Position numbers and translations under genes: made by a program. The notes below the pieces were generated by a model. That model worked only from the letters and a program-made list of their open reading frames with translations. It was not told the DNA's origin and searched no databases. A DNA stretch of 64,000 bases from Alkalispirochaeta americana (lineage in GTDB: Bacteria; Spirochaetota; Spirochaetia; DSM-27196; Alkalispirochaetaceae). The stretch spans positions 186,001-250,000 of the forward strand of contig NZ_FTMS01000002.1 in NCBI RefSeq assembly GCF_900156105.1, written 5' to 3'. This document shows, in pieces, positions 1-64,000 of this stretch (within the stretch, counting starts at the first letter, position 1; every line of letters begins with the position of its first letter).

Positions 1-213
1 CATGATCGAGGCATGCTGGATCGAGTGGTTGTCACCGATTCTGTTGATGTGCCTGTCGAGATGCAGGGAGCGATGCCCTTTCTTGAAGTGGTTTCATCGG
101 CGCGTTTGAGTGCAGAAATCATCATGCATCTTCACGAAGAGCAATCACTTTCTCCCTTTTTCGATACCTTTGATCCCAGACACTACCTCTCGAACCTGAA
201 GCTTTTTCTCTAG
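1..213 (+). CDS. prs: Ribose-phosphate pyrophosphokinase (PRPP synthetase), C-terminal fragment cut by the window edge
   Basis: The first 70 codons are open in frame 1 from base 1 to a TAG stop at 211-213, so the gene begins upstream of the window. The visible part reads VVVTDSV, then a short linker, then FLEVVSSARLSAEII and an ending close to SLSPFFD. This matches the end of PRPP synthetases, where the last beta strand with its TD motif is followed by a helix and the S-x-S-x-LF signature. The enzyme makes PRPP from ribose 5-phosphate and ATP for nucleotide, histidine and NAD synthesis. A tail of about 15 residues follows the usual end. The catalytic and PRPP-binding loops lie outside the window, so the call rests on the C-terminus only. 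Confidence 0.65.
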   Translation, partial: HDRGMLDRVVVTDSVDVPVEMQGAMPFLEVVSSARLSAEIIMHLHEEQSLSPFFDTFDPRHYLSNLKLFL

Positions 214-301
214 GTCCTCCCGGAGATTGTTCCTGTCTTGAAGTAACGGGGCGTCGAGATACCCGGCGGTGTGCGATTACCCTTCGTGGAAGACGGCGTG
301 A

Positions 302-754
302 TCAGGCAGAGAACTTCTCGGCGCTGTCGATCATGATCGTCACGGGGCCATCGTTGACAAGCTCCACCTCCATGACTTGACCAAAGGCCCCTGTTTCAAC
401 GGGAACGAACCGGGAAAGCTGGCTTCTAATCTCCTGATAGAGAGTTTCTGCCCGGATCGGCTCAGCTGCCTCGTGAAATCCTGGCCGCCGCCCTTTCTTG
501 ATTGATCCGTACAGCGTAAATTGGGAAACCAGCAGAATAGATCCTCCCACGTCAAGAACAGAGCGGTTCATCTTTCCCTGGTCATCATCGAAGATTCGAA
601 GGTGCAGAATTTTTTCTGCCGTGTAGCGAAGTTCTTGATCCGTATCGGACGAGGCGACACCCAACAGAACCAGCAAACCCTGGTTTATTTCTCCTGTGAC
701 GATCCCGCCGGAAGATACCGAGGCCCGAGAGACCCGTTGAAGCAAGGCCCGCAT
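302..754 (-). CDS. dtd: D-aminoacyl-tRNA deacylase
   Basis: This 150-residue protein is full length for the DTD family. It starts MRALLQRVSRASV, has the adenine-pocket motif SQFTLYG near residue 80 and the second signature NDGPVTIMID near the C-terminus. DTD hydrolyses D-amino acids (and misplaced glycine) from tRNA in the cytoplasm, a chiral proofreading step. The start ATG at 754-752 overlaps the stop of the upstream TPR gene in a TGATG arrangement, so the two are probably translationally coupled. It is the last gene of the rpe-TPR-TPR-dtd group and converges on prs, with only about 90 bases between them and no clear hairpin. Confidence 0.95.
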   Translation of the reverse strand: MRALLQRVSRASVSSGGIVTGEINQGLLVLLGVASSDTDQELRYTAEKILHLRIFDDDQGKMNRSVLDVGGSILLVSQFTLYGSIKKGRRPGFHEAAEPIRAETLYQEIRSQLSRFVPVETGAFGQVMEVELVNDGPVTIMIDSAEKFSA

Positions 755-1860
755 CAGGACGCGGTCTCCCGGGGAGAGAGGATCCTGATTGATGAGGCCT
801 GGGCGTGAAAGGATCCATCAGGCTTGACCGAGAGAAGCGCGATCATTTCCACGGCGGCGTTGTTTTCCAGGAGCACTGCAAAATCCAGAGAGACCGGAAC
901 TATTCCCTCCAGGACCTGGCCCGTGTGGTATCCCACCAGGAGGTCGAAGGTGATGAGAGACTCCCCAATATGAAGGTTTGCAACCCGGCCCTGCCAGCGA
1001 ACGTAGACCTGGTCGTGCAATCGAGGATCCCGGGCTGCCTCGGTATACGAGAAGCCGTCCTGAAAGGTAGAAAAATCCGGTCTTTGCAGATAGTCCCGAA
1101 TCGTTGCTGCCCGGGCTTTTATTCCGGGAGCTGCGTTGGACGCTGCAATGCGGTTCAATTCTTTTCTCACCAGGTTATCGCGCCCTTTTTGGAAGAGATC
1201 CCCTACCCGCCGAAAAAGCGCCTCCACTTCCTGTGGCGTAAGATCAAATCGGGCCTCGCTGGCCGAGATATCAATGAGTTGATCCGGGGCGTGTCCCGAA
1301 ATACGCACCAGCTCAGATCCGGCTCGAGGCTCGGGAGCAGCAAAAAACTGCTGGGGTATTCCCTGAGAAAAGGCTGCTGCTACCAGAACAGCCAGGGCAG
1401 TTGCAAGCAGAACCGGGAAAAAAGCTGCTGGCAGCGCTATGGGCCGACGGGGCAGAATCTTCTGTATCCGGCGATCTTCAAACCATTGAAGGACATCATC
1501 GGGGTCTTCCATGGTTCGCAGCCACTGGAGGGCCCGTTGCCCCCGGCGGTTATGGGGGTCGAGGTCGATCAAGTCCAGATAGGTCCGCAAGGCCTGGTCC
1601 GTTTGTCGCCGGCGAAGAAGGATCGCTCCAAGTCCAAGGAGGCCTTCGGGATCTTCCTCTATATCGAGTGCCCGCTGCACGTACGAGAAGGCTCCTGCGT
1701 AATCACCGGTATACAGACAGCTCATGCCCAGGAGATAGTAGTAGCGGTAGTTATTCCGGTACAGAAAGACCTGCGACTCCAGCAACGTAATCACCTGGGC
1801 ATAGCGACGCCGGCGATACAGACGTTGTGCAACATCGAGATTTTTGGTAGAGCGCTTCAC
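754..1860 (-). CDS. TPR protein with one transmembrane helix
   Basis: The 368-residue product has TPR-like helix pairs in residues 5-115, where tyrosine-rich segments such as YYYLLGMSCLYTGDY carry the repeat pattern. A hydrophobic helix at about residues 143-164 follows, then a C-terminal region of some 200 residues with no family I recognise. The topology suggests a cytoplasmic TPR domain tethered to the inner membrane with a periplasmic C-terminal domain. The start is GTG at 1860, preceded by a strong GGGAGGG ribosome-binding site. It lies 33 bases after the secreted TPR protein and overlaps dtd by one base. TPR domains bind proteins, but the partner cannot be read from the sequence. Confidence 0.7.
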   Translation of the reverse strand: MKRSTKNLDVAQRLYRRRRYAQVITLLESQVFLYRNNYRYYYLLGMSCLYTGDYAGAFSYVQRALDIEEDPEGLLGLGAILLRRRQTDQALRTYLDLIDLDPHNRRGQRALQWLRTMEDPDDVLQWFEDRRIQKILPRRPIALPAAFFPVLLATALAVLVAAAFSQGIPQQFFAAPEPRAGSELVRISGHAPDQLIDISASEARFDLTPQEVEALFRRVGDLFQKGRDNLVRKELNRIAASNAAPGIKARAATIRDYLQRPDFSTFQDGFSYTEAARDPRLHDQVYVRWQGRVANLHIGESLITFDLLVGYHTGQVLEGIVPVSLDFAVLLENNAAVEMIALLSVKPDGSFHAQASSIRILSPRETAS

Positions 1861-1893
1861 GAAGCCCTCCCGGGAAACGCCGCTACCACTCCT

Positions 1894-2739
1894 TTAGCGG
1901 GGCCGGGCAGTCTCGGAGCGCAACGTAGTAAGCTGCTCTTCCAAGCGACGAATTCGGGCATCACGACTGCGAAGGGTCTCCTGGAGCACCTGGATATCGG
2001 TGTTAAGGCGAAGCAACTCCTCCTGAAGATCGGCATCCGCTGCGTTTTGCAGGCGCCGTCGGTACGATGCCAGGGCGTCACGGTACGCAGACTCCTGTCG
2101 TTGAAACTCATCCACTGCACGCAGATACTCCTCATGACTCCACCGAAGCAGCTCCAGCAATTCGTGCTCCCGGAAGGTCAGTTCGATCACGGCGATCCGG
2201 TAGCGGGCTGCCTCCACACGGAAGCTTCTGGGGTGATCCCGAAGCACGGTCTGAAAGATGCGGCGAGCTTCGTCAAGGCGCCCCAGATTAAATAACGCTT
2301 CTCCCGTCCAATATACCGCATTTGCGACAAAGGGAGAATCAGGGTGGCGGTCCATGAAGCGCCCCAGAGCCTGAATAGCCTCATCGAAGTGGTCTTGCAA
2401 AAAAAGAAGCCTTCCCTGCTGGTACCGTGCTTCCGCTGCCATGGCATGACGGGGATAATGTTGCAGAAAATGCTCCAGATGTCGTTCAGCCTCCTCCAGC
2501 TGGTGCTTGGCCATGGTTGTTTTGGCGATCCAGAAATGAGCACTCGCTTCCAGGTCCTCATCATCAGTTGCCTTCAGGATCTCCTGAAAATGACGCTCTG
2601 CCAGAGAGAAACGACTGTTCCGAAAGGCCTCCAGGCCATCCTGGAAAGCTTCCTCCGCCGGAGAAAGAGAAAAGAGGGGTGCCGCTATCATAAAAAACAG
2701 GAGAGCAGCGGAAAAGAGGGGGCGTACTGACTGTTTCAT
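1894..2739 (-). CDS. Secreted TPR protein with C-terminal coiled coil (YbgF/BamD-like architecture)
   Basis: The 281-residue product begins with a signal peptide (MKQSVRPLFSAALLFFMIAA followed by a small-residue cleavage region). Four to five TPR units of the tol-pal/BamD type follow at residues 30-190, with typical lines such as AYWTGEALFNLGRLDEA-like helices and LRDHPRS turns. A charged, heptad-like tail at residues 210-280 probably forms a coiled coil. It is likely periplasmic and may scaffold an envelope complex. It resembles CpoB/YbgF in layout, but here the coiled coil is C-terminal rather than N-terminal, so I do not assign that name. It sits between rpe and the membrane TPR gene in the same orientation. 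Confidence 0.65.
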   Translation of the reverse strand: MKQSVRPLFSAALLFFMIAAPLFSLSPAEEAFQDGLEAFRNSRFSLAERHFQEILKATDDEDLEASAHFWIAKTTMAKHQLEEAERHLEHFLQHYPRHAMAAEARYQQGRLLFLQDHFDEAIQALGRFMDRHPDSPFVANAVYWTGEALFNLGRLDEARRIFQTVLRDHPRSFRVEAARYRIAVIELTFREHELLELLRWSHEEYLRAVDEFQRQESAYRDALASYRRRLQNAADADLQEELLRLNTDIQVLQETLRSRDARIRRLEEQLTTLRSETARPR

Positions 2740-2792
2740 CGTGATCGTTCTCCCGTCTTTATCTTCGGCTCCTTCTTTGCACAGGTTTAGCA

Positions 2793-2815
2793 GGGCCGAA
2801 GAAGTTGACCGGCCC
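2793..2815 (-). other. Hairpin in the rpe-TPR intergenic region
   Basis: GGGCCG at 2793-2798 pairs with CGGCCC at 2810-2815 across an 11-base loop. It lies between the rpe stop and the next start on the minus strand. No T-run follows, so it is not a typical terminator. It may be an mRNA processing or stability element, or may mean nothing. Confidence 0.3.
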
Positions 2816-2825
2816 TCTCGCCCTC

Positions 2826-3482
2826 CTACCTTCCGGAAAGATCCCTGAGATACTGGGCAGGATCAGGGGAATTGAAAAAAGCAGACCCCGACACCAGGAC
2901 GTCTGCCCCGGCCTCTCTCAGGGCTCGCGCGGTTTCACGGTTTACCCCGCCATCGACAGAGATTTTGAACGACAGGCCCCGGTCACTCCGGATCTGTGCT
3001 GCCTGAGCTACTTTTTCGATTCCCCGGGGGATGAGGGCCTGTCCTCCGAAACCGGGATTGACAGTCATGATCAGGAGCAGATCGATATCATCCAGGAGTT
3101 CCTCCGTAGCCCGGACAGGAGTCGACGGCACAATGGCCAGGCCAGGCCGAGCCCCATCCTGACGGATTGACTGGATAACCCGATGGACATGGACGGTTGA
3201 CTCCAGATGTACCGTGAGATAATCGGCTCCGGCAGCTATGAACTCGGCAATATACCGTTCAGGCTGGTTCACCATGAGATGAACATCCAGAGGCAGGGAG
3301 GTGCGGGCTCGGGTATCCTGAACCATCTTGGGGCCAAAGCTGATATTTGGAACAAAATCCCCATCCATTACATCCATGTGAATCCACTGAGCGCAAGCAT
3401 CTTCGATACGACGAAGCCCGCCTGCCACGTCCGCGAAATCCGCAGCGAGTATAGACGGTGCTGTAATGACAGAATTATTCAT
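2826..3482 (-). CDS. rpe: Ribulose-phosphate 3-epimerase
   Basis: The 218-residue product is a TIM-barrel epimerase that interconverts ribulose 5-phosphate and xylulose 5-phosphate in the pentose phosphate pathway. Family signatures are all present: APSILAADF near the start, the metal and catalytic segment IHMDVMDGDFVPN, the second metal histidine in DVHLMV, the phosphate-side MTVNPGFGGQ, and the second catalytic aspartate in SVDGGVN. The length matches the family. Transcription probably starts from the divergent region shared with the plus-strand TPR/Gre operon. The gene leads the minus-strand group that ends with dtd. Confidence 0.95.
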   Translation of the reverse strand: MNNSVITAPSILAADFADVAGGLRRIEDACAQWIHMDVMDGDFVPNISFGPKMVQDTRARTSLPLDVHLMVNQPERYIAEFIAAGADYLTVHLESTVHVHRVIQSIRQDGARPGLAIVPSTPVRATEELLDDIDLLLIMTVNPGFGGQALIPRGIEKVAQAAQIRSDRGLSFKISVDGGVNRETARALREAGADVLVSGSAFFNSPDPAQYLRDLSGR

Positions 3483-3496
3483 TCCCGTTATACTAT

Positions 3497-3524
3497 CTTA
3501 TATTGCGGTTCTTCGCAAATACAA
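3497..3524 (-). promoter_or_regulatory. Possible sigma-70 promoter for rpe
   Basis: On the minus strand, TTGTAT (3524-3519) and TATAAG (3502-3497) are separated by 16 bases and lie 14 bases ahead of the rpe start. An overlapping alternative, TTGCGA-17-TAGTAT, lies slightly downstream. Both leave very short leaders, so the exact start is uncertain. Confidence 0.35.
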
Positions 3525-3557
3525 GCGGGGCAAAAAGAAGCCCTGGAGGGGGGTTCG

Positions 3558-3585
3558 TTGACCTTTCCCGGAATAGTGATATAAT
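3558..3585 (+). promoter_or_regulatory. Sigma-70-type promoter for the TPR-Gre operon
   Basis: TTGACC at 3558-3563 and a perfect TATAAT at 3580-3585 are separated by 16 bases. Transcription would begin near 3592. This decides the start of the next gene: the in-frame ATG at 3584 overlaps the -10 box and cannot be on the transcript, which leaves the TTG at 3620. Confidence 0.75.
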
Positions 3586-3619
3586 GGGGCAAACGCAGTG
3601 TAGTAAGGACGCAAGCAGT

Positions 3620-4558
3620 TTGGAGAGTCATACCGAAGAGGTAACAGAATGTTTGCAGAGCGCTGCGGCCTGCATTGCAACACACCGACTGACGGAGGCG
3701 CTTGAGCGGCTTGACCAGGCCCTCTCGATCGACTTTGAGAACACCGAGGTGGTTGCATCGTTGAAATACACGAATTTCTGGAACGATCGCCACGAGCGGG
3801 TCCTTGCCTTGACGGATCCTTTTGAGCGGGGAGAGTACCTGCTTGCTCAGTGGGCTGTTTTTCTTGGATTTGTTCAACGAATTGGCCGGCCTGTGGAGTT
3901 CGTGATTAACGCTTTCCGGCAACACGTTTTCGGACAAGCCCTGGAGTTCTACCGGGAGGTCTACCGTGATGCTGCAAATCGTGATGCGGACCTGCTGGTG
4001 CGCATCGCGCGGTGCTACAAGGGAGCCGGGGATTACGACCGGGCCCGGAGGTTCCTGCAGGCTGCTACAGCGGAACGGCCGGAAGATGCGGAAATCCTTG
4101 CGGAACTGGCTGACGTCCTGGCCCTCGTCAACGAGACGGCGCCGGCGAAGGCTTTTTTTCGGGAGGCTTTTTTTGTTAATGCGCAGAAGATCGAGATCGC
4201 ACGACTTGAGTCAGAACTCATACGGCGGTTGGTTCGCGCGGTGGAGAAACGCGGAATTGAAGGGCCAGCCCTTCTCGAGTGGATTCCCGTCTACGGGTTT
4301 TTATTCGGCGTTCTCACCGTCAAACGGGAGCTTCGGTCTATCGAGTTCGGCCGCCTGAAGCAGTCGATCTACGAGCTGGAAAGGGAGCTGCGAGAAAATA
4401 CCGGTGAGGCGGATCTGATCCGACCTCGATTGATCAACCGTTACTTCTGGTTAATCGATCACTATGTGGCGGTAAAAGAATCGCAGGGGAAAGTAGAAGA
4501 AGTATTACTGAAAATACGGAGTGTCGATGCCAATGTCTACCACCAGTACAATGCCTGA
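3620..4558 (+). CDS. TPR-containing cytoplasmic protein paired with the Gre fusion
   Basis: The reading frame is open further upstream, but the promoter at 3558-3585 places the transcript start after every earlier ATG. The best start is TTG at 3620, ten bases after AAGGA (3605-3609), giving about 312 residues. The protein is mostly helical, with TPR-like units around the segments LLVRIARCYKGAGDYDRA and AEILAELADVLALV. A hydrophobic stretch (VYGFLFGVLTV) is followed by charged heptads near the C-terminus. I see no signal peptide or enzyme motif. It overlaps the next gene by about 30 bases, so the two are probably made together. A similar small gene precedes greA in Treponema as I recall, which suggests a shared function in transcription elongation or its regulation. 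Confidence 0.65.
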   Translation: MESHTEEVTECLQSAAACIATHRLTEALERLDQALSIDFENTEVVASLKYTNFWNDRHERVLALTDPFERGEYLLAQWAVFLGFVQRIGRPVEFVINAFRQHVFGQALEFYREVYRDAANRDADLLVRIARCYKGAGDYDRARRFLQAATAERPEDAEILAELADVLALVNETAPAKAFFREAFFVNAQKIEIARLESELIRRLVRAVEKRGIEGPALLEWIPVYGFLFGVLTVKRELRSIEFGRLKQSIYELERELRENTGEADLIRPRLINRYFWLIDHYVAVKESQGKVEEVLLKIRSVDANVYHQYNA

Positions 4559-7256
4559 TCTTATTCAGCAACTAAACGAACTTCTCAATCAGGAGAAGTG
4601 GACCCGGGCGACGCTCAACAATTATACCGTCGGCAACTTCACCGAGCTGGACGATATCATTGAGCAAATGCAGCAAAACGACCTTGAGGAGGAGGCTCGT
4701 GCCCTCTGCGAGGAACATTTGCAGCACACCAAAAATAGCATCATCGCCTTGTATATCGCAGGTGTCCTTGATACCTCGCGTCAGTCGGTAAACGATACCA
4801 ATCTGGTTATGCTGACCCAGATATTTCTGGATAACCACAAGTGGACCATCGTAGAGTTTCTCTGCAACCGCATTCTGGAGTTCGGAGAAAACCGCACGGC
4901 TCTTCGAATTTTGGCCGAGGTCTACCACGATGAAAACCAGACCGAGAAGCTTCACCAGACCTGGGAACGGTTGATCCTGATTGATTACGAAGAAGCTGAC
5001 ATTGTGCGGCGTCTGGCCGAACTGAAGGAAGAAGCCGGCGATCTTGAACAGGCAACAAGCTACTACAAGAAAGCTCTTCATCGGTATATAACGAAAAAAA
5101 ACTTCTCCAACGTAAAAGACATATGGCACCGGCTTGTTGTGCTCTCTCCCAATGAAACGGAGTTTTTCTACCACGCCGAAACCAAAATTGCGCGGCAGAT
5201 CAGTACCGACCGGGCGATACAGCTTCTGGAAGACCTCTACCCCCCCATGAAAGAAAGCGGGGACTGGCCCCGTGCCATTGAACTCCTCAAGCGCGTTCTG
5301 GGCTATGACCCCAAAAACCACTGGGCTCGCAAGGAGATCATCCATTGCTTTGAAGAACACTATAGCGATCACAGCAATCTGACCGAATACATCAGAATCA
5401 GCAACCTCCACCAAAGCTGGAGACCTGTTCACGAGGCCATTGCGGATTTCGAGAAGCATATTGCTTTTGACACAGGGAACTTTGTCTTCCACCGCAGCTG
5501 GGGGATAGGACGCATTCGCGAGATCAAGGGTGACGATATCACTATCGATTTTGCCAAGAAGCGGGGACACCGAATGTCCCTGAAAATGGCGGTGAATGCC
5601 CTGGATGTCTTGCCCAAGGAGCACATCTGGGTTCTCCGTGCGGTCTGGAAGCGGGACAAGCTAAAGAATCTGGTGAAAAAGAACCCCGTATGGGCTCTTA
5701 AAACAGTCATCAGGAGTCTGGGAAACGCCGCCGATATCAAGCGAATAAAGGCAGAGCTGGTTCCCTCCATCCTGAGCCCCGGGGAATGGACCTCCTGGAG
5801 CACCAAAGCACGGGAGGAGTTGCGAACAAACCCCGACTTTGGAATGCTGCCGGATAAGGCCGATCATTTCACCGTCCGGGATCAACCTGTATCGTTCGAG
5901 GAAAAGACCTACAACAAGTTTAAAGGCGACAAGACCTTCTTTGACCGGGTGCGGACTCTGGAAGAGTTTCTGGCCTACGTCGATGAAGAGGGGGCCGAAG
6001 GGCTCGACAGTGAGTTTTTCCGTGAAATGTTTGACTATTTCGCTGCCACCATTCGGTCCAGCGGCAGTTCCAACGAGTACAGCATCTCATCGCTGATCGT
6101 TCTCACGGATCTGGTTACAAAATACCCCTTCCTTCAGCAGGATCTGGAGCTTGATTTTCTCTCGGCCTACGAGCAAATAGAGAACGTCGAAGAGGTGTTC
6201 TCCCGAATTGAATCGACGGGGCTGAAAAAGCGCTTCCTGGGGCATCTTCGGGCTGTGGACAACAACTGGGCTGAGGTTTATGCAAAGCTGCTCCCCTACT
6301 ACCTGAGTCGCGAAGTCCTGCTTGAACTTGAGCGACACGGAAAACGATCCATCGTTCTGGATTTCTTCTCCCGGGTTTTTGAAAACTATCGAAGCATGCG
6401 AGAAACTTTTGTGTGGCTGGTCCGCCACTGCGGTGATGACCCCTGGTTTGAAGAAATGGGAGTTACACAAGAGAAGATTCTCCTTTCCATGATTCACCTC
6501 TACGATCTGACCTTTCGGGATATTGACAACCGCAAGGAAGTCAGCCTGAACCGGAAGATCAACAAGCAGATCCACTCCTTTCTCTTCCGGGACAAGCGGC
6601 TCTCTCGTTTCATAGACGAGTCTGACGAAGAATCAGTGTCGCGTATTTTCACCTTGATCGCCGATGTGAAGGACCTGGACCCCAAGATCAATATTGATCT
6701 GAAACAGAGAGTTCTGAACCGCTTTCCCGACTTCCACTTTTACGGTGAGGGAGAAATCGATCAGGCAGCAACACGGAAGGTTCTCTACTGCACGGTGGCG
6801 ATGCATGAGGCCAAGAAAGCCGAGTACAACCATCTTCAGCAGGTGGAAGTTCCCCAGAACTCGAAGGAGATCGAAGTTGCCCGCTCCTACGGAGACCTTA
6901 AAGAAAATGCCGAATACAAGGCAGCCATGGAGCGCCAGGACAGCCTGAACAACCGTGCGGCCCGGCTGAAGAGTGAACTGGAACAGGCTCGGGAAATCGA
7001 TCCTGCCGAGGTCAAGAACGACGAGATTTCCGTAGGAACCCATGTTCGGCTTCGGGATCTTCTGGAGGATACAGAGCTGGAGTACACCATCCTGGGTCCT
7101 TGGGAATCAGATCCGAACAGGAATGTTATCAGCTACCTCTCCCCTCTGGGGAATCGCCTTCTGCGGTCCAAGGCCGGCGATGAGCTGGACTTCGAGATCA
7201 ACGAGCGCCGCTACCACCTCCGGGTCGAGTCTATCGAGGTATCGGACCAGCTCTGA
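4527..7256 (+). CDS. greA: GreA/GreB-type transcription elongation factor with a ~750-residue N-terminal extension
   Basis: The C-terminal 160 residues form a Gre factor: a coiled-coil arm with the signature ARSYGDLKENAEYKAAMERQ, then the FKBP-like domain ending in ITILGPWES-like and SPLGNRLL strands. Gre factors enter the secondary channel of RNA polymerase and trigger cleavage of backtracked RNA. An ordinary GreA has about 158 residues. Here roughly 750 residues precede it, starting with TPR/HAT-like helical repeats (for example AEVYHDENQTEKLHQTWERL) and then a helical middle region with a KOW-like turn (FHRSWGIGRIREIKGDDI). ATG codons at 4527 and 4533 both fit the GGAG at 4518-4521. A later ATG at 4551 is also possible. 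The gene ends just before a strong terminator. Confidence 0.88.
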   Translation: MPMSTTSTMPDLIQQLNELLNQEKWTRATLNNYTVGNFTELDDIIEQMQQNDLEEEARALCEEHLQHTKNSIIALYIAGVLDTSRQSVNDTNLVMLTQIFLDNHKWTIVEFLCNRILEFGENRTALRILAEVYHDENQTEKLHQTWERLILIDYEEADIVRRLAELKEEAGDLEQATSYYKKALHRYITKKNFSNVKDIWHRLVVLSPNETEFFYHAETKIARQISTDRAIQLLEDLYPPMKESGDWPRAIELLKRVLGYDPKNHWARKEIIHCFEEHYSDHSNLTEYIRISNLHQSWRPVHEAIADFEKHIAFDTGNFVFHRSWGIGRIREIKGDDITIDFAKKRGHRMSLKMAVNALDVLPKEHIWVLRAVWKRDKLKNLVKKNPVWALKTVIRSLGNAADIKRIKAELVPSILSPGEWTSWSTKAREELRTNPDFGMLPDKADHFTVRDQPVSFEEKTYNKFKGDKTFFDRVRTLEEFLAYVDEEGAEGLDSEFFREMFDYFAATIRSSGSSNEYSISSLIVLTDLVTKYPFLQQDLELDFLSAYEQIENVEEVFSRIESTGLKKRFLGHLRAVDNNWAEVYAKLLPYYLSREVLLELERHGKRSIVLDFFSRVFENYRSMRETFVWLVRHCGDDPWFEEMGVTQEKILLSMIHLYDLTFRDIDNRKEVSLNRKINKQIHSFLFRDKRLSRFIDESDEESVSRIFTLIADVKDLDPKINIDLKQRVLNRFPDFHFYGEGEIDQAATRKVLYCTVAMHEAKKAEYNHLQQVEVPQNSKEIEVARSYGDLKENAEYKAAMERQDSLNNRAARLKSELEQAREIDPAEVKNDEISVGTHVRLRDLLEDTELEYTILGPWESDPNRNVISYLSPLGNRLLRSKAGDELDFEINERRYHLRVESIEVSDQL

Positions 7257-7275
7257 GATTATTGAGCGATTTTTC

Positions 7276-7356
7276 TCCGGGGAGAGAACTCCCCGGAATC
7301 TTGGAAAGTCCCCGGCAACGTATTCCAGCCAGGAATCGCTGTCGGGGATTTTTTTT
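7276..7356 (+). terminator. Rho-independent terminator after the Gre fusion, with an extra upstream hairpin
   Basis: TCCCCG at 7309-7314 pairs with CGGGGA at 7343-7348 and is followed by eight T residues (7349-7356). A nested hairpin, ATTCC/GGAAT (7322-7336), fills the loop. Upstream, TCCGGGGAG/CTCCCCGGA (7276-7297) forms a perfect 9-bp stem with an AGAA loop but has no T-run. The stop codon of the convergent HEAT gene lies inside the T-run. Confidence 0.85.
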
Positions 7357-8782
7357 AGTCCAGACCGAGCTTGTTCAGGGCATTTTCGGCGGTGCGGCGA
7401 ACCAGGGGATGATTCCCTTCCCCTCTACGCTCTGTCAGCACCTCGGCGAACTGCCGAAGACCGCTCTCGCCTACGCCTCGCATCCCGTAGACCTGGATGA
7501 TCGGATTGGGGTGGTTCAGAAGCAGTTCCACCAGAGGGGCCAGGTCCCTGTCTGCTCCCTCCGAGACGGATCGCCCGATCCGATCGAGAATCCTGCTGTT
7601 TTCCCGTTCCCACTCCTTCTGGACGACTTCTTTCAGAACATCCATGGAGTCTTGAAGGTTTTTTCTGATCGCCAGGTCGGCGATGACACCTCGTTCTTCC
7701 TCGTTTCCCCGAGGGTCTTTCAGGCGGTTTAACAACAGTTCCCACCCCTGGGGATCGTTGAGTGCAGCGGCTGTCTGGAGTGCCTCAAGACGAACAGGTC
7801 GTTCAGGGTCCCGGCGGACCATAAAGAGCACCGCCGGAAGCGCCTCGGCCATGGAGCGCTCTGCCACCGTTTTCAGCGCAGCCAACCTAACCCTCCAGAA
7901 CTCATCCCGCAGGGTAGCCAAAAGGGCCTGGTCGGTTTCAGGGGTGTCAAAATTTGTCAGGGCGTTCACTGCGTAGGCCCGGGTAAGAGAATCAGGCGAG
8001 GAGAATTGCCGGAGGATGATTGGGATGGCCCGTTCATCTCCCAGCTTTCCCAAGGTGTCGATGGCAAATCGCTGGAGGACTGTGGTAGCTTCTTCGTCAT
8101 CCCCCAGGATATCGGCCACAAAGTCAAAGGCCCGGACATCGCCACGGGTTCCTATCTCTACCAGAACCTGGCCCTGGGCGTCCTCGGAAAGGCCCGGTTC
8201 CTGGTATAGATCGATCAAGTCTTCGATTGTTGTTCCTTCGGCGGTTGCATAGTATCGGATCGCTGCAACGGCCCGTGAGGGAGGCATCATCCTGCTTATC
8301 TCGATCAGAATATCCCGAACAGCTTGATCCGGTTCCGCCTTGATTTCCCGAAGGTATCCCAGGACCATTGTGATCAGCTCTGAAGAACGGTCGTAGTATT
8401 CCTGAATCAGTTGAAATCCCCGCTCCTCGCCTCCCGCAATCTGCAGTTGTCGCAGATAATCGACGGAACTTCGAAGAACGGCCGGATCATTGCTCGTCTC
8501 AAAAACGGCGAGCACGTCCGGAGCAAGTTCCTCCTCTCTGTTGCTGGTAAGAGTTGGTATCAGTTCTGCCACAGCCGAGTTAATACCAAAGCGCAGGGTT
8601 TCGCGCCACTCTTCTGCTTGGGAGATTGTGGGCGGCGCGGCCTCCTCCTCTTTCTGTTGTCGTTCTTCGTCGAAATCCTCACCAAGAAGAATAACGGGAA
8701 GAAACATAAAAACCACGACGATCCAGGCCGTCATGGTGAGTGGAAATGTAACGGGGCGAGTGTTGTTTTTTGAGGGAATCAC
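7355..8782 (-). CDS. HEAT-repeat protein with N-terminal membrane anchor or signal sequence
   Basis: The 475-residue product starts at GTG 8782 with a near-perfect AAGGAGG site upstream. A hydrophobic helix at residues 17-34 precedes an acidic, glutamate-rich linker. From about residue 60 to the end it is built of HEAT/PBS-lyase-type helical repeats, with clear units such as LGDERAIPIILRQF, RAYAVNALTNFDTPETDQAL and RLAALKTVAERS. It should sit on the periplasmic side of the inner membrane as a protein-binding solenoid. It is the last gene of the long rimP-to-murJ operon, 38 bases after murJ, which hints at an envelope role. No enzyme motif is visible. Confidence 0.7.
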   Translation of the reverse strand: MIPSKNNTRPVTFPLTMTAWIVVVFMFLPVILLGEDFDEERQQKEEEAAPPTISQAEEWRETLRFGINSAVAELIPTLTSNREEELAPDVLAVFETSNDPAVLRSSVDYLRQLQIAGGEERGFQLIQEYYDRSSELITMVLGYLREIKAEPDQAVRDILIEISRMMPPSRAVAAIRYYATAEGTTIEDLIDLYQEPGLSEDAQGQVLVEIGTRGDVRAFDFVADILGDDEEATTVLQRFAIDTLGKLGDERAIPIILRQFSSPDSLTRAYAVNALTNFDTPETDQALLATLRDEFWRVRLAALKTVAERSMAEALPAVLFMVRRDPERPVRLEALQTAAALNDPQGWELLLNRLKDPRGNEEERGVIADLAIRKNLQDSMDVLKEVVQKEWERENSRILDRIGRSVSEGADRDLAPLVELLLNHPNPIIQVYGMRGVGESGLRQFAEVLTERRGEGNHPLVRRTAENALNKLGLD

Positions 8783-8820
8783 AAGACCTCCTTGAGATTA
8801 AACGAGTCCGTTGCTGTTCT

Positions 8821-10419
8821 TCATGCTTCCATCACCGCAGAAGAATTGCGCCGGAGAAGGGAGAGAACAGAAATACCAAGAACCCGGTAGGTTAACACCA
8901 GAGCAGCCAGTGCCGGAAGCGCTTCGGCACAGAGCAAGGCAAGAGCAAAAAGGCTGCTTCCTTCGATCCACCACTCCCCCAGGCCCTGAAGATGAAGTAT
9001 CCACCGCACCGTCAGGACGGTGCCTGCCGCTACGGAGGAGGCCAGAAGTGCTTTGAAGATTGCGATCCCGAGATCAACCAAAGGAGATATCTCGATGTGG
9101 GACCGAAGGGCCAGCACCAATAATACCAGGCCGAAGGTGAAGGCGATGCTATTTGCGACAGCAAGTCCCGTTACGGCCAGAACGGTCTCTTTCAAGAGGA
9201 GACAGAGAAAAATATCAACGGCCATGGTAGCTCCCGCAACGAAAAGGGGAACCCGATACTCACCCAGGGCATAGAAAAAGCGTTGCAGAAAGGTGAACGC
9301 CCCGACACTGAAGAGCCCCAGACTGTATCCCACAAGAACCCGTGCGGCCAAATGGGTAGCGGAAGCAGAAAACGCTCCCCGCTGGAGGGCTACCGCGATA
9401 AGAGGACGACCAAGAAGAGCCAGCCCCACCCCGGCAGGAATAAGGAGCAACGCCAGAGCCCGAAGGCCCCCGAAAACAGTTTTTCCCGCTGCGGAAATAT
9501 CGCCTTGGGCAACCTGGCGGCTCATGAGAGGAAAAAGAACCGTCGTGATCGAAGCCCCGAAAATACCAAAGGGAAGTTGCCAAAACACCAGGGCATTTGT
9601 CATGGCAGAGCCACTACCGTCAGCCAGACCACTGGCAAAAAAGAGAGATACCTGCTGATCCACTGCAAAGACGCTGGCTGTGGTAACAACGGGAATCCAG
9701 TGCCGCAGGATCCGCGAGAATCGGGGGTCTCCAAAGGAAAAAAGGGGCCTCAAGGAATAACCCCGCCGTTTCACGGGATAGATCTGGAGCAGAAGCTGAC
9801 CACAGCCTCCCAAGAGGACTCCGAAGACCATGGAAAAAACTCCCCAACGGGAATGGAAGAGAAGAACCGCGCCAATGACCGCGAAAGAAAAGAGCAACGG
9901 TGCCAGGGCAGGCACGAGAAAGCTTTGATGGGAATTGAGCGTTCCCATGAGCACCGCCGCAATGGAAACAAGTAATACGTAGTGTATAAGGAAACGGAAA
10001 AGATCGGCCGCCAGGAGCTGCCGCTCCGGTTCAGGAAAGGCCAGAATAGTATCAACTATCGGTTGAGCAAAGATTGTCGCCAGAAGAAGAAGCGGAATAA
10101 GCAGGGCGAACTGCAGTCCCAGGAGCTGCCGAACAATTTTTTGGGAACTCGCACCGGAACCATCTTCCAGATGAGTCCGGGTGAGTACGGGAAGGAAGGC
10201 CGACGAGAGAGCCCCTTCGGCGAGAAGTTTTCTCAAGTTGTTTGGAATGTTGAACACCAGGTTCAGAACATCAGCCTGACCCGAAGCACCAAAGACAGCC
10301 CCTATCACGGCGATCCGAAGAAACCCCAGAAGCCGGGAAACCAGGGTGGAGGCCATGACGATAGCTGTTGATACAACATGGTGACGGTGCCCGGTGGGAG
10401 ATGAGCGATGGTCTTTCAC
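8821..10419 (-). CDS. murJ: Lipid II flippase MurJ (MviN family)
   Basis: The 532-residue protein has about 14 hydrophobic segments and the MurJ N-terminal pattern SRLLGFLRIAVIGAVFGASGQAD, here split by the usual loop before FNIPNNLRKLLAEGALSSAFLPV. That LAEGALSSAF segment is diagnostic of MviN/MurJ. MurJ moves lipid-linked peptidoglycan precursor across the inner membrane. Its ATG at 10419 overlaps the tgt stop (ATGA), so the two are probably co-translated. Length and topology are normal for the family. Confidence 0.95.
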   Translation of the reverse strand: MKDHRSSPTGHRHHVVSTAIVMASTLVSRLLGFLRIAVIGAVFGASGQADVLNLVFNIPNNLRKLLAEGALSSAFLPVLTRTHLEDGSGASSQKIVRQLLGLQFALLIPLLLLATIFAQPIVDTILAFPEPERQLLAADLFRFLIHYVLLVSIAAVLMGTLNSHQSFLVPALAPLLFSFAVIGAVLLFHSRWGVFSMVFGVLLGGCGQLLLQIYPVKRRGYSLRPLFSFGDPRFSRILRHWIPVVTTASVFAVDQQVSLFFASGLADGSGSAMTNALVFWQLPFGIFGASITTVLFPLMSRQVAQGDISAAGKTVFGGLRALALLLIPAGVGLALLGRPLIAVALQRGAFSASATHLAARVLVGYSLGLFSVGAFTFLQRFFYALGEYRVPLFVAGATMAVDIFLCLLLKETVLAVTGLAVANSIAFTFGLVLLVLALRSHIEISPLVDLGIAIFKALLASSVAAGTVLTVRWILHLQGLGEWWIEGSSLFALALLCAEALPALAALVLTYRVLGISVLSLLRRNSSAVMEA

Positions 10420-11573
10420 GGGGAAGAGGCCTCCCGCGCCGCTTTGGTTCCCTCGGTATAGCGTTCCAGAAAATCCTTCTTGAAGCTCAGAAAAGTCCCC
10501 TCCCGGATTGCCCGGGCACTTTGATCAACCAACCATTTCATGAAGCGGAGGTTGTGCTGAGCGGCAAGCATGCACCCGAGAATCTCATTCGATTTTGTCA
10601 GGTGTCGCAAGTATCCCAAACTGTATTGACGTCCGCCAAATGAATCGATCTGTCGATCGGGAGAATCCATGGTGCGGGCGTAGCGAGCACTTTTGAAGTT
10701 AATCCGTCCGTCTGTAGTAAAGAGCGTTCCCGTTCGGGCCGCCCGTGTAGGGAAGACACAATCGAACATATCAATGCCCTGTTCAATCGCCGCCAGAATG
10801 TACTCAGGCGTGCCTATCCCCATGACGTAACGAGGTTTCTCCCTGGGGAGCTGCGGTGCTGTGTGAGCCAGAATGTCGCAATAGGTGGAAAAGGGTTCTC
10901 CCACGGAAAGCCCTCCCAGGGCAAGGCCGGGAAAATCAAGTTCTTCCGTGCGTTGAACCGCCTGGGTTCGGAGATCAGGAAAAAAGTTTCCTTGCACGAT
11001 TCCAAAAAGCGCTCCGGCGTAGCCGCTTTCTTCCTGCTGCTCTTCCCAACGACGCCGCGCCCGGGCAGCCCAGGTGGTGGTGGTGGTGAGAGCCTCCAGA
11101 GCGGCCCGATGATCAATCTCCGGGCCCGTGCAGACATCCAGAACCATCTGGATGTCGCTTCCAATTGTCACCTGGATGTCAACGGTTCGTTCCGGTGTGA
11201 GAAGATGGCGACTGCCGTCCAGATGAGAACGAAAGGAGGCGCCTTCATCGGTAATCTTGCGAAAAGGCGCCAGGCTAAAAATCTGGTATCCCCCGGAATC
11301 GGTAAGAATATTGTGGTTCCAGCTCGAGAAGGTATGAAGGCCTCCGAAAGATCCAATTGTATCCATCCCGGGTCTGAGAAAGAGATGATAGGTGTTGGCA
11401 AGAATGAGGCGGTATCCCATTTGGTGGAGCTGATCATGATCGACAGCTTTTACCGTTCCTGCCGTACCCACGGGCATGAACGCCGGGGTAGAAACAGGAC
11501 CGTGGGGAAGCAGAAGTGTTCCGGTGCGGGCGGCGCAATTCTTGTCGTTGGCATCAATAGTAAAAATTTTCAT
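10416..11573 (-). CDS. tgt: tRNA-guanine transglycosylase with the cysteine zinc ligands missing
   Basis: The 385-residue product exchanges G34 of GUN-anticodon tRNAs for the queuosine precursor preQ1. Substrate and catalytic signatures are intact: LTDSGGYQIFSL, the GIVQGNFFPDLR segment, LGGLSVGEP, and GIDMFDCVFPTRAAR with the nucleophilic aspartate. In bacterial Tgt a CxCxxC motif just before YLHHL, plus a later histidine, binds structural zinc. Here the segment before YLRHLTKSNEILG reads SPDRQIDSFGGRQYS, with no cysteine, while the histidine in AAQHNL remains. The fold must be stabilised without that site, or the site is altered. queA lies elsewhere in the window. It sits 40 bases after lptG and overlaps murJ. 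Confidence 0.92.
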   Translation of the reverse strand: MKIFTIDANDKNCAARTGTLLLPHGPVSTPAFMPVGTAGTVKAVDHDQLHQMGYRLILANTYHLFLRPGMDTIGSFGGLHTFSSWNHNILTDSGGYQIFSLAPFRKITDEGASFRSHLDGSRHLLTPERTVDIQVTIGSDIQMVLDVCTGPEIDHRAALEALTTTTTWAARARRRWEEQQEESGYAGALFGIVQGNFFPDLRTQAVQRTEELDFPGLALGGLSVGEPFSTYCDILAHTAPQLPREKPRYVMGIGTPEYILAAIEQGIDMFDCVFPTRAARTGTLFTTDGRINFKSARYARTMDSPDRQIDSFGGRQYSLGYLRHLTKSNEILGCMLAAQHNLRFMKWLVDQSARAIREGTFLSFKKDFLERYTEGTKAAREASSP

Positions 11574-11613
11574 AGCTGTATCTCTCGGATATTATCGATT
11601 TTCAGGAAACGCT

Positions 11614-12699
11614 TCAGGTCTTCGCGAAGCGAAAGAGCAAAACACCCAGAAGGCCAAAGAGGCCCACTCCTGCCCAGGCTCCTGCTAAAGGGGAGATAAG
11701 ACCGGTTCCCGCCATGAGCCCCAGGATCATGCTCGACACGTAGTAGACCACAGTTACCACTAAAGAGACAAGGAGGCTCATGAGCAGAATGTTTTTCCGA
11801 AACTTCCCCCCCAGGGAGCTTGAGAGAAGGACCACAACAAGGGGAGTCAGGGCGTAGGAATAGCGACTATAATAGTCGGTGAGAGCTTTTCTGAAAGGTT
11901 GGCCTGCATTGCGGAGCGTTATGACCCACTCTCGGGCATCGCGCAGTTCCATCTCGTCGATGTCCTGCGTTATTCGGCGAAAACTCTGGGGAGGTTGAAC
12001 AAAAACCGGTTCCGAGAGCGTCTCAAAGGGCTCTGCCTCTATAATCTCTCCAGACTCTGATTCCTGGAGGGAAAAGAGAACGCCCTCCTCCCAGATCCAG
12101 TGCTCTCCGTTCCATCGCCCCGTGGTCGCGCTGATTCTTCGTTGAAACTTCCCCTGCCGGTCCCGTTCAACCACGGTGACACGGGAAAGCGATTTTGTAC
12201 GATCATTATAGTACTCGGCAGAATAGATGTATCTTCCCCGGGGGTCGCGTAAGGTTATATCGGTATTGCTGTGGGTTCGTGTGACATGGAGAAGCTCCCG
12301 AGAGAGCTCGTTTTTTCTTCGGAGGCTTTCGATACCCACCCGTTCTGTAAAAAAGAAGAGTCCTGCGCTCAGAGCAACTCCCAGGATGATCAGGGGAAGG
12401 GTAAACTTCCAGAGAGGGAGCCCTCCTCCAAAGACAGCCACAAGTTCGTTGTGAGCGTAGAGCGAGCCCAGGGTGAAAGCAACGGCAAAAAGGAGCGCCA
12501 TGGGGAGAGCATAAATCACCGCCTGGGGCAGAAAAAGCACCTGGACATGAAGGATTGCGCGCAGCGGAACGTCCAGATCCAGATACTGCACCAAATTTGC
12601 AAAGAGCTCGACCAGTTGAACGATCAGGACAAAGAAGGAGAGCGAGATAATCAGTGTTGACAGAAAGCACCGCAGAAGGTAGCGACTGAATATCTTCAT
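11614..12699 (-). CDS. lptG: LPS-export-type permease LptG (YjgP/YjgQ family)
   Basis: The frame is open further upstream, but the start is set at ATG 12699 ([13 protein letters not shown]). It overlaps the lptF stop in an ATGA junction and begins directly with the first membrane helix, as the family requires. The resulting 361 residues have three N-terminal helices, a periplasmic beta-rich middle (about residues 110-260) and three C-terminal helices. LptF and LptG form the inner-membrane core of the LptB2FG transporter that extracts LPS or a related lipid. Which lipid is moved here is not shown by the sequence, because several spirochaetes lack classical LPS. Confidence 0.85.
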   Translation of the reverse strand: MKIFSRYLLRCFLSTLIISLSFFVLIVQLVELFANLVQYLDLDVPLRAILHVQVLFLPQAVIYALPMALLFAVAFTLGSLYAHNELVAVFGGGLPLWKFTLPLIILGVALSAGLFFFTERVGIESLRRKNELSRELLHVTRTHSNTDITLRDPRGRYIYSAEYYNDRTKSLSRVTVVERDRQGKFQRRISATTGRWNGEHWIWEEGVLFSLQESESGEIIEAEPFETLSEPVFVQPPQSFRRITQDIDEMELRDAREWVITLRNAGQPFRKALTDYYSRYSYALTPLVVVLLSSSLGGKFRKNILLMSLLVSLVVTVVYYVSSMILGLMAGTGLISPLAGAWAGVGLFGLLGVLLFRFAKT

Positions 12700-13976
12700 C
12701 GGTTCATCCTCCGGAAAAAGAGAACTGCCCCAATAACAAAGAAGAGGCCGTTCGGAAGCCACATGGCCAGAAGCGGAGAGACCTCTGGTCGCTGGCTTCC
12801 AAAAGTTTGACCCGCGATAAGCAGCGCCCAATATCCGGTGGCGATCAGCAAGCCAATTCCGAATCCTACACTTCTTCCACTCCGCTTGCTAAAGAGCCCC
12901 AGCGGAAAGGCAAGGAAGACAAAGGAAACCGATGCGAAGGGTATACTGAATTTCTTGTAGTATTCCAGACGGTGGATCTGCAGAGAGCGATCATGGGGCT
13001 TTCTCTCGATTCTTCGAAGGACAGAACGGGCCTGTCGATTCAAAGAGGCTCTATCCACCGGAGGGGCGTCGGGATGTCGAAGATTTTGATCCAGGGCCAG
13101 CAAACCCAACTCGTGAGATTCAAGGGCTATTTCTTTTTGCCATTCCTTGATTCTCGGTTCCAGAGCGTCCTGCTTTTTCCGGATTTCCTCGGCCACAGTC
13201 CGGGCACTCATCTCCCGGGGGCCGGGGGCCCGGATCGCCACGGTGATATCTTCCAGAAGGATATTATATCGCAGGGTTTCGGCAAAGCTGTAGTTATGCC
13301 GTATGCCTCCCTCGGTAGAATGGGTGACAACGTCGGTGAGTTCGAGCCCTATTGAATTGAGGTCGCCTTCGCGTACAAGGCGTGCTTCTGCTGCCGTTAT
13401 AACGCGGCGAAACCCCTGACCGTCGGTATCAAGAATGACAAAATTTTCTATCCTTCCGGGGAAAACGGCTCCTGTTATGAGGGTATCGTTTTGATAGCGT
13501 TTGACCGAGAAAGGCTCGAGTTCCAGGGCGGGATTAGAATAGAGCAGATCCCGATAGAGCCGGGCAAAATTCCGCGTGCCCCGGGGAAGGAGAAAATCGT
13601 TCACACCAAAGGAGAGCCCCGAGAGGACAAGGGATGCCACCAGAATCGGGAAGAAGATGCGAACAAGAGAAAAGCCACTCGCCTGAAAAGCCACCATCTC
13701 ATTGTCTGTGGAGAGGCGGCCCACAGTCATGAGTACGCCCACCAGGGTTGCAAAAGGGACAGAAATTGCGATTATTGAGGGAAGGGAGTAGAGAATAAGC
13801 AGGGCTACATCGGTAAGAGGGACATCTTTCTGGAGGATATCTTCTGCCAGGAGAAGCAGTTGATTGACGAAGAAAATGAAAAAGAAAAAAGCGAAACATA
13901 CCAGGAAGGATATAAAAAACTCCCCCCCGATATATCGGAACACAAGCGCCGGGACACCGCGCCTGGGCAAGGTCAT
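12696..13976 (-). CDS. lptF: LPS-export-type permease LptF (YjgP/YjgQ family)
   Basis: This 426-residue protein has the same architecture as its downstream partner: N-terminal helices around residues 15-120 with the family-like stretch [21 protein letters not shown], a jellyroll-type periplasmic region, and three C-terminal helices. The order is the reverse of what size alone would tell, so the F/G labels are by position and could be swapped. The gene overlaps dut upstream (ATGA at 13976-13973) and lptG downstream, so all three are translationally linked. Confidence 0.85.
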
Positions 13977-14461
13977 CGAGCGCCGGTGGAACCAAATCCA
14001 CCGCTACCACGCCCGGTCTCGGAAAGATCCTCGGCAACTATGAATTCGGCCTGAACCACTGGAGCCAGGACAAGCTGTGCGATCCGATCACCGGGCTCAA
14101 TCCGGAACTCCTGATCGCTCAGGTTAACCAGCGGAACCATAACCTCTCCCCGGTAATCGCAGTCAATTGTTCCGGGTGCGTTAATCACAGTGATCCCTTG
14201 TCGCGCCGCCAGGCCCGATCGGGGCCGGACCTGGCCTTCAAATCCACGAGGAATTTCAAGGCGCACGCCCGTGGGAACCATGCTCCGCTCCCCCGGTTGC
14301 AACAAGACGGGCTCGCTCAGGGATGCTCGCAGATCAGCACCGGCGGCCCCTGGCGAAGCGTACTCCGGGAGGCATCCCCGGTGCGCTGTACAGCGCACCG
14401 GGACGGGCTTAGTCTCATCGCCTGTCACGATCCCGGTTTCCCCCGCGACTGCCACCGTCAC
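13973..14461 (-). CDS. dut: Deoxyuridine 5'-triphosphate nucleotidohydrolase
   Basis: The 162-residue product carries the five dUTPase motifs: AGADLRA, the RSGLA loop, the uracil-binding [10 protein letters not shown] segment, PGDRIAQLV and the C-terminal [11 protein letters not shown] arm. The trimeric enzyme hydrolyses dUTP to dUMP, protecting DNA from uracil. The ATG at 14461 lies inside the last 47 bases of pnp in another frame. GTG codons at 14428 and 14398 are alternative starts, the last fitting the usual family N-terminus (VPVR). A perfect 26-base palindrome falls within the first codons. Confidence 0.93.
14377..14402. repeat. Perfect 26-bp palindrome at the pnp/dut junction
   Basis: The sequence from 14377 to 14402 is its own reverse complement; each half reads CCCGGTGCGCTGT toward the centre. 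As RNA it would form an 11-bp stem with a GUAC loop. It lies 13 bases after the pnp stop and within the 5' codons of dut. It has no T-run, so it may act as an RNA processing, stability or translation-control hairpin, or as a dimer-binding DNA site. Confidence 0.8.
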
Positions 14462-16598
14462 GTCCTCCCCGGTTTCCCGAAGGCCGAGGCCCGCGATCTG
14501 ATCCGTGAGAAGAGGATCCTTCGCTCATACCTTCGTAGATGAGACTCAGGTTGACGCGGCCCATCTTGTCGATCTCGACAATCTTGACATCGACCTCCTG
14601 GCCCATGGAGAGAACATCCTCGACAGAGTTGATTCTTTGGGCCGACATCTTGCTGATATGGCACAGCCCCTCGCGACTCGGGAGGAACTCGATGAACGCG
14701 CCAAAATCAGTGATGCGCTTCACAATTCCGGGATAGACCACGCCGATTTCGGGTTCAACCAGAAGTTGCTCGAAAGCAGCCTTTGCCTGATCGGCCGCAG
14801 CCTTATCTTTTGAATAGATTGTGACGCTTCCGCTATCTTCGAAGTTCACCTGAACGCCAAACTTCTCGGAAATGGCTTTCACTGTCTTTCCGCCGCTTCC
14901 AATGAGCAGACCGATTTCATCGGGATCCACCTTGAAAGTAATGATCCGGGGAGCATGCTCCGAGAGCTCATCCTGGGGACTGTTGATTTCTTCGGCCATC
15001 TTCTCCAGGATATGCATCCGGCCCCGCCTGGCCTGATCAAGAGCGGCTTTCATGATCTCGGGAGTGACGTTCTTGATCTTGATATCCATCTGAAAGGCCG
15101 TGATGCCTTCTTCGGTACCGGTAACCTTAAAGTCCATATCTCCCAGATGATCCTCGTCCCCGAGAATATCGCTCAGAACTGCAAAGGAATCACCATCGGT
15201 GACAAGCCCCATGGCAATGCCGGCAACAGGTTTTTTGATGGGAACTCCTGCAGACATCATGGCCAGCGAGCCGGCGCATACCGTCGCCATGGAAGAAGAT
15301 CCGTTGGACTCGAGAATTTCGCTCACCAGACGCAGGGTATAGGGAAAGGCCTCTTTCTTTGGCAGAACACCCTCAAGTGCCCGATGCGCCAAGTGGCCAT
15401 GACCTATCTCGCGACGGCCTGTTCCCAAACGGCCCGTTTCTCCCACCGAAAAGGGCGGAAAGTTATAGTGAAGCATGAAGTTTTCGCGACGATCACCGTC
15501 GATATCGTCCATGATCTGTTCGTCGTACATCGTTCCAAGCGTTATCACCGCCAAAGCCTGGGTTTCGCCTCTGGTAAAAAGAGCGCTTCCATGGGTTCTG
15601 GGAAGGATGTTGGTCTCGCAGGTGATTGGCCGGATGTCTTCCAGAGAGCGACCGTCGTTGCGGTACTTCTTCTCCAGAATTGAATGACGAACCACCTCTT
15701 GCTGAATATCACCCAGGAGAGATTTTGCCTGCTGCAGATGGAGTTCCTCTCCCAGAGCTTCGGCAAAATGTTCCAGGCTTTTCTCTTTTACGGCTTTCAC
15801 GGCCTTCTGCCGGGCCATTTTCTCCTTAACAAAGCACGCCTCCTCGTAGAGGGGTTTTGCAAAGGCCCGGATATCATCGGCGATGGCCAGAGGAGGCGGG
15901 TCAGCGACGAGAGGAAGCTTTTCTTTCCCTATCAGATCCCGCAGCTCGTCCTGGGCGCGACAAATATCCAGGATGACTTCCCGGGCTTTATCGATTGCTG
16001 CCAGCATGAGCTCTTCGCCGACCTCCCGGGCACCACCCTCAACCATGGTGATTCCGTCTTTGGTTCCGGCTACAATGATCTCCAGCTCGGATTCGGCAAT
16101 TTGATCAAAGGTGGGGTTTATTATGAGCTCGCCCTGGACCGAACAGACCCGGACAGCCCCCACGGGACCATCAAAGGGGATATCGCTGATATGAACCGCC
16201 GTGCTGGCAGCCACCATGGCCACTACATCGGGAGGGTTTACCCGGTCGGCGGAAACGGTGGTCGGAACGATCTGAAGCTCCCGCATGAACTTCTTGGAGA
16301 AAAGGGGGCGCATGGGGCGGTCAATCAGGCGACAGACCAACACTTCCTTATCTTTGGGACGCCCTTCTCTTTTCAGAAAACCGCCGGGAATCTTGCCCGC
16401 AGCATAATATTTTTCGTTATACTCCACCGAGAGGGGAACAAAATCGAGCCCTTCCCTCGGTTCATCGGAGCAGGTTGCGGTGGCAAGAACGGCGCTTCCG
16501 GCATAGGTAGCAAAAATTGCTCCATTTGCCTGCTTCGCCATCCGTCCTGTTTCCAGCACAAGATCCTGCTCGCCAATTCGGATAGTCACTGTTTGCAT
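14415..16598 (-). CDS. pnp: Polynucleotide phosphorylase
   Basis: The product of about 727 residues has two RNase PH domains (residues 5-230 and 310-545) with the phosphate-binding, catalytic [16 protein letters not shown] segment. An all-helical linker, a KH domain ([14 protein letters not shown]) and an S1 domain ([17 protein letters not shown]) follow. It degrades RNA 3' to 5' using phosphate. The tail after S1 is arginine/glycine-rich and probably disordered. ATG at 16598 is preferred to GTG at 16604 because the AAGGAA site at 16614-16609 is ten bases from the ATG and only four from the GTG. It follows rpsO, the classic order, across a hairpin. Confidence 0.96.
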
Positions 16599-16620
16599 GT
16601 ACACTGTTTCCTTACATGGT

Positions 16621-16647
16621 CCTGCGTGCCTTGGGACGGCACGCAGG
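16621..16647 (-). promoter_or_regulatory. rpsO-pnp intergenic hairpin (candidate processing or autoregulation site)
   Basis: A perfect 10-bp stem, CCTGCGTGCC (16621-16630) with GGCACGCAGG (16638-16647), encloses a 7-base loop. No T-run follows in the direction of transcription, so simple termination is unlikely. In Escherichia coli the same gene pair is separated by a hairpin cut by RNase III, through which PNPase represses its own synthesis. The position here suggests a similar use. Confidence 0.7.
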
Positions 16648-16654
16648 CGCGATA

Positions 16655-16924
16655 CTACTTACGTATTCCAAGCTTTACCAGCAATGCCCGATACGCTTCC
16701 AGGTCTTTTCCTTTCAGGTATCGAAGGAGTCGCCGACGCTGTCCTACAAGCTTAAGCAGCCCTCGTCGGGTGTGGTGGTCCTTCTTGTGAACCTTCAGAT
16801 GCTCTGTAAGTTCCTGAATTCGGGTTGTGAGAATTGCGATCTGGACCTCGGGATTTCCCGTGTCTTTCTGATCCTTGCCGTACTCCTCGACAAGTGCGCG
16901 CTTTTGCTCTGCTGTGATTGGCAT
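16655..16924 (-). CDS. rpsO: 30S ribosomal protein S15
   Basis: This is an 89-residue protein, the exact family length, with the S15 pattern of four helices. Signatures include [34 protein letters not shown] and the ending [21 protein letters not shown]15 binds the central domain of 16S rRNA early in small-subunit assembly. The start codon lies six bases after the ribF stop at 16931. pnp follows, separated only by the hairpin region. Confidence 0.98.
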
Positions 16925-16930
16925 CTTCCT

Positions 16931-17725
16931 TTACTCCTTGAGATCACACCTAGGGATCACATAATGTATTTGATCGATTTGCTGTTCCCACCAGAGATTC
17001 CCGTTCTCGGATATCTCCATCATGCCCTCGCGGCTTGAGTCCTCCCCCACCAAGGTGCAGTGATACCTGCCTGGAGGAGGGAATAACTGCGCCGACGATC
17101 CTGCCCTGATACCCCCAACTCCAGAAACCGCAATGCAGTAGGGGCGCCCGAGCAACCGGCTTGCCAAGTCAAGATCCCCAGCCGCGACGGCACGACGAAT
17201 ACGGGAACTACTAATCGAATCCTCATTATCTTTTAGGGCAGGAACGATGTCAACCCTGATTCCCCGACCCTGCAGCCAGGTTCTGAGTTCCCGGGAATTT
17301 ACATCGCGATTGTGCCCAAGATGGAAGTTAAACCCTACCACAACGCTTTCCAGACGGGGAAAAACTTCCAGAAAACGCTCCAAAAAGATCTTTCCCGGAA
17401 GATCTGCGAAGTTTCGCGAGAACTCTACCACCACCACGTCCTTGAATCGGAACCGGCGAAACTGCTCAATCCGTTCTGACAGGGGCGAGAGTGCTCCAGG
17501 GAATGAATCAGGGAAGAGAAAGGCCGCCGGATTTGGTTCGAAGGTGAGAACACCCGCCCTTCCCCGAGGTGTCCTTTCCGCCTCGGCGATAACCCGTCGC
17601 AATAGCTCCTGGTGTCCCCGATGAACTCCGTCAAAGACTCCCATGGCAAGAGTGGTGGGGCTGTCTTCGGAGAGAGGCTGGGGGAGATCGTCGAAATGAG
17701 TCCAGTAACGCAGACTCTCGATCAT
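16931..17725 (-). CDS. ribF: RibF-type FMN adenylyltransferase with a reduced riboflavin-kinase domain
   Basis: The start is set at ATG 17725, which overlaps the truB stop (ATGA) and begins MIESLRYWTHF. That gives 264 residues, against about 310 for bifunctional RibF. The N-terminal nucleotidyltransferase is intact: MGVFDGVHRGHQELL, LTFEPNPAAF, a GFNFHLGHNR segment and ISSSRIRRAV. The kinase domain starts with the usual LGRPYCIAVSGVGG, but the GR-LGFPTANL element that binds ATP and metal is missing and only about 60 residues remain. The protein can probably make FAD from FMN but may not phosphorylate riboflavin. It lies in the truB-ribF-rpsO order seen in many bacteria. Confidence 0.85.
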   Translation of the reverse strand: MIESLRYWTHFDDLPQPLSEDSPTTLAMGVFDGVHRGHQELLRRVIAEAERTPRGRAGVLTFEPNPAAFLFPDSFPGALSPLSERIEQFRRFRFKDVVVVEFSRNFADLPGKIFLERFLEVFPRLESVVVGFNFHLGHNRDVNSRELRTWLQGRGIRVDIVPALKDNEDSISSSRIRRAVAAGDLDLASRLLGRPYCIAVSGVGGIRAGSSAQLFPPPGRYHCTLVGEDSSREGMMEISENGNLWWEQQIDQIHYVIPRCDLKE

Positions 17726-18633
17726 GCCGGAAAAACCACCCTGTAGGTCCATCGACCTTGATCCTTCTCGCAGAGAGCAAGCTCCCTGCCCCGGGAAGAG
17801 ACCAGGAGAACAGGGGCATCGTCCAGCCCCAAATCCTGCAACTCCCCTACCAGCGGATTCATTACGGGCCGGCTCAGGGGAGTTCCTACACGCAGAGGAT
17901 CTTCCAGACTCTCGGGAACTGTCATTGTCCTGGTCCCGGGAAGCAACGGGAACGCCTCGGGAACAGACAGGAGAAACGCTCCGGGATCCGGAGCATCCAG
18001 AATCTCTTGCCGTCCCTGGGCATTGTCCAGGGAGAAGGCCCCCACAGCACTTCGCTCAAGCGATTCCAGGGAGGCCACCGATCCCGCTGCCCTCCCCACA
18101 TCCCTGGCCAGGGACCGAATGTATGTCCCGCTTGTACAGGAGACGTGCAAGCGGTAACGCCCCGCGTCGGGATCCAGTGGATCGATTGACAGATCTGTTA
18201 CAGTAACGGACCGGGAGGGAATTTCGACAACTTCGCCTTTACGGGCTCGTTCATAGGCCCGTTTGCCATCGATGTGAATTGCCGAGTACGCCGGAGGAAC
18301 TTGCTCAATGGTTCCCACAAAGCTATCCAGGACGGCCCGCACCTCCGATTCCTTCGGAATGGGTGCTGTGGCAACAACTGATCCCTCGGGATCCAGAGTA
18401 TCTGTCTCCTCGCCAAAGCGGAGAATCGCCGTGTATTGCTTATCGAGCGCGGTAAACCATTTCGAGAGACGTGTTCCGGAGCCCACCAGCACCACCAGCA
18501 ACCCCGATGCAAAGGGGTCCAGTGTCCCGGTATGCCCGATTTTTCCCGGAGAAAAACAGCGCTTCAGCGGCCCCAGAACCCGGGCAGAGCTAATCCCCGG
18601 AGGTTTGTTCAGCAGCAGGATCCCGCTGGTCAT
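17722..18633 (-). CDS. truB: tRNA pseudouridine-55 synthase
   Basis: The start is set at ATG 18633 (MTSGILLLNKPPGISS), which fits the family N-terminus. A longer frame exists upstream but runs into rbfA. The 303-residue product has the catalytic motif GHTGTLDPFASGLLVV with the nucleophilic aspartate, the VPPAYSAIHIDGKRAYERAR segment and the SCTSGTYIRSLARDVG motif. TruB makes pseudouridine 55 in the T-loop of tRNA and also acts as a tRNA chaperone. It overlaps rbfA by 44 bases and ribF by 4, as expected in the rbfA-truB-ribF-rpsO block. Confidence 0.95.
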   Translation of the reverse strand: MTSGILLLNKPPGISSARVLGPLKRCFSPGKIGHTGTLDPFASGLLVVLVGSGTRLSKWFTALDKQYTAILRFGEETDTLDPEGSVVATAPIPKESEVRAVLDSFVGTIEQVPPAYSAIHIDGKRAYERARKGEVVEIPSRSVTVTDLSIDPLDPDAGRYRLHVSCTSGTYIRSLARDVGRAAGSVASLESLERSAVGAFSLDNAQGRQEILDAPDPGAFLLSVPEAFPLLPGTRTMTVPESLEDPLRVGTPLSRPVMNPLVGELQDLGLDDAPVLLVSSRGRELALCEKDQGRWTYRVVFPA

Positions 18634-19027
18634 GGTCTTTCTGGCCGGGAGATGTCCCTCCCGAGAGTTGCTGGTCAGCTCGAACCGCAGCATCGATAGT
18701 GCTGATCACATCCTGGGCTTCTTTCAGGCTGTGATCCTCCACGAAATGGAGTAGCGGGGCCGTGCGGGTTTTCAAGAGTTTTCCTAACCGCCCCTGGAGA
18801 TATCCAGCGGCGGAGTTCAGCCCTTCCACGGCCCGGGCCGCATGGTTCTTGTTGTCAAGAATCGTGGAGACGCCGATGCGTGCTGTGGCCGCGTCCTTTG
18901 CCAGCTTGATATAACTGAAAGAGACGAGGGTATCGACCCGGTGGTCCTTAATCTCCCCTTTCATGAGCATTGTGCTCAGTTCCTGGAGAATCCGGGATTC
19001 CAGCCGGGCATGTCGGGTTTCATCCAT
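18590..19027 (-). CDS. rbfA: Ribosome-binding factor A
   Basis: The 145-residue product has the single KH-type fold of RbfA, with the segments RILQELSTMLMKGEIKD and an RIGVSTI-like strand, then AVEGLNSAAGYLQGRLGKLL and PLLHFVEDHSLKEA. RbfA helps late maturation of the 30S subunit near the 5' end of 16S rRNA. It follows infB in a TGATG one-base overlap. The C-terminal end overlaps the truB start. Length is slightly above the E. coli protein because of a short charged tail. Confidence 0.93.
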   Translation of the reverse strand: MDETRHARLESRILQELSTMLMKGEIKDHRVDTLVSFSYIKLAKDAATARIGVSTILDNKNHAARAVEGLNSAAGYLQGRLGKLLKTRTAPLLHFVEDHSLKEAQDVISTIDAAVRADQQLSGGTSPGQKDHDQRDPAAEQTSGD

Positions 19028-22020
19028 CAGAGTTTTTTGGCAACCTCTTTCACAATAAATGCTTCGAGAATATCACCTGTCTTGATATCCTGTATTTTTT
19101 CCACACCAATTCCACATTCGTAGCCGGTATCAACCTCTCGCACGTCATCTTTGAAGCGCTTCAGGGAATTAACCTTGCTCTCGTAGAGTTGAATCTCCTC
19201 CCGGAAAACTCGAACCTTGGCGTTGCGGGTAACCTTGCCACTGGTAATATAACAACCAGCAACGACCCCTATCTTGGGGACCTTGAAGGTCTCGCGGACC
19301 TCGGCTGTTCCCAAAACCTCTTCCATGAGGTCAGGCGCAAGCATGCCCTCCATGGCCGAGCGGATGTCCTCTACGGCATCGTAGATGATGCTGTACTTTC
19401 GGATCTCTACCTTTTCCTTCTCGGCTGTTACCATGGCCCGGGGGGTTGGCCGGACATGAAATCCGATAACCAGGGCGTTCGAGGCGCTGGCGAGCATAAC
19501 ATCGCCCTCGTTGATCGCCCCTGCCGCAGCGTGAATCGCCACAAGGCGGACCTCCCGGGTGCTGAGACGCTCCAGAGCGTTCTGCAGGGCCTCCACGGAA
19601 CCGTGAACGTCACCCTTGATCACGACCTTCAGCTCCTGGACCTCGCCTTCCTGAATACTGTCGTAAAGGTTGTCCAGAGTCACTTTCTTGACGTTCCGGG
19701 CTGCCTCGACACGTTTCAGCTCCTGGCGTTTGGAGCTAACCTGACGAGCGAGTTTCTCGCCGTCGGTCACCTGGAAAGGATCGCCTGAATCGGGAACCCC
19801 ATCGAGGCCGATGATTTCTACCGGCATGGCCGGACCGGCAAGATCGACTTTCTGGCCCCGATCGTTAAACATGGCCCGGATTTTTCCGGGGTAGATGCCT
19901 GCTACGAAGGAATCACCCACCTTAAGGGTGCCATTTTCTACAAGCACCGTCGCCACCGTGCCACGGCCGGGATCGATCCTGCTCTCGACTATTTTCCCTT
20001 CGGCAGCGCGGCTGAAGTTTGCCTTGAGTTCCATGATCTCAGCCTGAACCAGAAGGGTGCTGAGCAGATCTCCGATGCCCTCTCGCTTGAGAGCTGAAAC
20101 CTCTACAGCGGGAATCTCGCCACCCCAGTCCTCTACTATGAGTCCGTGCTCGGAAAGCTGCTGCTTCACCCGGTCAATATTCGCTTCGGGCAGATCAACC
20201 TTGTTGATCGCTACGATGATCGGAACCTTTGCCTCTTTTGCATGGTCGATCGCTTCCACTGTCTGGGGCATAACCCCGTCGTTTGCAGCAACGACCAGGA
20301 CAACAATATCCGTTACCTGCGCACCCCGGGCTCTCATGAGTGTAAAAGCCTCATGACCGGGGGTATCGAGGAACGTAACAGTTCCTTCTTCAACGGCGAC
20401 CTGGTACGCACCGATATGCTGAGTAATACCCCCCTGCTCTCCGCTGGCAACATCGGCCGAGCGGATCGCGTCAAGGAGTTTCGTTTTTCCGTGATCGACG
20501 TGTCCCATAACCGTCACAATGGGTGATCGCGGCCGCAAGTCTTCCTGCCGGTCTTTTTCTGTTTCGATGATCGTCTCGTCGTAGAGAGAGACGATTCTGA
20601 CAGAACACCCGTACTCGCTGGCCAGGATCTCGGCAGTTTCAGCGTCGATCTGCTGGTTTATCGTCACCATCATGCCCATGCTCATCAGTTTCCCGATCAG
20701 GGCGTTGGCTTTGAGATTCATCTTCCGTGCCAGCTCGCTGACGGTGATGACCTCCATGATATCGATCTCTTTTGGTACCGGATTCGCCTTTACAGGAGGT
20801 TTCTTGCGGTTATAGCGCAACTCTTTTTCGGGCACCCGGTCGTCCCGATCGAATCCGCCGCCACGGGTTTTCTTGCTCTTGTAGAACTTCTTCCCCGGTT
20901 GCCGCCCTGTTTCGGGAGAACCTCCGGGCCCGCGAGGGGGACCTCCAGGCCCACCGGGGCCGCCTCCACCGTAGCGGGGGCTTCCACCCGGGCCACCGGG
21001 ACCACGAGGAGGACCTCCGGGCCCACCGGGACCACGGCCTCCGCCGCCATAGCGAGGACCGCCTCCCGGACCGCCTGGTCCCCTTGAGGGTCCACCGGGG
21101 CCACCTCCGCCGTAGCGCGGACCACTACCCGGGCCGCCGGGACCTCTTGAGGGTCCGCCAGGACCACCCCCACCGTAGCGGGTGCCCCCTGACGGGCCGC
21201 CGGGACCGCCGGGACCTCTGGAAGGCCCACCCGGACCGCCTCCACCATAACGAGTGTCGCCACCGGGACCTCGGCCACCGCCATAGCGAGTATCACCACC
21301 GGGGCCTCGGCCACCGCCATAGCGGGGACCTGACGGAGCTCCACCAGGACGCCGACGGTCATCGGACATTTCGCCGGGACCGCCACTGCGGGGTCCCCGG
21401 CGAAAACGATCGTCCCCTCCCTGGGGAGGTCGGCGGCGGGGGCCTCCGTCGCCTGATTGATCGCGGGATTGATCACGAGGGCCAGGACGCTGGCCTGATG
21501 CTCCCGGGGCAGGTCTTTCCGGAGCATCCGGTTTTTCGCCTGCTGCCTGTGGTGATGGAGCCTCGGGTTTTCCCGGTTCACTTCTGGAAGCTTGTGCGGC
21601 TGGCTCCGCCCTGCCTGCGGAATCGCCAGGCGTCTCGCCGTGAGAAGAGGGGCGTTTTACCGACGAAGGGGTCGGCGTGTCTGCCTGGGCCGGAGCCTGG
21701 GCAGAGGCTGCGCTTTCTGTCTTCGGGGAACCCCCGGAAGCATCGCTACTCTTCGTGGCAGAAACAGGGGGCTCAGGACGTGCTTGCTGTCCCGGATCCT
21801 TCTCTGCAACGGGCTGCGCCGGTTTCGAAGCAGCTTCTGGAGAGGTGGTTCGGGCTGCCTCCTGGGAAGCTGCCGGAGCCTCCTTGGGCTTTTGCTTGCG
21901 TTTCACCACCACCCGAACTTTTTTCTTCTCGGGGGAGGCTTCAGCCTGTGATTCAGGCTTCTCGGGCTTCTTTTTAATCAGTGTTGCTTTCGGTTTTTGC
22001 TTGTCCTGTTCCTCTGCCAT
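19027..22020 (-). CDS. infB: Translation initiation factor IF-2 with an expanded RYGGG-rich N-terminus
   Basis: The 997-residue protein delivers initiator tRNA to the 30S subunit. From about residue 497 it has the GTPase domain ([18 protein letters not shown]; switch [14 protein letters not shown]), then domains II-IV ending near the C-terminus. An IF2_N domain ([20 protein letters not shown]) lies near residue 435. The first 420 residues are low complexity: a Lys/Ala/Pro/Glu-rich section, then eight or so [13 protein letters not shown] repeats at about residues 230-362. Such expanded IF-2 N-termini are variable in length in bacteria, but the RGG-like repeat is unusual. It lies between nusA and rbfA, the standard order. 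Confidence 0.97.
20920..21345. repeat. Imperfect GGP/RYGGG-coding repeat array inside infB
   Basis: About eight imperfect units encode RYGGGG followed by [13 protein letters not shown]-like spacers. The unit length varies between roughly 36 and 80 bases. The array is in frame and lies in the disordered N-terminal half of IF-2. Units differ at third positions, so the array is not freshly expanded throughout. Confidence 0.75.
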
Positions 22021-22071
22021 ATGCGTCCTTTCCCTAATTGTACAGAATGCCCGGGCCCTCTGTAAACAGGC

Positions 22072-23721
22072 CTACTCGTCCAGAGCAGCCTCATCTTCGG
22101 GCTCTACGATCTCCACAAATTCGGTAAGGATCATACGGATTGTCTCCGCCTCTTCCGAATCCAGGCCCTCTATCGATCCGATTGTCGCGGGATCAAGCGT
22201 TATGAGTTCTTCAAGCTCTGCAATCCCTGCCATGCGAAGTTTTTCGATGATACCATCGGTAATCCCGGGCAGCTCGCTAATCGAGGAAATGATCTCGCCC
22301 TCCTCTTCCTCGTCAGACTCATCGTCGCTATCATCCCGGTCTTGCTCTTCTTCTTCGTCCTCATAGTCATCATCGTCGTCATAACCGGCCTCGTCGTCAT
22401 AGGCGTCGTAGGAAGCGTCCTGCTCAACGATTTCCACGTTGTCGGCGATAATCTTCCCCAAGTCCTCAGCGATCTCGGGAGTCATGCCCTCCAGATCGCG
22501 AAGGGCTTCCTGGGAGAGTCCCACAACCTCCTCAATCAGGGTGAGGTCATTTTTCTTGAGAATGATCACCATTTCGTGGCTGATGCCGGGAAGCTCCGAA
22601 ATATCGGTTATCTCGTTGTCGATATCGTCGTTATCGCCAAAGAGCATGGACATGGCCCGCTTTGATTCTGCGGCCAGATCCATCTCGTCGAACTGATCAG
22701 GGGTTTTCACGTCTATGTTCCAGTCGGCCAAACGATTCGCCAAACGGACGTTGAGACCCTGCTTGCCAATTGCCAGAGAGAGCTGATCCTCGGGAACAAT
22801 CGCGAGGGCCTGGCGACGGGCCTCGTCCAGAACGATGACGTTGGAAACCTCGGCAGGAGACAGGGCGTTTTTTATCAGCATTCGCGGGTCTGAATCGTAC
22901 TTAAGAATATCGATTTTTTCACCCTCGAGCTCCCGGACGATAGCCTGTATCCGAACCCCCCGGAGTCCGACACAGGCTCCCACGGGGTCCACGTCTTCCC
23001 GATTGGAGGCGACGGCGATTTTTGTCCGATACCCCGCTTCGCGGACAATTCGGACAATTTCCACGGTTTTTCCGTAGATTTCGGGCACCTCGATCTCGAA
23101 AATGCGCTTGACCAAATCGGTGTGTGTCCGGGACAGGGCAATTTGCAAACCGGTGCCACTCTTTGCAACATCCACAATCAGCGCTTTAATCCGGTCATTG
23201 GGGCGGTAGATCTCCCGTGGCGACTGGTATCGCTTGGGGAGTATCCCTTCGGCTTTTCCGAGGTCGATAAAAACGTTGCCGTTGCGTTCCCGCTGAACGT
23301 AGCCAATGACGAGTTCTCCCACTTTATCTATGAACTCGGAGTAGAGGGTGTCCTTCTGGATTTCCCGTATGCGCTGACGGGCACGCTGCTTTGCCGTTTG
23401 AATAGCGACACGGTCGAACTCCTGGGGGTTTATTTCTATGAGCAGCTCATCACCGACCTCACACTCTTCGTTCAGAAGAAGGGCTTCTTCCAGGGGTATC
23501 TCGGTAACTTCATCCTCAAGGTCTTCGACAATTTTCTTTTGAGCATAGAGCGTTACTTCAGCTCCATCATCGCTGAACTGGACCACAGCGTTCTCATCGT
23601 GGCCGAATTTTCGTTTATATGCAGCGAGGAGAAAATCCTCAATAACACCAATGAGCAGCTCTTCGGAAATACCTTTGTCGCTTACCACGGCGCGGATAGC
23701 ATCCGCAAGTCCTGTCGCCAT
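22072..23721 (-). CDS. nusA: Transcription termination/antitermination factor NusA with acidic C-terminal repeats
   Basis: The 549-residue protein has the N-terminal RNA-polymerase-binding domain, an S1 domain (GELVIGYVQRERNGNVFIDLGKAEGIL), here quoted in parts, and two KH domains with GACVGLRGVRIQAI and LAIGKQGLNVRLA. Two helix-hairpin-helix-type repeats follow (ISELPGISHEMV and ISELPGITDGII), joined by a highly acidic linker of about 45 Asp/Glu-rich residues. NusA modulates pausing, termination and antitermination. The acidic C-terminal repeats recall the autoinhibitory or alpha-CTD-binding AR repeats of enterobacterial NusA. rimP precedes it by 15 bases. Confidence 0.96.
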   Translation of the reverse strand: MATGLADAIRAVVSDKGISEELLIGVIEDFLLAAYKRKFGHDENAVVQFSDDGAEVTLYAQKKIVEDLEDEVTEIPLEEALLLNEECEVGDELLIEINPQEFDRVAIQTAKQRARQRIREIQKDTLYSEFIDKVGELVIGYVQRERNGNVFIDLGKAEGILPKRYQSPREIYRPNDRIKALIVDVAKSGTGLQIALSRTHTDLVKRIFEIEVPEIYGKTVEIVRIVREAGYRTKIAVASNREDVDPVGACVGLRGVRIQAIVRELEGEKIDILKYDSDPRMLIKNALSPAEVSNVIVLDEARRQALAIVPEDQLSLAIGKQGLNVRLANRLADWNIDVKTPDQFDEMDLAAESKRAMSMLFGDNDDIDNEITDISELPGISHEMVIILKKNDLTLIEEVVGLSQEALRDLEGMTPEIAEDLGKIIADNVEIVEQDASYDAYDDEAGYDDDDDYEDEEEEQDRDDSDDESDEEEEGEIISSISELPGITDGIIEKLRMAGIAELEELITLDPATIGSIEGLDSEEAETIRMILTEFVEIVEPEDEAALDE

Positions 23722-23736
23722 TTATTCCTCCCGCCT

Positions 23737-24183
23737 CTATTCAGTCAACCGTGCTTTCGTGATCATCTCAGGAGAAAAGGTCTCATCCCGACCTTCGTCT
23801 GTACGAATCACGCAGCCAGCCTCATCGGCTGATGCAATGACCCCTGAGATCCATTCCGGCGCTTCCCGGGGAAGCACCTGGACCCGGCAGCCGCAAAACA
23901 CGGCAAACTCGTGAAAACTCGCCAAAACCCGAGATATCCCCGGGGAGCTGAACTCGACCCGCAGGTCTCTGCTCTCAAGCAGGACCTCCAGACGAGGTTC
24001 CAGCGCGCGATGCAGACTCGCCAGAGCATCGAGCACGATCCCTTCAGGATGATGCAACACACAATGTACGTGAAGGCGCTTTCTGATCATTTCCGACGAG
24101 AAGGACACCAACCGATATCCCTGGGGTTCAATGATCTCCCGGACTGCGTCGGCCACGGGCCCTTCCGGTTTCCGGTTGTGCAT
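23737..24183 (-). CDS. rimP: Ribosome maturation factor RimP
   Basis: This 148-residue protein fits the RimP family in length and position, directly ahead of nusA. Readable family features are the N-terminal EPQGYRLVSFSSEM-like strand, the central segment LRVEFSSPGISRVL (family: VSSPGLDRPL) and the C-terminal SH3-like barrel. RimP is needed for 30S assembly. It is the first gene of the long operon. The ATG at 24183 lies about 120 bases from the proposed transcription start, leaving room for the leader hairpin with its T-run. Confidence 0.9.
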   Translation of the reverse strand: MHNRKPEGPVADAVREIIEPQGYRLVSFSSEMIRKRLHVHCVLHHPEGIVLDALASLHRALEPRLEVLLESRDLRVEFSSPGISRVLASFHEFAVFCGCRVQVLPREAPEWISGVIASADEAGCVIRTDEGRDETFSPEMITKARLTE

Positions 24184-24252
24184 GATGAGTTCCTCTCTTC
24201 AGGTGTTGCCAGGACTGTTCCGGCAACGAGCTCCTTGCGTCTGGCAGTATAC

Positions 24253-24281
24253 AAAAAAAGAGCCGGCAGAAGCGACTCTTT
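24253..24281 (-). terminator. Leader terminator (candidate attenuator) ahead of rimP-nusA-infB
   Basis: On the minus strand, AAAGAGTCG (24281-24273) pairs with CGGCTCTTT (24265-24257) with one U-G wobble and a 7-base loop, followed by a run of T residues (through 24253). It lies about 25 bases after the proposed transcription start and 70 bases before the rimP start, so it would stop transcription before the operon. A further weak hairpin (CCACG/CGTGG, 24305-24285) precedes it and might compete or stabilise. Confidence 0.8.
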
Positions 24282-24309
24282 GCTGTCCACGCCGTGAGCT
24301 GTCGTGGCT

Positions 24310-24338
24310 ACTCTATTCTGAAATCCCGCAATGGTCAA
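24310..24338 (-). promoter_or_regulatory. Sigma-70-type promoter of the rimP-nusA operon
   Basis: TTGACC (24338-24333) and TAGAGT (24315-24310) are separated by exactly 17 bases on the minus strand. Transcription would begin near 24303. The region is free of genes, lies between comF and rimP, and is the only obvious promoter for the genes down to 7355. Confidence 0.7.
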
Positions 24339-24398
24339 GTACAGGAACCGGGCGCCAACCGGGCGACAGAGTCCAGGGGGTGGACGGACCAGAGCGGG

Positions 24399-25079
24399 TT
24401 AGAGCCGGGCTGCGAGAAGAAGGGCTGCCCATTCCCGGACCCCCAGGTTCACAAGAATTTCGCCACACCGATGAAGTGTCGATCCGGTGGTTATCACATC
24501 ATCCACCAGGACAACCTGTTGAGGAATTACGCTGCCGTGGTGTTTCCGGGCGGGAAAGAACTGATGGTGAACGTTTTTCTCTCGCTCTGATTTAGTGAGC
24601 ACCTTCTGGGCCGTTCCGTGTGATCGCGCTACCAGACGATCCAGACGGGGTGAGAGAGCCCTCCCCAGGAGCTGCGCCTGATCGAATCCACGAGAACGTT
24701 GTTTGAAGCGATTGGCAGGAACGGGAACGATCCTCAGGGCCTCTCGGGTCTTCCAGCTCTCTTGAAGGTTCCGATAGAGCGGTTCCAGGAGCATCCGGGC
24801 CAGAACCGGGGCAACCTCCCGCCGGCCAGGATTTTTGAGAACCCCGATCGCCTGGGCAATGACTCCGGAATACTCCCGGGCGGCCCAGATTCTTGGTGAA
24901 GATTCCAGGAGAAATGGCCCGGGGGCACCCGATATTTCTGCTATGCAATTGTCACAAAAGCCGCCGTATTTCTCCTGAAGCAGCGTGGTGGTGCCGCAGA
25001 GGGCGCAACAGTCGGTGCGCAGAATCGCCGGAAGGTTTCGAAACGGGGTGAACCAGGACTGCGGACACAGGCTTTTCAT
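24399..25079 (-). CDS. comF: ComF-family phosphoribosyltransferase-like protein
   Basis: The 226-residue protein has an N-terminal double CxxC zinc-finger-like region (CCALCGTTT and FCDNC), a middle segment with VPVPANRFKQRSRGFDQAQLL, and the PRPP-loop VVLVDDVITTGSTL near the end. These are the hallmarks of ComF/GntX proteins, which share the type I phosphoribosyltransferase fold. In competent bacteria ComF helps DNA uptake; elsewhere its role is unclear. Here it is the last gene after mutS, 66 bases downstream. Confidence 0.88.
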   Translation of the reverse strand: MKSLCPQSWFTPFRNLPAILRTDCCALCGTTTLLQEKYGGFCDNCIAEISGAPGPFLLESSPRIWAAREYSGVIAQAIGVLKNPGRREVAPVLARMLLEPLYRNLQESWKTREALRIVPVPANRFKQRSRGFDQAQLLGRALSPRLDRLVARSHGTAQKVLTKSEREKNVHHQFFPARKHHGSVIPQQVVLVDDVITTGSTLHRCGEILVNLGVREWAALLLAARL

Positions 25080-25145
25080 ACCTTCCAGGAGGCCCTGAAG
25101 AACCCTGGCGCTTCAAGGGGCCGCGAAGATTCCCCGCGATGCTGG

Positions 25146-27821
25146 TTATTCTCCCGAACCCAGAGCAGTTTGCCAGCGGTACAGGAGATCCAGGGCTTCC
25201 CGCGGCGTGCATTGGTCAATATCCAGTCCGGCGAGTTCTGCCGTCACAAGGTCCAGGGGAGAAAAGAGCTCATCCTGGGGCTGGCCAGTTCCTGTCTTTG
25301 TCCCGGCATCATTACTGAAGGGCGCAGATGCTGCGGGAGGGGCGCCCTCCCGGTCCCGGGCATCCCGGGATAATCCCTCGAAGTGAACCAGGAGCTGTCT
25401 GGCCCGTTCGATAACCTGCTCAGGGATACCCGCCATGCGGGCCACATCCACTCCGTAGGATCGATCGGCTGAACCGGGCTGCAGCTTCTTCAGGAAGACG
25501 ATGTGCCGCTCTGAGTGCTGCACAGCCATGGTGAGGCGAGAGAAGCCAGTCCCCTGAAGGCCTGACAGTTCATGATAATGAGTTGCAAAAAGAGTTCGAC
25601 AGCGAATTTTCTCCAGAAGATACTCGCAGACTGCCCAAGCTATAGCCAGGCCGTCATGGGTGCTGGTGCCCCGCCCGACCTCGTCCATGATCACCAGACT
25701 TGCTTCGGTGGCGTTCCGCAGGATATTGCTGGTTTCGTTCATCTCCACCAGGAAGGTCGATTCACCCCGGGCGATATTGTCTGATGCACCAACCCGACAG
25801 TAAATACGGTCGGTCAGGCCGATTTCAGCGGTCTCAGCCGGCACAAAACTACCGGCGTGAGCCATGAGCGTTATGAGCGCCGTCTGCCGCAATACCGTGG
25901 ATTTCCCCGCCATGTTAGGCCCTGTTATAAGGGCAAAGCGGGTTTGTTCCTGATCAAGCACGAGATCGTTGGCCACGAAATCCCCTGCAGGAAGATGAGC
26001 TTCCACCACGGGGTGCCGCCCCCCGGCAATGTGTACCTCGGGCTCCTGGATCAGCCGGGGGCGCCGGTATCCCTGCAAAGTAGCGGCTCTTGCCAGGGCC
26101 GCCGCCACATCAACCCTGGCAAGGTGATCTGCCAGGGTTGTCAGAAGGGGAATCTCCTGCGCCGCCTGGGCCCGCAGTTCCAGAAAGAGTGCCTGCTCCC
26201 GAGCCACGGACTCCTCGGTGGCGTTGTTGATCTCCCCTTCGAGTTCGCTGAGACGGGTGGTGGTATACCGCTCGGCGTTGGCCAGACTCTGTCGGCGGAT
26301 AAAGAACGGGGGAACCCGTTCTGCCTGGGACCGGGGGACTTCGAAGAAATGGCCCAAAAGACGATTGTACTTGATCTTCAGGGCTTGCAGTCCTGTCTCG
26401 CTCCGCAGTTCCTCCAAATAGGCCGCCAGAACCTCCTGACTTCCCCTCTGAAGCTGACGCAACCGATCCAGCGTTGCATCATAACCATCGCGAATTATTC
26501 CTCCTTCGGTGAGGGAAACCGGGGGATCATCCTGGAGAACCCTGGCGATGCGATCCCTCAGGTCCAGGGCCTTCTGCCAGCCTTCCGGAGAATCCAGGAG
26601 CCCCGATGCGGCGTTCTGACCAAACCAGTCAGGCAGAATTGTTGCCACGTTTTCGGCAACGCCGATTGTTCCGGCGATAGCCTCCACATCCCGGGGATGG
26701 GCTTTTTCCACACCCAGCCGGGAGGTGAGCCGTTCCAGGTCATAGGCCTGATCCAGAAGCTCCCGCAACCGGAGCAAATCCTGTTGCCGGTGGTACAACT
26801 CCTCCACCTGATCCAGGCGCTTTTCTATTTCACGATGATTTCTGGTTGGCAGAATGAGGCGACGACGAAGCAGGCGGCTTCCCATGGGGGTCTGGGTCTG
26901 ATCGAGCACGCTCAAGAGTGTGAAGGCCCGTCCTCCGTCGTGCATGTTGGCAACAATTTCAAGATTCCTCAGGGTGGCGTCATCCAGGATAAGGACATCC
27001 TCGTCGTGGTGACGACGAAGGTTGTGGAGGTGGCCCAAAACGTGGCGGGCGTTTTCCTCAAGGTAATCCAGGAGAGCGCCCCCCGTAAGAAGCGCCGCAT
27101 CGGAAGAATCAAACCCGAAGCCTCGGAGGTTTTCTACCTCCAGGACGAGACACAGCCGCTCCAGAGCAGACTCGCGGGAGAATCCCCAGTCGGGGATGCG
27201 GTTTACCACCACATCGTGGCACCCTTGGACCCCGCCGTTTCCTGAAGCCCCCCCTGCGGGGTTGCCCGACAAAGAGGAAAGGTAACGGGAATGCTCCAGG
27301 AGAGATTCCTGGACCAGGATTTCCCGGGGATGGAGCCGTGCAATCTCTCTCTGGATTAGCGATTCCTGATCCCGGGCAGGATAGGCTGCCAGAGTGAGTT
27401 CTCCCGTGGAGACATCACACCAGCCCACACAGAGATGCTCTCCCTCTTTTCCCAGAGCTACCAGGTAGTTGTTGGAATCGGGGTCCAGATAATCTTGATC
27501 AAAGATCGCTCCCGGCGAAAGAACCTCCACCACGTCCCGCTCGGCCAGACCTTTCCCATCGGCGGGAGGGCTGATCTGCTCGCAGATCGCCACTTTTCTC
27601 CCCTGACGGAGCAACCGGCCGATATAGCCCCGGGAGGCGTGGTGAGGCACCCCGCACATGGGCACCCCCTGGCGCTGGGTCAGGGTGAGACCCAGGAGTC
27701 GGGCTCCTTCCCGGGCATCGGAGCCAAACATCTCATAGAAGTCGCCCAGGCGGAAGAGAAGGATCGCGTCGCGGTGACGAGACTTGAGCGCCTCGTATTG
27801 ACGCAACATCGGGGTAGACAT
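25146..27821 (-). CDS. mutS: DNA mismatch repair protein MutS
   Basis: The 891-residue protein starts with the mismatch-binding domain (LFRLGDFYEMFGSDA, with the Phe-x-x-x-Phe region that wedges into DNA). Connector, lever and clamp domains follow, and then the ATPase with Walker A TGPNMAGKST, the NETSNIL segment and Walker B VIMDEVGRGTSTHDG. The helix-turn-helix dimerisation region ends near residue 800. MutS recognises mispairs and recruits MutL. The C-terminal 60 residues after a low-complexity stretch resemble the tetramerisation tail. It follows skp with a 16-base gap, the order I recall from Treponema. Confidence 0.97.
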   Translation of the reverse strand: MSTPMLRQYEALKSRHRDAILLFRLGDFYEMFGSDAREGARLLGLTLTQRQGVPMCGVPHHASRGYIGRLLRQGRKVAICEQISPPADGKGLAERDVVEVLSPGAIFDQDYLDPDSNNYLVALGKEGEHLCVGWCDVSTGELTLAAYPARDQESLIQREIARLHPREILVQESLLEHSRYLSSLSGNPAGGASGNGGVQGCHDVVVNRIPDWGFSRESALERLCLVLEVENLRGFGFDSSDAALLTGGALLDYLEENARHVLGHLHNLRRHHDEDVLILDDATLRNLEIVANMHDGGRAFTLLSVLDQTQTPMGSRLLRRRLILPTRNHREIEKRLDQVEELYHRQQDLLRLRELLDQAYDLERLTSRLGVEKAHPRDVEAIAGTIGVAENVATILPDWFGQNAASGLLDSPEGWQKALDLRDRIARVLQDDPPVSLTEGGIIRDGYDATLDRLRQLQRGSQEVLAAYLEELRSETGLQALKIKYNRLLGHFFEVPRSQAERVPPFFIRRQSLANAERYTTTRLSELEGEINNATEESVAREQALFLELRAQAAQEIPLLTTLADHLARVDVAAALARAATLQGYRRPRLIQEPEVHIAGGRHPVVEAHLPAGDFVANDLVLDQEQTRFALITGPNMAGKSTVLRQTALITLMAHAGSFVPAETAEIGLTDRIYCRVGASDNIARGESTFLVEMNETSNILRNATEASLVIMDEVGRGTSTHDGLAIAWAVCEYLLEKIRCRTLFATHYHELSGLQGTGFSRLTMAVQHSERHIVFLKKLQPGSADRSYGVDVARMAGIPEQVIERARQLLVHFEGLSRDARDREGAPPAASAPFSNDAGTKTGTGQPQDELFSPLDLVTAELAGLDIDQCTPREALDLLYRWQTALGSGE

Positions 27822-27837
27822 GGGGGTGTCCGATGCC

Positions 27838-28395
27838 TTAGCGGCTGGAGGTTCTGATCAGCCGTTGAAGGACTTTATCGCTCACATCGATTTCGGAAGA
27901 CCACCACTGGATGCCTTCCGTATCAGAGCGAAGAATCAGGGTGAAGCCTTCAGTCTCCGCCACATACTGGATCGCGTTTTGGAGGCGTTGCAGAAAATCG
28001 TCCGAGAGCAACTGGGACTGCCGGTGCTCCAGCTGCTGACGGCGTCGGCGGGTGAGGTCCTCAAGAAAGCGCTGAAGTTCGGTAATCTGATCTTCCAGTT
28101 GATCGGCCCGCCGCCGGTTGCCTACTTCCCGGGCGCTCACATGGCGATCCTTCAGGCTCTCCAGCTCGAGAAAGTGCTCGTCAATTTCTTCCTGGTACTG
28201 CTGACGAAGCCGTTCCAGATCCCGCACGGCCTGGGAATCGCGGTAAAAGGAGTTGTAGACCTGGTTTATGTTGACGATCCCCACCGTGGAGATACCCTGG
28301 GCCGAAACAATGGCCCCTCCCAGGAGCAGGATTCCTCCCGCCAGGAGGAACCGGATTATCCTGCCGGTCTGTCCAAGACTAGTATAGTATTTCAT
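27838..28395 (-). CDS. skp: Periplasmic OmpH/Skp-family chaperone
   Basis: The 185-residue product has a signal peptide with a hydrophobic core (FLLAGGILLLGGAIVSAQ, cleavage likely after AQ or SA). A short strand with GIVNINQVYNSFYRD follows, then a long charged coiled coil (about residues 55-135), the Skp tentacles, and a C-terminal return strand. Skp-type chaperones carry unfolded outer-membrane proteins across the periplasm to BamA. It lies directly after bamA, as in many Gram-negative bacteria. AAGGAG precedes the ATG at 28395. Confidence 0.88.
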   Translation of the reverse strand: MKYYTSLGQTGRIIRFLLAGGILLLGGAIVSAQGISTVGIVNINQVYNSFYRDSQAVRDLERLRQQYQEEIDEHFLELESLKDRHVSAREVGNRRRADQLEDQITELQRFLEDLTRRRRQQLEHRQSQLLSDDFLQRLQNAIQYVAETEGFTLILRSDTEGIQWWSSEIDVSDKVLQRLIRTSSR

Positions 28396-28465
28396 CGCTC
28401 ATGCTCCTTCAAAGGTATATCGTGTATGCTGTCTCGCATCCATCGCCTGCTTCGGGGAGGGGTTC

Positions 28466-31129
28466 CTAGAAGAACTCCGCCCCGATCGTAAAGACCAGAT
28501 CGACTCCCCGGCCGCTGTCGGAATCTCCCCCGTTGAAGAGGTTTCCTGTCTTCCAGTCGATGTTTCCGTTCTCGTCGTACTCGAAGCGTTTTGCCAGGTA
28601 GAGCCGGATAGGAAACTGGGGAATAACGAAGCGGATACCCGTGCCGATGGTGAACTGCCAGTCCTGCTTCTCGATGTCGCTCATGCGCTGCCGGTCGTCC
28701 CAGTTGGCCAGGTTTGAGGAGAACTCTCTCATCACAGCGGCTTCAAAGAAGGTGTCCCACCAGATCACCTGCTCCGAGAGGGGCATTCGCAACTCGACCC
28801 AGTTATTCCAGGTGGTGGCACCGTCGCTACGGAAGGACCATCCCCGGGAGGTGAACATCCCGTCCAGACGGAGCGTGTCGCTCTGCTCGATCTTGAAATA
28901 CTTGTCGTCACCCTCGGAATAGAGGAAGTTGGGCAAGATAAAGCTGAGTTTCGACTGCATTCCCAGAACCATCTTCCAGTTCCAGTCGCCCAGGGGGACG
29001 TCCCAGAGGGTGAAGAAGACCTCGGCGGTGGTTTCGGAGCGTGTGAAGTGGCGTTCACCGCCCAGAAACCCTCCGGTAAAGTTGAACTGCTGATCCAGGC
29101 GGTATCCGCTGGAGGGACTGTAGATAAAGTCGCGTCGGTCCAGGGCGGCTCCAAGCCCCCAGGTGTTGATAAACCGCCATCGCTCGTGGTTGTCCCGGGT
29201 GGTATCGCTGGCAGGGCGATAGATCGAATCGTCGTAGGTGAGGTAGCGGATTCCCGTACTGATCGAGGTGCGCGGGGTAAATCGCCCCAGGGGAGTGCGG
29301 AAAGTGTATCCGGTATTGGCGCCCAGACGGATGTTGTAGGCGTCGTAGCTCATGAGGTTTTCCGAGGGAATGTTGCGCGTGCTCCCCCCCAGGTATTCGT
29401 ACTCGTTTTCCAGGTTGTACTTGCCAACAGCCGTGGACGAAGGGGTTCCCGGAAAGCGGTCGCCAGCGTTGTAAGTCCGACCATTGAAATCGGTACCGTC
29501 TTTGGTAAAAACATAGTCTTCATGGTTATACGGATCGGGCACAGCGTCATCATCGCCATCGGCGTAGAGTGGTGCCCGGGCGTTCTGGGGAACGTTGTTT
29601 ATCACGGATCGATCGAAGCTCAGATTAAGCCCCCCCGACCAGCGCCGTCCGAAGAGCCAGCGTTCACGAAAATTGAAAGTTACCCGCTGGTTTACCGGTG
29701 AAGCTGTGGCCTGGATCCCGAAAATCTGGCCGCGACCCCGGAAGTTGCGGTCCTGCCACTGAATCTGGGCAGAGACAGGGAAATCCTGGTTTCCACCGAA
29801 GGCAAGACCGAAGGTGATATCGGCAGTACTCCCCTCCTCCAGGTTGATAATGAGATCCATGAGCCCCTCGGTACTCCCCGCAGGCGTCTCGGGGGCAATA
29901 GCTGAAAAATACTGAAGGTTTGCCAGGTTTCGAAGCCCTTCGCGGATCTTGGTGGCGCTAAACACGTCCCCCACCTCCAGGGGGATTTCCCGTTCAAGAA
30001 CGAAGTCTTTTGTCTTTTCGTTTCCCCGAAAGATGATATTTTCGATGTGTGCCCGGTTGCGCTCCACGATCACCACCTCAAAGGAGATGGTTTTGCTCTC
30101 CTCATCCCGGATTTCGCGACGGGTTATTTGATTGAAAATATATCCGCTCTCGTAGTACCGGTCAGCCACTCGTTGATAGTCAGCTTCGAACCGGACCAGA
30201 TCCAGGACATCTCCTGGCTCAAGCCGGACAAGCCCGCCGAGATCCTCATCGGAAAAGATTGTATTACCCCGGAATGATATTCCCCCGAAGGTGTACCGCG
30301 CGCCCTCGTCGACACCCACCGTAAGGGTGAGATAACTTCGATTCTCTCCTGGCTCCTCGCGGACATCCTTGCTCACATCGACAACTTCTGCATCGATGTA
30401 TCCTTGCTCGTAATAGAATCGGCGGATCCTGTTTTTGTCCTGCTCCAGGAGAGCCTCCTGAAAAAGGCCCCGGTTAAAGATGCTTCGTTCCCGCAGCTGC
30501 ATGACGCCGCGCAGGCTTGTATCGGAGGCGAACTGGTTTCCTGCAAAGCGGATGGATTCAATCGAGAGTTGAGCCCCTTCGTCGATGGTGAAACGGACAA
30601 TGTTTTCGTCCTCATCTTCCTGGATAAACTCCGAAGAAACAGAGACGTTGGGAAACCCCTGCTCGAGATAGAGGGTGCGAATCGCCTCTTCGTCCATCCG
30701 CAGCTTTGATCGTGTGACCATATCACCCTGCTTCAGGAGAATGACGTCGCGAAGCCGGTTGCGCCCCAGACGGTTGTTTCCCGAAAACTGGATGGCTGTT
30801 ATAACAGGGCGCTCCTGGACATCAAAGGACAGAACCATTCCGTCCTCGGGTCCGTCCGGCAGATCCTCGGGACGGACCGCATTCGGAATGATCTGCTCGA
30901 AGAGATCCATCGCGTAGAGACGCCGTTGAAGTTCCAGAAATTTCTGTTCCGTGAAAGGCTCATCGATGAAGCTCTCAATCACAGGAAAGAGCTCATTCTC
31001 CGTGACCGTTCGCAACCCTTCGAAACGGATTTCTCGAATCGGTTCGTTCAAATACCAGTCGGGGGATTCTTCAGCCTGTAATACCCCGCCAACTACACAA
31101 AGCAGCAGGACGCAGCGCAATAGTCGCAT
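28466..31129 (-). CDS. bamA: Outer-membrane protein assembly factor BamA (Omp85)
   Basis: The 887-residue protein has a signal peptide (LLRCVLLLCVVGGVLQAE), five POTRA domains in about residues 30-430 (for example IREIRFEGLRTVTENEL and IENIIFRGNEKTKDFVL) and a 16-stranded barrel ending in Phe (VFTIGAEFF), the sorting signal. BamA inserts beta-barrel proteins into the outer membrane. An insertion of some 80 residues in the barrel (about residues 555-640, rich in Asp, Asn, Gly and Tyr) is probably an enlarged surface loop. It lies between tamB and skp. Confidence 0.95.
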   Translation of the reverse strand: MRLLRCVLLLCVVGGVLQAEESPDWYLNEPIREIRFEGLRTVTENELFPVIESFIDEPFTEQKFLELQRRLYAMDLFEQIIPNAVRPEDLPDGPEDGMVLSFDVQERPVITAIQFSGNNRLGRNRLRDVILLKQGDMVTRSKLRMDEEAIRTLYLEQGFPNVSVSSEFIQEDEDENIVRFTIDEGAQLSIESIRFAGNQFASDTSLRGVMQLRERSIFNRGLFQEALLEQDKNRIRRFYYEQGYIDAEVVDVSKDVREEPGENRSYLTLTVGVDEGARYTFGGISFRGNTIFSDEDLGGLVRLEPGDVLDLVRFEADYQRVADRYYESGYIFNQITRREIRDEESKTISFEVVIVERNRAHIENIIFRGNEKTKDFVLEREIPLEVGDVFSATKIREGLRNLANLQYFSAIAPETPAGSTEGLMDLIINLEEGSTADITFGLAFGGNQDFPVSAQIQWQDRNFRGRGQIFGIQATASPVNQRVTFNFRERWLFGRRWSGGLNLSFDRSVINNVPQNARAPLYADGDDDAVPDPYNHEDYVFTKDGTDFNGRTYNAGDRFPGTPSSTAVGKYNLENEYEYLGGSTRNIPSENLMSYDAYNIRLGANTGYTFRTPLGRFTPRTSISTGIRYLTYDDSIYRPASDTTRDNHERWRFINTWGLGAALDRRDFIYSPSSGYRLDQQFNFTGGFLGGERHFTRSETTAEVFFTLWDVPLGDWNWKMVLGMQSKLSFILPNFLYSEGDDKYFKIEQSDTLRLDGMFTSRGWSFRSDGATTWNNWVELRMPLSEQVIWWDTFFEAAVMREFSSNLANWDDRQRMSDIEKQDWQFTIGTGIRFVIPQFPIRLYLAKRFEYDENGNIDWKTGNLFNGGDSDSGRGVDLVFTIGAEFF

Positions 31130-31148
31130 TCATGCTCCCTAAAAATAA

Positions 31149-34100
31149 TCAATATGAAAATGACCACAGAAACGAGAAGGTGTTATCTCTTACAAAGAGC
31201 TCCTCAGGATTCTGCGGAGCAAGATTCCACTCCAGCATAAAAAATGGCGTCTGCCATTCTAAACTAATTTCTGAATCTATCAATACCCCTCCGACGCGCT
31301 GAAATCCCTGATTGTCGCCAAACATATCGGGGTCCCGGGCCCGCATCTGGATAACAGTCTGGCCGAAGACGCTATCGCCAATGTAGCGACCAAAGAAAAT
31401 GGACGTATTATTGAGATAGGTTCCCAGAGTGGGTGCCGTTTGAAGGGCTTCCTCCTCAACGGGCGTGATCGCCGTGAGAAGGATATTCTGGATCACGCTG
31501 GTTCGAATTGCAAACAAATCCAGATCAAGCCTGTCCCGGACAGCGTTTTCGAACTGACGAAAAAACCCGAACTGGGTAACCAGATCGGTGGTGGAAAGAA
31601 GCGCCGAGGGTACATTGGAAGCGCTCTCTCCCGTGGTCTGAAAGATATTGCCGCCGAGAATGGCTACAATCTCGGCTCCATCCAGAGGCGGGTTTGACTC
31701 GAAACGGGGGCTGAACTCGCTCAAACGCTGACGATTGGCTACGAGATAGATTCGCACCGGGCCCTCCGGGGTGGCCTCGCGCAGCTCTGCCCGCAGGGTG
31801 ATTCGGGGATCAAACTCCACGTGGCTCTCTCTGAACTCTACAGAACCTTCGCGCAAGAGAAAGCTCCGGTCAAAATAGAGGACATCGCCACTCTGAATAT
31901 CGATGACACCCATCAGGGAAAAGACGCCCTCCCGGGTATCAAGAACGAGCTGAACCCCCTGGTCAAGAGCAAAATTGCTCCGCAGGATGGGGATATCCGT
32001 ATCAGGCCAGATGAACCGGACTCCCCTGCCTGTGCTGATCCGCAGATCGGTCGTCATATGGGGGCCTTCCATCAACTCGGGGTCAAAATCGGCAGCCACG
32101 GCAAGCTCCGTTCCATAGAGCGTCACCGCACCGGTGAGATCCAGATCCTGGAGTGTCCCGGCCACCCGCATGGACCCCCGGGCAAAACCATCGACGTGCA
32201 TGGGCCCAAAGGTGGCAGCCACACGGCCACCAGTCTCGCCCGGTATCTCCAGATCGATCCGGTACTCCTCAAAGTCCAGATTATTCAGAAGAATCTGAGC
32301 CGAGACGTAGAGCGAGGCCAGTCCTGCGGGAGTTTGAGTGCGCTGCATTCGCACCTGGTTCCCCTCGAAGATAAGGACGGTATTCAAGGGACCCACGGAG
32401 TCAGGAGAAAAGGGGGTCGCAATTTTCGCATCCCGCACTGCCAGCGTTCCAAACAGGTCGGGATCACCGGGGGGGCCAATCGCTCGCAGGGATCCCCTCA
32501 TCGTCCCCTGTTCAAGATTGAAGCTCTGGAGAATCGGGGGCAAGGCGAGATGGTCCATCTCGATGTGGATATCCGAGATGGTAAGCTCGATCCGTTCGGG
32601 AGAGACAAATCCTTTTGCCCGCCCCCGGAAGGGCCTGTCTCCCGCCACAAGGAAGTCGATCTCTCCCTGGTCGGTGAGATGCATGCGAATGACCCGGTCC
32701 TGGCGCTCCAGGAGGGTCTCTTCGGCGGTTCGCAGAAGACGATACCGCAAGGAGCGAGGATCCACGGGAGGCTCTCCTGCGGGCTGCTTCAGAGTCAGAA
32801 CAAGATCGAGGGGCATCTCCCGAAGAACATCGAGCTCAAGTACTTCCAGCGGAGCTGTCTCACCCGAAAAGACGAGATCGATCTCCTGATCTTCTTGCTC
32901 CTGTCTTCGTCTTTGCGCGTAGAGTTCGCCCTCGATCGCCCCACTCTTCCGGTTTAACACAGCCTGAGGGATTTCAAGGTGAGTGGTGCCGTAGGTGAAT
33001 GTTCCCTGGTTCATCCGCAGACGTTCCTGATCACCCTGGACAAAAAAACGGAAGGCCAGAGGAATACCCCGCACGAGGAGCGACTCCGATTCCAGAAAAA
33101 CCCGAAAATCGGGAGCCCCGGGATCGCCCACCATTTGAACGGTGCCGGTCAGGTTTCCCTCCTCAACCTGGGGTGAGAGCCGTCTGGCTGGAGCCTCGGC
33201 GAAGCGAAGATCCAGAGCGATATTTTCCCCGGCGTAACGGGCGGCAAGTCGGTACTGTTCCGGGGAATCCAGCCCGGAAAAGCCTCCCGTCAACGACACT
33301 TCCAGATCATCCCGTTCCAGGCGATATCGCGCCTGAATCGAACCAGCCAGGGTGCTCACCTGATCATCCAGTTCGGTGACGGCCAGATGAAAGGTCTCGG
33401 GATGAAAGGCCGCTGCAAAGGTTGCCCGGCCCAGGCGGTGGTTTGGCAGAGGGAGGTTTCGAAGGTCTGCATCCTGAATCGTCAGGTACCAATCACTCCT
33501 GTTATAATAGAGCGCCTCGAAATCCGCAGTCATCCGGAGATTCCCCACGGGCAAGGGGGTGTTGCGAGTGCGTGCAGTCAGAGAAAGGGCTCCTCCCGAG
33601 GTGCGCCGCAGGGTTGCAGAAAATCCCTGGGGCCCCCGCAGCTCCAGAACGCCTTCAGAGAAGAAAATACCGTCCAGAAAATAGGGGAACCCGTTTACGG
33701 TGAAATCAACCGAGAAAGTAATCTCATCACCCTTGAGGAGATCCACATCACCGGACCCGGCAATGGTAATGTCCCCTTCCCGGAGATAGAACTGTCTTAT
33801 AGAGAGCTGGCCATTCCGATAGGTTGCCGAGACAACCCCCTGGCGCTGGGGAATAGCCTTGTCCCAAACTGACAGATACGGGACGCGGACCAAAAGATCC
33901 CCTTCCCGCCGGTCGAAACGGGCAGTTCCACTCGCACGATAATCGGGAGCACCAGGGGCGGAATGCGGGAGCGGAAAGGGAAGCTCCAGGTGGAGCGCCT
34001 CGGCTGCCGAGACCAGGCCCAGGAGATCTACCTGATCGAGTTCTATTTCTCCCGTAATGTCGTCCAGGATATTTCCCCCGGCAGCGTATCGCGCCGAGCC

Positions 34101-35477
34101 TCGAAGTTGTCCCGGAACGTCCTCTTCCAGAGAAACAGCAAAATCCAGCGAGTTATAGCGGCCCCTCCGCAAATGATGCCCTGCCAGATTATAGAAAGGG
34201 AGCCCGTTGACCTGAAGCTTTTCGGCGCTCAGCCCCAAGGTATCGGAAGAGGCGCTCACAGAGACCGTCCCGTCCAAAAGCGGGGATCCTGCGTAGGAGA
34301 AACCGGAAAAACTGACTCTTCCGTCGGGAGCCTGAGCGTGACGCCTCCAGGATCCGGAAAAATACGCTCGTCCCCGGGTTCCCCGGAGTGTGAGCGACGG
34401 AAGCTTCAGAAGGTCCGGTGTGAGTTGAAATGTTGCCACCAGGGGTAGCGGCTCAGGCAGGGCTTTGTGTCGCACGGTTCCCGAGATCTCTCCCCGGGCC
34501 TCCTGAAACCCCTCGTGACCATCGAACACTACGTACGATCGGGTTGTTACCGGACTTCGCAGCCACTCGTTCCATGGACTCCAGGGGCCATGAAATCGCA
34601 CCAGTGAAGCGGGAAGAAAGCCTTCACTTTGAAGCTGAAGTTGAAGGGTCTCCCGGGACAGATCAATCTCCGCGATGATGTCCAGAGCATCGTGACTTCG
34701 TATTCGCTCTACCCTGAGGGAATCGCCATGTCGTTCCAGTCGGAGCGTCAAATCCCGGGTTGTAAAGTGGCTTCCGCCGATAGCGCCTAGCTCCAGGGTA
34801 ACTCCTGCTACATCACCGGCCCTGCTTCCGCTAAAACTTGCTGAAAGACGGGTCTGCACCACAAAGGGATCTCCCTGCACTTCAGTAAACAGGGAGCTCT
34901 CTGCCCGGAGGTATCCCTCCAGGGAAGTCCGGCCAAGCTCCACCTCGGCCGAGACTCCCTCCAGGAGAACCGTCTGCAACGATTCCTGACGAGCTGTATC
35001 AGGAAAAAAGAGGGCATGGTGAAGCGAGCCCTGTTCTACAAAGATTTTTATTTCCCGGCGGCCCGTACCGTCTCCGCGAAAGAAGGCGATCGTCTGCAAC
35101 CACTGCTCCTGCTCCTTCAGGGTAGAAATCCTGACCTGGGGCGAGCGGAGCCGGACTTCAGGAATCATGCGGTGCCTGTCGCCACGAAGAATATGGGGGA
35201 GGCTGAGGCCAACAGAGACAGCCTGGGCCGAGGCTGCTCCATCGGAAAGCCGCACCCCGTGGAGTGTGATTCCCCGCAAAACCGAGGGGCTGACCGAGTC
35301 CCAGGAGACGTCCTGGGCGATCGCTGACTCAAACTCTTCCACCAGAAGAGATCGAATTTCCAAAAGACGAACCTCGGTGCGCGGGATGAGCCAGAACACC
35401 CCAGCAACCAGGGACGCCGTTACCGCGGACATGACGAGAAAGAGCAGAATGTTTCGAGTGAGTTGCTTCCTGTTCAT
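31149..35477 (-). CDS. tamB: TamB-like translocation/assembly and lipid-transport protein (DUF490 family)
   Basis: The 1442-residue protein has a single N-terminal membrane helix (LLFLVMSAVTASLVAGVFWLI). A very long run of beta strands follows that would build the groove of the AsmA/TamB bridge. The C-terminal 300 residues are the DUF490 domain, with the landmark VDPRITLRAEL-like and DGAEIVAILGGNIF segments. TamB spans the periplasm from the inner membrane to an Omp85 protein and is thought to move phospholipids or assist barrel assembly. With bamA as the only Omp85 gene here, BamA may be its partner. It is divergent from tmk. Confidence 0.9.
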   Translation of the reverse strand: MNRKQLTRNILLFLVMSAVTASLVAGVFWLIPRTEVRLLEIRSLLVEEFESAIAQDVSWDSVSPSVLRGITLHGVRLSDGAASAQAVSVGLSLPHILRGDRHRMIPEVRLRSPQVRISTLKEQEQWLQTIAFFRGDGTGRREIKIFVEQGSLHHALFFPDTARQESLQTVLLEGVSAEVELGRTSLEGYLRAESSLFTEVQGDPFVVQTRLSASFSGSRAGDVAGVTLELGAIGGSHFTTRDLTLRLERHGDSLRVERIRSHDALDIIAEIDLSRETLQLQLQSEGFLPASLVRFHGPWSPWNEWLRSPVTTRSYVVFDGHEGFQEARGEISGTVRHKALPEPLPLVATFQLTPDLLKLPSLTLRGTRGRAYFSGSWRRHAQAPDGRVSFSGFSYAGSPLLDGTVSVSASSDTLGLSAEKLQVNGLPFYNLAGHHLRRGRYNSLDFAVSLEEDVPGQLRGSARYAAGGNILDDITGEIELDQVDLLGLVSAAEALHLELPFPLPHSAPGAPDYRASGTARFDRREGDLLVRVPYLSVWDKAIPQRQGVVSATYRNGQLSIRQFYLREGDITIAGSGDVDLLKGDEITFSVDFTVNGFPYFLDGIFFSEGVLELRGPQGFSATLRRTSGGALSLTARTRNTPLPVGNLRMTADFEALYYNRSDWYLTIQDADLRNLPLPNHRLGRATFAAAFHPETFHLAVTELDDQVSTLAGSIQARYRLERDDLEVSLTGGFSGLDSPEQYRLAARYAGENIALDLRFAEAPARRLSPQVEEGNLTGTVQMVGDPGAPDFRVFLESESLLVRGIPLAFRFFVQGDQERLRMNQGTFTYGTTHLEIPQAVLNRKSGAIEGELYAQRRRQEQEDQEIDLVFSGETAPLEVLELDVLREMPLDLVLTLKQPAGEPPVDPRSLRYRLLRTAEETLLERQDRVIRMHLTDQGEIDFLVAGDRPFRGRAKGFVSPERIELTISDIHIEMDHLALPPILQSFNLEQGTMRGSLRAIGPPGDPDLFGTLAVRDAKIATPFSPDSVGPLNTVLIFEGNQVRMQRTQTPAGLASLYVSAQILLNNLDFEEYRIDLEIPGETGGRVAATFGPMHVDGFARGSMRVAGTLQDLDLTGAVTLYGTELAVAADFDPELMEGPHMTTDLRISTGRGVRFIWPDTDIPILRSNFALDQGVQLVLDTREGVFSLMGVIDIQSGDVLYFDRSFLLREGSVEFRESHVEFDPRITLRAELREATPEGPVRIYLVANRQRLSEFSPRFESNPPLDGAEIVAILGGNIFQTTGESASNVPSALLSTTDLVTQFGFFRQFENAVRDRLDLDLFAIRTSVIQNILLTAITPVEEEALQTAPTLGTYLNNTSIFFGRYIGDSVFGQTVIQMRARDPDMFGDNQGFQRVGGVLIDSEISLEWQTPFFMLEWNLAPQNPEELFVRDNTFSFLWSFSY

Positions 35478-35527
35478 TCCTCAATCCCGTATAGTCATGG
35501 TATCACATTACCCAGGGAGCATGCACG

Positions 35528-36199
35528 ATGCCGCACCTTTCCCGGTCCGAAGATGTCTGGCCGGATTTCATTGTTTTCGAGGGTCTTGACGGGGCCGGGA
35601 CAACAACCCAGGCACAACGTCTGACCGAATATCTTGGCCGCGAAGGTCAGGCTGAATTTACCTGTGAGCCCACAGATTTTGCAACAGGCACCGTCATTCG
35701 GCGTCTCTTGAAAGGGCCTGAATACGTTCGTCCCGAAACTCTGGCGCTCCTCTTTGCGGCTGACCGGAACGAACATCTTTTCCGACCGAACCAGGGAATA
35801 AAAGACCGCCTGGCCGCAGGGCATGTGGTTGTATGCGATCGATACCTCTTCTCCTCGTTGGCGTATCAGGGATACCTGGCAGAAACCGGACTCGTGGAAC
35901 GGCTGAATGCAGGATTCCCCCTGCCGCAGCACCTCTTTTTTATCGACACATCCCTGGACGAGGCCCACCGGAGGATATCGCTCCGTGAAGAGCGGGACTC
36001 CCTTGAAACACGGGAGATTCAGGAACAGGTTGCCCTTCGATACCGTCGGGTTATCAGGGATTTTTCCCTTCTTCCTCCTGTTCAGCGGGGCGACATGAAA
36101 ATCCATACCCTCTCGGGAGACCGGAGCGAAGACGATATCTTCCACGATGTTCTGGCCGCCCTGTCCCTGGAGGAGCACAGACCTGAAGGCGGAACCTGA
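35528..36199 (+). CDS. tmk: Thymidylate kinase with a threonine replacing the P-loop lysine
   Basis: The 223-residue product phosphorylates dTMP to dTDP. Family motifs are clear: FIVFEGLDGAG at the P-loop, a DRYLFSSLAYQG segment with the DRY/F motif, and FFIDTSLDEAHRRIS before the LID region. The P-loop reads GLDGAGTTTQ where most Tmk have GKTTQ, so the lysine that binds ATP phosphates is replaced by threonine (codon ACA). The start ATG at 35528 has GGGAG about ten bases upstream. The stop lies inside the first unit of a 9-bp tandem repeat. Confidence 0.9.
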   Translation: MPHLSRSEDVWPDFIVFEGLDGAGTTTQAQRLTEYLGREGQAEFTCEPTDFATGTVIRRLLKGPEYVRPETLALLFAADRNEHLFRPNQGIKDRLAAGHVVVCDRYLFSSLAYQGYLAETGLVERLNAGFPLPQHLFFIDTSLDEAHRRISLREERDSLETREIQEQVALRYRRVIRDFSLLPPVQRGDMKIHTLSGDRSEDDIFHDVLAALSLEEHRPEGGT

Positions 36200-36272
36200 A
36201 GACCCTGAAGACCCTGAAGACCCTGAAGAACCTGAAGAACCTGAAGAACCTGAAGAACCTGAAGAACCTGAA
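36195..36272. repeat. 9-bp tandem repeat (about 8.7 copies) overlapping the tmk stop
   Basis: Three CCTGAAGAC units (36195-36221), five CCTGAAGAA units (36222-36266) and a partial ninth run without interruption. In the tmk frame each unit contains TGA. In the next frame the array would encode a Pro-Glu-Asp/Glu tract. The near-perfect identity of the units suggests recent expansion or ongoing slippage. Confidence 0.95.
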
Positions 36273-36355
36273 ACAGACAGGAATCCTCCTGGTTTCCCGT
36301 GAAGACCCTCGAATCATCACTTGTGCTTCCCTCCAGGCATGCCGATAGGAGCACT

Positions 36356-36973
36356 ATGAGGTCTCGTCTTTTCCTCCTGTGGACCCTGGCGGGGGTCTTT
36401 CTCCTGACCCCGGCCTTTCCAGGGGTCTCTTCGTCCCGCTTGATCTACCGGGAACAGTTATACCGACTCTATCATCAGCATTTCTACGCCTCTCCCCAGC
36501 GAATCGCAGAAAACATCTACTGGCTGGAGCAGGCCCTGCGAAGCGATTTTGCAAATCCCCTCTACGCCCTGGCAAGGATCTCTAACGAGCGGGAGTGGGA
36601 ATGGTATCGCTACCTCTTCTCGATGCATATCAACTTGAAACTTACTGAACTGTACCTGCAATGGGGCACACAGTACATGAAATTCGAGGCTTTTTTTTAC
36701 AACGCCCCCTGGCAACGACAAAATCTTGAGAGTCTGGAGCGAGCCGAGGAACTTTTTCGCTACGCCCTGGTCTACTGGGATGAGGCCCAGCGATGGAGTC
36801 AGGAAGCAGCACCGATCCGTTTCATCAGCCTGGACCGCATCCAGTACTGGGAAGACCAGCACCACCGGATACGCAGGGGATCGCTGAATTACGGCAGAAT
36901 CATCGAACGCCACCTGGACCGGGTGGCTGAAGTTCGCTCGGCTTTTGAAGCGATGGACGAATCAACCTACTGA
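36356..36973 (+). CDS. Small secreted helical protein of unknown function
   Basis: The start is set at ATG 36356, with AGGAGC just upstream, giving 205 residues. A longer frame upstream would place the signal peptide internally. The N-terminus is a signal peptide (SRLFLLWTLAGVFLLTPAFP, cleavage near VSS). The mature part is helical and very rich in Tyr, Trp, Arg and Glu, for example NEREWEWYRYLF and LYLQWGTQYMKFEAFFY, with TPR-like spacing. I do not recognise the family. A homologous small protein gene may accompany tmk in other spirochaetes. It converges on queA with only 21 bases between. Confidence 0.6.
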   Translation: MRSRLFLLWTLAGVFLLTPAFPGVSSSRLIYREQLYRLYHQHFYASPQRIAENIYWLEQALRSDFANPLYALARISNEREWEWYRYLFSMHINLKLTELYLQWGTQYMKFEAFFYNAPWQRQNLESLERAEELFRYALVYWDEAQRWSQEAAPIRFISLDRIQYWEDQHHRIRRGSLNYGRIIERHLDRVAEVRSAFEAMDESTY

Positions 36974-36994
36974 CCGGCATCGTAGCGGCACCCC

Positions 36995-38032
36995 TTACCT
37001 GATCAGCATGGCGTCGCCATAGGAAAAAAAGCGGTATCGTTCTTCCACGGCCTGGCGGTACCACTCTTTGATATCCTCAGGAGTGGCAAAGGCGCTTACC
37101 AGAGCCAGCAGGGTGCTCCCGGGGGTGTGAAAATTGGTAAAAAGCTGATCCACCACCCGGAATCGGTAACCGGGGTAGATAAAAATTCCCGTTTCGTCTT
37201 CTCCCGCCTCCACCCTCTGGAGAGCCTCGTTCCAGGCAGACTCCAGCGTGCGCACCGCCGTGGTTCCCACAGCAAGGACGGGCCGTCCTTCGTCCTTTGC
37301 CTTCCCGATCGCCCGGGCTGTCTCCCGAGAGACACTGTAGCGCTCACTGTGCATTTTGTGCTCTTCAAGGACCTCCGTCCTTACGGGAAGAAAGGTGCCG
37401 ATCCCCACGTGAAGGGTAACAAAGTGGATCTCAACCCCTCGATCCCCCAGGGCCTGGAGCATATCCCGGGTAAAATGCAACCCCGCCGTGGGGGCCGCCA
37501 CGCTTCCCACGGTGCGGGCATAGACCGTCTGATATCGCTGGGCATCGTCGGAGGAATCGCTCCGGTGGATATAAGGGGGCAACGGAATGTGACCGTGCTC
37601 CTCAAGCCACTGATCCGTTACAGGCTGCGAGAAGGTGAGTTCCCGGTAGGGTGGTTCCACAGAAGAGATCCGTGCTGTGACCCCCGAGGGATCAAAGCGA
37701 AAGACACGTCCCAGACGTTGCTTCTTTGTGTTGGGGCCGATCGCAAGCCACCGATTTTCCCCGCGGGGCTCCACCAGAAGAAATTCCTGGCTGGAACCGG
37801 TATCCACCGTCCTGGCATAGACCCGGGCACGACGGACACGGGAATCGTTGAAGACCATCACCGTCCCGGGCGCTACCGCGTCGATGATATCGGTCATGAC
37901 CCGATGCTCTACACCACCTGTTGCCCGGTGAGCCAGAAAGAGGCGGCTCGCACCCCGCTCCCGGGGCGGCTCCTGGGCGATCAGTTCCTGGGGTAAATCA
38001 AAAAAGAGATCGCTGGTCTTCACCTGTTTCAT
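36995..38032 (-). CDS. queA: S-adenosylmethionine:tRNA ribosyltransferase-isomerase
   Basis: The start is set at ATG 38032 ([19 protein letters not shown]), the family N-terminus. The open frame above it runs into ruvB. The 345-residue product has the QueA signatures [55 protein letters not shown] and [12 protein letters not shown]. It transfers and isomerises the ribosyl group of SAM to preQ1 in tRNA, giving epoxyqueuosine, and so acts after the Tgt encoded at 10416-11573. It is the last gene after ruvB and overlaps it by 35 bases. Confidence 0.95.
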
Positions 38033-39029
38033 CTCCTGGAAGCCCGAGTACAGCGTAGGCTCGAGGCGTGGCAATCCGGCCCCGGGCGGTACGCTGAAGA
38101 AGGCCCTGCTGGATAAGAAAGGGCTCGTAAAAAACTTCCAGGGAGTCCAGCTCCTCCCCCACCGATATAGCCAGCGTCTCAGCTCCTACAGGCCCGCCTT
38201 GATACATTTCCACGATAGCCCGAAGGATCTGCCGATCCTGCTCTTCGAGACCGTACTGATCGATGTTAAGCCGTTCCATCCCCTCCCGGACAACAGCCCC
38301 GGTAATTACTCCCTCACCCAGAATCTGGGCGAAGTCGCGCATCCTCCGGACCAGACGGTTTGCCACCCGGGGGGTTCCCCGGCAGGTATCAGCAAGAAGA
38401 AGAACCGCTTCTTCCCGAATAGCTATTTCCAGGATGGACGAGGTGCGGCGGATAATTGCCGCGAGCTCATCCTGAGTATAGTAATCCAGACGGACAGGGA
38501 TTCCGAAGCGCGTATACAGGGGGCTTGCCACCATGCCGGGCCTGGTGGTTGCTCCCACCAGAGTGAAACGCGGCAGAGGAACTCTCAGGGTGCGTGCGCT
38601 GGGCCCCTGCCCGATCACCCAATCGATCTCGTAGTCCTCCATGGCCACATAGAGCATCTCTTCCAGAGAGCTCTTCAGTCGGTGAATCTCGTCGATAAAG
38701 AAGACCGTCCCCTCCTGGAGTGACGTCAGTATACCGGCCAGATCCTTGGGCTTTTCCAGAGCCGGCGCCGCCGTAACCCGCAGGTCGGCGCCCATCTCGT
38801 GGGCGATGATGCTGGCCAGGGTGGTTTTTCCCAGCCCTGGCGGCCCCGAGAGGAAAACATGGTCCAGCGATTCCTGCCGCTCCCGGGCCGCCTGGATAAA
38901 AACACGCAGATTCGCCTTGATTTGCTCCTGACCCAAAAAGTCTTCCAGCAACCGTGGCCGCAGCTCGTTTTCCCGGTGGTCCTGCTCTTCGAAGTCGGGT
39001 CGCAGAGGATGCTCGTCGTTGGATGTCAT
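37998..39029 (-). CDS. ruvB: Holliday junction branch-migration ATPase RuvB
   Basis: The 343-residue product is full length: the N-terminal [18 protein letters not shown], Walker [18 protein letters not shown], Walker [11 protein letters not shown], sensor 1 GATTRPGM, the arginine-finger region [12 protein letters not shown], and the C-terminal winged helix. RuvB hexamers drive branch migration with RuvA. The ATG overlaps the ruvA stop (ATGA at 39029-39026), so RuvA and RuvB should be made in step. Confidence 0.97.
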
Positions 39030-39679
39030 GAACTCAACTCCCTGATGGCCCGGCGGAACAGCTCCTGTTCCTGCTGATCGGTGACAGCCGAGGCGCTCCC
39101 CTTCCGGGAAGACTCCCCGTCGGGGGGTGACAGGCTTTTTAGCTCCCCGTAGAGACGATCCAGTACCTTTCGAACCGCCCCTTTATCGTAGCCCATATCT
39201 ACCAGTGCCGTGGCCAGCTCTTCCAGGGGACCTGCCGGAGCGGGTGAAGAGGCCTTGCCGGAAGGTTCCTCCCGGACCAGATGCCCTTTCAACTGGAGAA
39301 TCATCTTCTGGGCCGTTTTGGTCCCCAGTCCCGGAATTCGGGTCAGGGACGAAAGATCCTCTTCTTCCAGAAACTGGGTAAGCTGCGTTACGGTAGTTCC
39401 CGAGAGGATTTTCAGGGCCTGGCGCGGTCCTATGCCGGGAACGGTGATGAGTTGCAAAAAGGCCTGGCGCTCTGAATCGGTCCAGAATCCGAAGAGTTTC
39501 AAGAGATCTTCGCGAGTTTGCAGGTACACCAGGAGTCGGACGGGCTCACTTCGTTCTGCGGCCAGAGACGCCTGGAAGGTCGCGGCGCTCACCTCAAGTT
39601 CCCACTCGATACCGCCAGTTTCCAGAAAGAGAAACGGAAACTGATGCCCCGAGATCCGTCCTGTCAGGCTATGAAACAT
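39026..39679 (-). CDS. ruvA: Holliday junction DNA-binding protein RuvA
   Basis: The 217-residue product begins [11 protein letters not shown] and has the OB-fold domain, the helix-hairpin-helix pair ([19 protein letters not shown] and [17 protein letters not shown]) and, after a flexible Ser/Pro/Ala linker, the domain III three-helix bundle ([16 protein letters not shown]) that contacts RuvB. RuvA tetramers hold the Holliday junction in square-planar form. It starts three bases after ruvC and overlaps ruvB. Confidence 0.95.
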
Positions 39680-39682
39680 CGA

Positions 39683-40162
39683 TCACCTCCCAAAGCAACT
39701 ATGCAGGCGTGTAACAGCGGCTGCAAGCGCGTCAGCAGCATGGTCAGGCCGAGGGGGGGCCTTTAGCCCCAGAATAACGCGGACCATCTGGATAACCTGC
39801 TCCTTATCGGCTTGACCGTTTCCTACAACGGCTTGCTTGATCTGTTGCGGGGTGTATTCCTGCGCATCAAGGCGAAACTGGGCAAGCGCCAAAAGAACCA
39901 CCCCCCGAGCCTGGGCCACGGGAATGGCGCTGGTGACGTTTTTTGTGAAGTAAAGCCCTTCAATCCCGGCATAGTCCGGCCTGTGGGTCCGAAGAAGATC
40001 GGAAAGCACAGAGTATATGGTTTCCAGACGCTCACCCGATGAAGCATGAGCCGACGTTTTGATCACTCCGAAATCGAGACATTCCAGACGACCCCCGGCT
40101 TCCCGGATAATTCCATAGCCCGTCGAGGCAAGGCCCGGGTCCACGCCGAGGATTACCGCCAT
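39683..40162 (-). CDS. ruvC: Holliday junction resolvase RuvC
   Basis: The 159-residue nuclease has the RNase H-like fold: ILGVDPGLASTGYGII with the first catalytic Asp, AGIEGLYFTKNVTSAIPVAQ with the Glu, and PPRPDHAADALAAAV with the last two Asp residues. All four acidic residues of the active site are therefore present. RuvC cuts junctions bound by RuvAB. The start ATG overlaps the yebC stop by one base (TGATG). Confidence 0.96.
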   Translation of the reverse strand: MAVILGVDPGLASTGYGIIREAGGRLECLDFGVIKTSAHASSGERLETIYSVLSDLLRTHRPDYAGIEGLYFTKNVTSAIPVAQARGVVLLALAQFRLDAQEYTPQQIKQAVVGNGQADKEQVIQMVRVILGLKAPPRPDHAADALAAAVTRLHSCFGR

Positions 40163-40905
40163 CAGCCCTCGGGATCGAAATCGTCGGGGATATCCAGGTT
40201 GGTAGCGACCTCCTGGACATCGTCATGATCGTCCAGAAGCTCTATCAGCCGGATGGCCTTCCGGGTTTTCTCAGGATCAAGGGAGACCGTGGCATCGGGA
40301 ACCCGCGATATTTCTGCCATATCGTGCTCAAACCCTGCCGAGCCGAGAGCTTCCAGAACCGCCTCGAAGTCATCGGGAGCGGTGGTTACCTCAATTGTTC
40401 CGCCACTGTCGGCGACGTCGTCGGCACCGGCCTCAAGGGCCACTTCCATGATTTCGTCCTCGCTGTACCGCTCGGCGCTGTACGCGATAACACCCTTGCG
40501 GTTAAAGAGGTAGGAGACACAGCCGTTTTCCCCCAGGTTTCCCCCGTTCTTGGCAAGAATGCTTCGAACATCGGCAGCGGTGCGGTTCTTGTTATCCGTC
40601 AGGGCGTCGATCAGGATCGCAACCCCACCGGGTCCGTAGCCCTCGTAGGAGAGCTCCACGTAATCGGCTCCACCAAGCTCGCCGGTTCCTTTTTTTATCG
40701 CCCTGTCTATGTTGTCCTTGGGCATGTTGGCGCCCTTGGCTTTGGTTATAGCCGTGCGGAGGCGGGGATTGCTCTCGAGTTCGCCACCCCCGAGACGCGC
40801 GGCGATGGTTATTTCCTTGATTATCTTTGAGAAAACTTTTCCGCGCTTTGCATCCTGCGCGCCTTTTTTGTGCCGTATTGTGGCCCATTTACTATGGCCG
40901 GACAT
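40162..40905 (-). CDS. yebC: YebC/PmpR-family protein
   Basis: The start is ATG 40905 (MSGHSKWATIRHKKGAQDAK), preceded by the strong site AGGAGA. Upstream in-frame codons have no such site. The 247-residue product matches the family exactly, with RGKVFSKIIKEI, LRTAITKAKGANMPKDNIDRA and YEGYGPGGVAILID. YebC-type proteins bind DNA in some bacteria and relieve ribosome stalling at proline-rich stretches in others. The paralogue type cannot be told here. It precedes ruvC, a very common gene order. Confidence 0.95.
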   Translation of the reverse strand: MSGHSKWATIRHKKGAQDAKRGKVFSKIIKEITIAARLGGGELESNPRLRTAITKAKGANMPKDNIDRAIKKGTGELGGADYVELSYEGYGPGGVAILIDALTDNKNRTAADVRSILAKNGGNLGENGCVSYLFNRKGVIAYSAERYSEDEIMEVALEAGADDVADSGGTIEVTTAPDDFEAVLEALGSAGFEHDMAEISRVPDATVSLDPEKTRKAIRLIELLDDHDDVQEVATNLDIPDDFDPEG

Positions 40906-41004
40906 GAAATCTCCTCTGGGTATCTGGAGTGGTGAAAGGAAACTATCACTTGACCCCGGAGGTGTCAAGGTTTTGGCAGTTTCGGGGGGTGTGGTTTCAG
41001 CGGT

Positions 41005-42318
41005 TCATCGGGCAGCGTTTCCGGTCTCGTTGATTTCCCGGAAGGCCTCCCTGAGAAAGGTGTCCAGAAGCATCCAGTGCCGGGGGGCAAGGCGGTACCA
41101 TCCTTCGCTTGCATCGCCTTCTTTGCGGTCCTCTTTGGCCCCAGGGATGGGAACCTTCCAGCGGTCGAGTGTTTCGGGGATAAACGATTCCAGGGGAGCC
41201 CCAAAGCGATCCAGGAAGGTCCTGCGCGATATCCCCCGGCGCGTGCGAAAGCCCATCATGATTACCTCCTTGAGGTAGTCCGTCGGGGAGATTTCTTCAA
41301 TCTCCAGTCCCCGGGAAGGATCAGAGCAGTAGAGGGCCAGATCACGGGTATTGGTAAGACGGCGTGGTGAGGGCGAGAGGATGGTTCCCACCGCACCAGG
41401 ACCGATCCCCAAGTAAGGTCTCATCTGCCAGTAGGCACAGTTGTGGTGGCTCTCGCTATCAGGCAGGGCGTAACTTGAAACCTCGTAACGGGAAAACCCC
41501 CGACCACGCAACAAGTGATCCAGAAAGGCTCGTTCCGCCAGAATCTCTTCCTCGGGAGCGGTCCGGAAGGTTCCCCGGCGAAGATCCCGACCCAGGGGAG
41601 TTTCCGGTTCCAGGGTGAGTTCATAGACCGAAAGATGATCCGCACCGGCGGCAAGGACCCCCTCAAGATCCTGTTGCAAGGCGCTGTTGTTTCGGCCGGG
41701 GATTCCGGCGATGATATCAGCACTCCAGCGTCGCTGTTTGCCTGCCGCATCTCGCCAGTGATTGTGCACCAGATCGATACCCCGCTGGACAGTGTCGGGA
41801 TCTATTTTCCGGCCGATTCGCTGAAGCGCCCCTGCGTCAAGGGATTGTACTCCCACAGAGAGGCGGTTGATCCCTGCCTGGCTGGCTTCTTCCAGAAATT
41901 GTGGCGTTATGTCTTCAGGGTTTGCCTCCAGAGTAGCCTCCTTGGCAAGACCCAAACGCCGCACAAGGGCAAAGAGCTTCTTCCGTGCTGTGGGAACCAG
42001 CGCAGAAGGCGTGCCCCCGCCAAGATACATCGTGGCAAGAGGGGCGCCACCCGAGGCGGGTGTATCCGGAGCAGACGCACCAGGGACAGAGCCAGACAGC
42101 CCGTCCTGCCCGGGTAGCCCGTTCTGCCCGGGGGGGTAATCCGAAGGGGTTTCATCCAGAAGGAGCGGGAGGAGTTCCTCAGCCTGACGGGAAATTGCCT
42201 CCACCACCTCATTCTGACGCTTTTCGGAGACGCCACAACGGGTATAGAAATCGCAGTAATCGCAACGGGATCTGCAAAAGGGGATATGGATATAGAGGTG
42301 GCCACCAATCAGGTTCAC
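41005..42318 (-). CDS. hemW: HemW-like radical SAM protein with a Gly/Pro-rich insertion
   Basis: The 437-residue protein has the radical SAM cluster motif at residues 15-22 (FCRSRCDYCDF; CxxxCxxC followed by Asp-Phe, the HemW rather than HemN form), then GGGTPSAL, the ANPEDITPQFLEEA strand, GINRLSVGVQSLD and a C-terminal HemN-type domain. HemW is a haem chaperone rather than a coproporphyrinogen oxidase. Between the cluster motif and GGGTPS an extra segment of about 35 residues, rich in Gly, Pro, Ala and Ser, contains a 6-residue repeat (GQNGLP/GQDGLS) coded by an 18-bp duplication at 42100-42135. Confidence 0.88.
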   Translation of the reverse strand: MNLIGGHLYIHIPFCRSRCDYCDFYTRCGVSEKRQNEVVEAISRQAEELLPLLLDETPSDYPPGQNGLPGQDGLSGSVPGASAPDTPASGGAPLATMYLGGGTPSALVPTARKKLFALVRRLGLAKEATLEANPEDITPQFLEEASQAGINRLSVGVQSLDAGALQRIGRKIDPDTVQRGIDLVHNHWRDAAGKQRRWSADIIAGIPGRNNSALQQDLEGVLAAGADHLSVYELTLEPETPLGRDLRRGTFRTAPEEEILAERAFLDHLLRGRGFSRYEVSSYALPDSESHHNCAYWQMRPYLGIGPGAVGTILSPSPRRLTNTRDLALYCSDPSRGLEIEEISPTDYLKEVIMMGFRTRRGISRRTFLDRFGAPLESFIPETLDRWKVPIPGAKEDRKEGDASEGWYRLAPRHWMLLDTFLREAFREINETGNAAR

Positions 42319-42346
42319 AAAGCCCTCAACGGCATAGTGCCCTCAG

Positions 42347-42373
42347 GGAAATACCGGAAATACCGGAAATACC
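42347..42373. repeat. Three perfect copies of a 9-bp unit between the S26-like gene and hemW
   Basis: GGAAATACC is repeated three times without mismatch at 42347-42355, 42356-42364 and 42365-42373. It lies in the 81-base gap ahead of hemW on the minus strand, about 30 bases before its start. The same period is seen after tmk. It could alter leader spacing if the copy number varies. Confidence 0.9.
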
Positions 42374-42399
42374 AGGAGACATCTCAAGTGGTTTCATGG

Positions 42400-43026
42400 C
42401 TACATCTCCGGGAGGTTTTCTGCTGCCTGCTGCTCCTTCCGGGGATACAGAACCTTTCTGCGCTCCCGAGGCCATACGATGGACTGAACGCGAAACAGCA
42501 GATCCTCCTCAGAAACCACTCCGACAACCCGCGAATCGGCTCTTCCTGGTTCCAGGGCGAGAAGGAAAACCTCTCCCTCCTGAACCAGGATCTCTTCCTG
42601 GCGATGAGGAAGATCACGATGAAGGTAGGGAATCGTGTATCGGGCGGATCCCACAGAGACCCCCTGATGATCCCAGATGACACGATCGCCGGGCAGGGCT
42701 GCCACAAATCTCAAAACCGGGCCACCCACAGGATGCGGATAGGGTTCCCGGGGGCCATCGCTACGAAACCGGGCGATCCGTTCCCGCAAGGTAGGTGTTG
42801 TCCGAAACGGTGCGCGTGCAAACACAAGGGTTCCTCTTTGAAGAACCTTGGTGTCGCGGTGAGCCAGCACCAGATCTCCCTCGACAAGAAGTGGAGCAAG
42901 AGATGTTCCCTGGACGGATATCAAGGCCGGGCCATAGGATCGAAATCCCACGTAGACCGCCACCACAAAGAGAAGATGCAACACCAGAATGCCCCGGAGA
43001 CCTTTGCGTTTTGATCTATCGCTCAC
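42400..43026 (-). CDS. Signal peptidase I (S26)-like paralogue lacking the catalytic lysine
   Basis: The 208-residue product has one N-terminal membrane helix (GILVLHLLFVVAVYVGF) and then the S26 box with the serine at residue 42 (VQGTSLAPLLVEGDLVLA). The second box reads RFVAALPGD, in which arginine 106 stands where the general-base lysine is found in KRAVGLPGD. The terminal GDN-type box is also absent. It probably does not cleave signal peptides by the usual dyad. It lies 65 bases after lepB and ahead of hemW. It could be a regulatory or structural partner of LepB, or a degenerate copy. Confidence 0.7.
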   Translation of the reverse strand: MSDRSKRKGLRGILVLHLLFVVAVYVGFRSYGPALISVQGTSLAPLLVEGDLVLAHRDTKVLQRGTLVFARAPFRTTPTLRERIARFRSDGPREPYPHPVGGPVLRFVAALPGDRVIWDHQGVSVGSARYTIPYLHRDLPHRQEEILVQEGEVFLLALEPGRADSRVVGVVSEEDLLFRVQSIVWPRERRKVLYPRKEQQAAENLPEM

Positions 43027-43090
43027 AGTAGACGCTCACAGCAGATGCTCACAATCCAGCCGTACCAACTCTGGGAAATCATGAAAGGCC

Positions 43091-44074
43091 TCAGTGGATA
43101 CGCCCCATTCTGTCGAGTGGCCAGTAAATAACCATGGATCGGCCCAGAACGTTCTCTTCATGAACCGGGCCAAAGTAACGCCCGTCCCGGGAATTGTCCC
43201 GGTTGTCTCCCAGGCCGAAAATGCGCTCCGGGGGCACATACCATCCATTCTCGATAAATTGATAGCGCTGACGATAGCGGGTGTTGTGAGGTGCCGCCGA
43301 AAAAAGCGTGCCCTGACGAACCAGCTCGAACGCAAAGGGGTCTCGTATTCCTCTGTGCTGAAGACGTGCCAGGGCCTCAGATTCTTTCCTTGACAGGGAG
43401 ATATTCAGATCTCTGTAAGCCAGGGCCCGGGCTCCCTCGTGGAGTATCTCGTAGTCGGAATCATCCAGGAGGCGTTGCAGGGTGTAATGCTTTCCCGTGA
43501 GTTCCTGAAACTCCTCCTCGGGAACCCAGCGGTCCCCACCGGGAGGGAGAACCTGGAGGTTTCCGTAGAGATCGTTGCGAAACCGATCGCCGCCAACTCC
43601 CACGGCACGTTTGATCAAGAGTTGCGCACGGGCCTCGTCGCTGATAGCATCCCGGTCAATATCGACCAGCGATAACGTCAACATATAGATAGTGCGCTGT
43701 GCGATGGTAAAGAGTGTTCCTCTACTGATGTAGGAGGGGTTCAGAAAGATGAGCACATCGTTGCGCTGGGGCCTTACAAGACCGGGTAATTTTTGAAGGC
43801 CCGGCAGGAGCTCCGGACCATAGAGCATCTTGTTGACGAAAATTCTGTCGCCTTCAATAAAGGTGCGAATCATGGATCCCGAGGGAATTCGATAGGCCTG
43901 AAGAAAGAACTGATTGATCACCAGCACAAGAAGCGCCGCTTGAAAGAAGGCCTCGACCCAGTCTCGAACCGGATGCTTGCGAGCCTGTTTCAGACGACTT
44001 TTTGCCTTTCTGCGAGCCCTCAGGGTGAGTAGATATTCCGTAAACTGTACCAAGCGGAGAGAGAACGCACGCAT
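43091..44074 (-). CDS. lepB: Signal peptidase I
   Basis: The start is ATG 44074 (MRAFSLRLVQFTEYLL), giving 327 residues. An in-frame extension upstream lacks support. A charged cytoplasmic segment precedes a membrane helix (FFQAALLVLVINQFFLQAY), and then come the catalytic serine in RIPSGSMIRTFIEGDRI and the lysine in LLIKRAVGVGGD. The closing motif FGLGDNRDNSRDGRYFGPV is complete. It removes signal peptides from exported proteins at the periplasmic face. It leads the minus-strand run down to queA and is divergent from the PEGA gene. Confidence 0.95.
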   Translation of the reverse strand: MRAFSLRLVQFTEYLLTLRARRKAKSRLKQARKHPVRDWVEAFFQAALLVLVINQFFLQAYRIPSGSMIRTFIEGDRIFVNKMLYGPELLPGLQKLPGLVRPQRNDVLIFLNPSYISRGTLFTIAQRTIYMLTLSLVDIDRDAISDEARAQLLIKRAVGVGGDRFRNDLYGNLQVLPPGGDRWVPEEEFQELTGKHYTLQRLLDDSDYEILHEGARALAYRDLNISLSRKESEALARLQHRGIRDPFAFELVRQGTLFSAAPHNTRYRQRYQFIENGWYVPPERIFGLGDNRDNSRDGRYFGPVHEENVLGRSMVIYWPLDRMGRIH

Positions 44075-44122
44075 GGGACGGAGGCTATCACGCGATAGAA
44101 GGGTTGACAAGCACATCGCTCG

Positions 44123-44151
44123 TTGACACGCCCGAAGGGGCTACCTATACT
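44123..44151 (+). promoter_or_regulatory. Sigma-70-type promoter of the PEGA-smpB-hisN group
   Basis: A perfect TTGACA (44123-44128) and TATACT (44146-44151) are separated by 17 bases, giving a leader of about 44 bases to the ATG at 44202. A second TTGACA at 44104-44109 lies 19 bases upstream as a direct repeat, without its own -10 box. Confidence 0.8.
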
Positions 44152-44201
44152 CCCTAGCTGGAACTGCCCTGAATCGAGCCGCACCAGAACATGGGAAGAA
44201 T

Positions 44202-45872
44202 ATGAAAAACACCTGGAAAAATATTACCTCCGAAGAAGAGCTTAAAACGGTTTTTGTTACGTTGCCTCCCCTTTTTGGTGTAAAACCTCTGGTTTACGTT
44301 CCCCTCATGTGGGCTTTTGCCCTGGTAACGCTCCTCTTCTTTCTTCTGCTTTTCCCCGGGCTCCGTCGCTATGGCTCCATGGTGACTGTAGAGACCGTTC
44401 CGGCAGGCTCTTCGGTATATATTGACGGTTTTCTTCAGGGGAAAGCACCTCTTGAGACGTTTCTCCCCGCAGGAAAGAGGGAGATCCGCACAGAACTGGC
44501 GGGATTCGAAACGGTACGAAAAACCGTCCCGATTTCCGGTCGTCGTCTGGGAAGTCTCGTGGCTCCTCGACGAACCACCCTGACCGTTCGTTTTGCCAAG
44601 GCGGACCGGGGCAAAATCCGGACTGAAACGGTTGCCGACTTTGCAGCCTGGTCCCTGGGTACCGGTCCCGGGGGGCAATTCCAGCACCCTCCCGTGGCAC
44701 GAGACGGAGCACGCCGACTCTGGACGGCTCTTTCCTTCGACCCACCTGATGCCCCGGGATCTCCTCAGGGCGAAGGCACCCCGCTTGAGACGGAACATCT
44801 CCGGAACCTCGTTGCCCATGCCCGCCCCCATCAGATTGCCGATCTTCTGGGAGCCGTACTTCGTATTCAAAACCCCGGAGGTTCTTTTCACGGCGGTTCC
44901 GTGGCAAAGGCAGTACAATTTTTTATACATCTTGATAATAAATATCAGGGATTTTACCGCCTCGCTGAGGATCTCTTTCCTGAAGATCTTCTGCGGGCAA
45001 CGTCGGAGAGCTCCTTCTCTAATGCCGTCGCCGAGTGGTCCCGGACACGCGAGGATAATCGCTCCACCACCATACTGGCCACCTCGGGATTTCTGGAAAA
45101 GAGGCCCCCCCATGACATCCAGACCCGAGAAGCAGCACAACTTACGTTTTCCAAAGTTCCCCCAGGCCCCTACATAACTGGCTACCCACTTCACCAGGAA
45201 GGATCGTCGGGGAAGGTCATCGATTTTCCCGATTCCTTCTGGATACAGACCAGGTTAGTCAACCGGAGAGATTTCGCCCGTTTCCTCACCGAGAATCCCC
45301 AGTGGGCACCCGAGAACAGAGACGATCCGGGGTATTTGCAGGATTGGCCCGAAACATGGCGCGATTGGGTCCACACAGCTCCGGTTCGTCAGAGCCCACC
45401 CGAAGCAGAGAAACCCCTGCGCTTTGTCCCTCGTCCGGCAGCAGAGGCCTTTGCCCGATGGGTTCAGGACAGGGCCCGTGAGGAGGGTCAGATACCTTCA
45501 CATGCGACAGTTCGTCTGCCCTCCTCGGAAGAATGGGAATACGCAGCATTTCTCAACGGCTCCCAGGAAGAATCCCCCGCCGGCACAAACTCCCGACCAC
45601 AACGGGAAGGAAGCTTCGAGTCCTTCCACCGGTCTCCTCCCGGGGTCCTGGGGCTTGTTTCAATGAGAGGGTTTCTCTGGCAGTGGACCAGCGATTGGTA
45701 CGGAAATAATGATCAGACCCTTACCCCTTCCCGGGGATATCACGCCACGGTACGGGGCGGAAGTTTCGCAAACTCCCCCACCCTCGACCCGGTGGTTCGA
45801 GGCAGCCAACCGCCGGACTGGGCAACACCCTTCCTGGGCTTCAGGCTGGTCCTTCTTGAGGAAAGCCAATGA
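44202..45872 (+). CDS. Membrane-anchored PEGA-domain protein with a cysteine-free FGE/SUMF1-like domain
   Basis: The 556-residue product has one membrane helix at about residues 33-52 (MWAFALVTLLFFLLLFPGL), then a PEGA domain (VETVPAGSSVYIDGFLQGKA...PLETFLPAGKREI), a helical region of about 200 residues, and from about residue 325 a formylglycine-generating-enzyme-like domain. That domain carries VRLPSSEEWEYAAF, GFLWQWTSDWYG, TVRGGSFANSP and LGFRLVLLEE. The whole protein contains no cysteine, so the redox-active pair of true FGE is missing and the domain is probably a binding module. PEGA domains often bind surface polymers. It probably works in the periplasm. The gene has its own promoter. 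Confidence 0.75.
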   Translation: MKNTWKNITSEEELKTVFVTLPPLFGVKPLVYVPLMWAFALVTLLFFLLLFPGLRRYGSMVTVETVPAGSSVYIDGFLQGKAPLETFLPAGKREIRTELAGFETVRKTVPISGRRLGSLVAPRRTTLTVRFAKADRGKIRTETVADFAAWSLGTGPGGQFQHPPVARDGARRLWTALSFDPPDAPGSPQGEGTPLETEHLRNLVAHARPHQIADLLGAVLRIQNPGGSFHGGSVAKAVQFFIHLDNKYQGFYRLAEDLFPEDLLRATSESSFSNAVAEWSRTREDNRSTTILATSGFLEKRPPHDIQTREAAQLTFSKVPPGPYITGYPLHQEGSSGKVIDFPDSFWIQTRLVNRRDFARFLTENPQWAPENRDDPGYLQDWPETWRDWVHTAPVRQSPPEAEKPLRFVPRPAAEAFARWVQDRAREEGQIPSHATVRLPSSEEWEYAAFLNGSQEESPAGTNSRPQREGSFESFHRSPPGVLGLVSMRGFLWQWTSDWYGNNDQTLTPSRGYHATVRGGSFANSPTLDPVVRGSQPPDWATPFLGFRLVLLEESQ

Positions 45873-45971
45873 AGGCCCCCCAAGGATGTTTTTCCCGGGA
45901 AATCTTTTTCCCCAGGCCTCCGGTTTTCATGATACAGGACCGAGAGCAACGCAACTGCATCAGGAGCGACA

Positions 45972-46427
45972 ATGGCTGAACGCAAAACTCTCGCACGGAA
46001 TCGTCGAGCATTTTATGAATACCAGGTAGAGGACACCCTGGAAGTGGGTATCATTCTGCAAGGGACCGAGGTAAAATCCATGCGGCGGGGAAAATTTTCT
46101 TTTGCCGACGCCTATGCTCGCATCATACAGAACGAGCTCTGGCTCGTGGGCCTCCATATCACCGAATATACCCACGGGAATCTCTTCAATCACGACCCTA
46201 CTCGACGAAGAAAACTATTATGCCACGCTGATGAACTCGATCGGCTTCGCCGCCGCGTCGATGAAAAGGGGTTCACCTTGGTGCCTCTGGAGTTCTATCT
46301 CAAACAGGGGCTGATAAAAATGGCGCTCGGTGTCTGTAAAGGCAAGAAGCTCTACGACAAACGAGAATCGCTCAAAGCAAAGGATCAGAAGCGGGAGATG
46401 GACCGCGAACTCAGAAAGGGACTATAG
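45972..46427 (+). CDS. smpB: SsrA-binding protein SmpB
   Basis: The 151-residue protein matches the family, with NRRAFYEYQVEDTLEVGI, LQGTEVKSMRRGK, an NHDPTRRRKLL segment, and the C-terminal basic tail beginning CKGKKLYDKRESLKAKD. SmpB binds the tRNA-like domain of tmRNA and places it in the empty A site of stalled ribosomes. The tmRNA gene itself is at 49123-49472. AGGAGCGACA precedes the ATG. The 99-base gap after the PEGA gene shows no terminator. Confidence 0.96.
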   Translation: MAERKTLARNRRAFYEYQVEDTLEVGIILQGTEVKSMRRGKFSFADAYARIIQNELWLVGLHITEYTHGNLFNHDPTRRRKLLCHADELDRLRRRVDEKGFTLVPLEFYLKQGLIKMALGVCKGKKLYDKRESLKAKDQKREMDRELRKGL

Positions 46428-46430
46428 CCG

Positions 46431-47240
46431 ATGAATGCCAAACCTGATAAAAAAAACCCCGAGGCCGAGCTCCTGGAGTACCTCGACTTCGCACGAAATC
46501 TTGCCCGAATCGGCGGAAGCGTCTCCCTCGACTGGTTTGCCCGCCGGGACTTGGCGGTCGAACAGAAAAGCGACGACAGTCCTGTTACCATTGCCGACAA
46601 GGCCACGGAGGAGGCAATCCGGGAGGAGATTTCCCGACGATTCCCAGATCACGCGATCCTCGGGGAAGAACAAGGCGGAACCATGGGAGGCCAGGGCTTT
46701 CAGTGGGTGATAGATCCCATCGACGGGACAAAGACCTTCATTCGGGGAGTTCCTCTCTACACAACACTGATCGCGCTTTTGCGGGAGGGAGAGCCTGTGG
46801 TGGGAGTGATCTACGCTCCTGCTACGGGAGAGATGGTCAGCGCCGCCCTGGGGCATGGAGCCCACGACGAGCGAGGCCGGCCTGTGAGAGTCTCATCGAC
46901 CACGACCCTTAAAGATGCCTGGTACGCCACCACGGACCCGGTCGATCTTTATAACCACCATCCGGAACTCAGCATCGCCTTGTTACAGCGCTGCCTGGCA
47001 GGCAGAACCTGGGCCGATGCCTATGGCTACATGCTCCTCGCGCGAGGCGCAATAGATATCATGACCGACCCCGTCATGTCACCCTGGGATATTGCTCCTC
47101 TGGGCGTGATCGTGCGGGAGGCAGGAGGTGCTTTCTGCAATCTTGAGGGGGAAACCCTTGCGATTGGAACAAGTGCGCTGGCCTGCTCCAGCGAAGCGCT
47201 TCAGCAGGAAGTGCTGGCCCTCAAGCATGGCACCTCCTGA
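46431..47240 (+). CDS. Inositol-monophosphatase-family phosphatase, HisN (histidinol-phosphatase)-like
   Basis: The 269-residue product has the metal-dependent phosphatase signatures: ILGEEQGG, WVIDPIDGTKTFIRGVP and the C-terminal DPVMSPWDIAPLGVIVREAGG. The TKTFIRGVPLYTTLIAL line is closest to the HisN type of histidinol-phosphate phosphatase, but inositol phosphatase or CysQ-like activity cannot be excluded. No other histidine biosynthesis genes are nearby. It starts three bases after smpB, so the two are probably co-transcribed. Confidence 0.8.
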   Translation: MNAKPDKKNPEAELLEYLDFARNLARIGGSVSLDWFARRDLAVEQKSDDSPVTIADKATEEAIREEISRRFPDHAILGEEQGGTMGGQGFQWVIDPIDGTKTFIRGVPLYTTLIALLREGEPVVGVIYAPATGEMVSAALGHGAHDERGRPVRVSSTTTLKDAWYATTDPVDLYNHHPELSIALLQRCLAGRTWADAYGYMLLARGAIDIMTDPVMSPWDIAPLGVIVREAGGAFCNLEGETLAIGTSALACSSEALQQEVLALKHGTS

Positions 47241-47281
47241 AAACAAGGACCGAAGAGGTCACCAAAAGCCCTGGAAATATC

Positions 47282-47311
47282 TTGACACAGCCGGGGATTT
47301 TCACGTATTAT
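47282..47311 (+). promoter_or_regulatory. Promoter of tRNA-Val
   Basis: A perfect TTGACA (47282-47287) and TATTAT (47306-47311) are separated by 18 bases, and the mature tRNA begins 15 bases after the -10 box. Confidence 0.8.
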
Positions 47312-47325
47312 GAGCCATCTTCAAA

Positions 47326-47399
47326 GGGCGGTTAGCTCAGTTGGTTAGAGTACATGCTTGACATGCATGGGGTCACTGGTTCAACTCCAGTACCGCCCA
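47326..47399 (+). tRNA. tRNA-Val (anticodon GAC)
   Basis: A complete cloverleaf of 74 bases. The acceptor stem pairs GGGCGGT (47326-47332) with ACCGCCC (47392-47398), with A73 at 47399. The anticodon stem CATGC/GCATG encloses TTGACAT, giving GAC at 47360-47362. The T arm is ACTGG-TTCAACT-CCAGT. CCA is not encoded. Confidence 0.97.
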
Positions 47400-47424
47400 A
47401 AACCGGCCTCAGGCCGGTTTTTTT
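47400..47424 (+). terminator. Rho-independent terminator of tRNA-Val
   Basis: AACCGGCC pairs with GGCCGGTT across a 3-base loop directly after the tRNA and is followed by a T-run that ends near 47424. The arrangement makes the tRNA a single-gene transcript. Confidence 0.9.
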
Positions 47425-47432
47425 ATTCTTCT

Positions 47433-47449
47433 GGCAGTGTAGCACTGCC
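47433..47449. other. Short hairpin ahead of the DUF432-like/mscS pair
   Basis: GGCAGTG (47433-47439) and CACTGCC (47443-47449) form a perfect 7-bp inverted repeat with a TAG loop, 16 bases before the start codon at 47466. It may be an operator or an mRNA hairpin. I see no clear promoter between it and the tRNA terminator. Confidence 0.4.
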
Positions 47450-47465
47450 CCGTTTGGGGGGAGCA

Positions 47466-48215
47466 ATGCGTGTCTGGGGTCCGGTCAATCTTGACCATCA
47501 CGAGTCACGGGAATTCTCCTGGGGTTCTTTGCGAATTACCTGCACACGAACCCTCACAGACTGGAATCTGGAATATGAAAACCGGGGAATACTCCTGACT
47601 GACACGGTCACGGAGCATCGAGTTATTCTTCCGGCGCGTAATTCTTTTCCTCATTTTCTTCCTGCTACTCATGATAAGCCAGTCCTGTTACGCCCGGCCC
47701 ATCCCATCGCCCTTGCTCCTGGAACATCTGTGCACTATCAGGTCTTTCTCCCCCTCTGGATACAGGTGGTGACAGCGCCTCTGGGCCAGCAGATTCTTTC
47801 AGGGGAGGCGTTCCTGGATCTGCCCACATCCCCACTCAAACGAACCTGGTTCGGAACCTTTGAATCGGGCGAATCAGCGTACCAACATCGTTTTACGCCA
47901 CTCGATGTTCCAGATCAACCGGCAGATCAGTACATGGTACCTCTGACAATTTCTAATGATTCATCTTCGGTTCTATGGTTTGAGCGATTTCTGCTCCGCG
48001 TTATTCATCTTGATCTGTTTCAGGCCGAGGATGGTATTGTGAGCAATCATGTGAAAGTTGCCTTTCGGGGAGCTGATCAGTTCAGTCAGATAACCTATGG
48101 GGATGGGAAGGCCCTTCGCCGAGGCGGGGCCAGACAATGTTCCTCGCAGCGACAGCCCTCATCGGGGGATCTGATACGCAAGAGCTTTCTCTGGCTGAGA
48201 GATCTGGCAGTATGA
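47466..48215 (+). CDS. DUF432-like protein coupled to an MscS channel
   Basis: The frame is open from within the tRNA gene, but the real start is ATG 47466 (MRVWGPVNLDHHE) with GGGGGGAG upstream, giving 249 residues. The protein is beta-rich with no signal peptide or membrane helix. Segments such as LRPAHPIALAPGTSVHYQVF and RTWFGTFESGESAYQHRF resemble the DUF432 family, which I recall from archaea and some bacteria beside mscS genes. The similarity is from memory and partial. The stop overlaps the mscS start (ATGA), so the products probably act together. Confidence 0.55.
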   Translation: MRVWGPVNLDHHESREFSWGSLRITCTRTLTDWNLEYENRGILLTDTVTEHRVILPARNSFPHFLPATHDKPVLLRPAHPIALAPGTSVHYQVFLPLWIQVVTAPLGQQILSGEAFLDLPTSPLKRTWFGTFESGESAYQHRFTPLDVPDQPADQYMVPLTISNDSSSVLWFERFLLRVIHLDLFQAEDGIVSNHVKVAFRGADQFSQITYGDGKALRRGGARQCSSQRQPSSGDLIRKSFLWLRDLAV

Positions 48216-49036
48216 GCGCTCTCCCCAGTTTTTTCAGGAACCTCTCTGTGGGAACTACCGCTGATTGGGAAAAAATCGTTCTTGGCTTCCTTTTCTTTCT
48301 TCTGGGAATCATTTTTCTCCGCATAGTCTCGCAGATTCTCCTTCGCAGCTTTGCTAAGGGCCTTCGTGAACAGACCAGAGAGATTTTCCGAAAAGTTTTT
48401 CTCTATACCGGAACCGCTGTCCTCTTTGTGAGCGTTCTGAACGCTACCGGGGTGAGTGTTTCAGGTCTTTTGGGTGCAGCTGGTGTTCTGGGTATTGCCA
48501 TCGGTATTGCGAGCCAGACGAGTCTGAGCAATATTATCAGCGGCTTTTTTCTTGTTTCCGAGCGATACTTCGAAATAGGTGACGTTCTTCGGGTGGGAGA
48601 CCAAGTAGGCACGGTGTATTCGGTGGATCTGCTCTCGATAAAGATCAGAACCTTTGATAACGTCCTTCTGAGAATACCCAACCAGAACCTGCTTGAACAG
48701 ACGATTACCAATATAACCCGCTTCCCTGTCCGGCGGCTGGATTTCATAATAACAATTCCAATCACGCAATCGATCGAGAAGTCTCTGGAGGCTCTTCGCG
48801 TTTCAGCTCGCCAATGCGCCCTGGCTCTGGAAGAGCCCGAGCCGATTGTCATGGTAAAGGAGCAAAGCATTCATGGCTGGGCCATTCTTCTGGGAGTGTG
48901 GTTTGAACGTCCCAACACCGTTATGGTCAGGAATAGCGTAACTTCAGCTGTGCAGGAACTTTTTCGGGTGCGAGGCCTCAAAATCCAGACGGCTACTATC
49001 TCGGTTGAGACAACAGAACCGGCGAGAATGTCGTAA
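48212..49036 (+). CDS. mscS: MscS-family mechanosensitive channel
   Basis: The start is ATG 48212, overlapping the previous stop; a longer frame from 48137 lies inside the upstream gene. The 274-residue product has three membrane helices (residues about 17-40, 60-80 and 85-115), with the pore helix GLLGAAGVLGIAIGIASQTS and the following LSNIISGFFLVSERYFEIGDVL. The beta domain (VGTVYSVDLLSIKIRTFDN, PNQNLLEQTITN) and an alpha-beta C-terminal domain complete the fold. Such channels release solutes after osmotic downshock. It converges on the tmRNA gene. Confidence 0.95.
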   Translation: MSALPSFFRNLSVGTTADWEKIVLGFLFFLLGIIFLRIVSQILLRSFAKGLREQTREIFRKVFLYTGTAVLFVSVLNATGVSVSGLLGAAGVLGIAIGIASQTSLSNIISGFFLVSERYFEIGDVLRVGDQVGTVYSVDLLSIKIRTFDNVLLRIPNQNLLEQTITNITRFPVRRLDFIITIPITQSIEKSLEALRVSARQCALALEEPEPIVMVKEQSIHGWAILLGVWFERPNTVMVRNSVTSAVQELFRVRGLKIQTATISVETTEPARMS

Positions 49037-49063
49037 CCGGGATTACGGGGGAAATTTTCAGAC

Positions 49064-49116
49064 AAAAAAACCGGAGGGCCTGGCGTCACTGTTGTGGCGT
49101 CAAGCTCTCCGGTTTT
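49064..49116 (-). terminator. Terminator between mscS and tmRNA, probably bidirectional
   Basis: CCGGAG (49071-49076) pairs with CTCCGG (49107-49112), and internal sequence can extend the stem. On the minus strand, T residues (complement of the seven A at 49064-49070) follow, ending the tmRNA transcript. On the plus strand a TTTT run (49113-49116) follows, which may serve mscS. Confidence 0.8.
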
Positions 49117-49122
49117 GGACAG

Positions 49123-49472
49123 TGGAGGTGGCGGGAGTTGAACCCGCGTCTTAAGGTGCCGGCAAAACGCTTCTACAGGTTTAGTTCGTGCTTGAATGTG
49201 TCGGTAACGTATTTGGTGCTCGAACAAACCTTACGCTACTCTATTCCGACAAAGAGTCCCACCGATCAGCCGGAAACAACCGGTGGCAAGTCCTGGTTTC
49301 TGTCAAGCAACGGGCTGCTCAGAACGGCGCAACCCGCGCCCGCCCTAGCTACTTACGCAGCAACAGGGAGAAAGTCTGCTTCATCGGCAGATAAAAAAAT
49401 GTCAATCAGGAGATGACGCTCCACCTGCAACGAGTTACACGGGACCACCTCAATCGAATCCGGAACACCCCC
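49123..49472 (-). ncRNA. ssrA: tmRNA (transfer-messenger RNA)
   Basis: This is a 350-base RNA in one piece. The 5' end GGGGGTG (49472-49466) pairs with CACCTCC (49130-49124) before A at 49123. The third pair is G-U, the alanyl-tRNA synthetase identity element. The T arm is GCGGG-TTCAACT-CCCGC near the 3' end. CCA is not encoded. An open frame ending in TAA (49355-49353) gives the tag ADEADFLPVAA if translation resumes at GCC (49388-49386). It ends VAA instead of the common LAA. The exact resume codon is inferred. SmpB is encoded about 3 kb away. Confidence 0.95.
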
Positions 49473-49491
49473 TAAAACATTGTACTCCACA

Positions 49492-49520
49492 AGAATACGC
49501 AAAACGTCTCGGTCAGTCAA
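49492..49520 (-). promoter_or_regulatory. Promoter of tmRNA
   Basis: TTGACT (49520-49515) and TATTCT (49497-49492) are separated by 17 bases on the minus strand. The mature 5' end lies 19 bases after the -10 box, leaving a short leader for RNase P to remove. Confidence 0.8.
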
Positions 49521-49538
49521 GCACCATTGCTATTCCGT

Positions 49539-49556
49539 GCCCGTCGAGTGACGGGC
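49539..49556. other. Stem-loop in the cheY-tmRNA gap
   Basis: GCCCGTC (49539-49545) and GACGGGC (49550-49556) form a perfect 7-bp stem with a GAGT loop, lying after cheY and before the tmRNA promoter. No T-run follows on either strand. The 156-base gap holds nothing else I can identify beyond the tmRNA promoter. Confidence 0.45.
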
Positions 49557-49628
49557 TAACCAAGAACCACACCCTCCCGTTCAGCCGAAATGTTGGAAAG
49601 AGGAAATCTCTGTTCGAGAAGAGGAGAA

Positions 49629-50063
49629 CTACCTGATGGAAGCGATGATTCGTTCTAAAACCTTTTTTCTGTCAAGGGGCTTCACAATATAGTTCTTTGC
49701 CCCTACCAGCAGGGATTTCTTCACAAGATCCTGTTTTCCAAGGGCGCTTATCATGACAACCCGTGCGTTTGCATCAAACTCAATAATTTTTTCAAGAGCC
49801 GTAACTCCATCCATTTTTGGCATGGTAATATCCATAGTCACAAGATCAATATTAGGATAGAGTTCCTTGTATTTCTCAACTCCCTCGACACCGTCGGCTG
49901 CCGAAGCAACAACCTCGAATCCCTCCGATGTAAGGATCTGACCAATCTGTTTGGTAACAAACATGGAGTCATCAACGATGAGCACACGATAGGGCTTTCC
50001 ATCAGGACTGACCCCCGCCGCTTCGCGCTCATTGATGCTGGGAAAATCTTGTTTTGTTTTCAT
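49629..50063 (-). CDS. cheY: Chemotaxis response regulator CheY
   Basis: The 144-residue protein is a single receiver domain after a 24-residue N-terminal extension. The acidic pair lies in VLIVDDSMFV, the phosphorylated aspartate in LVTMDITMPKMDG, the conserved Ser/Thr in VMISALG and the Lys-Pro in YIVKPLD. Phospho-CheY binds the flagellar switch. It is the last gene of the che group, two bases after cheX. CheX, encoded immediately upstream, is its likely phosphatase. Confidence 0.95.
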   Translation of the reverse strand: MKTKQDFPSINEREAAGVSPDGKPYRVLIVDDSMFVTKQIGQILTSEGFEVVASAADGVEGVEKYKELYPNIDLVTMDITMPKMDGVTALEKIIEFDANARVVMISALGKQDLVKKSLLVGAKNYIVKPLDRKKVLERIIASIR

Positions 50064-50065
50064 TG

Positions 50066-50542
50066 TTAGGTCCTCTCCCTGACAGCTACATTGATCTCGA
50101 TCCTGCCCATGGGAAGCTCCATGGGAACGATCAGAGCCTCAAAACTTGGATCAGAGACTGTCATGTTGTCCCCGGTAAAAATGGCCGGAGGCGTGAGATC
50201 AAATTTGAAACCCAGGTTGTGCAATTTTGTCACGGCTTGCCCGGTAATCATATTTGCAAGCTCCGTGAGGGTCGCCCGAGCCATATCATTCATCTCGGTT
50301 ACCGGCTCCATATCCATGCTGGTGAGCATGGCGGAGGCAATTTTTATTCCCGTGTCGTGGGTCATGTCAAAGAGAACACGCCCCTCCACGTCCCCCGCAA
50401 GACCGACAATCGCGGCAATACCCAGCATTGGCATGGCGGTATTTTTTAAATACAAATCGCCCCGCTTGACTTCCTCGTTGAGCACTTCCGTAAGAATATT
50501 GTACGCCGACTCAACAAAAGGGTTGATGTATTCCACTCGCAT
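50066..50542 (-). CDS. cheX: Chemotaxis phosphatase CheX
   Basis: The 158-residue protein matches CheX in length and has the catalytic ExxN on the long helix (ATLTELANMITGQAV). A GVVFDMTHDTGIKIA-like strand precedes it in the form RVLFDMTHDTG. It removes phosphate from CheY; spirochaetes use it in place of CheZ. It lies between the CheW-CheR fusion and cheY, the order I recall from Borrelia and Treponema. Confidence 0.95.
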   Translation of the reverse strand: MRVEYINPFVESAYNILTEVLNEEVKRGDLYLKNTAMPMLGIAAIVGLAGDVEGRVLFDMTHDTGIKIASAMLTSMDMEPVTEMNDMARATLTELANMITGQAVTKLHNLGFKFDLTPPAIFTGDNMTVSDPSFEALIVPMELPMGRIEINVAVRERT

Positions 50543-50551
50543 GATTTACTC

Positions 50552-51913
50552 CTACCTATAACGGAACATTGAGATAAAATCGTCCGACGGCTCCCAGGCA
50601 CCGTCTTCCAACAAGTTTTCGTTATCACCCAGGATTAACAACCCCGCAGGCTTCATGGTTTCTTCAAAGATAGCGATTTGCTTCTTTCGTTCGTCGGGTC
50701 TCAAAAAGGAAAGCCCATCGCGACAGAAGATGAAATCCATCTTTGGCAGGGCAGAAGCGTTCTTCATGTCACTGAACTCAAAGAGGATCATATCCTTGAT
50801 CACCGGTGCCAGGGTATAGCCGTTTTTCCCTTTTATCAGATACTCATCCCAGCTCTGGGGGGCCTTCTCGCGGGGAAAAACGAGGTTCGGTGCCGTGGAT
50901 ATCTTGAGCAGATCCGTGTCTCCAGCCCAAATTTTGATTTGTCTCTCCGGGTAGCGGCGCCGAAGCATCACAGCAATACTATAGGCCTCGTGACCATCTC
51001 CGCATCCTGGGTTCCAGACGTGTATAATTGAGGATTCCACCTCAGGAAGCGCCGATGCCAGCTTCTCCATGTACCGGTCATCCCAAAAGGCACCGGTCTG
51101 GTGGGAATGGAAAGGCTTCAGAAAATCCAGCGAATCCTCAAGATCGGCAAGTTGGGGATCCTTTCCTTGATCTTTTCGTGAATCCTGCCATTCATTCAAG
51201 CGCCCGGAAAACCAGTGCTCGTTGACTGGTGAAACATAAAACTTGGAAAAGGCCTGAAGCCCCTCGATAATAAAATCTCGTGTTATCTGATCGGCCGATC
51301 TTGTTTTGCCATCTTCACTCGAGCCTTGGGGACTCTTTTGATGGTGAAAGGATTGGGCAGATTTTGAGACCGGCGCAGCAAAGGCACGCTCCTCCGAGGT
51401 TGATTGGCTCTCTTCCTCGTCGCGGCTGAAAATCCTGTCCACATCGAGGATAATATAGAGACGACCATCGTACTCGGCAACACCGCTGATAAACTTGATG
51501 TTGATATCGCCAAAGATCGGATGAGGCGGTTGAACCTGAGCGGAAGATATTCCAACGACCTTGTCGATCGAGTCGACGATGACTCCCAACATATTTGTTT
51601 CCAGCCGGAGAATCAAGCCGTTCTCAGCCTGGTCTTCAGCCTTTTGCTCTGCCGGGAGATTGAACATCAGCCGAAGGTCGATGATGGAAATAATGTCACC
51701 CCGGAGGTTGTAGACACCACGGACATAGGGAGCGGTATTTGGCACATAGGTAAACTGGGTGAATTTTGCAATTTCCTTCACCCGCATGATATCGATGCCG
51801 TAGTCCTTCCCCCCCAGAGTGAAGGTGACCATCTTGAAATCTATGACTTCCTGTGCCAAATGTTTCTGATCGCTCTCACTCGAAGACTTTTCAATCGTAT
51901 TCGTTGTTGCCAT
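50552..51913 (-). CDS. cheW: CheW fused to a degenerate CheR-like methyltransferase domain
   Basis: In this 453-residue protein, residues about 25-165 are a CheW domain (KMVTFTLGGKDYGIDIMRVKEI, quoted in part; YVRGVYNLRGDIISIIDLR). After a disordered linker, residues about 215-453 resemble CheR. The motif HSHQTGAFWDD corresponds to CheR's T-x-F-R region, VWNPGCGDGHEAYSIA to the SAM-binding AGCSTGEEPYSIA, and FIFCRDGLSFL to IFCRNVLIYF. Key glycine and glutamate positions have changed, so methyltransferase activity is doubtful. CheW-CheR-like proteins are known structural parts of Treponema chemoreceptor arrays. Confidence 0.92.
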   Translation of the reverse strand: MATTNTIEKSSSESDQKHLAQEVIDFKMVTFTLGGKDYGIDIMRVKEIAKFTQFTYVPNTAPYVRGVYNLRGDIISIIDLRLMFNLPAEQKAEDQAENGLILRLETNMLGVIVDSIDKVVGISSAQVQPPHPIFGDINIKFISGVAEYDGRLYIILDVDRIFSRDEEESQSTSEERAFAAPVSKSAQSFHHQKSPQGSSEDGKTRSADQITRDFIIEGLQAFSKFYVSPVNEHWFSGRLNEWQDSRKDQGKDPQLADLEDSLDFLKPFHSHQTGAFWDDRYMEKLASALPEVESSIIHVWNPGCGDGHEAYSIAVMLRRRYPERQIKIWAGDTDLLKISTAPNLVFPREKAPQSWDEYLIKGKNGYTLAPVIKDMILFEFSDMKNASALPKMDFIFCRDGLSFLRPDERKKQIAIFEETMKPAGLLILGDNENLLEDGAWEPSDDFISMFRYR

Positions 51914-51925
51914 TATCCTCTCCGG

Positions 51926-54376
51926 TCAGGATCCAATTTTGAGTTCCCGCTGGGCCCGTTCTTCCTTCTCCCTGCGAAGACCCAGTTCCAGCAGCTGACT
52001 GACATCAATGATGAGCGAAACCTTCCCGTCACCAGTAATATTTGCCCCCGCAATGCCCGGGGAATTCGTAAAGTGATCCCGCAGGGGCTTGATCACCACG
52101 TCTTCCTCGCCAATAAGGGAATCAACGATGAGTCCCATTTTGCGTTCGTTTGTTCCCACAATGACCACGTAGTGGTAATCAGGACTCTCATTTGTAGGAA
52201 TCCTGAAAAGCCTGCTCAACCTGATAAGCGAGACCACATCTTCCCGGACGTTAAAGACCTCGTAGTTATCGATCATTTTGATCTCCGAGGGTTTAATCCG
52301 GTGACTGTCTATGACGGACGTTATGGGAATTGCGTACATCTCCTTGCCAACCCGAACCAGGAGCCCCTGAATGATCGCCAGGGTAAGAGGTATTTTGATC
52401 GTGAAACGTGTTCCGCGACCGTGCTCGGACCATACCGTAACCGTTCCGTTGAGTTTTTCGATCTGCCGCTTGACCACGTCCAGACCAACACCCCGACCCG
52501 AGACATTCGTTACTGATTTAGCCGTGGAAAACCCGGGGTCAAAGATCAGGTTGAAAGCCTCCACATCGGAGAGCTGTTTGCTGGGATGGATTATGCCCCG
52601 ATCAATCGCTTTGCGTCGAACAGCGTCAACATCGATTCCCCGGCCGTCGTCGACAATTTCGATAAGAATCATGTTGCCTTCGTTGCTGGCGCGCAGGGTA
52701 ACGGTGCCTGTCTCGTCTTTCCCCCGCTCACGTCGCGAGGAAGGATCTTCGACACCGTGATCTATACTGTTTCGTACGCAGTGAATCAGCGGATCCAAGA
52801 GATCTTCAATCACAGACTTATCAAGTTCTGTGTCTTCTCCCTCGATCTGAAGATCGATCTTTTTCTTTAGAGACCGGGAGAGATCCCGCACCAACCGGGG
52901 AAAGCGGGAAAAAATCTGCGATATGGGGACCATGCGGATTCGCATAACTCCCTCCTGGAGCTCCCCTGCTATACGCCCCAGGTTTTGCGAGGCGTTTCGA
53001 AACTTGGCAACAGAACCTTTCAGGTCGCCCTGGAACTCGTTAAAGACGCTCGGGAGATCGGCAAAGCGCTCATTGATCTCGGATTTTACTTCCTTCACAA
53101 CCCGGCCGTGCTGGATTTGCTCAAGGTAGTCGGGGAGAGAATCAAAAAGCTCCTTCAAACGCTCGCGATATTGACCCTCCGCTTCCTGAAAGGCTGAGAA
53201 GTTATCGGCGAAATCATTACTGATTTGGTTAAAAGCAGCCTTGTTGATAACCGTTTCACTCACAAGGTTCAGCAGATTATCAATGCGTCGACTGTCTACG
53301 CGGAGAACCGACCCCGACTGCTGCCTCTTTCGGGCGTCGGGAGACGAAGCCGGGTCATCGGACCCGTTATCTGCAAGCCCCGGAAGGGTCAGCGCCTCAT
53401 CTTCCGAGTCGGGGAGTGTATCAGCTTTCTGCTCAGAACCTTGCTGGCGCGAGATCGGTGCTGTTTGCGCAGGGGCGTCGCTCTCCAGAGCACCCCATCC
53501 AGCACTGGATACGGCGGATATGGCAGTCTCCTGATAGCCGGAAGAAGCTGATGAGTCAGAAACCTCCGTGAACTCGACCTTCTCTGTCACATCGGATATT
53601 TCAAGTTTTTTCCGATGCAACTCGGGGTCGACCGACGTTGCAATGTAGTAGGTTACTACAGGATGGAACATATCCTGGTAGAGCGCGTCGAAGTCCGGTG
53701 TGGTTTTCAGGACGGTGGAAAAACTTTTCAGCACCGAAAAAAGGTGGATACCCCCCACGGTATTCATGGGGTTATCTTCCCGAAAGACTATCCGGACAGC
53801 GTAGAGGATATCGCTCCCTTGCGCAGCCTCTTTCAGCTCCAGGAGCTCGTATTCCGACAAGGCGTCGGGATCGACACCAGGAGCTTGCAGCGAAGACGCC
53901 TCTGGCTGGCTGGTTCCTGCGGAATCAGCAGAAGCCGTGCTGCTCCCGGAAGAAGCAGAGGCAGAGCCAGGACTCTGAGCCTCGCTCAGAATGTCCCGCA
54001 GAGCTTTCTCGATCTTTGAGACATCCTCGGCATAGATTTTGCCGTGACGCCGCTCCTCCAACATGGCCTTAATGACGTCGGTTGCGATGAGGAGCGTATC
54101 AACGGTGGACTCCTGAATCCGGATTTTACCCTCCCGGATAATATCCAGACAATCTTCAACCAGATGCGTGAACTCCGCGAGCTCATTCATTTGCACAGTA
54201 CCGGCGCCACCTTTCAAGGTATGGGCCGCCCGGAAGAGCTCGTCAATCGAGTCGCTGTTTGAGGGATCGTTTTCCAGCACCAGAATGTTTCCTTCCAGTA
54301 CTTCGATCTGTGCCTCAGCCTCTACGAAGAAATCTTTCAGCAGTTCTTCGTTTGTCGGATCAAGATAGTCGCTCAT
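51926..54376 (-). CDS. cheA: Chemotaxis histidine kinase CheA
   Basis: The 816-residue protein has the Hpt domain with the phosphorylated His at about residue 52 (FRAAHTLKGGAGTVQM), a Ser/Ala-rich linker, a P2-like region, and an enlarged P3 dimerisation domain (about residues 350-470) as in other spirochaetes. The ATPase domain follows with the N box HCVRNSIDHG, G1 DDGRGID, the F box FDPGFSTA and G2 GRGVGLDVVK. A CheW-like P5 domain ends the protein. It phosphorylates CheY in response to receptors. cheW-cheR-like follows in 12 bases. Confidence 0.97.
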   Translation of the reverse strand: MSDYLDPTNEELLKDFFVEAEAQIEVLEGNILVLENDPSNSDSIDELFRAAHTLKGGAGTVQMNELAEFTHLVEDCLDIIREGKIRIQESTVDTLLIATDVIKAMLEERRHGKIYAEDVSKIEKALRDILSEAQSPGSASASSGSSTASADSAGTSQPEASSLQAPGVDPDALSEYELLELKEAAQGSDILYAVRIVFREDNPMNTVGGIHLFSVLKSFSTVLKTTPDFDALYQDMFHPVVTYYIATSVDPELHRKKLEISDVTEKVEFTEVSDSSASSGYQETAISAVSSAGWGALESDAPAQTAPISRQQGSEQKADTLPDSEDEALTLPGLADNGSDDPASSPDARKRQQSGSVLRVDSRRIDNLLNLVSETVINKAAFNQISNDFADNFSAFQEAEGQYRERLKELFDSLPDYLEQIQHGRVVKEVKSEINERFADLPSVFNEFQGDLKGSVAKFRNASQNLGRIAGELQEGVMRIRMVPISQIFSRFPRLVRDLSRSLKKKIDLQIEGEDTELDKSVIEDLLDPLIHCVRNSIDHGVEDPSSRRERGKDETGTVTLRASNEGNMILIEIVDDGRGIDVDAVRRKAIDRGIIHPSKQLSDVEAFNLIFDPGFSTAKSVTNVSGRGVGLDVVKRQIEKLNGTVTVWSEHGRGTRFTIKIPLTLAIIQGLLVRVGKEMYAIPITSVIDSHRIKPSEIKMIDNYEVFNVREDVVSLIRLSRLFRIPTNESPDYHYVVIVGTNERKMGLIVDSLIGEEDVVIKPLRDHFTNSPGIAGANITGDGKVSLIIDVSQLLELGLRREKEERAQRELKIGS

Positions 54377-54417
54377 ATTGCCCTAATTCTCGTGCTTTTG
54401 GAAACGCCAGTCAAGCG

Positions 54418-54451
54418 AAAAAAGGCCCTTCGATGTTTCCATCGAAGGGCC
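54418..54451 (-). terminator. Strong terminator between flaA and cheA
   Basis: A perfect 12-bp stem, GGCCCTTCGATG with CATCGAAGGGCC (54424-54451), is closed on the minus strand by a GAAA loop and followed by six T residues. It should end most flaA transcripts. No convincing promoter lies between it and cheA, so che transcription probably depends on read-through. Confidence 0.93.
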
Positions 54452-54478
54452 ACTATGTTTCACCCCACTGCCCAGCGG

Positions 54479-55480
54479 TTACCCATCGATGGCATCGGGA
54501 TCGTGCATCTTCCGATCCTCCAGGTACCGAAGGACCTGAATATTGCCAAGGCGTATCAGTTCGGCATCACGACGAGCTTCTTCGCGGACCTGCAGAATGC
54601 CCCAGACAGCCTCGTCATCGATATCCCGTTCAAGCTGCAACACAGCCCGATCGTAGGTGAGCGAAATGTCCTTGATGTAGGTGATGAAATCACCCCCCAC
54701 CTGCGATGCGTCCCGATACACCCGAATGCCAATGAGCTTACGCATGGGGGAAAGGTTGGGATAGAGCGGCATGGTACGAACCTCGCGGTTGCGAACCTCG
54801 GTGATATAACTGGGGTTTCTCCACTCCAGTGTTCGCCACCCGTCGAACTGCAGATTACCCATCAGAATCTCATGCTCCCGGTTGTTCTCGTCCTGGAGGA
54901 CGATGGCGATCGCATGAGGAAAGTTCAGGCCGTGAACATTCATGGAAACGGACCGCAAGACGCCCACGTTTTTGACCACGCCAAAGTTATCAAACTTTCG
55001 GCCGCGACCCTGCTCCTCTTGGGGAACTGCGAGCTGCCCTGTGTCATCGACAACCTCAAGATCTGCAAAAGCCGGAATCTCGAAAGGAGGCCGGATCAGC
55101 GCCCAGGAATTAAAGGGTTCCGTGGGGAACCGCACCCGCACACCCATGACCGTCTCACCCTCGTAACGGCTTGCGCCGGCTCGAACGGGAGCGGAACGGA
55201 CCATGCTGTCTCCTATGGTCGTCACGTTTCGGGACGATGAAGCAAGGTCGACTTCCCAAGAGTCGATAGCAAGAGAGATTCGCATCTCCGCTTTCTCCTC
55301 CTCCGTGAAGCTGGTCCCTGCGGCGATGCTGTAGTCCACAAGAGTCCGCTCGTTGTGACGCGGATTGTCGGCAGGGTAATCCGCTGTGAGCGTAGCAAAA
55401 TCAACGAGAACTGCCTCGTCAGCGACGACGACACTCAACACCAGCAGAAAAACTAAAACGAATAGGACGGAACGTCTCAT
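54479..55480 (-). CDS. flaA: Flagellar filament outer-layer protein FlaA
   Basis: The 333-residue product has a signal peptide (LFVLVFLLVLSVVVADE, cleavage after VVA). The rest matches the spirochaete FlaA sheath protein, including WEVDLASSSRNVTTIGDS, VKNVGVLRSVSMNVHGLN and ISLTYDRAVLQLERDID. FlaA coats the FlaB core of periplasmic flagella. It is exported by Sec rather than by the flagellar secretion system. Its own near-consensus promoter and strong terminator suggest high expression. amidase-GerMN genes lie just upstream, an order I also recall in Treponema pallidum. Confidence 0.93.
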   Translation of the reverse strand: MRRSVLFVLVFLLVLSVVVADEAVLVDFATLTADYPADNPRHNERTLVDYSIAAGTSFTEEEKAEMRISLAIDSWEVDLASSSRNVTTIGDSMVRSAPVRAGASRYEGETVMGVRVRFPTEPFNSWALIRPPFEIPAFADLEVVDDTGQLAVPQEEQGRGRKFDNFGVVKNVGVLRSVSMNVHGLNFPHAIAIVLQDENNREHEILMGNLQFDGWRTLEWRNPSYITEVRNREVRTMPLYPNLSPMRKLIGIRVYRDASQVGGDFITYIKDISLTYDRAVLQLERDIDDEAVWGILQVREEARRDAELIRLGNIQVLRYLEDRKMHDPDAIDG

Positions 55481-55530
55481 CCATGTCTCCTTTACTTCAT
55501 AAGTCCGGGTTATTACGTTACTGCAATCAA

Positions 55531-55558
55531 ATTATAACGCGCCATTCTGCTTTGTCAA
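55531..55558 (-). promoter_or_regulatory. Near-consensus sigma-70 promoter of flaA
   Basis: TTGACA (55558-55553) and TATAAT (55536-55531) are both perfect and are separated by 16 bases. The -10 box overlaps the stop codon of the GerMN gene. A 44-base leader with an AAAGGAGA site leads to the flaA ATG. Confidence 0.9.
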
Positions 55559-56056
55559 CGGCGAGAAAGAAAACCGGGGAACATTCGGCAGATCACCTCC
55601 AACAGTAATTATGATATTTTTCACAAACCTGAAATTATGCAACACATTTTTCTCAATAAGTTCAAATAAACGATTTATATCAACTTCCTCTTCCCGGCCG
55701 ATCAAATTTTCCGGCGAGAGGTCCAAAAAGAGCCTGCCCTCCTCTCCCAGGGCGATAATCCGGAAACCAACGCCACGAGGGACCAGCGCAGCAGACCCCA
55801 TGCGGACGGGCCCCAGGAGCATCTCTGCAAGATAGAGCTCCAGAAACTCCCGGCGCGTCTCTCTGCGGGGCAGATACCGCCACTCCGCATTCGCGTGGGC
55901 TCCGGCGGTATCGGGGAACCAGAACACAACGCGACGCCTTGGCCCTGGCGCAAGGGCAAGAACCAGGAGTGTTCCTACAAGCATTACAAGAAGCACCCCT
56001 CCCAGAGTATACCCAAGGGCTTTCCTGTTTTGCCACCATGCACCAATCCTGTTCAT
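55532..56056 (-). CDS. Membrane-anchored GerMN-domain protein
   Basis: The start is ATG 56056, with AGGGTG upstream; a TTG further out would overlap the amidase gene. The 174-residue product has one membrane helix (ALGYTLGGVLLVMLVGTLLV) and a periplasmic domain resembling GerMN. The segments FLELYLAEMLLGP, RLFLDLSPENLI and INRLFELIEKNVLHNF fit that domain. GerMN domains occur in spore germination and in envelope proteins such as LpqB, and may bind peptidoglycan. It directly follows the amidase gene. Confidence 0.7.
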   Translation of the reverse strand: MNRIGAWWQNRKALGYTLGGVLLVMLVGTLLVLALAPGPRRRVVFWFPDTAGAHANAEWRYLPRRETRREFLELYLAEMLLGPVRMGSAALVPRGVGFRIIALGEEGRLFLDLSPENLIGREEEVDINRLFELIEKNVLHNFRFVKNIIITVGGDLPNVPRFSFSPLTKQNGAL

Positions 56057-56066
56057 TATCCGCACC

Positions 56067-57155
56067 CTAATCACGGCCCACCTCTTCAAAGTTCTCGATA
56101 AAGTTCAAGACGCCAGTATAGATTCCTCGTGTAATCCGTCGCAAGTAGGCCGGATCTTCCAGGCGCTTGAAATCTTCACGGTTGGTAACAAAGCCGATCT
56201 CCACCAGGACCGAGGGCATTCGGGCGTTGCGGACCACGTACCAGCTCTCTTCGCGAATTCCCCGGTTGGGAGACTCTTCTCCCACAGCAGCATCGAGGCC
56301 GGAGAGGATGTTTCGTGCCAGGAGTTCGCTCTCCAGGGTAATTTCTTCCTCTCTCATGGTGTTCAGAATGGAGAGAACCTCCGGGTCCTCCACGCCTACC
56401 CGCTCGGGATTCACCAGATCGCGGCGCCGGAACTCGGGGGGAAGAACCCAGACCTCGAATCCCTTGGCACGACTGTTCAGGGATGCATTGGCGTGAATCG
56501 ATACAAAAAGAACCGATTCGTGGGGAGCCAAAGGGATCTCGTTGGCTTGATCGGTTCGGTCCTCCAGGGTAATGTAGGTATCATCATCCCGGGAGAGAAC
56601 AATTTTTTTCTCGGGAAACCGTTGTTTCAGCAAATCTCTCAATTGCAGAGACACATCGAGAACGAGATCCTTTTCTCGCAACTCCCTCAGTTCCGTTCCA
56701 AACTGGTGACGCCCGATAGCCCCGGGATCACGCCCCCCGTGACCTGGATCGATAAAAATGGCCCCTACACTGCGAAGTGTGTCGGGGGGCGGGAAAACCC
56801 GCAAGGCCAGGTCAAGAAAGCCTCCAGAGAAAACAAGCGCACCATCTCTTCTGAAAGGGGGAGTCACGGCATGAAGACGAGAATAATTTTCCACAGCGTA
56901 GTTGACGCCTACTCCGAAAGAAAGGGCCCTTCCTCCACGAACAATCGAGCCTCTCCCTCGATAGGGGTCCCATTCAAGATGCGCCGAGACCCGTTCCAGA
57001 AGATCTTCCAGAGAGACTTCACGGGAAAAATCGCGATGTGTCCGGGAGTCGGCGGCTGCCTCGTTCAGGGACCGGGTTCCGGGGGAAAAGAGATCTCCTC
57101 CCCCCAGAAGAAAGGCTCCCAGAAGGACCATCATGACCCCGTGCCGAAACCTCAC
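56067..57155 (-). CDS. N-acetylmuramoyl-L-alanine amidase (Amidase_3 family)
   Basis: GTG at 57155 is chosen as the start. It overlaps the ATP-grasp stop (GTGA), has GGGGAG upstream, and gives a proper signal peptide (MRFRHGVMMVLLGAFLLGGG). The mature part has an AMIN-like beta region (about 45-125), then the zinc amidase fold with FIDPGHGGRDPGAIG, LRELREKD, VSIHANASLNS and SVLVEIGFVTN providing His, Glu, His and Glu. It cleaves the amide between muramic acid and the stem peptide. In spirochaetes it may help place periplasmic flagella or separate cells. Confidence 0.92.
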   Translation of the reverse strand: MRFRHGVMMVLLGAFLLGGGDLFSPGTRSLNEAAADSRTHRDFSREVSLEDLLERVSAHLEWDPYRGRGSIVRGGRALSFGVGVNYAVENYSRLHAVTPPFRRDGALVFSGGFLDLALRVFPPPDTLRSVGAIFIDPGHGGRDPGAIGRHQFGTELRELREKDLVLDVSLQLRDLLKQRFPEKKIVLSRDDDTYITLEDRTDQANEIPLAPHESVLFVSIHANASLNSRAKGFEVWVLPPEFRRRDLVNPERVGVEDPEVLSILNTMREEEITLESELLARNILSGLDAAVGEESPNRGIREESWYVVRNARMPSVLVEIGFVTNREDFKRLEDPAYLRRITRGIYTGVLNFIENFEEVGRD

Positions 57156-58840
57156 GAGGAAAACTCCCGGGGAATCCGGCCGCTTCGCAAACAATCCAGG
57201 AGATACACGACCCCCTGGCGACCGGCTGCAGAGAAAGCACTCCAGAAGAGACGTCCCGCACCCCCTGTTTTGGCAAGGCCTTCGCCATTCCGGGACTCGC
57301 CCCTGTGGCCCTCAAATGTTACCAGCCCCCTCTTGAGGCAGTCAGCAAGAACCATGCAGGCCTCCCGGACCGGATAACAACGCTCCCACCGCAGGTTTTC
57401 CGGAAGAGGGATCACTGGCAGAGGCTCACCCGCCGCCACGGCCCGGCAGAGGGCACGGCCATCACCGCTGTACCAGGAAAGGGGAATATCCTGGAGCGAG
57501 ACCTCTTCGGCCTGAAGATTCTTGAGGCGATACCGCTGGAAAGCCCCTGCTCCGAAGGGTGTAAAAAGAAAAGCCTCAGTTTCTTCGTCACCGGGAGCAA
57601 GATGGAGATCGATGTGGTCGAGCGCTGTCAGGGCCCGTTCTTCCGCTTCCCGGGCATCGCAACCCCGGGCGATCGCGTTGGCCACCTTTTCAACGTTGTT
57701 CGAAGGAGGAGCGACCCGTTCCCCCGGGGAAGAGCAGAGAAAGAGTTCCTCCACGCCGGGGGGAAGATTTGCAGGGTCAGGAGGGGTCAGGGAAACTACC
57801 TGTCCAGGGCAGGAAATAAGGGCGCGCTCGGCCACCACCTGTGATATCGAGGGGGTAAAGAGCTTTTCGCCGGGAGACTCTCCCAAGGCGACCCTCAACC
57901 CGATCTCCGAGAGAGGCACTCCCGTAGCCAGGGGATACGTCCAGCCTGACATATAGCCCCCCGAGAGACGTGCCGCCACCTCCCCCACCACGGCCCGGGG
58001 TGCATCACCCCGGGTATCAAGGAAGATGTCTCCTTTGGCAGCGCCACGGGTGATTCCCAAGGCTGCGATTGCTTCGCGAAAGGTCTCGCTCAGAACGTGC
58101 TCTTCCCGGGGAGTCATTTTGGCTGGGATGGTATGGCCGAGTTCCACAAAAAAGGGAGGGAAGAAAATATGACGCTCGGCGATTCCCGTGATATGCACTG
58201 CCCCATCCACCACAATCGCATCCAGACTGTATTCCTGGCCCTGGATAAACTCTTCCACAATCACCGTTCCCCGCCGGGAAAGGCCACGAGCCCTGGATAC
58301 TGCCTGATCGAGCCCGGAGGGGCTCTCTACCCGGATAACCCCCCGGGCGCCCATATTATCCACGGGCTTTACCACCACGGGAAAGTCCAGGCTTTCACCC
58401 CGGGAAGGACACTCCCCGGAACTCCCGATGGTAAAAAACCGGGGTACCGGAATACCCGCATCGGCCAGAACCCGCCTCATTCTTCCCTTGTCCGTGGCCT
58501 GTTCACTCACCTGGGGAGAGATTCCCGGCAAACCCATGGCTTCCGCCACGGCTGCAACGGAGGTGGAAAAATCGGTTCCGGCGGTAAAAACCCCCTGAAG
58601 ACCCGAAATCGTTTTGGCGCAGGCCACAAGATTCTCCTGATCCCTCAGGTCGATGTGATGGAACCGGTCAGCCCGGGACGCGCCGGGACATGAGGAATTT
58701 CCGTCTGCCACATGAACGATACACCCCAGCCGCCGGGCGGCGGCTATGGCCGGCAGTTGCATCGTCCCCCCTCCAAGAATGAAGACTGCTCGCTGGCCTG
58801 AGCCGTCTCCGGGGCTGGTTGTCTTGTTTGCACTCTTCAT
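57152..58840 (-). CDS. ATP-grasp carboxylate-amine ligase of unknown specificity
   Basis: The 562-residue protein has a preATP-grasp domain (VFILGGGTMQLPAIAAARRLG, quoted in part, then ADGNSSCPGASRADRFHHID) and an ATP-grasp core. The core lies at about residues 115-305: FPVVVKPVDNMGARGVIRV, VIVEEFIQGQEYSLDAIV, and a metal-binding segment GEVAARLSGGYMSG. About 250 further residues are unlike known ligases, except for a HIDLHLAPGDEE segment. Relatives join a carboxylic acid to an amine through an acyl phosphate. It lies between the PseG/methyltransferase fusion (42 bases) and the amidase (4-base overlap). Confidence 0.8.
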   Translation of the reverse strand: MKSANKTTSPGDGSGQRAVFILGGGTMQLPAIAAARRLGCIVHVADGNSSCPGASRADRFHHIDLRDQENLVACAKTISGLQGVFTAGTDFSTSVAAVAEAMGLPGISPQVSEQATDKGRMRRVLADAGIPVPRFFTIGSSGECPSRGESLDFPVVVKPVDNMGARGVIRVESPSGLDQAVSRARGLSRRGTVIVEEFIQGQEYSLDAIVVDGAVHITGIAERHIFFPPFFVELGHTIPAKMTPREEHVLSETFREAIAALGITRGAAKGDIFLDTRGDAPRAVVGEVAARLSGGYMSGWTYPLATGVPLSEIGLRVALGESPGEKLFTPSISQVVAERALISCPGQVVSLTPPDPANLPPGVEELFLCSSPGERVAPPSNNVEKVANAIARGCDAREAEERALTALDHIDLHLAPGDEETEAFLFTPFGAGAFQRYRLKNLQAEEVSLQDIPLSWYSGDGRALCRAVAAGEPLPVIPLPENLRWERCYPVREACMVLADCLKRGLVTFEGHRGESRNGEGLAKTGGAGRLFWSAFSAAGRQGVVYLLDCLRSGRIPREFSS

Positions 58841-58882
58841 ATATCCAACACCACTCCCCAGTCAATTTGCATGTCACAGCGC

Positions 58883-60655
58883 TCACAGACGCTCTGCAAT
58901 AACCTCAAAGGTGTCCCCCAGGCGGGCAATCCGGGACACGCGTGAAAGGAACGGATACCACCGTCGGGACAGACGGGGGGAAAATCGCTCCGGGTGATGC
59001 CCGGTAACCCGAAGAGCCCGAAGGGAAAAGCCATATTTCTTCAGGACACGGCGGGCCGAGGAAATGTCCCAGACAGAATAATGGTCCCGGGGACTGTTGC
59101 TCAAGAAGGCGCGTCGATCCCGTCGCGCCGAGATACCCCGACCGTGGGGTGTCGAAAAGGCGAGAATACCGCCGGGGCGCAAAAGGGTGTGTACCTTCTG
59201 CAGGAACAGATCCAGATCCTGGATATGCTCAATAACGTACCAGAGGGTGACGATGTCAAACGGGCCCTGGGGTGCTACTTCTTCCAGGTGCATCAGATCA
59301 CCCTGGTGAGCCTCCAGACCCAGCTCATCCCTGATATGGCGAACCGCCTCGCGATTAATCTCGAAACCCAAAACACGACATCCTGCCCGGGAAGCCGCTA
59401 CCAGAAAGGGGCCGAAGGCACAGCCTATATCGAGGAGTTTCGGAGCTTTCCAGGAAAATCGGCAACGACCCAGGATATCAGCGATTCGCCGATCGCCCAT
59501 CCGGGCGATCGCGTCGAAGTCTTCCAGATAGGTGCGACCGTACTGCGCCTGGTATTCAGAGAAAAAATAATCCCGGCTGTAATCAATCTGCTGGGGAACA
59601 AAATTTTGAAGAAAAACCAGGCCGTCCGGAAGGTTCCGAAAGAAGGTTCGATCGGAAAAACGCTGGAGGGCCGGCTGGCGTGGCCCCTCCCGGGAAGATT
59701 CCGAGGGACTGGTGACCCGTTCGGGCAAAACAAGGGCATTCAGGAATTCTGGAAGGGAACGTTTTTCCCGGGGACGAACCGCCCGGGAGGATTGGAGTAT
59801 CCGGGGATACTCCCGCTTGATCAGTCGGGCGAGGTCTCCCAAAGAGCGCGCTGTGGTAATGCCAGCTCTCCGGGACAGACTTCGATGATACCTGGAGGGG
59901 TTTACGGTGACCACGGGAACCCTGGCCCAGAGGGCCTCCCAGGCGAGCAGCCCGAAATGGGTAATAACCAGATCGTAATCTGCCAGGGTCTCAGCCAGAT
60001 TTTGGCAAAGGGGAATCTCCCGAACTCCTGAAAAGGAGCCCTCTCCCGACCGCATCTGCTGCGGGATCTCCCTCATCGGTGCGGGCTCTCCGAGAATGGC
60101 CTCGACCACGACGTCTTGCCTGCCACTCTGTCGACAAGCAATCAGAGCCCGAGCTGCCACCCTTCGAACCTGATCATCCCGGGGTTCGCCGCCAAAAACT
60201 ACCAGGATACGGGAAATATCCCGGGGCCAGTCCTGACGGAGGCGCTCAGGAAGGGGCAGAAACCCCGGATCGGTAATATTGGCGGGGAGCGCTCCCGGTG
60301 GAGCAGGCAAGGAATCAACTAAAAAAGAAGCATAGCGCCGTAGCGGAGGGGGCGCATCAAGGCCAATCACCACCGCCCCTGGGGGAAGCGTCTTCAGGTC
60401 CTCTCCGGAAAAAGACCTGCAGTCGACCAGAACCAGATCGTAGGTTCCCCGAGGGTGTTCTACCCATCGGGGAGACCCGGCGGGAGCCAGAATTTCACAC
60501 ACCTCCTGACGGGTATACCAGCCATCTCCTTTGTTCTGCGGGAGCAACCAGAAAATATCTCCCTCAAGATGTGCCGAAAGGGCAGCGCACCGCCGCAGGT
60601 GGCCCGTTCCGTGGCCCCGCCGGTGTTCCACAACCACAAGAATCTGTCTAGGCAC
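58883..60655 (-). CDS. PseG/SpsG-like domain fused to a class I methyltransferase
   Basis: The start is GTG 60655, overlapping the spsF stop by 8 bases and beginning the Rossmann strand RQILVVVEHRRGHGTGHLRR. This gives 590 residues. Residues 1-330 resemble PseG/SpsG, with the catalytic-loop GTGHLRRC, VVIGLDAPPP, RILVVFGGEPRDDQ and DYDLVITHFGLLAWEAL. Residues about 385-590 are a SAM methyltransferase of the ubiquinone/menaquinone type: LLDIGCAFGPFLVAASRAG, FDIVTLWYVIEHIQDL and LLRPGGILAFSTPHG. PseG removes UDP from an amino sugar in pseudaminic acid synthesis. The fusion suggests a nucleotide-sugar intermediate and an O- or N-methyl step in one pathway. Confidence 0.8.
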   Translation of the reverse strand: MPRQILVVVEHRRGHGTGHLRRCAALSAHLEGDIFWLLPQNKGDGWYTRQEVCEILAPAGSPRWVEHPRGTYDLVLVDCRSFSGEDLKTLPPGAVVIGLDAPPPLRRYASFLVDSLPAPPGALPANITDPGFLPLPERLRQDWPRDISRILVVFGGEPRDDQVRRVAARALIACRQSGRQDVVVEAILGEPAPMREIPQQMRSGEGSFSGVREIPLCQNLAETLADYDLVITHFGLLAWEALWARVPVVTVNPSRYHRSLSRRAGITTARSLGDLARLIKREYPRILQSSRAVRPREKRSLPEFLNALVLPERVTSPSESSREGPRQPALQRFSDRTFFRNLPDGLVFLQNFVPQQIDYSRDYFFSEYQAQYGRTYLEDFDAIARMGDRRIADILGRCRFSWKAPKLLDIGCAFGPFLVAASRAGCRVLGFEINREAVRHIRDELGLEAHQGDLMHLEEVAPQGPFDIVTLWYVIEHIQDLDLFLQKVHTLLRPGGILAFSTPHGRGISARRDRRAFLSNSPRDHYSVWDISSARRVLKKYGFSLRALRVTGHHPERFSPRLSRRWYPFLSRVSRIARLGDTFEVIAERL

Positions 60656-61430
60656 TGTACCACACCCGGCTATAACCAAAGGCAAGAAGATCTTCCAGGG
60701 CAATGGGAGACCCTCGATACAGCTCGTCGTAAATGCTCTGAAGAGCCTGATAATCCTCGGGGGTATCCAGGGTGACACGCCAGGAGGGTGCCTGCCACTG
60801 CCGGGGGACTTCCTCAATGGAAAGACGGTAGCGCTGGGGATTTTCGTACAGCCCGGGAGTTACGTGTTCGTGGTCGTAGGCAGAGGATGAAAAACGGCGC
60901 AGATCGTCCAGCGCTTCGGAGCGTATCACCTCAACCCCTGTGCCCAGGGGACTCCCCCGCAGGGCAGCGTAGTCCGGGAGGTCCTGGAAAAAGAGGTCCA
61001 GGGCCCCCAGAGCGACCTTCCGGGAGACCAGGGGGTTGTCTCCCGTAGCACGGAGGATTACCTCTGCTCCGGTATGGTCTGCGGCCTGGCAAAATCTGAG
61101 GAGCACGTCCCGGGCATCGCCCGCAAAGACCCGAAAGCCCCCCTTCCGGGCCCAGGGTTCCAGGAGCGGAGCGCTCTCTTCATCGGTAACCAGCCAGAAC
61201 TGTTCCACCGGAAGGGACCGCAGCGAATCCATGGCGTGGAGCACCACCGGTTTTCCCGCCAGCGGAAGGAGCGCTTTTTCCGGCAGTCGTGACGAGGCCA
61301 GGCGGACTTGCAGGAATACAGCTGTCTTTTTTCGGATCACCCTCTCGTCGCGAGAGATGCCTGGATCAGGGGAAGCACCTCCATCAGGGGAAATACCTCC
61401 ATCAGGAACTGTGATGGTCTCCTTACTCAT
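60648..61430 (-). CDS. spsF: SpsF-type cytidylyltransferase
   Basis: The start is taken as ATG 61430 (MSKETITVPDGG), overlapping the upstream gene by 8 bases. The 260-residue product has a repetitive N-terminus of about 30 residues (18-bp unit) and then the nucleotidyltransferase fold: FLQVRLASSRLPEKALLPL with the Arg and Lys of the nucleotide loop, WLVTDEES, FAGDARDVLLRF, RATGDNPLVS and VTLDTPEDYQAL. This is close to SpsF and related to NeuA/PseF enzymes, which activate acidic sugars with CTP. Its product may feed the neighbouring glycosyltransferase. Confidence 0.87.
   Translation of the reverse strand: MSKETITVPDGGISPDGGASPDPGISRDERVIRKKTAVFLQVRLASSRLPEKALLPLAGKPVVLHAMDSLRSLPVEQFWLVTDEESAPLLEPWARKGGFRVFAGDARDVLLRFCQAADHTGAEVILRATGDNPLVSRKVALGALDLFFQDLPDYAALRGSPLGTGVEVIRSEALDDLRRFSSSAYDHEHVTPGLYENPQRYRLSIEEVPRQWQAPSWRVTLDTPEDYQALQSIYDELYRGSPIALEDLLAFGYSRVWYSA
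61361..61410. repeat. 18-bp tandem repeat in the spsF N-terminus
   Basis: About 2.7 units with period 18: 61361-61378, 61379-61396 and a partial third. The second and third begin CTCCATCAGG; the first differs in two positions there. The array encodes the SPDGG-type repeats ahead of the enzyme fold. Confidence 0.85.
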
Positions 61431-62373
61431 GGTCGACGCTCCACTCACGAATTACCGTCCTGGCATCGCGGACAAACCGCTCCCGGTTCTCCTCGACCCA
61501 CCGGGAAGCTTCGGAGAAAACCCGAAGCGTTTCCAGCAGACCGCAGCCGCTGCGCAGGGAGAAGGGAATCGCCTGGAGAGGCGAGACGCAGGGCCCTTTC
61601 TCCCGCAACCGAACGGCCAGATTGCGGGCATAGAAGCGGTCGTAGCCACCTCCTGCGGTCTGGTCTTCCGGCTCGGGCATGCTGCGATAGCTCATCCGGA
61701 AGGTAGGGTCGATACGAATCTGCCCTCCCCAGAGAGCGATGCGGAACCCCAGATCCAGACACTGCCAGAAGGGCCGCTCGATTTCTTCATCGAATCCTCC
61801 CGCCTTCTCAAACCGGGGCCGGTGGTAGAGCCCTACATAATCGAAGGGGAAGAGCGTAGCTAGAGGAGTTGTCCGGAGGGGCAGTGTCATAACCCGCAAA
61901 GCCCTCCGATGAAGAGCGGGGACCTGGACCACGGGAAGCTGCTCGCCTCTCTCCCCTCTCAAGGATGGGGCAAGGCAGAGCGATTTTCCCGCCAAAAGGG
62001 AATCCCGGGCCCGCAGAAGATTTCCAGGCAGTTCCATGGTGGACCACATGACCATAACCGTCTCGGCAACAATCAGGCCCAGGGCCAGGTTAATTTGCGC
62101 GCCGGGGTTCAGGGGCGTATCGAGAAGAAGAAAACGGACAGCCGGAAACTCAATATTCAGGGATTCTACGGTAAAGGCGTTCTCCCGCAGCTCCACCGAG
62201 ATAATTTCCGAGAATCCCTGTTCGACGATGGCAGCAATGTAATCACGCCGAACCAGGCGGGAACTTCTGTTGAGAAGGACCAGGGCCGGAAGAGAAGGGT
62301 CCGCCTTTTGACGCCGGTGGCCTACGACGGTATAAGGAATTTTCCGTTCACGCGTTAATGGTGTAGTACTCAT
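61423..62373 (-). CDS. Glycosyltransferase family 2-like protein
   Basis: The start is ATG 62373 (MSTTPLTRERKIPYTVVG), overlapping the spiro-SPASM stop by 26 bases and giving 316 residues. The fold resembles GT-A: ALVLLNRSSRLVRRDYIAAI, EFPAVRFLLLDTPLNPGAQIN, then a MWSTMELP segment where a DxD-like metal motif would be. GGFDEEIERPFWQCLDLGFRIALWGG (quoted here in description only as the GGFDE box) follows and ends with a sugar-acceptor helix. The usual acidic pair at DxD and the ED before LDLG are altered, so activity or donor use may differ. It lies between spiro-SPASM and spsF. Confidence 0.65.
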   Translation of the reverse strand: MSTTPLTRERKIPYTVVGHRRQKADPSLPALVLLNRSSRLVRRDYIAAIVEQGFSEIISVELRENAFTVESLNIEFPAVRFLLLDTPLNPGAQINLALGLIVAETVMVMWSTMELPGNLLRARDSLLAGKSLCLAPSLRGERGEQLPVVQVPALHRRALRVMTLPLRTTPLATLFPFDYVGLYHRPRFEKAGGFDEEIERPFWQCLDLGFRIALWGGQIRIDPTFRMSYRSMPEPEDQTAGGGYDRFYARNLAVRLREKGPCVSPLQAIPFSLRSGCGLLETLRVFSEASRWVEENRERFVRDARTVIREWSVDHE

Positions 62374-63958
62374 CACAGTTCCTGCATAGCTGGGGATAGT
62401 CCTGACTGAGGTGGCGGCGATAATCCTCCCGGCCGTGCTCCCAGACCGTTTCCAGGGAATCACCGGGACATATGCCCCGGAGGGATTTGGCCTGAAGATC
62501 CTGAAGGCAGCCAATAACCCTGCCGTCGGCAAGAATAACCAGATCCCGTTCCAGATGGCGGCAGGGAGTTCTCTTGAGTGGAGAGAGGTCAGCCACGCGA
62601 CGCTCCGGAAGCACTCCGGCGCAGGAGTTGTACTTCTGGATAAGGGGTCGCAGGCCGGTCTGATCCTGCCAATACTGGAAAAACTCCTGAAGCTCCCACT
62701 CGTTTTCGATCATGCGGGTAGCCTGGATATGAATTCGCCCGGCAAGGACGTGACGGATTTCCTCTATAAAGGCCCGGGCTTCCTCCCACCCCTGGCCACG
62801 CAGGGCCTGGTAGGTTTCCTCCCGAGCGGCATCCACCTCGACGATGACTGCCTGCAGTTGATCATGACTGGCCAGCAAGGCAGCCCGGTTCTCCTGACTC
62901 CAACCCACGCCGGATGTTTCCAGATAGACCGTGGCCCGGGGCACCAGAGCGAGGGAATCCAGAAGCTGCGGCAGGTGGGGCGAGAGCCCCGGTTCTCCGT
63001 AGTATCCCAGGGATATGACCGCTTCGGGGGAAAATCGGGAGAGGTCCTCCAGGATGGCCCCGAACGCTTCGGGGGTCATATCCCGGTGGTTTTCTTTCGA
63101 CTTCTCTCCGGAAGGGTCGCCTGCCGGGGGAGCCCCTGGCACAGGAGGGAGAAACAGGGGCTGCTGGTCCCTGCGGGTCGTCAACTGAATCTGTATATAC
63201 CTGGGGAGGGTTCTCCCCAAAAGCCGATCCTCTTTGAGACACTGCAAGAGGGGGTCTTCTCCGTCGGGGAAGCGTTCCCTGAAGGGATCGAAACTGCGGG
63301 AAGGATCCCAGGGTTTTCCCAGGCCTCGCTTTGCCAGGGCGCAGCAGAGCAGATAGTTTGCCCGGGAATCGACAGTAAGCGAGAGACGCAGCAGGGCGTA
63401 GTCGTCACAGGCTGCTTCGGTTTCTATGTCGAAGGCGTTGATATCGAGACTGATCGTATCGAAGAGAACGCTGCTACTCCAGACCAGGTCGCGTCCCTCG
63501 GCCAGGGCTGCCAGAACGGGCAAGGTATCCCGCCGGATAATTTGAGGCGCGTACCCCTGAGGAAAACCATCACCAAAGGTGTAATCACACCAGGAGCGGC
63601 TGTGTAAGGTTTGCAGATATCCCGTGAGGGCTGGCGAGAAAAACGGCGCATTACCATCAACCCATGTAAGGTGCTCCGTCTCGGGAGGCAGGGCTCGGGC
63701 AATCGCCCCAAGGGCTCCCGCCGCAGTGGTGTCTTCCAGGGGGAGGATGTGCCACGAGGCCGGAAAGACCGCCTTCGCCTGATCGGAGCATTCCCTGCCG
63801 GACTCTTCTCCGACGGGGAATACCACCGTTACAGGAACAGTTCCCCGGGATACCCCGAGAAGGCGCTCCACCACTTCCTCTCGGGGCGTGACTCCTCCCG
63901 GGAAGGCCTGGTCAAGGTAAGGCGAGAGCTGTGGAAAAGCCAGAATGAGATGATCCAT
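62348..63958 (-). CDS. Spiro-SPASM protein: degenerate nucleotidyltransferase and radical-SAM-like domains with a C-terminal SPASM motif
   Basis: In this 536-residue protein, residues 1-240 look like a decayed copy of the SpsF fold, with TWVDGNAPFFSPALTGYL and DYTFGDGFPQGYAPQIIRRD, but lack the nucleotide-loop RLP-K. Residues about 255-440 follow a radical SAM layout. Where CxxxCxxC is expected after YIQIQLTT, the sequence is RRDQQPLFLPP, with no cysteine. The C-terminus has SPASM spacing: PCRHLERDLVILADGRVIGC (C-x12-G-x4-C), then ICPGD and LCRNC. AGGGAGG lies only one base from the ATG at 63958, unusually close. It is the first visible gene of the glycan-like cluster. Confidence 0.82.
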   Translation of the reverse strand: MDHLILAFPQLSPYLDQAFPGGVTPREEVVERLLGVSRGTVPVTVVFPVGEESGRECSDQAKAVFPASWHILPLEDTTAAGALGAIARALPPETEHLTWVDGNAPFFSPALTGYLQTLHSRSWCDYTFGDGFPQGYAPQIIRRDTLPVLAALAEGRDLVWSSSVLFDTISLDINAFDIETEAACDDYALLRLSLTVDSRANYLLCCALAKRGLGKPWDPSRSFDPFRERFPDGEDPLLQCLKEDRLLGRTLPRYIQIQLTTRRDQQPLFLPPVPGAPPAGDPSGEKSKENHRDMTPEAFGAILEDLSRFSPEAVISLGYYGEPGLSPHLPQLLDSLALVPRATVYLETSGVGWSQENRAALLASHDQLQAVIVEVDAAREETYQALRGQGWEEARAFIEEIRHVLAGRIHIQATRMIENEWELQEFFQYWQDQTGLRPLIQKYNSCAGVLPERRVADLSPLKRTPCRHLERDLVILADGRVIGCLQDLQAKSLRGICPGDSLETVWEHGREDYRRHLSQDYPQLCRNCDEYYTINA

Positions 63959-64000
63959 ACCTCCCTACTGTATCGACAGGGGTTGAGCGTGTCATGAGGG

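Follow-up and report, generated by a model that had tools for sequence, protein, structure and literature searches.

A five-gene cluster of Alkalispirochaeta americana very probably belongs to a pathway for a flagellar nonulosonic acid, of which it encodes late steps; the remaining pathway genes are located elsewhere in the 3.3-Mb genome. Judging from the enzyme sequences, the product would be of the pseudaminic or legionaminic type. The window analyzed here is a stretch of 64,000 nucleotides (contig C2:186001-250000), and protein families were assigned with the Pfam and NCBIfam profile libraries. The five open reading frames are all on the minus strand, and the conserved run of genes includes, close to its end, the gene for the sheath protein FlaA:

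62348-63958, minus strand: spiro-SPASM protein (TIGR04321)
61423-62373, minus strand: GT2-like protein resembling GT-A glycosyltransferases (AF2 model; no Pfam or NCBIfam match)
60648-61430 or 61448 (by start codon), minus strand: SpsF-type CMP-sugar (CMP-nonulosonate) synthetase (CTP_transf_3)
58883-60655 (longer frame to 60817), minus strand: fusion of a PseG/SpsG-like UDP-sugar hydrolase domain and a class I SAM methyltransferase (Methyltransf_23, TIGR03590)
57152-58840, minus strand: ATP-grasp carboxylate-amine ligase, L-amino-acid-ligase type (ATP-grasp_4, LAL_C2)
56067-57194, minus strand: N-acetylmuramoyl-L-alanine amidase, next in the conserved operon (Amidase_3, 2e-47)
55532-56089, minus strand: conserved protein of 185 aa, no family match (profile search)
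54479-55480, minus strand: FlaA, flagellar filament outer-layer (sheath) protein (PF04620, 2e-71)

The co-directional run claimed in the preliminary description was borne out, as was its spacing, in which the first four genes overlap by 8-26 bases and the fifth follows after a gap of 42 bases. The spiro-SPASM and GT2-like genes overlap by 26 bases, and the next two overlaps depend on the start codon, being 8 or 26 bases for GT2-like/SpsF and 8 or 29 bases for SpsF/PseG-methyltransferase; the 42-base gap precedes the ATP-grasp gene.

SpsF matched CTP_transf_3 (3.7e-24), and profile searches returned 6oew (1e-22) followed by CMP-Kdo synthetases; alignment showed that its CTP loop QxRxxSxRLPxK and the TGDNP motif are intact. 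The fusion protein matched Methyltransf_23 (5e-25) and had a weak PseG match under the cut-off (TIGR03590, E 2e-4), with a GxGH motif in the PseG domain that is invariant in 16 relatives. The GT2-like protein had no match in either profile library. Its AF2 model (pLDDT 81) adopts a GT-A fold, and the top Foldseek and VIA matches are polypeptide GalNAc-transferases, with Z about 20 over 263 residues and the next groups at 15-17. The metal-binding DxH/DxD motif is missing despite this GT27-group fold (WST in A. americana, WND in most relatives), so we did not class the protein as GT27. A longer TTG frame is available (to 62532), with residues 1-62 disordered in the model and the extension absent from most relatives.

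Gene order and partner genes elsewhere in the genome

Among the 80 best-matching loci from named records, in which close relatives are over-represented, 46 have at least 9.5 kb of downstream sequence. The order of the spiro-SPASM, GT2-like, SpsF and PseG-methyltransferase genes was kept in all 46, so the arrangement is not a product of chance. The ATP-grasp gene comes next in 44 of these loci, the amidase was found in 43, and FlaA is downstream in 44. Farther members of the phylum retain parts of the cluster only, and in one genome (G185) the cluster, flaA, cheA and NeuB all lie inside about 15 kb. SpsF is further fused to the PseG-methyltransferase protein in the Treponema denticola-like and T. 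vincentii genomes. A seeming fusion of PseG-methyltransferase with the ATP-grasp ligase at one locus (L218) was rejected as an out-of-frame extension in GC-rich DNA.

The preliminary description held that a NeuB-type synthase lies outside the window and that the pathway is incomplete there; this is correct for the window, and the genome carries the synthase on the same contig, at a distance of 134 kb. Homologues of NeuB/PseI and of PseB/C, named there as genes to seek across the genome, are both present. Two NeuB (PF03102) genes were found by profile search. The conserved one is a lone NeuB+SAF gene (470 aa) beside serS at C2:51.4-52.9 kb, and its orthologue is the sole NeuB of the T. denticola-like and T. 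pallidum-like genomes. In the PDB profile search its best match was Bacillus subtilis SpsE (1vli, 2e-60), the nearest solved synthase, which belongs to a legionaminic pathway (PMC7439481), followed by the pseudaminate synthase 8h2c. A CapD-type dehydratase (PF02719, 5e-100) and a DegT aminotransferase (PF01041, 1e-107) are adjacent at C17:72.6-75.3 kb, and this PseB/PseC-like pair adjoins the flagellins, FliD, FlgL and FlgK. The matches to PseG, PseB and PseC were all under the equivalog cut-offs. Four Maf-type (PF01973) matches were found in A. americana and none in G076, G188 and G149; the Maf proteins are likelier flagellin transferases than the GT2-like gene.

Other genes were observed around these partners. 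A NusG-like protein, a possible specialized antiterminator, is encoded directly upstream of the C17 dehydratase gene (L183:7975-8604), and likewise in several relatives. A xanthine-dehydrogenase-like trio (MoCoBD, Fer2_2, FAD) comes right after the PseB/PseC-like pair (C17:75248-78589; L183:11248-14589) and could possibly make the acid for N-acylation. It has the same placement in several other Spirochaetia, including the T. pallidum-like genome, and follows PseC in the T. denticola-like genome. A second locus on C30 (L006:1435-9152) holds NeuB, a NeuC-like epimerase, a NeuA-like cytidylyltransferase, a 2-hydroxyacid dehydrogenase and a sulfotransferase. It was rejected as a partner of the cluster, its NeuB not being the conserved one. 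With this second locus, A. americana may make more than one nonulosonate. A further NeuB match on C11 was discarded as a DAHP synthase/prephenate dehydratase.

Candidate enzymes of the acyl and methyl side chain

The genes present, their order, their co-occurrence, the fusions and the conserved flagellin sites were observed directly; we infer all substrates, the order of the steps and the roles of the ligase, methyltransferase, glycosyltransferase and spiro-SPASM protein. The CapD-type dehydratase and DegT aminotransferase (C17) would generate a UDP-4-amino-4,6-dideoxy-HexNAc, the ATP-grasp ligase would acylate the new 4-amine, using a hydroxy acid in place of acetate, and the PseG domain would strip the UDP. 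The SpsE/PseI-type NeuB (C2) would then condense the hexosamine with PEP, SpsF would yield the CMP-sugar, and the fused methyltransferase would O-methylate the sugar or its acyl group. Loading of the sugar onto conserved FlaB serines would fall to the Maf-type transferases, with the GT27-like gene perhaps contributing. The earlier claim was that the cluster makes, methylates, acylates and transfers a nonulosonate; NeuB, PseB/PseC and the co-occurrence pattern uphold its membership of such a pathway, and the methylation and acylation roles are predictions. We regard these two assignments, ATP-grasp acylation and methylation by the methyltransferase, as plausible and close to an even call.

The classical pathway requires N-acylation of the 4-amine. 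PseH (TIGR03585), also among the homologues that the preliminary description proposed to look for, was not found in the A. americana genome. No match exceeded the cut-off in 16 genomes, and at E <= 1e-3 there was none in A. americana, the T. pallidum-like genome, G006, G194 and G157; some relatives show sub-threshold matches. Because PseH was not found, we do not class the A. americana pathway as a classical (Campylobacter-type) CMP-pseudaminate pathway, and the best candidate for N-acylation is therefore the ATP-grasp ligase. The ligase matched ATP-grasp_4 (5e-15) and LAL_C2 (9e-12), and its active-site residues are conserved. Four distant spirochaetes, among them Brachyspira-like and Leptospira-like ones and one other genome, have the ligase fused to FMN_dh (L134:6920-9070, L136:6939-9284, L138:6839-9145, L139:7578-9806), a family that includes hydroxy-acid dehydrogenases. 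The fusion would fit a hydroxy-acid donor for the ligase.

Alternatively, the ligase may join an amino acid elsewhere, for example to the C1 carboxylate or another amine, with an undetected acetyltransferase N-acylating the 4-amine (future N7). This is possible, and we lean against it. The nearest solved relatives of the ligase include the L-amino acid ligases BL00235 and BacD, GNAT acetyltransferases are diverse, and some relatives have the sub-threshold PseH matches; however, the five genomes listed above had no PseH match even at the relaxed threshold, and the FMN_dh domain on the ligase in distant spirochaetes suits a hydroxy-acid substrate.

The sps pathway of B. subtilis resembles that of A. 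americana in its enzyme types (SpsM-type dehydratase, SpsC, SpsG, SpsE and SpsF), whereas its product coats spores and its SpsD is a putative acetyltransferase, of a kind that was not found in A. americana (PMC7439481). The methyltransferase, ATP-grasp, GT27-like and spiro-SPASM genes are additional in A. americana. The flagellar Pse/Leg systems of Campylobacter and Clostridium likewise combine a CMP-nonulosonate pathway with Maf for flagellin, and methylated derivatives occur, but they use the acetyltransferases PseH/LegH (PMC13317340).

Kurniyati and colleagues, in their 2017 work, are said to have described the T. denticola glycan as an acid of the pseudaminic type that bears a methoxy-trihydroxyhexanoyl group. 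In the literature searched, no genes had been assigned to its unusual acyl part, and naming the ligase and methyltransferase as likely side-chain enzymes makes this step testable. To our knowledge, neither a spiro-SPASM protein nor an ATP-grasp ligase is a component of the Campylobacter and Clostridium pathways. We tentatively propose, as a reading that falls somewhat short of probable, that non-Borrelia spirochaetes have in common an ancestral flagellar nonulosonate branch. The ATP-grasp ligase would replace PseH and attach a hydroxy acid that FMN_dh-like or xanthine-dehydrogenase-like partners make or tune, the PseG-fused methyltransferase would O-methylate it, and a repeatedly inactivated radical SAM protein would be kept as a non-catalytic partner.

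Distribution across the phylum and the flagellin sites

Of 198 genomes of the phylum that we surveyed, 188 had spiro-SPASM, 189 had NeuB and 197 had flagellin. Those without spiro-SPASM are seven Borrelia-like genomes, G149 and two that are <85% complete. The seven Borrelia-like genomes have flagellin, and NeuB was not found in them; spiro-SPASM, NeuB, ATP-grasp, PseC and Maf were all missing from the flagellated Borrelia-like genomes tested. In G149 flagellin is absent and the NeuB match is weak and probably DAHP-like. Within the order of G149, all seven genomes of genus g13 are without flagellin and true spiro-SPASM (the weak matches in two of them, at about 3e-6, are to other proteins), and all four of the sister genus g105 have both. 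In the 16 genomes searched, ATP-grasp, PseC-like and Maf genes follow the pattern of spiro-SPASM. These genome counts are non-independent, with g13 as one loss event and Borrelia as a second, giving about two independent losses. In general, the expected co-occurrence of the cluster with NeuB and flagella was seen for spiro-SPASM, Borrelia-like genomes apart. Of the contrary case named in the preliminary description, a cluster without nonulosonates, there was no clear instance: spiro-SPASM without NeuB at the search threshold occurred only in genomes <85% complete. Two fairly complete genomes (G025 and G045) combine strong spiro-SPASM with only weak NeuB matches, which possibly reflects incomplete assembly or a diverged pathway.

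Could the cluster instead make an envelope or peptidoglycan-linked sugar, with the linkage to flaA reflecting the structure of a cell-envelope operon? The cell-wall amidase is the next gene, no flagellin gene lies inside the cluster, and nonulosonates occur on surface structures of other bacteria, with Leptospira making several (PMC3438082). Nevertheless, we consider this very unlikely: spiro-SPASM is absent from the flagellin-less g13 and present in its flagellated sister g105, the Maf flagellin transferases share that pattern in the genomes tested, PseB/PseC adjoin flagellin and hook genes in A. americana, and genomes without the pathway have altered flagellin sites.

These sites are known from T. 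denticola, in which the FlaB proteins carry a 450.2-Da glycan that is essential for filament assembly and motility (PMC9481697), and the motifs VEVSQL and DRIAS were reported as glycosylated (PMC7431986). Passages in PMC9481697 and PMC7431986 trace this glycan to Kurniyati et al. 2017. Both A. americana flagellins examined carry VEVSQL, with DRVAS/NRIAS at the second site, and VEVSQL and RIAS-type sites are retained in the flagellins of most relatives. Six Borrelia-like flagellins have VEIEQL and RIAD/RISD in their place, so that both glycosylated serines are missing. Departures were also seen in one flagellin copy of G138, and G096 and G003 depart at the second site. In Leptospira, a glycan-like density bridges the core and sheath (PMC13144727).

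The suggested link to T. denticola holds, as the only NeuB of the T. denticola-like genome (G165) is orthologous to the conserved one of A. americana (46% identity) and the four-gene head of the cluster is present. The two share this NeuB and the SpsF-PseG-methyltransferase, GT2-like, spiro-SPASM, ATP-grasp and PseB/PseC-like genes, and their flagellin sites agree. They differ in that the T. denticola genes are spread over several loci and that SpsF, PseG and the methyltransferase form one 881-aa protein there. Taken with its distant partner genes and their distribution across the phylum, the cluster provides a concrete gene list, and even the small T. pallidum-like genome (G056) possesses the same set. 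Ten published primers for the T. denticola flaA operon match G165 exactly; they map to FlaA, the amidase and open reading frames without a match to cluster genes, and we rejected the idea that this operon contains the ATP-grasp gene. Its shared part with the A. americana cluster is the amidase-FlaA tail only.

The spiro-SPASM protein and its radical SAM motif

The first gene of the cluster encodes a protein with an N-terminal cytidylyltransferase-like domain (about residues 1-230) and a BtrN-like radical SAM/SPASM domain. It scored 391 bits against TIGR04321 (cut-off 250) and is 74% identical to its A. alkalica homologue over the matched part. PDB profile searches returned BtrN (8e-18) and 6oew (1.6e-6), and the same two were matched by the AF2 model (pLDDT 87; Z 22.3 and 20.7). 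Motif alignment showed that the A. americana protein lacks CxxxCxxC, having RDQQPLFL instead, and keeps the SPASM cysteines. The motif is kept in 62 of 102 family members and is missing also from the T. denticola-, T. pallidum-, T. vincentii- and Brachyspira-like proteins. On a FastTree tree of the 102 members its state changes about 10 times, at least six of them on well supported (starred) branches, a pattern that by itself does not separate gain from loss; because the fold and the SPASM cysteines stay, repeated loss is the natural reading.

BtrN acts on an aminocyclitol and DesII on a deoxyaminosugar, and the fold of the spiro-SPASM protein matches both. One might imagine that in A. americana it modifies the sugar by radical SAM catalysis, the more so as most family members keep the motif, but we give this little chance: the A. 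americana protein and several Treponema- and Brachyspira-like ones lack the motif, and the gene keeps its first place in the cluster despite the many changes of motif state. In lineages without the motif the protein is hardly a working radical SAM enzyme, and it is likelier to serve as a scaffold or to bind a substrate. A full-text literature search for spiro-SPASM found nothing, and the family provides a case in which radical SAM proteins of a single phylum have apparently lost their catalytic motif on several occasions.
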